DNA from: Clostridia bacterium DTU065
GTDB taxonomy: Bacteria; Bacillota; DTU065
DNA: 32,552 bases
Assembly: GCA_001512545.1 (NCBI GenBank)
Contig: LFSI01000007.1
Coordinates: forward strand, 3,555-36,106
Reading direction: 5' to 3'
Shown here: positions 1 to 32,552 of the stretch, piece after piece
Layout: the number at the start of each line of letters is the position of its first letter
How positions within the stretch are numbered: position 1 is the stretch's first letter
Program-made: the position numbers and the translations under genes
The notes under the pieces: generated by a model
What the model was told of the DNA's origin: nothing
The model's input: only the letters and a program-made list of their open reading frames with translations
The model's database searches: none

Positions 1-9
1 CTCTGTAAA

Positions 10-44
10 GGGCAGATCCCAGGCCAGCTTTTATAGATCTGCCC
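10..44 (-). terminator. Possible terminator after the nucleoside phosphorylase gene
   Basis: A perfect 9-bp inverted repeat (GGGCAGATC / GATCTGCCC) with a 17-base loop lies about 70 bases past the stop codon of the last gene of the peptidase operon. On the minus strand only a short run of T follows, so it is either a weak terminator or an mRNA 3'-end hairpin. Confidence 0.4.
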
Positions 45-115
45 TCTATTAACCTAAATTCCTTTGCGTAGATCAGGTTTGCCCTGCTTAGAAGTGGGTC
101 TTGGTTGAAATCCCT

Positions 116-856
116 TTACTTGCAGGTTTTCGGTTCCTGCTGCAGGCGGGGAATTGCCTTCAGCAGAAGTTTTTTGAGGTTTTTGGAGTTTGCTTTCATC
201 ACCTCAACCACCTTCTCGTGCTCAAGGGGCTCTTCAGAGATTCCCGCTCCGAGATTTGTCACGGTACAGATGCAGCTGTAGCAGATCTCCGCTTCCTTGG
301 CCAGCGTGACCTCAGGCACATTGGTCATGCCCACAACGTCTCCGCCTAGTTGGGCGAACATCTTAACCTCCGCCGGGGTTTCGTAACGCGGCCCTTCTGT
401 GCAGACATAGCAACCTTCGGCGTTTTTGATACCGAGACTCTGCAGTTCTTCTTTGAGTATAGCGTTAATCTGCCTGCAGTAAGGTTCGGTGAAATCCAAA
501 TGCTTCACCTGAGTTTCATCGAAGAGAAGGGCTCGGCGTTTGGTAAAGTCCAGAAACTGATTGAGGATGACAAACGTTCCCGGGACCAGTTCCGCTCGTA
601 AAGATCCCACCGCAGAAGTGGCCAGGATCCTCTCTACACCGAGCATTTTGAAAGCTGCGATGTTTGCCCTGTAGTTGATCAAGTGGGGCGGGACGCTGTG
701 GCCTTTGCCGTGGCGGGGAAGAAAGAAGATCTCTTCCCCGCCAAAAACTCCTCTTTCAAATTCAACTTCGCCGTAAGGCGTAGTTATCTTATCTGCGGTA
801 GTCTGAAAGAGTTCGGCATCGTAGACTCCTGAGCCTCCGATGATGCCTACTTTCAT
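116..856 (-). CDS. Purine nucleoside phosphorylase of the MTAP/MTIP family
   Basis: This 246-residue protein is a trimeric-type purine nucleoside phosphorylase, which splits a purine (methylthio)nucleoside with phosphate in cytoplasmic purine salvage. The N-terminal GIIGGSGVYD phosphate loop (residues 4-13), FLPRHGKGH (45-53), TSAVGS (80-85) and GMTNVPEVTLAKEAEICY (176-193) match the S-methyl-5'-thioadenosine phosphorylase family. Adenine-specific members carry an Asp-Tyr-Asp motif in the base pocket; here the segment reads TVTNLGAG with Asn201, as in 6-oxopurine enzymes, so inosine, guanosine or methylthioinosine is the more likely substrate (inference). The ATG overlaps the stop of the upstream M42 peptidase by 4 bases, so it is the last gene of that operon and probably translationally coupled. 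Length is normal for the family. Confidence 0.88.
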   Translation of the reverse strand: MKVGIIGGSGVYDAELFQTTADKITTPYGEVEFERGVFGGEEIFFLPRHGKGHSVPPHLINYRANIAAFKMLGVERILATSAVGSLRAELVPGTFVILNQFLDFTKRRALLFDETQVKHLDFTEPYCRQINAILKEELQSLGIKNAEGCYVCTEGPRYETPAEVKMFAQLGGDVVGMTNVPEVTLAKEAEICYSCICTVTNLGAGISEEPLEHEKVVEVMKANSKNLKKLLLKAIPRLQQEPKTCK

Positions 857-1833
857 TTGAGATCAGCCTTGGCAAAGGCTTTGGCAAGAGCTAAAGCTGC
901 ATCAAGGTCTCTGACATCGACCATTTCCGACCTGCTGTGAACGTAGCGGGTGGGAACGGAAATCACCCCTGACGGAACGCCTTCACGGTTGAGGTGAATC
1001 GCTCCGGCATCGGTTCCTCCGAACTCGAGGACCTCCATTTGATAGGGGATGTTGTTGGCTTCTGCAAGCTCAACCAACTTGTCTTTCACGTATGGATGAG
1101 CCAGAAGCGAGTTGTCCTTCACCTTGATAGCGGCGCCTTTCCCCAAGGACACGTCCATGGTCATGGCTTTTGGAGTATCTCCAGTTGCAGTGACATCAAT
1201 TGCCAGGCCGTAATCTGGGTCGATACCGTATGCCGCTGTCTTGGCACCTCTCAAACCCACTTCTTCCTGGACTGTGAACACTGCAACAATGTGGTTGTCG
1301 GTCTCTGGTAGCTCCTGCATGAGCTTGATCAATAGCGCACAAGCAACTCTGTTGTCCATGGCTTTGGAGACCAGTCTGTTGCCCAGATCGATAAAAGGCG
1401 AAGTGAAGCAGGCGGTGTCGCCGATTTTCACCAGCTTCATGGCTTCTTCTTTACTCTCCACCCCGATATCGATGTAGAGGTTTGATTTCTGCAAATCGGC
1501 GATTTTATCCAGTTTTTCCACGCCGATAACGCCTAAAGTCCCGTTTTGGAACTGCACTCTTTCTCCTGGGAGATAGAAGGGGTTTACTCCGCCGATAAAG
1601 TCAAAGCGCAAAAACCCTTCTTTATCGATATGGGTTACGATTATCCCGATTTCGTCCATATGCGCAGAAAACATAATCTTGCTCTTAGGTCCCTTTTTCT
1701 CGACAATCAAGTTGCCCAGCGCATCGGTTCTGGTTTCGTAGTTTGGCAGCTCGGATTTGATAATCTCGCGGATACACTGCTCGGAACCTGAAGGACCGCA
1801 AGCTTGCGTTAGTTTCTTAAGCAGCTCTTTCAT
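853..1833 (-). CDS. M42 family aminopeptidase (third of three in the operon)
   Basis: A 326-residue co-catalytic metallo-aminopeptidase of family M42 (glutamyl aminopeptidase/endoglucanase-M type), which trims N-terminal residues from peptides in the cytoplasm, usually as large tetrahedral dodecamers. All expected residues are visible: His58 and Asp60 in AHMDEIG, bridging Asp160 in AMDNRVA, catalytic/metal Glu190-Glu191 in VQEEVG, Asp213 in AIDV and His299 in RYVHS, with GGTDAGAIH before the last. Its ATG overlaps the stop of the preceding M42 gene by 4 bases, and the phosphorylase ATG overlaps its own stop by 4 bases. Specificity cannot be read from the sequence; the three paralogues differ enough that they may divide acidic, basic and hydrophobic N-termini among them (inference). 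Confidence 0.92.
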   Translation of the reverse strand: MKELLKKLTQACGPSGSEQCIREIIKSELPNYETRTDALGNLIVEKKGPKSKIMFSAHMDEIGIIVTHIDKEGFLRFDFIGGVNPFYLPGERVQFQNGTLGVIGVEKLDKIADLQKSNLYIDIGVESKEEAMKLVKIGDTACFTSPFIDLGNRLVSKAMDNRVACALLIKLMQELPETDNHIVAVFTVQEEVGLRGAKTAAYGIDPDYGLAIDVTATGDTPKAMTMDVSLGKGAAIKVKDNSLLAHPYVKDKLVELAEANNIPYQMEVLEFGGTDAGAIHLNREGVPSGVISVPTRYVHSRSEMVDVRDLDAALALAKAFAKADLK

Positions 1834-2855
1834 TCAAAGTCAACCCCTTTATCTGCAATATCATGCACAAACAGCTCTACGAGCTTGATCATATGCTCCA
1901 AGTCGGACTTGCTCATCACGGTAACCGGAGAGTGGATATATCTGCAGGGAACGGCAATTGGAGCGGTGGGCACGCCTTCCCGGCTGAGGGAGATCGCGCC
2001 TGCGTCTGTGCCGCCTGTGATAGTCCGCTTGTTTTGGATCGGTACACCGTGTTCTTCAGCAAGCCTAAACAGTCTGCCCACAACTTTGGGATGAGCGATA
2101 ACGCTGCGGTCCATAACCGAAACTGCAGGACCAGCACCGACTGTTGTGGAGTAGCCTTCTTCATCTGTGCCGGCTACATCAGACGCGGTGGTTCCCTCCA
2201 GAACCAAACAGACATCGGGACCCACTCTGTAAGCTGCAGGGCCTGCTCCTCTGAGACCGACTTCTTCCTGCACGGTAAAGACGAAGTAAACCGGGCAGTT
2301 GAACTCCAGCTTTGTCAGCTCAACCAATGCAGTACAGCCGGCTCTATCGTCGAAGGCTTTACCTACCACCAAGTCCCCCATCTCTCCGAAAGAAGTAGCA
2401 AAAGTCGCCACATCGCCGGGTTTCACAAGCTTCTTGGCGCTGTCATCGTCTACTGCGCCGATGTCAATATAGAGATCGTCAAAACCCAGGACCTGGGTTC
2501 TTTCTTCAGGTCTCTGCAGGTGAATGGCTTTTGCGCCAATAACACCAACTACCTTATCTTTGCCGATGTAAACGGGCTTGGAAACCAAAACCCGGGGATC
2601 TATACCGCCCACCGGTTGAAAACGCAGAAGTCCGTTTTTTTCAATAGTGGTGATCATCAGCCCCACTTCGTCCATATGGGCTGCGAGCATGACTTTGGGT
2701 CCTGGTTTATCCTTTCCCTTAACTCCGTACAAGTTCCCCAGAGAGTCGTTGAAGACTTCATCCACATGAGGCGTGATGTACTCTCTGATCAGGTCTCTCA
2801 CTTCGTGCTCTCTGCTCGAGACGCCCCGTGCCTCACTTAACTCTTTTAAAAACAT
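1830..2855 (-). CDS. M42 family aminopeptidase (second of three in the operon)
   Basis: A 341-residue M42 metallopeptidase. The metal-site blocks are AHMDEVG, AFDDRAG, VQEEVGLRGA and RYIHSP, in the usual order and spacing. At the position where the other two copies have Asp (AIDV, AVDV), this one reads LVLEGTTASD with Glu, a variant found in FrvX/YsdC-type members, so metal affinity or substrate preference may differ (inference). The ATG has GGAGGG upstream and overlaps the end of the first M42 gene by 10 bases. It belongs to the same transcription unit as its paralogues; the divergence between copies argues for old, functionally separated duplicates rather than a recent tandem duplication. 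Confidence 0.92.
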   Translation of the reverse strand: MFLKELSEARGVSSREHEVRDLIREYITPHVDEVFNDSLGNLYGVKGKDKPGPKVMLAAHMDEVGLMITTIEKNGLLRFQPVGGIDPRVLVSKPVYIGKDKVVGVIGAKAIHLQRPEERTQVLGFDDLYIDIGAVDDDSAKKLVKPGDVATFATSFGEMGDLVVGKAFDDRAGCTALVELTKLEFNCPVYFVFTVQEEVGLRGAGPAAYRVGPDVCLVLEGTTASDVAGTDEEGYSTTVGAGPAVSVMDRSVIAHPKVVGRLFRLAEEHGVPIQNKRTITGGTDAGAISLSREGVPTAPIAVPCRYIHSPVTVMSKSDLEHMIKLVELFVHDIADKGVDFE

Positions 2856-3892
2856 GGCAATCCCTCCACAAACTCGCGATCGGCTTTGAGGGCGAACTCT
2901 GCGAGCAACCTACCGCCTTCTTTAATGTCTGCCAGATCCAGAGTTTCAACTGAAGTGTGCATATATCTCAGAGGTAGGGACACCAACGCACAGGCAACTC
3001 CGTTCCTGGCGATTTGAATACTCCAAGCATCTGTTCCCCGCGCGCTAGTCGACGCCTCAAGCTGATAGGGGATCTTCGCTTCATCTGCTACCTCTTTCAA
3101 CTTCTCCAAAATCTTCGGATGGGTGTCAGGTCCCATGCTGATTACAGGTCCTTTGCCGAGACCAAAGCCCCTGTCTGCCCTTACACCGGGGAACTCACCG
3201 TGACAGACATCCACAGCAATAGCCAGATCGGGGTTTACGCTGTAAGCACTCACAGCTGCGCCTCTAGTTCCCACTTCTTCCTGTACTGTGGCAACCAAGT
3301 AGACATCAAGGTTGTGGTGCACTTCAGTCAGCCTTTCCAGGCAGGCTGTAAGCATGACCACACAAGCTCTATCGTCAAAAGACTTTCCGGCATACCTATT
3401 GCCTGAAAGCTTCTGAACTTCTCTGTTGATGGTGATAATATCTCCTACTCTAACCAGTTCTTCAACTTTTTCTTTTTTAAGACCCACATCGATATAAAAT
3501 TCGTCTTTCTCGTATGCCTTTTTCTGTTCGCTCGGCGACTGCAGGTGAGGAGGCTTGGCTCCGATAACTCCCCGGAGTTTCTCCCTGCCGTGAACTGTGA
3601 CTTCCTGGGCAACTAGAGTGCGGAAGTCAAACCCGCCGACAGTTGCAAAGCGAATAAACCCATTGTCGTCGATTTTCTTTACCATTAGACCAATTTCATC
3701 TATGTGGGCGGCCAAAAGCAGCTTCCCGTGCCCTTTGCCCTTCTTAAAAGCAATTACATTGCCCAGGGCGTCTTTCCTAACTTCGTCTGCCATAGGAAGC
3801 CATCTTTCGGCTATTAGATCAGCTGGCATAGTTTCATATCCCGATACGCCACTTGCTTCGGATAATGACTTCAAAAGCTCAGCTAAATCCAT
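2846..3892 (-). CDS. M42 family aminopeptidase (first of three in the operon)
   Basis: The first gene of the peptidase operon encodes about 348 residues of an M42 metallo-aminopeptidase, with AHIDEIG, SFDDRAC, VQEEVGTRGA, AVDVCHG and RYMHTS metal and catalytic blocks in order. The ORF track begins at a TTG (3907), but that codon lies within the ribosome binding site GGGAGGTGA; the ATG at 3892, seven bases past GGAGG, is the better start. Upstream is a TATAAT box with an inverted repeat next to it. Three successive overlapping M42 genes and a nucleoside phosphorylase follow on the same mRNA. Peptide utilisation or protein turnover is the likely role. Confidence 0.92.
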   Translation of the reverse strand: MDLAELLKSLSEASGVSGYETMPADLIAERWLPMADEVRKDALGNVIAFKKGKGHGKLLLAAHIDEIGLMVKKIDDNGFIRFATVGGFDFRTLVAQEVTVHGREKLRGVIGAKPPHLQSPSEQKKAYEKDEFYIDVGLKKEKVEELVRVGDIITINREVQKLSGNRYAGKSFDDRACVVMLTACLERLTEVHHNLDVYLVATVQEEVGTRGAAVSAYSVNPDLAIAVDVCHGEFPGVRADRGFGLGKGPVISMGPDTHPKILEKLKEVADEAKIPYQLEASTSARGTDAWSIQIARNGVACALVSLPLRYMHTSVETLDLADIKEGGRLLAEFALKADREFVEGLPCF

Positions 3893-3920
3893 GCTCTCAC
3901 CTCCCAAAGTTGTTGCACTT

Positions 3921-3945
3921 ATTATATTCCCCGAATGCCGGGGAA
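3921..3945 (-). promoter_or_regulatory. Promoter -10 box with adjoining perfect inverted repeat, M42 operon
   Basis: On the minus strand a consensus TATAAT (3921-3926) sits about 30 bases before the first M42 start. Directly upstream is TTCCCCG-gcatt-CGGGGAA, a perfect 7-bp inverted repeat (3927-3945) filling the -35/-10 spacer. The -35 itself is poor (TTGTTT at 18-base spacing), which fits a regulated promoter. A dimeric regulator could bind this repeat; its identity is unknown. Confidence 0.5.
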
Positions 3946-4024
3946 AACAACGCCAAAACCATCGGCCTACCTAAAACAATTCGCCTGCGCCGCAATTTTG
4001 CCTCTTTTTTCCAGAGGTCTTCAC

Positions 4025-4051
4025 AAAAAAGAGCAGCCGTAAGGCTGCAGG
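4025..4051 (-). terminator. Rho-independent terminator after the aminotransferase
   Basis: Read on the minus strand, GCAGCC-ttac-GGCTGC forms a 6-bp G+C-rich stem with a 4-base loop, followed by a C-T-C and six T residues. It lies just past the stop of the aminotransferase gene and separates that unit from the M42 operon promoter. Confidence 0.8.
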
Positions 4052-4056
4052 TTGAA

Positions 4057-5244
4057 CTAAACTAGGCTTTCGGCAAAGCTCCGAATTCTTTCCACCCCGG
4101 CCTTGATGTTTTCCATGCTAGCAGCATAGGACAGGCGGACGTACTCGTCGCTACCGAAGGCAGCACCTGGAACTACCGCAACAAGGGCTTCTTCCAGAAG
4201 TGCTTGGGAAAAACTCTGACTGTCGGAGATCACTGTGCCCTTTGGGGTCTTTTTGCCGTAAAGTCCGGCCACATTAGGAAAGACGTAGAAAGCTCCCATG
4301 GGCTTCTTACAGGTGATGCCGTCAGTACTGCTGAGCCCGGCCACAATGACATCTCTTCTCTCTTCAAAAGCCCGGCGCATGGTCTCCACATCGTCTTGGG
4401 GACCGGTGATGGCCGTTACTGCTGCTTTTTGAGCAAAAGATGTAGGGTTGGAAGTGGAATGGGCCTGCAGGTTGGCCATGGCTCTGATGATCGCTCTCGG
4501 TCCCGCTGCATAACCAATACGCCACCCGGTCATGCTGTAGGTCTTGGAGACTCCGTTGACCACTATCGTTTTTTCTTTAAGTTCGGGAACAACTGTTACG
4601 ATGGACTCGGCTCTAATGCCGTAGGTGAAATCTTCGTAAATCTCATCGGAAATCAGACCGATGCCAGTCTCTAGAACTGCTTCGCCGATATCTCTCAGTT
4701 CGTCAGCGGTGTACACTACACCGGTGGGGTTACTTGGCGAAGTAAGCACCAAAAGCTTGGTGTTTGGAGTTACAAGACTTCTGATGGTATCACCGGTAAT
4801 CTTCAGTTCTTCATTAGGTACGGCGGGAACCACCTTGGCACCGCACAACCGGATCTGCTCGTCATAGCTAACCCAGTACGGAAGAGGCAGGATCACTTCA
4901 TCTCCGGGATCGAGAAGACACATAAAGGCGTTAAACAGGGAATGCTTTGCGCCGCAGGAGACGATAATCTCATCGGGTTTGTAATCAAGGTTATTGCGCT
5001 GTTTAAACTTGTGAATGATCGCCTCTTTCAGTGCTGGAATTCCATCTGTTGGAGTGTACTTAGTGAACCCTTCGCCGAGAGCCGCGCACGCTGCGGCTAC
5101 TATATGTTCCGGCGTATCAAAATCCGGCTCTCCGGCGCCGAAATCGATAACGCTAAGACCTTGGCTTTTCAGCTCCTTGGCCTTTCTGCTGATGGCCAGA
5201 GTTGCCGAAGGAGCAATGCCTTTTGCCCTCCTTGATACTTCCAT
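4057..5244 (-). CDS. Class I/II PLP-dependent aminotransferase (aspartate aminotransferase-like)
   Basis: A 395-residue pyridoxal-phosphate aminotransferase of the AspC/AspB (I-gamma) type, moving amino groups between amino acids and 2-oxo acids in the cytoplasm. Visible features are SNPTG (171-175), LISDEIY (Asp200 and Tyr203 contact the cofactor), the Schiff-base lysine Lys234 in GVSKTYSMTG, and WRIGY just after it with the phosphate-binding region. The length is typical. The ATG follows GAGGTGAGAAC. It is the last gene of a unit with the GltA-like oxidoreductase and YjbQ and ends at a clear terminator. Preference among aspartate, aromatic or other donors cannot be decided here. Confidence 0.9.
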   Translation of the reverse strand: MEVSRRAKGIAPSATLAISRKAKELKSQGLSVIDFGAGEPDFDTPEHIVAAACAALGEGFTKYTPTDGIPALKEAIIHKFKQRNNLDYKPDEIIVSCGAKHSLFNAFMCLLDPGDEVILPLPYWVSYDEQIRLCGAKVVPAVPNEELKITGDTIRSLVTPNTKLLVLTSPSNPTGVVYTADELRDIGEAVLETGIGLISDEIYEDFTYGIRAESIVTVVPELKEKTIVVNGVSKTYSMTGWRIGYAAGPRAIIRAMANLQAHSTSNPTSFAQKAAVTAITGPQDDVETMRRAFEERRDVIVAGLSSTDGITCKKPMGAFYVFPNVAGLYGKKTPKGTVISDSQSFSQALLEEALVAVVPGAAFGSDEYVRLSYAASMENIKAGVERIRSFAESLV

Positions 5245-5258
5245 GTTCTCACCTCATT

Positions 5259-5663
5259 CTAACCTAATACTTGCACGCAGACCCTTCTAGTTCGCGGACC
5301 GTCAAACTCGCAGAGGTAGATGCCCTGCCAAGTGCCAAGGGCCAACTTCCCGTCCCGCACAGGAATCACCTCAGATGGTCCTACAAGGCTTGTAAGGACG
5401 TGTGCAGGAGAGTTTCCCTCCATATGCCTGTATTCCTTGAGATAGGGGCTGATGAATTCAAAAGCAGCGAGCATATCCTGCCTGACGGTAGGATCGGCGG
5501 CCTCGTTGATCGTCACTGCACACGTGGTGTGTTTGGCAAAGACGAGACAGATCCCGCTTTCGACTCCGCTCTTTTTGACAATATCTTCCACCCGATCGGT
5601 TATGAGGACGATCTCTCTTCTGTGCTTGGTGGCAACAGTAAGATCATCCTGAAAACATGCCAT
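5259..5663 (-). CDS. YjbQ/UPF0047 family protein
   Basis: About 134 residues of a YjbQ-family protein. The conserved blocks AKHTTCAVTINEAADP, GNSPAHVLTSLVGPS, DGKLALGTWQGI and EFDGPRTRRV are all present, including His residues that in solved members line a metal or phosphate site. Family members can rescue thiamine-phosphate synthase mutants, but their natural role is not firmly settled. The track start (GTG 5672) overlaps the ribosome binding site; ATG 5663, preceded by GAGGTGAAAAAG, is chosen. The start is 5 bases after the stop of the GltA-like gene, so the two are probably cotranscribed. Confidence 0.88.
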   Translation of the reverse strand: MACFQDDLTVATKHRREIVLITDRVEDIVKKSGVESGICLVFAKHTTCAVTINEAADPTVRQDMLAAFEFISPYLKEYRHMEGNSPAHVLTSLVGPSEVIPVRDGKLALGTWQGIYLCEFDGPRTRRVCVQVLG

Positions 5664-5668
5664 CTTTT

Positions 5669-7060
5669 TCACCTCAAAGACTTAAGATATTCATCGATGG
5701 ACCTGGCAGCTGTTTTTCCAGCTCCCATAGCTTTAATCACCGTTGCAGCTCCTGTAACGATGTCGCCTCCGGCAAACACCCCTGGAATGGACGTTTGCTG
5801 GTTTTCGTCCACCAAAATCAATCCTCTCTCATCGGTTTTCAGTCCCGGAATACTGCGCGTCGCCAGGGGATTTGGTCCCTGACCTATAGCCACAATCACC
5901 ATATCTACATCGAAAACCTCAAACTCGCCTTCGATGGGCACCGGAGCCCTCCTGCCTTTTGCATCCTTCTCTCCTAGCATCATCTTCTGACACCTGACGC
6001 CATTTACCCTGAACTCCTCGTCTCCGAGGATCTCCACAGGATTTCTGAGTAGGTTGAAGACTACGCCCTCTTCTTCGGCATTCTCTACCTCTTCAGCTCG
6101 CGCCGGGATCTCCTCACGGCTTCTGCGATAGACAATGTGGACCTCCTTTGCTCCCAATCTCAGTGCGGTTCTCGCAGAATCCATAGCAACGTTACCAGCG
6201 CCGACAACCGCAACCTTCTCACCGACGTAAACCGGAGTGTCCACTTCAGGAAACTTGTAGGCTTTCATCAAGTTGACCCTAGTGAGAAACTCGTTGGCAG
6301 AATACACACCGTTGAGGTTTTCACCGGGTATGCCCAAGAAGTACGGAAGGCCTGCCCCCGCACCAATAAAGAAGGCTTTGTAGCCCTGAGCTTTTAAGTC
6401 TTCCAAGCTCACCGTAACTCCCACGATCACATTGGTTTGGAAGGTAACACCGAGGCTCTTAATGTACTCGATCTCTGAGTCGACGATGGACTTGGGCAGC
6501 CTGAACTCAGGGATGCCGTAGCGCAGAACGCCGCCGAGCTCATGTAAAGCTTCAAACACCGTAACCTTGTAGCCTAACAGGGCAAGGTCGGCAGCAGCGG
6601 TCAGTCCTGCAGGCCCCGATCCGATCACTGCAACTTGCTCTCCGGTAACTTCTGGTTTTTCCACAGACACTCCGTCTGCCCGTTCCTTGTCAGCAACATA
6701 CCTTTCAAGAGCTCCAATGGCCACAGACTTACCCTTCTTACTGAGAATGCAGTTAGCCTCGCACTGGACCTCCTGGGGACAGACCCTGCCGCAGATGGCA
6801 GGCAGAGAGTTTTTCTCCTTGATGATTGCAGCGGCTTTTTGCAGATCGCCGTCTTTTACAGCCTGTATAAAACGGGGGATCGGTGTTTCCACCGGACAGC
6901 CCGCGACGCACTTAGGTATTTTGCAGTTGAGACAGCGCATGGCTTCAGCCAGCGCTTGATCGTCGTCAAAACCGAGGGCCACCTCTTTGAAGTCCTTCGC
7001 TCTTTCCTCAGGTGCCCTTCTCGGCATTTCGTTCCTATCTGAAAGCACCAATGGTTCCAC
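5669..7060 (-). CDS. gltA: GltA-type NADPH-dependent glutamate synthase small-subunit-like oxidoreductase
   Basis: A 463-residue flavoprotein with an N-terminal ferredoxin-like region holding cysteine clusters (CLNCKIPKCVAGCP and CGRVCPQEVQCEANC) for two 4Fe-4S centres, an FAD Rossmann motif (VIGSGPAGLTAAADLA), an NAD(P) motif (VVGAGNVAMDSARTALRLG) and the C-terminal FAD segment GVFAGGDIVTGAATVI. This is the architecture of glutamate synthase small subunits, stand-alone GltA and NfnB. Neither a GOGAT large subunit nor an NfnA partner is adjacent, so electron-transfer partner and substrate stay open. The start is uncertain: GTG 7060, TTG 7051 and GTG 7048 are all possible, with AGAGGTGG best placed for the latter two. 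It heads the unit with yjbQ and the aminotransferase. Confidence 0.85.
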   Translation of the reverse strand: MEPLVLSDRNEMPRRAPEERAKDFKEVALGFDDDQALAEAMRCLNCKIPKCVAGCPVETPIPRFIQAVKDGDLQKAAAIIKEKNSLPAICGRVCPQEVQCEANCILSKKGKSVAIGALERYVADKERADGVSVEKPEVTGEQVAVIGSGPAGLTAAADLALLGYKVTVFEALHELGGVLRYGIPEFRLPKSIVDSEIEYIKSLGVTFQTNVIVGVTVSLEDLKAQGYKAFFIGAGAGLPYFLGIPGENLNGVYSANEFLTRVNLMKAYKFPEVDTPVYVGEKVAVVGAGNVAMDSARTALRLGAKEVHIVYRRSREEIPARAEEVENAEEEGVVFNLLRNPVEILGDEEFRVNGVRCQKMMLGEKDAKGRRAPVPIEGEFEVFDVDMVIVAIGQGPNPLATRSIPGLKTDERGLILVDENQQTSIPGVFAGGDIVTGAATVIKAMGAGKTAARSIDEYLKSLR

Positions 7061-7158
7061 CTCTTTAACTATTTCTCCTTATAATACACCAACTAGTGCG
7101 AATTAGGAAGGTATTTTCCACATGGCGGCCTATTTCCTCCACAAAATGCGTAAGTTCG

Positions 7159-7836
7159 TCATGAATTAAGTATCTTGTATCCAAGGATACACGCAGGTTC
7201 CCTGCCGAGCCTCACCACACCGTTTTCCACAAACCCCAGATCCCCAAGAGACTCAAGAAGCACTGTGTCGCGGACAAAAACAACGGAAAGAAGCGTTTCC
7301 ACCTGCCATAGGGCAAAGGGCATTCTACCCAGCCAAAGGCCAAGAACGTGGGTGATGAACTCTTTAGTCCTCAGCTCGTTTGAGGCCACATAAAAGAAGA
7401 AGCGGGCACCGATATCCTGCCCGATGCCGTAGAGGTCGATGTCGCCTACGTAGTTTTCTGCAAGTTCCACAGACCAGAGTCTGGCATAGGGGTCCGTTGT
7501 CACCAGCCGGTACCAACGGCGCATCTCCCTACGCCTCGACTCCCAGAGAGTACCCGGAGGTACGGGGCTCCCAGTGAGGGAATAGTGGTGTTCAGGATGC
7601 TCTAGAGACCTTGTTCTTTCCCGCATGTGCTGCGTTTTCAAACCGGTGATGGCAAGGCTCTCATGAGTTAGGTCCTCAACTGCAACCCTCTCGCCTTTTT
7701 CCGCTTTGCCCTTTCCGGAAAAGATCCGGCCGATTTTACCGCACTCGGATGCTGTAAGGCCGCCAAATCCGAGCCTGTGGACTCTCTCTGCAAAACCCTG
7801 CTGGTAGAGAACGTCCCAGATCGTGTTTTTCTTCAC
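7159..7836 (-). CDS. Unrecognised 225-residue protein
   Basis: I do not recognise this protein. It begins with GTG, well placed after GAGGTGGGATT, and has no signal peptide or clear membrane helix. The middle is rich in Arg and His (around MRERTRSLEHPEHHY and SRRREMRRWYR), and the C-terminal half is more hydrophobic and aromatic (ARFFFYVASNELRTKEF, LGLWLGRMPFALW). It is divergent from nadE across about 119 bases and about 100 bases upstream of the GltA-like unit on the same strand, with no terminator between, so it may be cotranscribed. The good ribosome binding site and lack of a better overlapping frame argue that it is real. Confidence 0.6.
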   Translation of the reverse strand: MKKNTIWDVLYQQGFAERVHRLGFGGLTASECGKIGRIFSGKGKAEKGERVAVEDLTHESLAITGLKTQHMRERTRSLEHPEHHYSLTGSPVPPGTLWESRRREMRRWYRLVTTDPYARLWSVELAENYVGDIDLYGIGQDIGARFFFYVASNELRTKEFITHVLGLWLGRMPFALWQVETLLSVVFVRDTVLLESLGDLGFVENGVVRLGREPACILGYKILNS

Positions 7837-7854
7837 AATCCCACCTCGCGTTGG

Positions 7855-7883
7855 TTTACCTGACTTGGAAATCAGGGTACAAT
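7855..7883 (+). promoter_or_regulatory. Candidate nadE promoter with inverted repeat in the spacer
   Basis: A TTTACC (-35, 7855-7860) and TACAAT (-10, 7878-7883) are separated by 17 bases upstream of nadE. The spacer holds an imperfect inverted repeat, CCTGActtggaaaTCAGG (7859-7876), which also faces the divergent hypothetical gene and could be an operator for either. Confidence 0.45.
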
Positions 7884-7955
7884 GTAAAAGGATTTCATTG
7901 GTAGCACAGAGTTAGTATGCATCTATTTGTAAACTGCTAAAAAGGTGGAATTTCC

Positions 7956-8681
7956 ATGTTTAATCCAGAAGCAACTCGAGATCTTCTCATAGAATGGTTA
8001 GCTGAATATGTCAAGTCTGCTGGAGCAAAAGGGCTGGTCTTTGGTCTTAGCGGTGGCATCGATTCTGCGGTTGTGGCCGGCCTCAGCAAGCTGGCTTTCC
8101 CCGATACATCCCTCGGGGTGATCATGCCCTGCCACTCCAATCCCACAGACAAGGAAGACGCCCTCCTTGTGGCTAACGCTATAGGCCTGCAGACGCAGGA
8201 GGTAGATCTGACAGAACCATTCGACTACTTGGTGGCCAAAACCGGAGTGAACGCAGATACCATGGCAGCCCACAACTTAAAGCCCCGCCTGCGGTCGTCT
8301 ACTCTGGGGCTTATCGGTCAAAGCTTGGGATATCTCGTTGCAGGAGGCAGCAATCTCGCCGAATGGTACACCGGCTATTTCACCAAGTACGGCGATTCTG
8401 CAGTTGACCTTTTGCCTTTAGCAAGACTGACTAAAAGCGAAGTCTACCAGCTGGCAAAGGTCCTCAAGATTCCGGAGAAAATTATCACTAAAGCCCCAAG
8501 CGCCGGACTCTGGCAAGGGCAAACCGACGAAGAAGAGATGGGGATCAAGTACGCCGATCTCGACAAGTACCTTACCGATGGTACAGGCGAGGAAGAGATC
8601 ATCGCGAGAATCGAAGCCCTGCATAAAAGAAGCGCCCACAAGCGGCAGATGCCACCTATGGGCCCGGTTGTCAGAGGCTAA
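7956..8681 (+). CDS. nadE: Ammonia-dependent NAD+ synthetase
   Basis: A 241-residue NH3-dependent NAD synthetase, which adenylates and then amidates nicotinate adenine dinucleotide in the last step of NAD+ synthesis. The ATP-pyrophosphatase P-loop FGLSGGIDSAVVAGL lies near residues 28-42, followed by the NaAD/ATP-site blocks RSSTLGLIGQ, GGSNLAEWYTGYFTKYGDS and PSAGLWQGQTDEEEMG. There is no N-terminal glutaminase domain, so it uses free ammonia. AAAGGTGG precedes the ATG. The gene stands alone on the plus strand, divergent from the unrecognised gene and ending only 7 bases from the convergent lpd stop. Confidence 0.95.
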   Translation: MFNPEATRDLLIEWLAEYVKSAGAKGLVFGLSGGIDSAVVAGLSKLAFPDTSLGVIMPCHSNPTDKEDALLVANAIGLQTQEVDLTEPFDYLVAKTGVNADTMAAHNLKPRLRSSTLGLIGQSLGYLVAGGSNLAEWYTGYFTKYGDSAVDLLPLARLTKSEVYQLAKVLKIPEKIITKAPSAGLWQGQTDEEEMGIKYADLDKYLTDGTGEEEIIARIEALHKRSAHKRQMPPMGPVVRG

Positions 8682-8688
8682 CCTCGGA

Positions 8689-10011
8689 TTAGCGTTTAAT
8701 CATATGCACGGCACTGCCGTAAAGGCCAAGTCCTGCTTCAAAGAGGGCCTCTCCGAAGGAAGGATGGCTCAAGATGGCTTTGGCCAGATGATCCCTGCTC
8801 CCTCCGGAGGCAAGGAGGCTGCCTGCTAGGTTGATCAGCTCGCAGGCATCGGGCCCTACGATAAGGACACCGTTTACGCGGTCGCCATCACCGTAAACTT
8901 CAACAAAACCTGTCGCTTCTCCGCTTGCAAGAGCCCTTCCATTTGCACTAAATGGAAAGCGGCTCTTTTTTCCTTCCAGAACGCCCACTTCTGCAATCTC
9001 CGGACTGGCAAAAACAGTTCTCGGCACCAGCTCATCGCTGTAGTGGGGAGTTAGGCCGGCGAGCTTCTCCGCTACAAACACGCCTGCGTGGGATGCCGCA
9101 TGGGCAAGCTTGTAGACTTTGTCCGTGACATCGCCGATGGCATAAACACCTTCTTTTGTGGTTTCAAAATCTTCTCCAACCACGATCTCTCCTCTTTGGT
9201 TCAGCGAAACTCCGTTTTCCTCAAGGCCTAGACCGACTGTGTTGGCTTTGTTGCCCAGCGCCACCAAAAGAACGTCGCCTTTGATCTCCACATCTCCTGC
9301 AATGAGGGCTGCATCCTGCTCTCTGTAGCCGGTGACAGTGGTGTTTGTCAGGATCTCAACGCCTCTGTCCTGCAGCCTTTTTGCTGCCTGCCTTGCGGCC
9401 TGCGGCGCAAACTGCGGTAGAATGCTTTTTTCTCTTTCCACGATGGTTACCTTTGTTCCCAAGCTGGAGAAGATGGTAGCAAACTCCACACCGATGACGC
9501 CACCGCCCAAAACAACCATACTCTCCGGAAGCGCTTCTAGCTGCCAGATCTCTCTGGCGGTAAACACCTGTTTTCCGTCAGGTTTGATGCCCAAGATGGT
9601 AAGGGGAGATGCTCCAGTAGCGATGATAACCTTATCTGCTGCAATAACCTCGCCTCCAACGCTTACGCCTCCTGGGGCAAGGATTCCGGCACCCTTTACC
9701 ACTTTGACTCCCGCCGCTTGCAAAAGGCTTTCCACGCCGCCTACAAGCTGTCTGACAACGCTTTCCTGCTTCTCCTGAAGCTTATCGAAGTCAACCTGCA
9801 GCATTTGGCCATTGGCGATCTCTGCAGCTCCTCTAACCTCCTCAAGGACCTTTGCTGTGTGATAGAAGGTCTTTGTGGGAATGCAGCCCCAGTTCAGACA
9901 CGCACCTCCGAGGTGCTCTTTTTCTATCAGCGTGACATCCAAACCCAAATTCGCCGCTCGCAGAGCAGCTACATATCCGCCGGGACCGGCGCCAAGAATT
10001 GCAACTTTCAT
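8689..10011 (-). CDS. lpd: Dihydrolipoamide dehydrogenase
   Basis: A 440-residue flavoprotein disulfide reductase that reoxidises dihydrolipoyl groups with NAD+ (E3 of 2-oxoacid dehydrogenase or glycine cleavage complexes). Visible are the FAD motif LGAGPGGYVAALRA, the redox pair Cys38/Cys43 in GGACLNWGCIPTK, the NAD motif VVLGGGVIGVEFATIF, the second FAD motif GVYAIGDVTDK and the C-terminal catalytic His-Glu pair in LSHPSFGEAL. It is slightly shorter than most E3 proteins (about 460). AAAGGAG precedes the ATG. No lipoyl-bearing partner or E1/E2 gene is adjacent, so it probably serves a complex encoded elsewhere; another member of the disulfide reductase family cannot be excluded. Confidence 0.88.
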   Translation of the reverse strand: MKVAILGAGPGGYVAALRAANLGLDVTLIEKEHLGGACLNWGCIPTKTFYHTAKVLEEVRGAAEIANGQMLQVDFDKLQEKQESVVRQLVGGVESLLQAAGVKVVKGAGILAPGGVSVGGEVIAADKVIIATGASPLTILGIKPDGKQVFTAREIWQLEALPESMVVLGGGVIGVEFATIFSSLGTKVTIVEREKSILPQFAPQAARQAAKRLQDRGVEILTNTTVTGYREQDAALIAGDVEIKGDVLLVALGNKANTVGLGLEENGVSLNQRGEIVVGEDFETTKEGVYAIGDVTDKVYKLAHAASHAGVFVAEKLAGLTPHYSDELVPRTVFASPEIAEVGVLEGKKSRFPFSANGRALASGEATGFVEVYGDGDRVNGVLIVGPDACELINLAGSLLASGGSRDHLAKAILSHPSFGEALFEAGLGLYGSAVHMIKR

Positions 10012-10335
10012 AGCGTCGTTCTCCTTTCATTACGTCCACCCAGAATCAAACATGAGTAGTACTACCATCGGATTAACTTAAAGCATCATGAAAACCCGAA
10101 TTTATCGTCCATCCTCTACTAAGCTATTACCCAATGGGCTAAGATAAAAACAGCAGCTCGTATCCTGCTCTCCAAACGGGCAGATCTTACCCACTACCGG
10201 TGTCTCTTTCTGCAGGCTTCCATCTCCCCTTCGCCCCTAACGATTGTCTAGGTAAAACAGAACCGGCCCATTGTCCTGATGCGTATACTGTGGAGCCGGT
10301 TTTCTAACTATTGATGTTTTCCGCAAAAAAGACGA
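10012..10335. other. Intergenic region between pheA and lpd, no gene seen
   Basis: About 320 bases with no convincing ORF in the track. On the minus strand it holds hairpins that could end the aroF-pheA mRNA: AACCGGC/GCCGGTT around 10261-10301 with a long loop, and AGCAG/CTGCT at 10152-10169 followed by five T. A perfect 10-bp palindrome GTAGTACTAC lies at 10056-10065, upstream of lpd. I could not find a strong promoter for lpd. Confidence 0.5.
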
Positions 10336-11115
10336 TTATCCTTGCCATTTGGGGTATGAGCCCAAGATCTTGAGGAAAGAGGTTTGCTCTTTCACCTTGC
10401 TCAAAGCTGCACTCACCACAGAGTCCTTTCTGTGCCCGTCGCAGTCGATGTGGAAAAGGTACTCGCCGAGATAGCGTTTTGTTGGCCGCGACTCAATACG
10501 CGTGAGGTTGATACCGTAGTCGGCAAAGATCGCAAGGACCCTGTACAGTACGCCGGGCTTGTCGTTCAGCGTGGAAAAAATGATGCTGGTTTTGTCGCGT
10601 CCGGTGGGCTCTGGACCTTCAGACCCAAGAACTGCAAAACGGGTACTGTTGTCCCTTCGATCCTGTATGCCTTTCTCCAGAATGGGAATGCCGTAAACTT
10701 TTGCAGCCTGCAGAGAGCCGATAGCCAGGGCTCTTTTCTTTTTGGCCTCAAGCACTCCATAGGCTGTGGAACTTACCGGGATGGGCTCTAGGTTGTTTCT
10801 CTCCAGGTACTCCCGGCACTGACCTATAGCCTGGGGATGGGAGTAGACAATTCTGTTCGTCTCGTTCTCATAGCCCAACAGGCAGTGGGAGATCTGCAGA
10901 TTCACCTCTCCCACCACATGAACTTCAGACTCGAGCAGAAGATCCAGAGTCTCACCTACAGACCCCTCTATGGAGTTTTCCCACGGTACGATCCCCCGCC
11001 CATTCCTGCTGTTTTGGAAGACTTCTTTAATGGACTTCACCGCAATTGCATCTTCATCTAGAAGCAGCGCTGCTTCGTGAGAGTAGGAACCTTCCGGTCC
11101 CAAGTAGTAGATCAT
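10336..11115 (-). CDS. pheA: Prephenate dehydratase with C-terminal ACT domain
   Basis: A 259-residue monofunctional prephenate dehydratase, converting prephenate to phenylpyruvate in phenylalanine synthesis. The catalytic domain shows [41 protein letters not shown] and the catalytic TRF in [10 protein letters not shown]. The C-terminal ACT domain carries [11 protein letters not shown] and [14 protein letters not shown], equivalent to the GALV and ESRP motifs that bind phenylalanine, so feedback inhibition is expected. The ATG overlaps the aroF stop by 4 bases and follows AGGTGAGG; both genes sit under one T-box leader. The protein is a little shorter than typical (about 280 residues) but lacks no motif. 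Confidence 0.95.
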
Positions 11116-12107
11116 ACGCCCTCACCTAGATTTAAACGGGCCATCAGACGTTCAAACTCCTCGAAGTTCAGGGACTGGGGTCCGTCAGAGAGAGCTCCGT
11201 CGGGATTGGGATGGACCTCAATGATCAGGCCGTCTGCTCCAGCTGCAAGGGCAGCCTTTGCTAGAGGTTCCACAAGGCTTCGCTTGCCCGATGCATGGCT
11301 GGGATCTGCCAAAACCGGCAGGTGGCTGGTTTCTTTTGCCAGCGCAATTGCAGAGATGTCCAGAGTGTTTCTGGTCCAGGGCTCGAAGGTTCTGATACCT
11401 CTTTCGCACAGCACCACCTGGCTGTTTCCTTCCGCAAGAATATACTCTGCGGCCATCAGCCACTCTTGAATTGTAGATGAAAGTCCGCGCTTCAAGAGGA
11501 TGGGTTTTCTGGTCAGGCCGACTTCCTTCAAAAGAGAGAAGTTCTGCATGTTACGCGCACCGATTTGGAGCATGTCTGCATACTGTGCCACGATTTCCAC
11601 GTCCCGAGGATCGACCACCTCTGTAACTACAGGAAGACCGTACGCTCTTCCTGCTTCGCTGAGGAGCTCAAGTCCTTTTGTCTTCAACCCCTGGAAGGCG
11701 TAGGGCGATGTGCGGGGCTTGAAAGCACCGCCCCGGAGCATGTTGGCTCCGGCTTTTTTCACTGCTTCTGCGGTTTTTAGCATCTGGTCCTCTGTCTCCA
11801 CCGCACATGGACCGGCAATTACTACTTTTTCCTTGCCGATGGAAACGCTTCCTACTTTGACCACACTGCCTTCAGGCTGGCATTCCCTGCTGACAAGTTT
11901 ATAAGGTTTACCAACTCTAATAGCCTTTTCCACCTTCGGCCAGAGCTGGGCCTGCTCAAGGAGTTCATCGGTGATGGTGCCGACGACGCCGATTACGCTT
12001 TGATTAACTCCATGGATCACGTGACAGGAAAAACTCAAAGTCTCGAGCTTACTGCAGACTTCCTTAATCTCCACCGACGAGGCTTCTGGCTTCATAACGA
12101 TGATCAT
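11112..12107 (-). CDS. aroF: 3-deoxy-7-phosphoheptulonate (DAHP) synthase, type I-beta
   Basis: A 331-residue DAHP synthase that joins phosphoenolpyruvate and erythrose 4-phosphate in the first step of the shikimate pathway. Residues 1-70 form a ferredoxin-like regulatory domain ([11 protein letters not shown]...) of the Thermotoga type, known to bind aromatic amino acids. The barrel follows with [61 protein letters not shown] and [19 protein letters not shown] precedes the ATG. The gene is read from the T-box leader at 12121-12387 and is coupled to pheA, so it should be controlled both by tRNA charging and, probably, by allosteric feedback. Confidence 0.95.
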
Positions 12108-12120
12108 AGCTTTCCCTCCT

Positions 12121-12151
12121 AAAAAAATGACCTCGCCCCAAAGGGACGAGG
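12121..12151 (-). terminator. T-box terminator hairpin
   Basis: Minus-strand CCTCGTCCC-ttt-GGGGCGAGG forms a 9-bp stem with one G-U pair, then TCATTTTTTT. It is the conditional terminator of the T-box leader and lies 14 bases before the aroF start. Confidence 0.9.
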
Positions 12152-12387
12152 TTTTCTCGCGTTACCACCCTAATTGGCTGTTTCCAGCCCACTCCTATCA
12201 GGTACGAGCTTAGCGCTGATACCCGCTTCCTTTTAACGGTGGAAGTTTCCGTCCCGATCTACTTTGCGTTCAACCGGGCAACTCCGGGGAGAACTTCGCT
12301 TACGGCTTTCTACCGGGTTTCCACCATCCCCGGCTCTCTATAAGTCCCCCGCAAGGTACTTTTCCCCTTCACAGTCTTTAATATATT
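12121..12387 (-). ncRNA. T-box riboswitch leader of aroF-pheA
   Basis: On the minus strand the leader contains the near-consensus T-box sequence AGGGTGGTAACGCGAG (12156-12171; consensus AGGGTGGNACCGCG), a Stem I region starting with AGAGAGCCGGGGATGGTGG, the AGTAGA...CGG...CCGTTA element of Stem III, and a terminator CCTCGTCCC-ttt-GGGGCGAGG followed by seven T (12121-12151) just ahead of the aroF ribosome binding site. Uncharged tRNA should pair with the TGGT bulge and stabilise the antiterminator. The specifier region reads GCGAAGTTCTCC; TTC (Phe, 12291-12293) is a plausible specifier and suits the genes, but GTT cannot be excluded without folding. The T in TGGT implies a tRNA with discriminator base A. 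Confidence 0.93.
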
Positions 12388-12393
12388 GAAAAC

Positions 12394-12422
12394 ATATTAG
12401 CAAGCACCAGACGCCTTGTCAA
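12394..12422 (-). promoter_or_regulatory. Sigma70-type promoter of the T-box/aroF-pheA operon
   Basis: Consensus TTGACA (12417-12422) and TAATAT (12394-12399) are separated by exactly 17 bases on the minus strand, placing the transcription start near 12387, just upstream of the T-box Stem I. Confidence 0.88.
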
Positions 12423-12425
12423 GAA

Positions 12426-12443
12426 GAAAAAGTCGCTTTTTTC
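12426..12443 (-). terminator. AT-rich hairpin after the M20 gene
   Basis: GAAAAA-agcgac-TTTTTC (minus strand) forms a short A-T hairpin about 10 bases after the M20 stop codon and abuts the aroF promoter. It may be a weak terminator for the four-gene operon; no better one is present. Confidence 0.35.
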
Positions 12444-12452
12444 GCCATTTCA

Positions 12453-13640
12453 TTACCGGCTCTTAAGGAGCGACCTGCCTACACTTAAGAAGAGCTCGGC
12501 GCCATAACCGATGATTTTTTCGTTGAACTTGAACTTGCTGTTGTGCAGAGGCATGCTGCACTCTTCTGTTCTGCTTCCGAGAAAGAGCATGGCACCTGTG
12601 ACCTTTTCGGTGTAAAAGGAGAAGTCTTCAGCAGCCATCGAGGGAAAGCTTAACTCCTTATAAGTTAAGCCTTGTGGGAGGTTTGCCTGTACAATTTCCA
12701 GAGCCGTCTGGTGATTTACGGTCGGCGGATACTGTTCGACATACTCCACCTCCGCTTCCAACCCAAAGGCTTTAGCTGTATACTCGGCGTGCCTCTTCAG
12801 GCTCTCGCCAATCTTCTTTCTTGACTCCTGCGACAGAGCCCGAATGGTCCCTTCAAGGGTTACCTTGTCGGGAATGATATTGTATGCAGTGCCTGCACTG
12901 ATGCTGCCGATGGTCAAAACCGCACCATCCCAAGGAGCTATCTCTCGGGATACGATGCTCTGAAGAGATGTGACGAGGCTGCAGGCACAGACGATAGGAT
13001 CCTTTGCCAGGTGTGGCGCTGCGCCATGACCGCTCTTCCCCTTCAGGACTACGCTGAAGCGGTCGTTTGAGGCCATAATAGTCCCAGGTCTGCTTGCCAC
13101 AATACCCTCAGGAACCTCAGGCCAGATGTGCAGGGCGTAAACGTAATCGGCTCCATCCAAAGCTCCTGCTGCAACCATCCTCTCTGCACCGCCGTAGAGT
13201 TCTTCTGCAGGTTGAAAGATTCCCCTAACCTCTCCTTCCCAGGATGTGTCTTCAACGAAGGAAAGGAGCGTGAGTGCTAGAACCGCCGTGTGACCATCGT
13301 GCCCGCAGGCGTGCATTCTGCCGGGGTTCTCCGACGCAAAGCTAAGCCCCGTCTCTTCATGCACAGGTAAGGCGTCGATATCCGCTCTGAAGGCCACCAC
13401 TGGTCCGCCTTCTCCCCTCTTAATTCTGACCACAAGACCGGTCTCGAGGGGCTGAGAGACTTGAACTTTGGCACCGTTTAGCTCCACTTCTTCAGTAGAG
13501 AAGCCTTTGGACACCAAAAAGTCCCTGATCCGCCTGGTGGTTTCCTTTTCCTCTCGTGAAAGCTCGGGAAACCTGTGCAGTTCCCTTCTGAGCTCAACGG
13601 CACTTTGATAATGCTTGTTGATTATCTCGCTAAACTCCAT
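12453..13640 (-). CDS. M20 family amidohydrolase (N-acyl-amino acid / hippurate hydrolase type)
   Basis: About 395 residues of an M20D metallo-amidohydrolase that removes acyl groups from N-acyl amino acids or related amides in the cytoplasm. Visible motifs are ELHRFPELS near the N-terminus, the metal-binding MHACGHDGHTAVL, FQPAEELYGGAERM with the catalytic Glu pair, ALHIWPEVPEG with a metal His, the dimerisation-domain GHGAAPHLAKDP, and MAAEDFSFY near the C-terminus. The ATG at 13640 is chosen over the track GTG (13646), which lies inside the AGGTGTG ribosome binding site. It is the last gene of a four-gene operon beginning with the DapA-like lyase and may act on the product of the enolase-superfamily enzyme upstream (inference). 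Confidence 0.9.
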   Translation of the reverse strand: MEFSEIINKHYQSAVELRRELHRFPELSREEKETTRRIRDFLVSKGFSTEEVELNGAKVQVSQPLETGLVVRIKRGEGGPVVAFRADIDALPVHEETGLSFASENPGRMHACGHDGHTAVLALTLLSFVEDTSWEGEVRGIFQPAEELYGGAERMVAAGALDGADYVYALHIWPEVPEGIVASRPGTIMASNDRFSVVLKGKSGHGAAPHLAKDPIVCACSLVTSLQSIVSREIAPWDGAVLTIGSISAGTAYNIIPDKVTLEGTIRALSQESRKKIGESLKRHAEYTAKAFGLEAEVEYVEQYPPTVNHQTALEIVQANLPQGLTYKELSFPSMAAEDFSFYTEKVTGAMLFLGSRTEECSMPLHNSKFKFNEKIIGYGAELFLSVGRSLLKSR

Positions 13641-13665
13641 GTTCACACCTGCTTCAAGAGGTAGT

Positions 13666-14841
13666 TTAATAGCTGGCGATCTTTCTACCGTATTTTTCCA
13701 TAATCTGCCAGTTGGGTTCGGTTCCGATTCCCAAACCTTCAGGCAGGTAGATTCTTCCCTTTTTGTCCATCTCGATCTCTATAAGGTCCTTGCCCATACC
13801 GTACCATCTGGCACTAGCCTCGACGTCGGCTGGGTAAACAAAACCATTGAACGAAGCGAGAGCGAGGATCGGCATGGCTCCAACTCCCGACTCGGGCATG
13901 GTGCCGCCCCACAGTTTGATGTTATTCTCTACGGCTAGCTTGTAGAGCTTCAAACCCTCTAAGAGGCCGCCGATTCTCTGAACTTTGATGTTCCAAACAT
14001 CAATGCCGCCAAGTTCAATAACCTGCCTTCCTACCCTAAAAGACTTTAGAGACTCATCGAGGCAGATCGGGGTCTTGACGTTCTTTGCCAGAGCTGCATG
14101 GTCCAGGATGTCATCGTGGTTTAGCGGCTGCTCATAAAAGGTGCAGCCCAGCTGGTCCATTTCCCGGAAAACCTCGGAGTTTTCCAGCTCATAGGAAGAG
14201 TTTGCATCTACCCAGAACAAGAAGTCCGGCCCGATAACCTCACGGGCTGCCCTTGCAGGTTCAATATCCCAGCCGGGCTTAATCTTGATTTTGATTCTTC
14301 TATAGCCTTCCTCCACATAGTCTGCCACCCAGGTCTTCAGAGTGTCGAGACTCCGGTCCCCGGGGATACCCACTGAAACGCCGGACTCGATGTACTCTTT
14401 ATACTCAAGATGCTTCTGGTCTACGCCCATCTGAGCCAGTTTGATCTTGATGGCATCTACCAGACGCAGGTTGTTCTTCTTGGCCACAAGATCCCAGTAG
14501 GCATTTTCCAAACCGGCTTTAGCGAAGTTGTTGCCCCTTATACCTTCTGCCAGAACGCTGTTCAGCTCTTCGATGGAGGTGAACTCCTTGCCTACAACCT
14601 TCGGTATGAGCCACTCATGGAGCATTGCCTTAACCGACGAGATGGTCTCGCTGGAGTAAAACGGTGCGTCAAAAGGCGCCGATTCTCCGTAGCCCACCAG
14701 GTCGCCGGAGGTCATTTTGATAATGATGCTCTGCCTGTTGTAGCTTCTTCCACCGGAGATTTCAAAGGGTACCAGGAGCGGAATGGCCACCTGGTACAGC
14801 TCTATACCGTCTATCTTGATCCTTTCGTCTAAATAACTCAT
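13666..14841 (-). CDS. Enolase-superfamily enzyme, o-succinylbenzoate synthase / N-succinylamino acid racemase-like
   Basis: About 391 residues of the muconate-lactonizing subgroup of the enolase superfamily. The catalytic KxK lysines are in RIKIKIKPGWD, metal ligands follow as Asp (FWVDANSS), Glu (YEQPL) and Asp (CLDESL), and the second catalytic lysine is in NIKVQRIGG; the C-terminal GGTMPESGVGAMP resembles the OSBS/NSAR substrate loop. These enzymes make o-succinylbenzoate in menaquinone synthesis or racemise N-succinyl/N-acyl amino acids. No men genes are nearby and the next gene is an N-acyl-amino acid hydrolase, so racemisation or another N-acyl-amino acid reaction is favoured (inference). 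ATG 14841 is preferred over GTG 14853, because AGGTG lies upstream of it. Confidence 0.85.
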   Translation of the reverse strand: MSYLDERIKIDGIELYQVAIPLLVPFEISGGRSYNRQSIIIKMTSGDLVGYGESAPFDAPFYSSETISSVKAMLHEWLIPKVVGKEFTSIEELNSVLAEGIRGNNFAKAGLENAYWDLVAKKNNLRLVDAIKIKLAQMGVDQKHLEYKEYIESGVSVGIPGDRSLDTLKTWVADYVEEGYRRIKIKIKPGWDIEPARAAREVIGPDFLFWVDANSSYELENSEVFREMDQLGCTFYEQPLNHDDILDHAALAKNVKTPICLDESLKSFRVGRQVIELGGIDVWNIKVQRIGGLLEGLKLYKLAVENNIKLWGGTMPESGVGAMPILALASFNGFVYPADVEASARWYGMGKDLIEIEMDKKGRIYLPEGLGIGTEPNWQIMEKYGRKIASY

Positions 14842-14853
14842 CGTTTGCCACAC

Positions 14854-16080
14854 CTACTTTACCAGTACATATGGATTGAGATCTGTTACTTCGAGGAAGG
14901 TGAAAGGCTCGGTGCCTTTCCCTAGTTTTTCGCGGATGTATATCAGTCCTGCAACCAGACCCTTTTGGGGATTGAAAAGCAACTCGTGCACTGCTTTTCT
15001 GGTTCTGCTTGCATCTATCGGAGCATACTCACTTTGAGGTATCTGGAAAAACGTGTGCATCTGTCCGTTTACCGCACCGCGGAGAGCATACTCAAGCATC
15101 ATCTTCCCGGAACAGATGTTGCCTGTTGCAGAGACCTGCCGAGAAGGTTTGTCATCCAAGACCTCTTCCAGAGCCCAGAGGTTGCGGTCGCTGAGGTCGT
15201 AGCCGCCGTATGCTACACCGACTTTGCCCTCAAACTCCTTGTTGTGGTCGAACAGCCTGTTGAAGCAGATGGCAAAATCTGCAAGCCAGGAGCTGTCCTT
15301 ACCCAGGAATTCTCTGACCAGCTCCCGCTGAAACTCATCTTCCAAAGTTGCGTTCATCATCTTCACGCCCAGGTGAATGGGCTCGTCCACAGACTGCTTG
15401 ATGAGCCTTGGCACATCCTGCAACCAGGAGATGATCATATCCTTCTGTCCCGCCACATCGGTGCCGGCAAACGTTGGAGAGAAGTCCTTCTCCATGACCA
15501 TGTCCTCGTTTTTGTGCTTTTTCCACACTTCCAAAAGCTTTTGAGTAGTATAGGTGTACTCACTCAGCTTGTACTCTTCAGACGGGCCTGGCAGGTGGTA
15601 CTTTACGCTGGGGATAATTGGATATTCTCCTGCCACAGCAAGACACTGGTCGAAGAAGTCCAGGTAGTCGTCGAGGCTCTTCTCCCAGCCTCTGCCCTTC
15701 CACACAACCGAGTAGCCCTCTTCTCCGTTTTTGGAGACGAGCTTTTCCACCACCATCTTGGGTGCATGGATCTTCCATTGATCCATCTCGGCCTTTTTAT
15801 CCTGGTCTTCAGCGATAACGGTTTTCAGAACCGTAAAGCCCAGACCGCCTTCGATATCGGCCATAACCTGCCCCTTGTTTGTAGAAAGCTGACCTGAAGC
15901 CTTGCCAAAGGGGTTTTTGATCTTGAACGGCCCGTAAAAGCTGGACACATCGATGTTGTACCTGTCTTTGATATGGCTTTCGGGCTCTTCAATCAGTCTG
16001 TTGTAGTCCTCATTTAGAGCTTTTTGAAACTCTTCCGAGACCTCAAACTCCTGAGGCAGGAAGTACCGAGGCTTTACCAC
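14854..16080 (-). CDS. Dihydroorotate dehydrogenase-like FMN barrel protein
   Basis: A 408-residue protein that resembles the dihydroorotate/dihydropyrimidine dehydrogenase TIM barrel. An N-terminal extension precedes IKNPFGKASGQLSTNKGQ, which resembles the NPF/V-xxASG flavin segment, then GGLGFTVLKTV; VKMMNA lies where family members have a conserved lysine strand; and SATGNICSGKMMLEYALRGA aligns with the C-terminal phosphate-binding turn. The usual GGI signature is replaced by TGNICSG and the KxxPN base loop is not obvious, so the substrate is probably not dihydroorotate. It starts with GTG after GGAGG, overlaps the DapA-like stop by 7 bases, and sits between a lyase and a racemase-like gene. 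I infer an oxidoreductase step in the same pathway. Confidence 0.7.
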   Translation of the reverse strand: MVKPRYFLPQEFEVSEEFQKALNEDYNRLIEEPESHIKDRYNIDVSSFYGPFKIKNPFGKASGQLSTNKGQVMADIEGGLGFTVLKTVIAEDQDKKAEMDQWKIHAPKMVVEKLVSKNGEEGYSVVWKGRGWEKSLDDYLDFFDQCLAVAGEYPIIPSVKYHLPGPSEEYKLSEYTYTTQKLLEVWKKHKNEDMVMEKDFSPTFAGTDVAGQKDMIISWLQDVPRLIKQSVDEPIHLGVKMMNATLEDEFQRELVREFLGKDSSWLADFAICFNRLFDHNKEFEGKVGVAYGGYDLSDRNLWALEEVLDDKPSRQVSATGNICSGKMMLEYALRGAVNGQMHTFFQIPQSEYAPIDASRTRKAVHELLFNPQKGLVAGLIYIREKLGKGTEPFTFLEVTDLNPYVLVK

Positions 16081-17033
16081 CCCAATCCCTCCAATTCCTG
16101 TACAACCTCTCTGATGGCTGCTCTTTCTTCTTCACTAACCCCCGGTCCGTAAGGATCCCAAGCGGCGCTTTCAGGCACAAGACCCTGAAGCACGCAAATG
16201 TACAACATCCTCTCGATGTAGCCTTCCATAGGTTTGATGAAGGTTACCTCTGCCAGTTTATCCACGAGAACTGTAAGTTCTACGAAAGCCTTGTAATCCT
16301 GATCGTAGTAGGCGTCAATCAAAGCTTTCTGGAGCTTGGTGAATGCAGAACCGATACCTACAAGAGCACCCCTTCCCCCACGCATCATGGTGTAGCCAAA
16401 CATGCGGTCTTCGCCGGTGATCAGGGCTTTGTTGGGGAACTCCTTTGCGATTAAGTTGGATACGTCTTGGTAGGTCATGACCGAATCTAAAGTCGCCATC
16501 TTGATAGCTACTGCGTTTTCCAGAGCAAACAGTTTACGCAGAACATCTAGGCTGTAGGAGATTCCTCCGGCAGCTTCGTAGAGGTAAAACAATACCATGT
16601 CAAGACCTAGTGAATTCAAAGCTTCATGATACTTAACGATGAGTTCGTCTTGATTATCCTTCCCCCTAAAAAAGCTCGGCGCATATGTGAGAATGCCATC
16701 TGCTCCGAGAGCTTTAGCATGCTCTCCCATCTTTTTTGCATCGGCGATAAACTCTTCTTCACTGGTGAAGTTGCGGGAACCTACGCCGCAGATGATCTTT
16801 TTGTCGGAGCTAAGAGCACTTCTGTAGACTTTGTAGACCTTTTCGCGATCCTCTTCCGAGAGCATCAGCCCTCTTCCTGTGTGCGCCCAAACGGCAATAC
16901 CTGTAATGGGCTGTGTGTCCATCCACTCGGCGTACTTCTTCAGCGCATCGTAGTCGATGGTTCCGTCTTTTCTGAATGTTACAGGTACCGCTGGATAGAG
17001 ACATCTGTCAAGTACTAAAGCCATTTTACACAT
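16074..17033 (-). CDS. Dihydrodipicolinate synthase/N-acetylneuraminate lyase family protein
   Basis: A 319-residue Schiff-base TIM-barrel aldolase/dehydratase of the DapA/NAL superfamily. The catalytic lysine is Lys178 in AVAIKMA, paired with Tyr150 or Tyr152 in LFYLYEAAGG, and ITGEDRMFGYTMMRGGRGALVGIG matches the conserved C-terminal barrel strands. The pyruvate-binding loop reads AHTGRGLMLSEEDR instead of the GTTGE of true DapA, and YNxP is changed, so lysine synthesis is unlikely. It is the first gene of the four-gene operon. The ATG at 17033 is close to AGAGGTG; the ATG at 17024 is an alternative start. A keto-acid aldolase or dehydratase role in degradation of an amino-acid or sugar-acid derivative is inferred. 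Confidence 0.85.
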   Translation of the reverse strand: MCKMALVLDRCLYPAVPVTFRKDGTIDYDALKKYAEWMDTQPITGIAVWAHTGRGLMLSEEDREKVYKVYRSALSSDKKIICGVGSRNFTSEEEFIADAKKMGEHAKALGADGILTYAPSFFRGKDNQDELIVKYHEALNSLGLDMVLFYLYEAAGGISYSLDVLRKLFALENAVAIKMATLDSVMTYQDVSNLIAKEFPNKALITGEDRMFGYTMMRGGRGALVGIGSAFTKLQKALIDAYYDQDYKAFVELTVLVDKLAEVTFIKPMEGYIERMLYICVLQGLVPESAAWDPYGPGVSEEERAAIREVVQELEGLGW

Positions 17034-17060
17034 AACACCTCTTTACACTGATATTGCTAA

Positions 17061-17086
17061 ACAAAAAAGCGTTTTCTCTTTTTTGT
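17061..17086. terminator. AT-rich perfect hairpin between barrel-like gene and DapA operon
   Basis: ACAAAAAAG and CTTTTTTGT form a perfect 9-bp inverted repeat with an 8-base loop. It follows the stop of the gene at 17106 on the minus strand and precedes the DapA-like operon, so it may act as a weak terminator or as a binding site near the downstream promoter. Confidence 0.4.
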
Positions 17087-17105
17087 GATCCACTATCCTC
17101 ATCTG

Positions 17106-18233
17106 TTAAAACAAAACAGCAAGCCCAACTCCTCCGGAAAAGTTAGCGGTTGCAGGTTTTCCCTTGGGAGTCGTGTAAACAACGCCTAAATCTGCCTGAA
17201 GCTGCAGACTGTCCGTGAGGCTTTTTCCAACTGCAAGCTCGGCTCGCAGCTTCTTCTCCACGATTTCGCTGAGGAAAAAGGTTTTGTAGGCCTCATCCCG
17301 GCCAATGGTAGTCCAGTACTCATCGAGGTGACCGGGACCGTGCCACTCGTAGGCTAGGCTGAGACTCGATGAAAAACCGCCGGTTCTTAGGTTCAGGATT
17401 CCACCGAGTTTTAGAGCATCTGGACCTAAATCATCACCGAGAAACTCGCTTCCCGTTGTGTAGCGCCCATGTCCTCCCCAGTGGGAATGCAGGTACCGGG
17501 TATTAGCCAGCGCTGCTGCAGAAAACTGGACCTTCGCTCCGGAAAGTTCGAAGATCTCGGAACTGTAACCTAGAGACACTCCCATCACAGGAAGTTGGTT
17601 GAAGGTAAACGGTATAAAGGGGAAGTCGTCGATGATGGTCTCCACGTAGATGATGGCTCCGCTGTTAAAGACATACCCTGTATTGAACCCCATTAAGACA
17701 TTGATGTCCCTGTTGTTTACCACTCTGCTTTTTAAAGCTAAGTGCTGTACTAGGTATACGGGCAGAAGCGGCACCGGGTTGTACATGAAGTAAATGGTTT
17801 CGTCGTTTCCCACAATCACGCTGGTTTCAAAGAAATCCAGGTAGATTGGAAAACCCTCTTTTGTAGCCTTAAGTCTGTGGGCCACAAACCTTCTAGAACT
17901 ACCAAGGTCGGCAAGGAGCTTCTCATAACGAAAATCAAAGGAGAGAAGCCGGAAAGAAAACTCATAGCCACCTGTAAAAAGGTCTGCAGAAACAGCTACA
18001 GAGGGAAGAGACTTGAACTCCTCGAAGGCGAAGCTGTCGTTGAAATCCACAAACCCTGAACTGGCTTTGAGCTTGAAATTGCCAAAGTCAAACTTCGCCT
18101 TAAAGGTCGGCTTGACCTCTCCTGTGCTTTCTAGATGTACTGCTGCTTCCCCCGACAACTTTATGGCAAATGCTGCAAAGGAAAGCAGGAGGACTAAAAC
18201 CACCGAAATAAACTGTTTTTTTGATATGTTCAT
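17106..18233 (-). CDS. Secreted beta-rich protein, possible outer-membrane barrel
   Basis: A 375-residue protein I cannot assign to a named family. It has a clear N-terminal signal sequence (NISKKQFISVVLVLLLSFAAFA), then alternating-pattern beta-strand segments throughout (for example SLPSVAVSADLFTGGYEFSFR and GVSLGYSSEIFELSGAKVQF) rich in Gly and aromatic residues. The last residues, SGGVGLAVLF, end in Phe, a common feature of outer-membrane beta-barrels recognised by BamA. No lipobox or LPXTG anchor is seen. If correct, the cell has an outer membrane. The start is ATG with GGTGG upstream. It lies 21 bases after alr on the same strand and may be at the end of the alr unit. Confidence 0.6.
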   Translation of the reverse strand: MNISKKQFISVVLVLLLSFAAFAIKLSGEAAVHLESTGEVKPTFKAKFDFGNFKLKASSGFVDFNDSFAFEEFKSLPSVAVSADLFTGGYEFSFRLLSFDFRYEKLLADLGSSRRFVAHRLKATKEGFPIYLDFFETSVIVGNDETIYFMYNPVPLLPVYLVQHLALKSRVVNNRDINVLMGFNTGYVFNSGAIIYVETIIDDFPFIPFTFNQLPVMGVSLGYSSEIFELSGAKVQFSAAALANTRYLHSHWGGHGRYTTGSEFLGDDLGPDALKLGGILNLRTGGFSSSLSLAYEWHGPGHLDEYWTTIGRDEAYKTFFLSEIVEKKLRAELAVGKSLTDSLQLQADLGVVYTTPKGKPATANFSGGVGLAVLF

Positions 18234-18254
18234 TTTAGCTGCACCACCAGATCG

Positions 18255-19373
18255 TTAGTTTGCGGCATTGTTCTTGTAGACTCTGACCAGCCTGCTTGAG
18301 AGTTCCGTAATGATTTCGTAGTGAATAGTGCCGCTTTTTTCCGCTAGCTCGTCTGCGGTAATCTCTTCGCCGTTTTGCCTGCCGATGAGTACTACTTCAT
18401 CGTCCACAGATATGGAATCCTCAAGAGGGACCTCGATCATCAGCTGGTCCATGCAGATATTGCCCACAATGGGATAGCGCTTTCCCTGTATAAGAACGTC
18501 GGTGCCTTTGTGAGAAAGACGCCTGGTGTAGCCGTCGCCGTAACCTACAGGAATTGTCACTATCTGGCAGGGCTTTTGAGTGCGGTAACTAGCACCGTAG
18601 CCTATCGGCTCACCGGCTTCCACTTGTTCGATACGGGAGATCCGCGCTTTCAAAGACAGCGCAGGCGTCAGCCCGTCCCAGAAGGGATCTGCGCTGGGTT
18701 TCAATCCGTACAGGGCAATTCCTGCCCTGATGAAGTTGCTGCCTCTGGCAAGTTTCAGTGCTCCGGCACTATTCGACCAGTGGACCAGCCTCGGACACTG
18801 ATCCCCTAAATCCTCGCACAATTTGCGCATTTTTTCAACCTGCTGCTTGGCGGCGCTGTCGTCTTCCAGATCCGCTGTGGCAAGATGGGTAAAAATGCCT
18901 TCAACGTTTAAGCCCGCTAGCTTTCTCGCCTTTTCCAAAAGTTCTTTAGCTTGTGCAGGGCTCACCCCTAAGCGGTGCATTCCCGTGTCCACCTTCAGCT
19001 GCCCGGAAGCGGTCTTGCCCAAGCTTCGCGCAGCAGCAGACAGCACCTCTGCGCCTCTCAGATCGGTAAAGGCCACAGACAGGTTCCACTTCACAGCCAG
19101 GCGGGCATCTCGTTCGGGGACTACGCCCAACACCAGTATTGGAGCGGCGATTCCCGCTTCTCTGAGGGCGATTCCTTCTTCCACCAGAGCAACCCCAAGC
19201 CAGCTTGCCCCATTGGAGAGGACAGCTTTAGCAACCTCCACAGCACCGCAGCCGTAGGCGTTGGCTTTGATGACCGCCATGATCCCGATCTCGGGATTGA
19301 GGCTTTTTATCAGCTTGAGGTTTGCAACAATAGCGCTTAGATCCACTTCGATCCAAGCTCTGTAATCTTCCAT
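18255..19373 (-). CDS. alr: Alanine racemase
   Basis: About 372 residues of PLP-dependent alanine racemase, supplying D-alanine for peptidoglycan. The cofactor lysine is Lys36 in AVIKANAYGCGA, the opposing catalytic tyrosine lies in IGYGASYRT, and GMHRLGV, HWSNSAGAL, RAGIALYGL, GYGDGYTRRL and VGNICMDQLM mark the barrel and C-terminal domain. The ATG at 19373 is preferred to the track GTG (19385), with GGTG just upstream. It lies downstream of nnr by about 27 bases; the acpS-nnr-alr order is common in Firmicutes and suggests one transcript with the cell-wall genes. Confidence 0.95.
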   Translation of the reverse strand: MEDYRAWIEVDLSAIVANLKLIKSLNPEIGIMAVIKANAYGCGAVEVAKAVLSNGASWLGVALVEEGIALREAGIAAPILVLGVVPERDARLAVKWNLSVAFTDLRGAEVLSAAARSLGKTASGQLKVDTGMHRLGVSPAQAKELLEKARKLAGLNVEGIFTHLATADLEDDSAAKQQVEKMRKLCEDLGDQCPRLVHWSNSAGALKLARGSNFIRAGIALYGLKPSADPFWDGLTPALSLKARISRIEQVEAGEPIGYGASYRTQKPCQIVTIPVGYGDGYTRRLSHKGTDVLIQGKRYPIVGNICMDQLMIEVPLEDSISVDDEVVLIGRQNGEEITADELAEKSGTIHYEIITELSSRLVRVYKNNAAN

Positions 19374-19400
19374 TGTAATCACCAACCAAAATCTATGAGT

Positions 19401-20900
19401 TTATCTGTATAGCGATTTCAGCGCTGCAGGGAGGAAGTCAATAATATCGCCGGCAATGATGGCGTGAGCCCCTAGTACTTCTCTTGCCATGTCTCCAGCA
19501 AGTCCGTGCACGAAGACGCCGGTGACGGCGGCATCTTTCGGCGAAAGTCCCTGAAGCAGCAGTCCTCCGATAATGCCAGTAAGTACATCGCCTGCTCCAG
19601 CGGTGGCCATTCCGGCATTGCCTGTGGAGTTGATGAAGAAACTGCCGTCATCTAACGCTACTACTGTATGCGCTCCTTTTAAAACTACCACAACGCGGAG
19701 ATCTTCAGCTAACGCTAAAGCCACACCAACGCGGTCTTTGGCGATCTCTTCCACTTGGAGTCCAGTCAGTCTGCTCATCTCCCCAGGGTGGGGTGTGATG
19801 ATCACCGGACCGTGGTTTTCCGCAGTGAGGAGCCCGTATCTGGCAACGAGAGTAAGGGCGTCTGCGTCGAGAACCAGAGGTATGTCCTTCACTTTAGCCT
19901 CGGCGATCGCTGTTTTCAGCAGCTCAGCGTTTTCTTCGGTTACTCCCATTCCCGGACCGATCATAAGGCAGTTGTATCCGTTAATGTCAAAGGACGAATT
20001 TGCGTCTTTAACGGTCATCTCCGGTACAAGGTTCTGGAGGATGGAGAGGACTTCTTTTTTTGCCAGTGCCTGAACAAGTCCTGCACCTGTTCTCAGAGCG
20101 GCCTTTCCTGCAAGGGCAGCTGCCCCTGCCATGCCCAGTGATCCTGCTATCACAAGACCCTTACCGAAGGTGCCCTTATGGCTGTTTTCCGGTCTTGGCA
20201 GGTCGGCAATCTCTTCTATATCGATAAGGTGACCCTTGATGCTTGCGTCGTTAAGCAGTGCCGGCGGGAAGGACAGCGGTTCAATAATCACCTCGCCTGC
20301 AAAGCCTGCCCCTGGATATAGGCAGAAGCCCAGCTTTGGCAGGCCGAAGGTTACGGTGTAGTCGGCAAGGACTGCTTCCTTAAGTACCGCACCGGTTGTT
20401 GCGTCTATGCCTGTGGGGATGTCGAGAGACACAACGCTGGCATCTCCTGCGTTCAGGAGCTTTACTATCTTTCCATAGGGGTCTTTAAGGTCGCCTTTGA
20501 GGCCGATCCCCACAAGACCGTCCACTACTACATCGCAGTACTCCAGACTGTTCTTCAGTTCTGCGGTTATTCCGGAAGCTCTTTCAACCTGTCCTCCCAA
20601 ACTCTCAAAAATGCCCAGGTTGATCCGGGTTTCTTCAGCGAGTTTGGCTTCGTCTCCCACAAGAAAGGTTCTCACCTTTGCACCTGCAAGGAATAAACGC
20701 CTCGAAACTACCAGAGCATCGCCGCCGTTTTTGCCGCACCCAGCTAGAACCACGTAAAAAGCGCCACTTCCGAACTTCTCCAGAAGGAAAGCTGTAGCCC
20801 TTTCTCCGGCCTGTTCCATAAGGATCATTCCCGGTATTCCAAACTCTTTCTGTGCCCTTAAGTCGATCTCCTGCATCTTCTCTCTAGAGACCGCTTTCAT
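19401..20900 (-). CDS. nnr: Bifunctional NAD(P)H-hydrate epimerase/dehydratase
   Basis: About 499 residues of a fused nicotinamide-nucleotide repair enzyme. The N-terminal YjeF domain (epimerase, about residues 1-210) has GIPGMILMEQAGERA and CGKNGGDALVVSRRL; the C-terminal ADP-dependent dehydratase domain has GTFGKGLVIAGSLGMAGA, IITPHPGEMSRLTG, VVLKGAHTVVA and NAGMATAGAGDVLTGIIGG. Together they restore hydrated NADH and NADPH. The ATG at 20900, eight bases past AGGTGG, is chosen over the track GTG (20912); it overlaps the end of acpS by 17 bases, indicating coupling. Fusion length is typical. Confidence 0.95.
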   Translation of the reverse strand: MKAVSREKMQEIDLRAQKEFGIPGMILMEQAGERATAFLLEKFGSGAFYVVLAGCGKNGGDALVVSRRLFLAGAKVRTFLVGDEAKLAEETRINLGIFESLGGQVERASGITAELKNSLEYCDVVVDGLVGIGLKGDLKDPYGKIVKLLNAGDASVVSLDIPTGIDATTGAVLKEAVLADYTVTFGLPKLGFCLYPGAGFAGEVIIEPLSFPPALLNDASIKGHLIDIEEIADLPRPENSHKGTFGKGLVIAGSLGMAGAAALAGKAALRTGAGLVQALAKKEVLSILQNLVPEMTVKDANSSFDINGYNCLMIGPGMGVTEENAELLKTAIAEAKVKDIPLVLDADALTLVARYGLLTAENHGPVIITPHPGEMSRLTGLQVEEIAKDRVGVALALAEDLRVVVVLKGAHTVVALDDGSFFINSTGNAGMATAGAGDVLTGIIGGLLLQGLSPKDAAVTGVFVHGLAGDMAREVLGAHAIIAGDIIDFLPAALKSLYR

Positions 20901-21273
20901 CCTCTTCACCACCTAAAACGATTACTTCGGCAATAGCCATCGCTTGCGTGTGGGACATGCTGAGCAAAATCCTCCGGGCGCCAAGATTTTCAGCTTTAGC
21001 TTTGGCTTTTCCCGAAAGCTCGATGTGGGGTTTACCAGAGTCGGTTTTTTTCACTTCGATTTCGCTTAACGCCTGTCCAAAAAGGCGCCAGCCAAAAGCC
21101 TTAATCACCGCTTCTTTAGCGGCAAAGCGGGCTGCTAGAACCTGGGCAGGAGTCTTGCTTTGCCTTGCGTACTCCAGCTCCCCCTGGGTAAAAACCCTTT
21201 CTAAGAATCTAGAACTTACCTTCTCAAATCTATTTACTTCTACAAGATCGACTCCTAATCCTAGAATAGCCAA
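20884..21273 (-). CDS. acpS: Holo-[acyl-carrier-protein] synthase
   Basis: A 129-residue phosphopantetheinyl transferase that activates acyl carrier protein from coenzyme A. Family blocks are visible: GLGVDLVEVNRFE with the Mg-binding Asp, FTQGELEYA, and ARFAAKEAVIKAFG with the metal-binding Glu. It ends with ILLSMSHTQAMAIAEVIVL. The start is TTG, supported by AAGGAGG nine bases upstream. It lies about 50 bases after glmM, with a hairpin between, and overlaps nnr. Confidence 0.95.
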   Translation of the reverse strand: MAILGLGVDLVEVNRFEKVSSRFLERVFTQGELEYARQSKTPAQVLAARFAAKEAVIKAFGWRLFGQALSEIEVKKTDSGKPHIELSGKAKAKAENLGARRILLSMSHTQAMAIAEVIVLGGEEDESGL

Positions 21274-21301
21274 TGCTATTCCTCCTTACCGCAAACTAAA
21301 C

Positions 21302-21322
21302 CAGCAGGCACCTTGCCTGCTG
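21302..21322 (-). other. Hairpin between glmM and acpS
   Basis: CAGCAGGC-aaggt-GCCTGCTG is a perfect 8-bp stem with a 5-base loop in the gap after glmM. The following minus-strand sequence (GTTTAGTTTG) has only scattered T, so this is a poor terminator; an mRNA processing or stabilising structure, or partial attenuation between glmM and acpS, is possible. Confidence 0.45.
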
Positions 21323-21324
21323 CA

Positions 21325-22689
21325 TCACTCGTCTTCTGCTTTATCTGCGGAAGCTACAGCTGTTGCCACTTCGTTGACAATCCTGCGAACTACCGTAATG
21401 TCCTTGGCTTCTCCCATGATCCTTACCACCGGTTCGGTCCCTGAGGGTCTGACAAACAAGCGTCCTTCTCTACCCATTTCTTCCTGGCCTTTTCTAATGG
21501 CTTCAAGGACAAACTCAGAGGTCATGATCTTCTTTTTGTCCTTCACTTTGACGCTAACCAGAAGCTGAGGAAATGGCGTCATCTGCGCTGCCAGTTCTGA
21601 AAGGGGCGCTTTGCTTCTGACCATAATCTCCAGAAGCCTGATTGCAGACAGGATGCCGTCACCTGTGAGGTTGTAGTTGGCGTGGATGATGTGCCCGGAC
21701 TGTTCCCCACCGAGAATCAGACCGCGGTCGATCATCTCGCGGAGGACGTTCCTGTCGCCGTTTTCGGTAAAGTATACAGTGCCTCCGAAAGAACTCAGGC
21801 AATCTTTAAGGCCTAAGTTGGAGTAAACAGTGGCTGCAATGGCGTTATTGGGCAGCATGTTGTTTTTTAGGAGGTCGATGGCGGTAATTGCCAGCTGCTT
21901 GTCACCGTCGACGATCGCTCCTTGTTCATCAACAAAGATCACTCTGTCGCCATCGCCGTCGTGTGCTATACCGGCATGGGCACCGCTTCTTACCACAGCT
22001 TCCTGCAGCTGTTCGGGATGAGTGGAGCCGCAGCTGCGGTTGATGTTTACCCCATCGGGGTCGGCGTTAATCAGGATAACCTTTGCACCCAGGCTCTCAT
22101 AGACTTTCGGTGCAACTTCAGAGGTGGCACCATTAGCGCAGTCCACAACGATCTTATAGCCGTCAAGGGAGAAGTCTGCCGTGCTGAGCAAAAAGTCTGC
22201 ATAGCGATCTTTTGCATCGCTTACCGAATAGACCCTGCCAACCTTATCTCCCACCGGTCTGGGCAGTTCGTCTGCTACAAACTGCCCGCTGTCGTCGACA
22301 ACGTACGCAGCAATCCTCTCCTCGTCCTCTTCTGATAGCTTCATACCGTTTTTATCGAAAAACTTGATGCCGTTATCATCATATAGGTTGTGAGACGCGG
22401 AAATCACCGCACCGAAATCTGCCTCCATCTGGCGGCAGATTAGCGCTACAGCAGGAGTTGGGATAATCCCCAGGTCCAAGCAGTCTGCTCCTGCACTGGT
22501 AAGGCCTGCAGTAAGAGCTGCGCTCAGCATCTCTCCGGAGATTCTCGGATCTCTGCCTACAAGGACCTTCCCTTTGCCTTCCTCCACTGCCAGAAATCCC
22601 ACTGCCCGTCCCAGCTTGAAGGCAAGTTCCGGGAGCAGCTCTTTGTTGGCAACTCCTCTAACTCCATCGGTTCCGAATAATCTGGGCAT
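21325..22689 (-). CDS. glmM: Phosphoglucosamine mutase
   Basis: A 454-residue alpha-D-phosphohexomutase that interconverts glucosamine 6- and 1-phosphate on the way to UDP-GlcNAc. It shows the N-terminal RLFGTDGVRG, the phosphoserine loop VISASHNLYDDNG (Ser99), the metal loop DGDGDRV, the sugar-specificity GGEQSGHII and the phosphate-binding RPSGTEPVVRIM. GAGGAGGAGG precedes the ATG, which lies 2 bases after the cdaR stop. The position directly after cdaA-cdaR is the classical Firmicutes arrangement, in which CdaA, CdaR and GlmM proteins interact and GlmM can inhibit CdaA. Confidence 0.97.
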   Translation of the reverse strand: MPRLFGTDGVRGVANKELLPELAFKLGRAVGFLAVEEGKGKVLVGRDPRISGEMLSAALTAGLTSAGADCLDLGIIPTPAVALICRQMEADFGAVISASHNLYDDNGIKFFDKNGMKLSEEDEERIAAYVVDDSGQFVADELPRPVGDKVGRVYSVSDAKDRYADFLLSTADFSLDGYKIVVDCANGATSEVAPKVYESLGAKVILINADPDGVNINRSCGSTHPEQLQEAVVRSGAHAGIAHDGDGDRVIFVDEQGAIVDGDKQLAITAIDLLKNNMLPNNAIAATVYSNLGLKDCLSSFGGTVYFTENGDRNVLREMIDRGLILGGEQSGHIIHANYNLTGDGILSAIRLLEIMVRSKAPLSELAAQMTPFPQLLVSVKVKDKKKIMTSEFVLEAIRKGQEEMGREGRLFVRPSGTEPVVRIMGEAKDITVVRRIVNEVATAVASADKAEDE

Positions 22690-22691
22690 CT

Positions 22692-23621
22692 CTACTGTTC
22701 CTCCTCCTCGGGGATGCGTTCAGCGATCAAAACCTCTACGGTTTCCGGCCAGATCTGGCTGCCGGATGGCACGACCAGCTTCACTTCTCCTCTAAACGGT
22801 ATTTCGCTAACCACAAAGGGTTCTGAGGAAACGGCCTCAATCTGCCGGTCGCCAACAAGCGACACTTCTTTCGGAATGACCGTAACTTCCAGTTCCTCAA
22901 GATCTACGCTTTCTACTTCAAAGTCCAGTTCCACCGGAACTGTACGAAGAGCTTTTTCCACAACTTCGAACCGAACCTCGGCATGGGTGGGATTTATGCC
23001 CAGGCCGCTGAGGAGCGCTCCGCTTGCGTTCCTAATTTGGATGGGAAGAGACAGCTTGTGCTCTCCCACACTTAAGTCCCTAAGTTCAAGGGTGACCGTA
23101 GCGCTCTGCGCTGTTCCCAGCAAGGAATCCGGCCCGGAGACCGCAACCTCCGTGGGTGTAATGGAGAGGTTCTGCAGCTCCCTTCCTTGAGGGAGGTTCC
23201 CGAGGTTCAAGTTCTGCAGTTCAAGCTTTTTAGTGGTTAAACTCTCAAGACGAACATCGATCGTCTCGGGATAGTACTGGATGATATTGACGTTTTCGGG
23301 CACTCGCACAGAGACGTCGATGCTGTGCCTGCCCGCCCGACGATTTTTCAAACTGGCAACGACCATAATCTGTTCCTGATTCTGGGTCATCTCCCAGAAC
23401 GGCCCCGACAGTTCCAAGAACACCTCAGGAACTTCGGAAGTCACTGTCAGTCCCTCTTCGATGTCAGTGAAGACCACTTTCTTCATAACCTTCTGGTATT
23501 GCTGCCTTTCGGAGATGTTGGGGATCTGCACGTTTTGCTTTGCAAACAGCCAGAAGATCACCGCAATGACCAGCGAAAGAACCCGCAGATAGACATCACT
23601 GCTTTTGATTTTAACTTTCAC
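22692..23621 (-). CDS. cdaR: YbbR-domain regulator of diadenylate cyclase
   Basis: About 309 residues with one N-terminal membrane helix (VYLRVLSLVIAVIFWLFA) and a long extracytoplasmic region of YbbR repeats (for example around GLTVTSEVPEVFLELSG, NVNIIQYYPETIDVRLE and GLGINPTHAEVRFEVVE). The track ORF extends back to 23753 inside cdaA, but the GTG at 23621 with GGGAGGG upstream is the real start and overlaps the cdaA stop by 11 bases. CdaR proteins anchor in the membrane next to CdaA and modulate its activity. No enzymatic motif is present or expected. Confidence 0.9.
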   Translation of the reverse strand: MKVKIKSSDVYLRVLSLVIAVIFWLFAKQNVQIPNISERQQYQKVMKKVVFTDIEEGLTVTSEVPEVFLELSGPFWEMTQNQEQIMVVASLKNRRAGRHSIDVSVRVPENVNIIQYYPETIDVRLESLTTKKLELQNLNLGNLPQGRELQNLSITPTEVAVSGPDSLLGTAQSATVTLELRDLSVGEHKLSLPIQIRNASGALLSGLGINPTHAEVRFEVVEKALRTVPVELDFEVESVDLEELEVTVIPKEVSLVGDRQIEAVSSEPFVVSEIPFRGEVKLVVPSGSQIWPETVEVLIAERIPEEEEQ

Positions 23622-24426
23622 GCTGCTTTCCCTCCCGTCCAAAGGGCCAGAAGCGCTCTGACGCCTTGCTGCTCTGGGCAAGGAAGCGCTCCTGCAGCTG
23701 TTTTGGCGTGACGTAGCGGTTGAGCTTGCCGTCTTCGGCAAGAGATATGGCACCGGTCTCCTCCGAGACCACGATCACAATGGCATCGCTGACCTCCGAC
23801 AGTCCCACCGCTGCCCGGTGGCGGGTACCGAGTTCTTTGGAGATCTCGGGGTTTTCCGATAAGGGCAGGAGGCACCCTGCAGCCACGATTCTATCACCCT
23901 CGATAATCACGGCCCCATCGTGTAGAGGGGTGTTAGGAAAGAAGATGGTCTCCAGGGCAGCTGCGCTGACCATCGAATCGATTAGGGTTCCGGTTTCTAT
24001 GTATTCCAGAAGTCCTGTGTCCCTTTTCAGGACGATCAGAGCTCCCGTAGCGGTCTCGGAAAACTTCTCAACAGCGCGGATAATCTCGCCAATGGCTTTT
24101 TGAGACTGTCCCCTGTCAAACAAGCCGAAGCGCTCTTCCTTCAATACTCCCCGCCCCAACCGTTCCAAAACCTTGCGCAGCTCGGGATAGAAGACGATAG
24201 GCAGAGCGACCAGAAACAGCGTTACTAGCTGTTGAATCAGCCAGTTTACAGTGCGAAATCCCAAAAACTCGCTGAGGACACTTACAGCAAAGACCACGGC
24301 AATCCCCTTGAGCAGCGAAACTGCCCTTGTGCCCTTGATGAGAAGCATAACTCGGTAGACCACGAAGGCCACAAGAAGAATATCGATGATGTCGAGCAGA
24401 GTGATGTTTTTAAGCAGAGCTGCCAT
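23611..24426 (-). CDS. cdaA: Diadenylate cyclase CdaA
   Basis: About 271 residues, the usual CdaA length. Three N-terminal membrane helices (IIDILLVAFVVYRVMLLI, LLKGIAVVFAVSVLSEFLG, LIQQLVTLFLVALPIVFY) precede a coiled linker and the DAC domain with the catalytic DGA (170-172, PLHDGAVII) and RHR (202-204, GTRHRAAVGLSE). It condenses two ATP into the essential second messenger c-di-AMP, which controls potassium and cell-wall homeostasis. The track ORF starts at 24528, but ATG 24426 with GGGAGGG upstream gives the family N-terminus. It is first in the cdaA-cdaR-glmM-acpS-nnr-alr series. Confidence 0.96.
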   Translation of the reverse strand: MAALLKNITLLDIIDILLVAFVVYRVMLLIKGTRAVSLLKGIAVVFAVSVLSEFLGFRTVNWLIQQLVTLFLVALPIVFYPELRKVLERLGRGVLKEERFGLFDRGQSQKAIGEIIRAVEKFSETATGALIVLKRDTGLLEYIETGTLIDSMVSAAALETIFFPNTPLHDGAVIIEGDRIVAAGCLLPLSENPEISKELGTRHRAAVGLSEVSDAIVIVVSEETGAISLAEDGKLNRYVTPKQLQERFLAQSSKASERFWPFGREGKQRES

Positions 24427-24682
24427 CTGTCTACCCTCCCTGAAGATGCCTGTTCTTTTCTTTATCTTACCATGCAGCATGGGGCAAAGATAGAATTTTT
24501 CGGTAAAATCGTCCAATATCTCTAGCATGCACGATAAGTTGCCGCCTCCTTAGTCTTTCCCTATAATCCCTATATTTTCCCCAATCAGATTTTTGTGTTA
24601 AGTTTCCCGTTGCATGTAGCAGGAGTTGAAAAATCCATAACGAACGCTTAATCAGTAACTTAGTTACAAGGGAGGTTTTATC

Positions 24683-25543
24683 ATGAAAAGGTTTGCAGTT
24701 GTTCTACTTATGTTCCTCATCGTAGCATTACCAGTTTTTGCTTGGAAAAATGTCTTGGAAGTTCATGTAGGTGAAACTGCAAGGGGTGTAGCACTTAGTC
24801 CAGACGGAAAAACGCTCTATGTGGGCGCGATCCGCGACAGAAAAGTCGTTGCAGTTGACGTTAGAGACCAAGAGGTTATTTTCGATGTAAATCTCACCGA
24901 GTTTAACTCCGGCGCTTGGGCTAAAGCTGTATGGGTCAATGGCAAAGGCAACGTCTTTGCACCTGGCAGCGACGTGCCGGAAATCTACGTGTTTGACTCA
25001 GATTTAATGTGGCTCGAAACATATTATATCGACGGTTTTGGCATCACTGACTGTGAAGGTGCCGTCGCCGACGATCATGGCAACATCTACGCTTCCGATC
25101 GCAGTGGCATTGGTGGCATCTACAAGATTCGCCATGAGGATGGCGATTTGGATGCCAAGTGGGGTCAGGGTGGATGGGCCGACGTCGGTCATGTTCGTCT
25201 CCCATACCTAAAGGGCGATGCTATCTATGCTGTTGACCACACCACCTCCATCCTCTACAAGATTGACTTGGCAACCGGCAAGGTTACCACATTGGCTAAT
25301 CTGGCACCAAGTGGATTTGCAGTAGCAGTGGACGACAATGGCGTCATCTACGTTGCCCACTACTCCAACCCCAGCGTTGCAGTATCGGTTATTGAAAACG
25401 GTAAGGTTACCGAATACTCACCTTCCGCTTTCGGTCTGACCTCCAACGTTGGCGGTATTGCCGTAACCAAAGACGGCTCCACGCTGTACCTCGTTGAAGA
25501 GCAGTCCGGTATCGGCGGTTTGGTTCTGGGCTTCACCAAGTAG
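24683..25543 (+). CDS. Secreted beta-propeller (NHL/YVTN-like) protein
   Basis: A 286-residue protein with a signal peptide (RFAVVLLMFLIVALPVFAW) followed by six or seven repeats of propeller type, such as ARGVALSPDGKTLYVGA, DCEGAVADDHGNIYASD, GFAVAVDDNGVIYVAH and GGIAVTKDGSTLYLVEE. Such propellers bind proteins, sugars or metals, or rarely act as lactonases or lyases; no catalytic set is recognisable. GGGAGG precedes the ATG. The gene stands alone between the divergent cdaA unit and a very strong terminator, which suggests its own, possibly high-level, expression. The protein is exported; the final location is unknown. Confidence 0.75.
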   Translation: MKRFAVVLLMFLIVALPVFAWKNVLEVHVGETARGVALSPDGKTLYVGAIRDRKVVAVDVRDQEVIFDVNLTEFNSGAWAKAVWVNGKGNVFAPGSDVPEIYVFDSDLMWLETYYIDGFGITDCEGAVADDHGNIYASDRSGIGGIYKIRHEDGDLDAKWGQGGWADVGHVRLPYLKGDAIYAVDHTTSILYKIDLATGKVTTLANLAPSGFAVAVDDNGVIYVAHYSNPSVAVSVIENGKVTEYSPSAFGLTSNVGGIAVTKDGSTLYLVEEQSGIGGLVLGFTK

Positions 25544-25561
25544 TCTGTAATGTAAAATCTG

Positions 25562-25604
25562 AAAAAGACCTTCTTTTATGTAAATAAAAGAAGGTCTTTT
25601 TTTT
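25562..25604 (+). terminator. Strong terminator after the propeller gene
   Basis: A perfect 18-bp inverted repeat, AAAAAGACCTTCTTTTAT / ATAAAAGAAGGTCTTTTT, with the tetraloop GTAA, ends in a run of eight T. It may work in both directions because of the A run on its left side. Confidence 0.95.
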
Positions 25605-25662
25605 GCTACTGCCTAATTTACGTAAGTAGTTCCCCAAGGGGTTATCTTAGGGAGGTCCTCAT

Positions 25663-26604
25663 ATGTTTCTGTATGAAAAACTTGTAAGCGACGTATCAGA
25701 TTTCACGGTAGATGTGGAAAAACCGGCGGATTTCGACGTTTTTTGGGAGGAGACAATTCGCCTGGCAAAGGACAAGCTGGAGTTCACTCTAGAGCAAGTT
25801 CCTTTCCCTCTAAAGGCCAGAGTGTTCAAAGCTAACCTAGTTGGGTATGGTGATACTGAGATCAAAGGATGGTATCTACTCCCGGAGAACGAAGACAGCA
25901 CCTACCCGCTGGTGCTTACGTTTCACGGCTACAGAGGTTACGCATCCTCGCCATTCTACTTTGCCCAATACCTTTTAAACGGCATGGCCGTACTGGCTTT
26001 CGATCTGAGGGGACAGGTTGGCCAAAGTGGCGATGAAGGGTATGCCAGCGGCCACGTTCCCGGTTGGATGAATCAGGGGCTAGACAGTCCGTACGACTGC
26101 TACTACCGCAGGCTTCTTGTGGACTGCATGCGGATGGTTGATATGGCTAAAAGCCTTCCAGATGTCGATGCCAGCCGCATCGCAGTGAAAGGTGCATCTC
26201 AAGGAGGCGGCCTGGCTCTGGCAGTTGCTGCCTTGTGCGATGTGGCCTTGTGCGTTGCAGGAGTTCCCAACATGTGCTACATGGAGTACGGGGTGCTAAA
26301 CTCCAGCAGTTCGCTCAAAGAAGTAGCCGAGTACCTGAAGTTGTATCCGGAAAAGGCACCTGCTTACTTCACCACATTGAGATATTTTGATAACGTCAAT
26401 CTGGCAGACAGAATCAAATGCCCTGTGCTGGTGTCTGTAGGAATGCAGGATCCTGTGTGCCTACCTAAGACCGTTTATGCTGCCTACAACAAGATTATGG
26501 CACCGAAACAAATCCTTGCATATCCGTTCAGCGGACACGACGGAGGCGGAGCTTTGTTCGAACAGGCAGCCATGGAGTTTATTCTCGAGCACTTTAACCT
26601 GTAG
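25663..26604 (+). CDS. Acetyl xylan esterase / cephalosporin-C deacetylase family hydrolase
   Basis: A 313-residue alpha/beta hydrolase of carbohydrate esterase family 7, which removes acetyl groups from xylo-oligosaccharides and similar small esters. The catalytic triad is visible: Ser179 in KGASQGGG, Asp264 in GMQDPVC and His293 in SGHDGGG; FDLRGQVGQSGD and the family loop HVPGWMNQGLDSP are also present. There is no signal peptide, so it acts in the cytoplasm on imported oligosaccharides. GGGAGG precedes the ATG. The polysaccharide deacetylase lipoprotein starts 37 bases downstream, so the two probably form an operon directed at deacetylation. Confidence 0.9.
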   Translation: MFLYEKLVSDVSDFTVDVEKPADFDVFWEETIRLAKDKLEFTLEQVPFPLKARVFKANLVGYGDTEIKGWYLLPENEDSTYPLVLTFHGYRGYASSPFYFAQYLLNGMAVLAFDLRGQVGQSGDEGYASGHVPGWMNQGLDSPYDCYYRRLLVDCMRMVDMAKSLPDVDASRIAVKGASQGGGLALAVAALCDVALCVAGVPNMCYMEYGVLNSSSSLKEVAEYLKLYPEKAPAYFTTLRYFDNVNLADRIKCPVLVSVGMQDPVCLPKTVYAAYNKIMAPKQILAYPFSGHDGGGALFEQAAMEFILEHFNL

Positions 26605-26641
26605 GTTTGTCCTAAGACTAACAATATAGGAGTGAACAACT

Positions 26642-27709
26642 ATGAGAAGAAATTGGCAGATTAAGCTGCTTGCCATCGCGCTACTTTTCAGCTTGCTGCT
26701 TGTTACAGGTTGCACAAAGCAAGTCTTTAAGTTCGACATCCCCGAAAGCGAGATCCCAACCATTACGGTTCTTGCATATCACAGAATATTAGACGGTGGG
26801 CCTTCATTTATCGATGTTTCCACGTCCATGTTTGACAACCACCTGACATGGCTTGAGCAAAACGGTTACAACGTTATTTCCTACGACAAGTTTATCGATT
26901 TTCTGGACGGAAAAGGCAACCTTCCTGAAAAACCGGTCCTCATCACCTTTGACGACGGCTACAAAGAGACCTACACCAACGCTATGCCGATCCTAGCCAA
27001 ACATGAAATGCCCGCAGTTCTTTTCATCTACTCCAATCGCATGAAGGACTACTCTTTCGACGGTGGCCTTTCTGTTACCGAACTCAGAGAGATGCAGCGG
27101 AAGGGCTGGTCGATTCAGGCACACACCGTAACCCATGCTGACCTCAGCCTGTTTTCACCGCACGCTAAAGCATCGGCGATGTATGAAATGGCCCAGAACA
27201 AAAAGGATATCGAAAGCAAACTGGGAACTGAGGTAACGGGATTGGCCTATCCCTACGGGGCATATACTCCCGAGGTAGAACAGTGGGCCCAGGAAGCAGG
27301 ATTCAAAGCTGCCTTCCTCATTGAAGAAGGTCCGAACACCTATGACGACATCCATCCTTACAGAATCAAGCGCCACATGCTCTACCAGAAGGACACCCTT
27401 GAAGACTTCGCCAGAAAGGTGACCAGTTCTCCCTTGCAGGTGATCCGGACCGTTCCCGAGCAAGCTCAGGTCATTGACTACAGACCCGCTACAGTCATTG
27501 CTGATGTGGTCCTGCCAGAGGGCGTTAAAGTGGTAAAAGTTTACGCAGATATCGAATCTGAAGACCTGTCCGCTCGATTTGATGCCGAAAAACAGCGGGT
27601 AATTGTCGACACCGCCTCGGTAGGTCGCGGTCATCACAACATGACCATTAAGCTTCTAGGAAGCGATGGCAGAACCTACGTCTACGGCTGGTCGTATGTA
27701 ATTCAATAA
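26642..27709 (+). CDS. Polysaccharide deacetylase lipoprotein (CE4/NodB domain)
   Basis: A 355-residue lipoprotein with signal peptide and lipobox LVTGC (Cys24), then a NodB deacetylase domain from about residue 40. Asp104/Asp105 in ITFDDGY and His161/His165 in AHTVTH give the Asp-His-His metal site, and the later motif LAYPYGAY is typical. About 80 C-terminal residues form a separate, probably beta-sandwich, domain (from about ATVIADVVLPEG). Such enzymes de-N-acetylate peptidoglycan or other surface glycans, or help release exopolysaccharide (PgaB-like). GGAG precedes the ATG. It lies behind the esterase and is closed by a terminator. Confidence 0.88.
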   Translation: MRRNWQIKLLAIALLFSLLLVTGCTKQVFKFDIPESEIPTITVLAYHRILDGGPSFIDVSTSMFDNHLTWLEQNGYNVISYDKFIDFLDGKGNLPEKPVLITFDDGYKETYTNAMPILAKHEMPAVLFIYSNRMKDYSFDGGLSVTELREMQRKGWSIQAHTVTHADLSLFSPHAKASAMYEMAQNKKDIESKLGTEVTGLAYPYGAYTPEVEQWAQEAGFKAAFLIEEGPNTYDDIHPYRIKRHMLYQKDTLEDFARKVTSSPLQVIRTVPEQAQVIDYRPATVIADVVLPEGVKVVKVYADIESEDLSARFDAEKQRVIVDTASVGRGHHNMTIKLLGSDGRTYVYGWSYVIQ

Positions 27710-27731
27710 CGCAGTCATCTAAAGCAAACAA

Positions 27732-27768
27732 GCCCTTTGCCTACTAAAATAGGTAAAGGGCGTTTTTT
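27732..27768 (+). terminator. Terminator after the polysaccharide deacetylase
   Basis: GCCCTTTGCCTA and TAGGTAAAGGGC form a 12-bp stem with one G-T pair and a 6-base loop, then G and six T. It closes the esterase-deacetylase unit. Confidence 0.92.
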
Positions 27769-27825
27769 CGCAGTGTTTTAATGGTCACTGACTTACTCAG
27801 CGGTTTTCCCATGCTTTCTTCAAGG

Positions 27826-28068
27826 CTACATAGAATCTAAACGTGCCTTTTGTAGTTCCATTATTCTGTTATAAAGTACCGAAACAGAGGTGAGAACATA
27901 CGGAGCAACAGCCTTCAACCTCGAGTTCAGCAGCATCTCAGATATACTTTGTAAGGTCTCATGTTGGGTTTTGTAAATCAGACTTGCTTCCTTGCGGTAC
28001 GGACCAACGTTAATCCAGTTAACGCGAAGGTACAAAACCGTTAACAATACAAGCTCGCGCAAAGCCAA
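27826..28068 (-). pseudogene. Possible decayed or frameshifted small ORF
   Basis: An 80-codon frame from TTG with no ribosome binding site of its own and no recognisable family; the N-terminal part is hydrophobic (LRELVLLTVLYLRV), the rest helical (TLQSISEMLLNSRLKAV). A good AGGAGG site just upstream instead serves an ATG at 28097 that opens an 18-codon hydrophobic frame (starts MEKFLFTAVIWL) and stops at 28041 inside the 80-codon frame. A single-base shift near 28060 would fuse them into about 90 residues, so this may be a frameshifted membrane-protein gene. It could also be noncoding. Confidence 0.25.
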
Positions 28069-28106
28069 ATGACCGCTGTGAACAAGAACTTTTCCATTTC
28101 AACTCA

Positions 28107-28182
28107 CACCCTCCTAATGTTGACTCTGGGAAAACACCCTACCCATCCCGCTCCGGTAACGGAGGACGCGTGGCTCACATTA
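28107..28182 (-). other. Foldable leader ending at a ribosome binding site
   Basis: On the minus strand TAATGT (28177-28182) can pair with ACATTA (28115-28120), directly before AGGAGG. Enclosed are a CTCCG-ttac-CGGAG hairpin (28151-28164) and G-rich and T/C-rich segments that could also pair. The layout, a closed structure abutting a ribosome binding site, resembles a regulatory leader, but it matches no riboswitch consensus I know and the gene behind it looks broken. Confidence 0.25.
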
Positions 28183-28566
28183 ACAAGGTAGCCGGTCTCA
28201 TGTTTTAATTAAACCAGGCCAGATAGACTTAGCCCTGTTTTTTGACTGCCTATCGATGCAGGTTCACAAAAAGCTTCGCCCTAAGCCGCAGCATTCATTC
28301 CTCGGTCTGCTACTATCTGGCACGACACCTGCGGTGCAACATCTGTGGGGATACCGCTAGAGCAAACAAAGCTTGAGAAGATGCAACTTCCCCTGCTCAA
28401 CGAGACTTCAAGCTGAAAAAACAGTTAGCCACGGCCTTGGCTTACCGTTTTCTTTTGAGCAGTTTCCATTCTTGTCAAACTTCCAAATGCACAATTCTTA
28501 TGCTTCCGATTGCGCGAGGTTCTTCATAGGCACTTAAACTAAAGGCACAGTATCCAGCAATAAAGT

Positions 28567-28613
28567 AAGGTAGCGTTGCTACTACTTATCAAGTAGTTTT
28601 GCAACGCTACCTT
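28567..28613. repeat. Long two-part inverted repeat (hairpin)
   Basis: AAGGTAGCGTTGC (28567-28579) and GCAACGCTACCTT (28601-28613) form a perfect 13-bp stem, and ACTACTT / AAGTAGT (28581-28597) an inner 7-bp stem with a 3-base loop. Flanking bases extend the pairing imperfectly. It is about 115 bases past the symporter stop; neither strand has a good T run, so it is not a typical terminator. Confidence 0.7.
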
Positions 28614-28727
28614 GCTTCTTTATATAACCGCGTTTTCGAACAGGTAAAGGTATAGACTGCAGCAAAACGCGCAGTTTACGATGAGGAAGATCACTACAAA
28701 CCAAGGAACGTGTCCTAACTGAAACTG

Positions 28728-30287
28728 TTACTTCTCCAGCACGGCGTCTTTGTCTACAGGCTCCAGTGAGGGTTCGAACTTCTTCGGATGGAACGGCCCC
28801 CTGAATCTAAGGTCGATAGGCTCGCCGTAAATGTCGACCAGTGGTTTTGGAGCGACTTTTTTGTACGTTGCCAGCATCACCACAACAAACACCACAAGGC
28901 TGATCACAACGCCGATCAAGTCGTTAGGTGTGTTAGGCGAAACGATGCCGAGAATGATCCAAGAAACAAAGCCGATGATGGAAGACGTAACTGCCGCTGG
29001 AGTATTGGACTTCTTGCTCCAAATGCCAAATGTGAGTGGCACAAAGCATCCGACAAGAAGAAAGCCCCAAGCGGAAACCATTAGGTCGTAGACGTTCTGG
29101 AACCAAAGTGCTGTGGCCAAAGCTAAGGCGGTAATCACTACCGTCGCGATTCTTGCCACTTTTAGTTCGCCTTTGCCATCCATCTTCTTGATGTGTGGCA
29201 GGATGTTCCTTGTAACAATGCTTGCAGGCGCGAGAATCGCGCTGTCTGTTGAAGACATGATGGCTGAAAGCAGAGCGCCAACAAAAAGAGCAACAACGAA
29301 GTTTGGCAAGAACTTCATAGCTAGCTCCACCAGGACCAGCTCCGAGTTAGCAAGCTCGGGGAAAACCAACCTGCCCACGATACCCAAGGTTACCGGAATG
29401 ATCCCAAGAAGCATGTAGCCCAAACCTGAAAGATACGATGCCCATTGGGCTGTGTTTTCATCTTTACTGGAAAGAGCTCTCTGCATGACGTCTTGTCCCG
29501 GAATTGATCCCAGACCAACGATAATCCAAGCTTGCAAATAGAACATCCATCCCGAAAATCCGGTGTTTCTCGGGAAGAAGTAGAACATCTCATCGGGGAT
29601 TTGAGCCTTAATAGCCGAAAAACCGCCAACGTGGTTGATAACGATGGGAAACATTATGACTAGACCTGCGACGAGAATAATCATCTGGGCAAAGTCAGTG
29701 AGAGTGTCCGCCCACATGCCGCCCTGATAGGTGTAGATCAAAACAACAATTGCTGAAATGATGATGCCGGCTGTCGGGGTAAGGCCTGTTACGGAATGAA
29801 CAATCAACCCTAAAGCGACCATCTCTGCGCCTACCCATCCGATAAAGGCCGGAAGCGTGATCAGAGCAACCAGAAGTTCGCTGGTTTTTCCGTATTTGAT
29901 GGCAAAGAAGTCTGCTATGGTAAGGAGCTTCATGCGGCGCATAGTTCTAACGTAGAAAAGACCTGCAAGAAGAAGGCAGAGTCCAGCACCAAAGGGATCT
30001 GCTATGGTGCCTAAAAAGCCATTCCAGTACGACTCTCCTGCGGCACCCATTGATGTGCCGCCACCAAACCACGTGGCAAAGAGTGCAGCGGTAGCAAGAC
30101 CAAGGGGCAACCGCCTTCCGGCAACGATGTAGTCTGTTGCATCTTTGATGTTTTTGCTAGAAAGCCAACCGATTACGAGCATCATGAGAATGTAAGCCGA
30201 CACTCCGCCGATTACCCATGGATTGTTCATCCTGTTGATCATCCTCCTAAATAGTTGAAGTGCAATGATTGCTTTGCGATAGTGCAT
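28728..30287 (-). CDS. Sodium:solute symporter (SSS family)
   Basis: About 519 residues of a multi-helix membrane transporter of the SSS family, which drives uptake of a small organic solute with Na+. The first helix region WVIGGVSAYILMMLVIGWL, then GGGTSMGAAGESYWNGF and the signature SIPGQDVMQRALSSKDENTA are clear, and about 13 hydrophobic segments follow. Substrate (amino acid, organic acid, vitamin or sugar) cannot be read out. Two starts compete: ATG 30287 after AGAGGAG, and ATG 30230 twelve bases after AGGAGG, the latter giving a family-like N-terminus. The gene is monocistronic behind its own promoter, and the leader carries a hairpin exposing an anti-Shine-Dalgarno loop. Confidence 0.92.
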   Translation of the reverse strand: MHYRKAIIALQLFRRMINRMNNPWVIGGVSAYILMMLVIGWLSSKNIKDATDYIVAGRRLPLGLATAALFATWFGGGTSMGAAGESYWNGFLGTIADPFGAGLCLLLAGLFYVRTMRRMKLLTIADFFAIKYGKTSELLVALITLPAFIGWVGAEMVALGLIVHSVTGLTPTAGIIISAIVVLIYTYQGGMWADTLTDFAQMIILVAGLVIMFPIVINHVGGFSAIKAQIPDEMFYFFPRNTGFSGWMFYLQAWIIVGLGSIPGQDVMQRALSSKDENTAQWASYLSGLGYMLLGIIPVTLGIVGRLVFPELANSELVLVELAMKFLPNFVVALFVGALLSAIMSSTDSAILAPASIVTRNILPHIKKMDGKGELKVARIATVVITALALATALWFQNVYDLMVSAWGFLLVGCFVPLTFGIWSKKSNTPAAVTSSIIGFVSWIILGIVSPNTPNDLIGVVISLVVFVVVMLATYKKVAPKPLVDIYGEPIDLRFRGPFHPKKFEPSLEPVDKDAVLEK

Positions 30288-30309
30288 CTGAGTTTGCTCC
30301 TCTAAAAGG

Positions 30310-30332
30310 CTCGAAAAAGGAGGATTTTCGAG
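30310..30332 (-). promoter_or_regulatory. Leader hairpin with anti-Shine-Dalgarno loop, symporter mRNA
   Basis: In the symporter 5' leader CTCGAAAA and TTTTCGAG form a perfect 8-bp stem whose 7-base loop reads TCCTCCT. The loop is complementary to both ribosome binding sites of the gene (AGAGGAG at 30297-30303 and AGGAGG at 30243-30248). Loop pairing with either site could block initiation; this is inference from complementarity. Confidence 0.4.
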
Positions 30333-30379
30333 GAAAACGCACCTTACTTGCGCTATCTCAAAATGTCTTACGAAAATTG

Positions 30380-30408
30380 ATTATGAGGCATACACAGGCA
30401 AGAGTCAA
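30380..30408 (-). promoter_or_regulatory. Promoter of the sodium:solute symporter gene
   Basis: On the minus strand TTGACT (30403-30408) and CATAAT (30380-30385) are 17 bases apart, each one base off consensus. The start should be near 30373, leaving an 85-base leader. It begins just after the tcdA terminator. Confidence 0.72.
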
Positions 30409-30414
30409 TACCCC

Positions 30415-30458
30415 AAAAATAAAAAACGGCTAGAAATTTTTCGCTTAAATCTCTAGCC
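30415..30458 (-). terminator. Terminator after tcdA
   Basis: GGCTAGA-g-ATTT and AAAT-t-TCTAGCC (minus strand) form a 12-position stem with one mismatch, followed by GTTTTTTATTTTT. It lies 19 bases past the tcdA stop. Confidence 0.88.
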
Positions 30459-30476
30459 TGAAATAGCTCAGCTTTC

Positions 30477-31205
30477 TCATGCGTTTTCCTTTTCTAAAAG
30501 TTCGTTTGTTAATTCTCTAACAACTAGCGAAGCCAGGGTTAGTCCGAATGCAGGCGGTACAAACGAACTAGACCCGATTACCCGCTTCCCGTCAACTTCT
30601 TTAGCTTTGACCGCAGGCTCTAGCGAGTACACCACCTTCAATCCTGAGGTGATGCCGTTCAGCTTCAGCCTACGCCTCATCACCTTACTCAGAGGGTCAA
30701 CTTTAGTCTCCGAGATGTCCCCTACGCGCATGAAAGACGGGTCCAGTTTGCCCCCTGCACCCATTGCCGAGACGATGGGAATCTGGTTCTTCAGGCAGTA
30801 GCAGATGAGAGCGGTCTTTGCATCAACGTCATCGATACAGTCCACGACGTAGTCGGCGTCTTTGATGTACTCGGGGATGTTCTCATCTGTTAGCATGACT
30901 TTGATAGGATGAACATCCACGTCTTCTGCGACGCTTTTCAGCCTTTTTGCCATCTCGAAAGCCTTGTCTCTACCGATGTTCTCCAGCGTGGCAACAATTT
31001 GTCTGTTTAGGTTGGTGATATCCACTACATCTCCGTCAATGATGGTGATCGAGCCAACTCCCGATCGGGCTAGAGCCTCTGCTGCAGCTCCTCCAACCCC
31101 GCCCACACCGCAGACGATCACTCTACTTTTTGCAAGCTTCTCAAGGGCGCTCTCGCCGATGATCAAGCTTGTTCTGAGCAGACTCTTTTTACTTAATCTA
31201 TCCAC
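30477..31205 (-). CDS. tcdA: tRNA threonylcarbamoyladenosine dehydratase
   Basis: About 242 residues of an E1/ThiF-like adenylating enzyme that uses ATP to cyclise t6A37 to ct6A in ANN-decoding tRNAs. The nucleotide-binding motif VIVCGVGGVGGAAAEALARSG, DGDVVDITNLNRQ, VVDCIDDVDAKTAL, the family-specific SAMGAGGKLDPSFMRVGDIS and DPLSKVMRRRL are present, separating it from MoeB and ThiF. The track begins with TTG directly behind GGAG; the GTG at 31205, nine bases past TAGGAG, is better. It lies downstream of 6S RNA and aspS on the same strand, matching the aspS-bsrA-yrvM order of B. subtilis, and ends at a strong terminator. Confidence 0.92.
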   Translation of the reverse strand: MDRLSKKSLLRTSLIIGESALEKLAKSRVIVCGVGGVGGAAAEALARSGVGSITIIDGDVVDITNLNRQIVATLENIGRDKAFEMAKRLKSVAEDVDVHPIKVMLTDENIPEYIKDADYVVDCIDDVDAKTALICYCLKNQIPIVSAMGAGGKLDPSFMRVGDISETKVDPLSKVMRRRLKLNGITSGLKVVYSLEPAVKAKEVDGKRVIGSSSFVPPAFGLTLASLVVRELTNELLEKENA

Positions 31206-31280
31206 AAACTCCAACTCCTATTTCTGCGTAAATCAAAACCGTATCGCTGTTTTTACCGAACTCTTTTTTTAGATTAGCAC

Positions 31281-31306
31281 AAAAAAGGGAGCCGTAAAAG
31301 GCTCCC
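31281..31306 (-). terminator. Terminator of the 6S RNA gene
   Basis: GGGAGCC-ttttac-GGCTCCC on the minus strand forms a 7-bp stem and is followed by six T. It ends the 6S RNA transcript ahead of tcdA. Confidence 0.88.
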
Positions 31307-31307
31307 A

Positions 31308-31495
31308 CGCGTATCCCCCGCCATGCCGCTGGTGCTGAAAGTTAATGAACCTGCTCGGGCAGGTGGGTGTCCTGTTCACAGCTTAGGCAAAGCCGAAACC
31401 GGCTCGGCGGCCACTGCAAAACCCCGGACTCCCGTTTTGTGTGTGTTGGCTCATAAACACTTCAGCTTGACCACGAACACAGCAGGGTGGTGTCT
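31308..31495 (-). ncRNA. ssrS: 6S RNA
   Basis: A noncoding stretch of about 190 bases between aspS and tcdA, with its own promoter and terminator, reads as 6S RNA, the global regulator that binds housekeeping RNA polymerase by mimicking an open promoter. The 5' side contains CCCTGCTGTGTTCG, like the TGAGATGTTCG of E. coli, with TGAGCC downstream; the 3' side has GGACACCCACCTG, AGGTTCA and CAGCGGCAT, aligning with the E. coli GACACATTCACCT, GGGTTCA and GCGGCAT. The two sides can pair (CC-C-TGC-TGT with GCG-GCA-T-GG), giving the long irregular rod. Synteny with B. subtilis bsrA supports it. Exact mature ends are estimated. Confidence 0.88.
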
Positions 31496-31501
31496 GCAAT
31501 T

Positions 31502-31530
31502 ATCTTAGCACAAAAATGGCGTTCTTTCAA
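31502..31530 (-). promoter_or_regulatory. Promoter of 6S RNA
   Basis: TTGAAA (31525-31530) and TAAGAT (31502-31507) are exactly 17 bases apart on the minus strand and would start transcription near 31495, at the predicted 5' end of 6S RNA. It sits just past the aspS stop codon. Confidence 0.8.
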
Positions 31531-31558
31531 TGACAGAGGCGGTCTTTCGACTTGAAGC

Positions 31559-32552
31559 TTATTCCATTTTTTCCTTGACGACAGTGGAAGCGATATGCAG
31601 TTCGCGTAGCTGTCTAGGATCAACAGACGATGGTGCCTCTGTCAGAAGGCAGGTAGCCTTCTGAGTTTTGGGGAAGGCAATGACGTCTCTAATGGAGTCT
31701 GCGCCTGCTAGAAGCCAAATCATGCGGTCGAGTCCGAACGCAATACCTCCATGAGGTGGAGGACCGAACTTAAACGCTTTGAGCAGGAAGCCGAACTTTT
31801 CCTCTGCTTCTTCATCGGAGATACCCAGAGTCCTAAAGAGCCTGGACTGAACCTCGGCATCATGGATTCTAATGGAGCCACCGCCTAGTTCTACACCGTT
31901 GAGGACCAAGTCGTAGGCTTTTGCCAGAGCATTTCCGGGATCTTTATCGAAGTCCGGACTCTTTGGAGAGGTGAACGGGTGGTGCACTGCCACGTAGCGC
32001 TTCTCATCGCTGTCCCACTCTAAAAGCGGCCAGTCCACGATCCAGAGGAAGTTCATTTTGTCGTGGGGTATGAGACCTAGAGCCTCTCCCAGATCGAGGC
32101 GAAGCCTGCCGAGCACTGCAGCTACAACTTCCTTCTTGTCTGCAACGAACAAGATGAGGTCGCCTTTTTCTGCGTTCATGCGCTCGAGTATCCGGCCAAT
32201 CTCCTCCTCTGAGAAGAACTTGACGATGGGACTCTTCACTTCATCTTCTTTGTAGAGGATGTATGCAAGACCTTTCGCTCCCAACTCCTGTGCAAGAAGA
32301 GTCAGGTCGTCTAGCTGCTTTCTGGTATAGTCAGCACATCCTTTAACCAGAAGTCCCTTTACCTGTCCGCCGTTTTCTACAGCATCCCGGAAGACTTTAA
32401 AACCACACTCCCTGGCAATGTCGGAAAGATCGACCAGCTCCATACCAAAGCGGGTATCGGGCTTGTCTGAGCCGAATCTCTCCATGGCCTCGGCATAGGG
32501 CATTCTTGGAAATGGCGCATCCAGCTTGATGCCTAGCACCTTATCAAAGACG
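31559..32552 (-). CDS. aspS: Aspartyl-tRNA synthetase, C-terminal part (runs off the window)
   Basis: The C-terminal 331 or so residues of a bacterial-type class II aspartyl-tRNA synthetase (full length about 590), which charges tRNA with aspartate. Visible are FPRMPYAEAMERFGSDKPDTRFG, the bacterial GAD insertion (from about VDLSDIARECGFKVF), FLWIVDWPLLEWD, AVHHPFTSP, the class II motif 3 in GGIAFGLDRMIWLL, and the typical AFPKTQKATCLLTEAPS near the end. The track start at 32539 is an internal GTG; the frame is open to the window edge, so the true start and the anticodon-binding domain lie outside. 6S RNA follows directly. Confidence 0.97.
   Translation of the reverse strand, partial: VFDKVLGIKLDAPFPRMPYAEAMERFGSDKPDTRFGMELVDLSDIARECGFKVFRDAVENGGQVKGLLVKGCADYTRKQLDDLTLLAQELGAKGLAYILYKEDEVKSPIVKFFSEEEIGRILERMNAEKGDLILFVADKKEVVAAVLGRLRLDLGEALGLIPHDKMNFLWIVDWPLLEWDSDEKRYVAVHHPFTSPKSPDFDKDPGNALAKAYDLVLNGVELGGGSIRIHDAEVQSRLFRTLGISDEEAEEKFGFLLKAFKFGPPPHGGIAFGLDRMIWLLAGADSIRDVIAFPKTQKATCLLTEAPSSVDPRQLRELHIASTVVKEKME

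Follow-up and report, generated by a model that had tools for sequence, protein, structure and literature searches.

The window analysed here, a stretch of 32,552 nucleotides from the assembly of Clostridia bacterium DTU065 (contig LFSI01000007.1), carries the gene order cdaA-cdaR-glmM-acpS-nnr-alr, and this bears out the Firmicutes-type neighbourhood first described by a reading of the letters alone (hereafter, the sequence-only reading). Beside alr lies an open reading frame of 375 codons with an ATG start codon (Table 1). Conservation of the frame at 45-58% identity, with synteny, in other genomes marks it as a genuine gene rather than a fortuitous reading frame. The product begins with MNISKKQFISVVLVLLLSFAAFA, an N-terminus of signal-peptide type, as had been claimed. 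The beta-strand pattern attributed to the protein was equally borne out: in a test of two-residue alternation it ranked first among the 27 proteins of the window (z=3.9 relative to its own shuffled sequence), followed by the YbbR-type CdaR protein (2.9). The terminal phenylalanine (GLAVLF) is present as described and is common to all relatives in the order whose C-terminus is assembled. Scans for promoters and terminators returned nothing informative.

Table 1. Coordinates of the barrel gene, its signals and its adjoining genes in the window
Feature	Position	Strand	Remarks
Barrel coding sequence	17106..18233	-	375 aa; predicted divergent Wzi-superfamily outer-membrane beta-barrel protein; basis: open reading frame, homologues, PF14052 link through relatives, fold search
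Putative signal peptide, residues 1-23	18165..18233	-	n-region with KK, then a hydrophobic core and AFA ahead of the likely cleavage site; read from sequence; helix 5-21 in the model
Putative C-terminal strand with terminal Phe (BAM signal type)	17109..17144	-	alternating hydrophobic residues; sequence GGVGLAVLF; model strand 364-374
Shine-Dalgarno-like GGTGGTG	18242..18248	-	8 bases before the barrel ATG; read from sequence
alr, alanine racemase	18255..19385	-	21 bp upstream of the barrel gene
DapA/NanA-family aldolase	16074..17033	-	downstream; follows the barrel gene in 4/4 genomes having it

The spacing between alr and the barrel gene is tight in each of three genomes (21, 17 and 10 bp), and the two genes are probably co-transcribed. 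Four genomes of the order, out of five, share the arrangement alr-barrel-dapA-like. G003, the remaining one, retains the flanking genes, but no barrel gene was found in it; the block from the dapA-like to the M20 gene is inverted there relative to alr (L067, 1-6045). The barrel gene has likely been lost from this genome, although the block lies at a contig end and an assembly gap is possible. Adjoining alr in the window is a conserved string (12453-17033) consisting of the DapA/NanA-type aldolase, a 408-aa protein, an enolase of the MenC/N-acylamino-acid-racemase type, which passes the o-succinylbenzoate synthase cut-off of NCBIfam, and an M20 amidohydrolase; it is possibly a pathway for D-amino acids or N-acyl-amino acids. 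The 408-aa protein (14854-16080), encoded next to the dapA-like gene, is 67-78% identical within the order and had no match in Pfam or NCBIfam; its stretch NPFGKASGQLSTN...GLGFTVLKTV may resemble dihydroorotate-dehydrogenase-type barrels. In UBA4881, the same gene string is followed downstream by a gene for another secreted protein of porin-like appearance, 524 aa long (L037, 15347-16921).

Taken singly, the barrel protein reveals little of its ancestry. It had no match in Pfam or NCBIfam, a scan of the genome contigs with this one protein returned no match, and a phmmer search with it against the PDB gave noise only; neither the protein nor its relatives in the order matched PF14052 (Caps_assemb_Wzi) directly. 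We built a profile (A1) of homologues from four genomes of the order and ran it against 399 genomes of the phylum. It matched 28 of them, four in the family itself, 23 more distant and one artefact; the last, a sensor histidine kinase in G010 (E=0.00996), was discarded. The 23 further genomes are all BamA-containing Bacillota, with E-values down to 7e-28 (L011). Every genome with a barrel homologue (27/27) has BamA, as against 102 of the 399 overall (hypergeometric P=5.7e-18, a figure that treats related genomes as independent). Against the PDB, the A1 profile did not find Wzi, and the viral capsid proteins that it did match there were weak and spurious hits.

The link to a known family comes through the distant relatives. 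PF14052 is matched by 19 of the 26 sequences in the wide alignment, with a best E-value of 9e-85, and the L011 relative, reached directly by A1, matches it at E=2.6e-17. Profile against profile, hhalign assigned a probability of 99.8% over 262 columns. The wide profile recovered E. coli Wzi from the PDB at E=1e-11; when three members, among them the most canonical, were removed, E. coli Wzi was still its sole PDB match, at E=0.033, a drop indicating that the stronger value leans on one canonical member. We consider homology of the barrel protein to the Wzi superfamily well supported and very probably correct on these profile comparisons. The protein is, by the same comparisons, not an orphan. 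The sequence-only reading had called it a lineage-specific envelope component, and this holds for the subfamily and for its place beside alr; the protein itself belongs to a widespread superfamily (PF14052), a link that the reading had not seen.

How far this branch has departed from Wzi as known from E. coli K30 (PDB 2ynk) can be judged from the alignment and the tree. In the tree, the barrel proteins of the order group into a single clade with full support, whose branch is 2.3 changes per column long. They keep LGDDLGPDA and HGPG, both strongly conserved, together with NPxPxxPxYxxQH, and the PF14052-matching relatives share these stretches (as LG-DxLGPDA, HG(E/P)G and NPxPxxPxYxxQH); E. coli Wzi, which aligns with the wide profile, reads LGDAMGGD at the LGDDLGPDA place. 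The WGPG motif, present in E. coli Wzi and kept as WGxG in 17 of 22 alignment rows from other families, has been lost in the order, where VDFNDS, IDFHDS, TNWDED and TDWNDS occupy the site. Wzi of E. coli further possesses an N-terminal periplasmic helical bundle that plugs the barrel from below (PMC3791409), whereas in our model the strands start at residue 25, right after the signal peptide, and the bundle is absent. The two thus have in common an outer-membrane barrel with a signal peptide, predicted in our case, and differ in that the barrel protein falls below the Pfam cut-off, lacks both WGPG and the helical bundle, and is encoded next to alr, outside a capsule locus; a role in polysaccharide binding would be carried over from Wzi.

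The fold was modelled with AlphaFold2 on four sequences, and the result, of low confidence (mean pLDDT 52, pTM 0.51), comprises about 16-17 antiparallel strands, compared with the 18-stranded barrel of the Wzi family. The sequence-only reading had proposed an outer-membrane barrel and named a soluble fold as the outcome that would speak against it; the predicted fold is that of a membrane barrel and not a soluble one. Its best Foldseek match in the PDB is again Wzi (2ynk, E=1.8e-7, TM 0.47). Second is AlgE, the alginate export barrel of Pseudomonas, likewise a barrel serving surface polysaccharide, for which no sequence relationship was found (12% identity in the structural alignment of the weak model); porins of the Occ/Opd and OmpC types follow. 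Because the model is weak, we take the fold search as supporting evidence only. A viral fold search with the same model returned generic barrels only.

An outer-membrane barrel presupposes an outer membrane, and the sequence-only reading had accordingly suggested a diderm Firmicute, with the absence of BamA and other outer-membrane genes as the finding that would count against it. The genome (2.2 Mb, 93% complete) was searched, and it encodes BamA in a frame of 571 aa that combines POTRA domains with an Omp85 barrel (PF01103, E=3.5e-52), adjoined by TamB and OmpH. The lipid A genes are represented by LpxB, LpxC, LpxD and a UDP-GlcNAc acyltransferase of the LpxA type, and LPS transport by LptF/LptG-type permeases, LptA/LptC-like proteins and a large LptD-like protein. 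Most of these outer-membrane genes are clustered on one contig, which also carries the flagellar P-ring (flgI) and L-ring (flgH) genes. Flagellar L and P rings are found in cells that possess an outer membrane, and the position of flgI and flgH beside the tamB-bamA cluster suggests a flagellum with both rings in a Firmicute. Within the order, BamA occurs in all five genomes and LpxC in four. Given the full outer-membrane and LPS gene set, the organism is almost certainly, by gene content, an LPS-diderm Firmicute with two membranes, in agreement with what had been suggested.

The LptD-like protein (L042, 12402-14627) has DUF3769 as its sole Pfam family above the cut-off. Adjoining the tamB-bamA cluster, flgI and flgH are accompanied by a probable flgA (L043, 9285-11902). 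Near the lpt genes lies a gene for a secreted 273-aa protein with one SLH domain (L049, 8194-9015); it may be a tether of the outer membrane, related to OmpM.

Diderm lineages have already been described among the Firmicutes, namely Negativicutes, Halanaerobiales/Halanaerobiia and Limnochordia (PMC10665443, PMC11448272). The host resembles them in its outer-membrane cluster, with BamA, TamB, OmpH, lpx, lpt and LptD-like genes on one contig, and differs in that this contig also has flgA-flgH-flgI, with a Wza-like gene nearby, and in that its lineage is a separate class, represented by five genomes in the set. The nearest named relatives recovered by the scan with the alignment are the uncultured MAGs UBA4881, STF2_155 and AS05jafATM_29, the first of which is listed in NCBI as unclassified Bacillota with no finer placement.

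What the barrel may do at the cell surface is suggested by the company that its distant relatives keep. Several of them are encoded within loci for capsule or exopolysaccharide: the homologue in L051 is surrounded by a Wza-like SLBB protein, a Wzz/GNVR protein, a kinase-type P-loop ATPase and CpsB, and that in L052 by Polysacc_synt_2 and LytR_CpsA_Psr genes. In two different families, similar secreted proteins, one of them LolA-like by Pfam, adjoin the Wzi homologue (L051, 9067-9804, and L053, 7560-8294); such a protein is a possible partner of the Wzi homologue that is absent beside the barrel gene in the window's order. The host genome itself encodes a Wza-like protein near the outer-membrane cluster (Poly_export, E=1.7e-24, with 10 SLBB matches) and, on another contig, a Wzz/GNVR protein with an adjacent P-loop ATPase (Wzc-like). 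Both the Wza-like and the Wzc-like genes lie on other contigs than the barrel gene. Each of the order's five genomes has a Wza homologue; G003 has no barrel gene, yet it does have Wza-like and Wzz genes. All organisms bearing Wzi have been reported to possess Wza homologues (PMC3791409).

The distant relatives in polysaccharide loci, the Wza-like and Wzc-like genes of the genome itself and the capsule binding of E. coli Wzi make an anchoring or assembly mechanism the most likely one. E. coli Wzi is an outer-membrane lectin that binds group 1 capsule and keeps it attached to the cell surface. By analogy, the Sec machinery would export the barrel protein, its signal peptide would be removed, and BamA would presumably fold and insert it as an outer-membrane barrel of 16-18 strands, which may bind or organise at the cell surface a polysaccharide delivered by a Wza/Wzc-like export pathway. 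We infer, at a probability of roughly 0.6, that the protein is a surface-polysaccharide anchor or assembly protein acting with the Wza-like and Wzc-like proteins, its partnership with the former being likewise drawn from the analogy. Function is here transferred across a large evolutionary distance, and three features have changed. Against the transfer stand the lack of a PF14052 match of its own, the fall of the PDB match with Wzi to E=0.033 in the reduced profile and its absence with A1, the loss of WGPG, the absent helical bundle, the weak model, the location outside a capsule locus and the missing gene in G003.

Some of these same points feed the main rival, a diffusion porin, general or substrate-specific, in which a Wzi-type barrel has shed its plug and its polysaccharide-binding features. 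The absence of both the helical plug and the WGPG motif would fit such a protein, as would the Occ/Opd- and OmpC-type porins among the other top fold matches and a gene that lies outside capsule loci next to genes of amino-acid metabolism. However, the best links in fold and in sequence alike lead to Wzi and not to porin families, and the conserved LGDDLGPDA and HGPG are motifs of the Wzi superfamily; we regard a porin as unlikely, though it is the strongest of the competing readings. The setting beside alr, with a gap of 10-21 bp and the alr-barrel-dapA-like order in four genomes, could instead indicate an envelope component tied to peptidoglycan or D-amino-acid metabolism. Such a tie appears improbable, since the homologues checked outside the order do not adjoin alr, G003 keeps the flanking genes without the barrel and so speaks against a strict dependence, and shared transcription is no proof of shared function.

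A further reading, also unlikely, is a history in which a Wzi-type barrel left the capsule system, lost its plug and WGPG motif and became fixed in the alr operon, where it would have taken on a new role, for example as a porin or as a peptidoglycan-linked factor co-regulated with D-alanine supply. By far the least probable is that the protein is a soluble, secreted, beta-rich protein of a single-membrane Firmicute whose barrel-like pattern arose by chance. The low structure confidence and the missing Pfam match would agree with this, but BamA and the complete LPS gene set in the genome contradict its main premise, and the homologues, which match an outer-membrane barrel family, occur solely in BamA-positive genomes.

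Diderm Firmicutes were already known, and the barrel protein represents a divergent, relocated branch of the Wzi superfamily. Our searches of a collection of open-access papers found no description of Wzi in Negativicutes or diderm Firmicutes, and within Bacillota the Wzi-type barrels that the A1 profile recovered are confined to genomes with BamA. The retention of such a barrel in a changed place and without the classic motif makes the role of Wzi-type barrels outside capsule loci testable. Moreover, a deep uncultured lineage of Bacillota with a complete gene set for an LPS outer membrane is hereby added to the diderm Firmicutes, and it bears on the timing of outer-membrane loss in this phylum.
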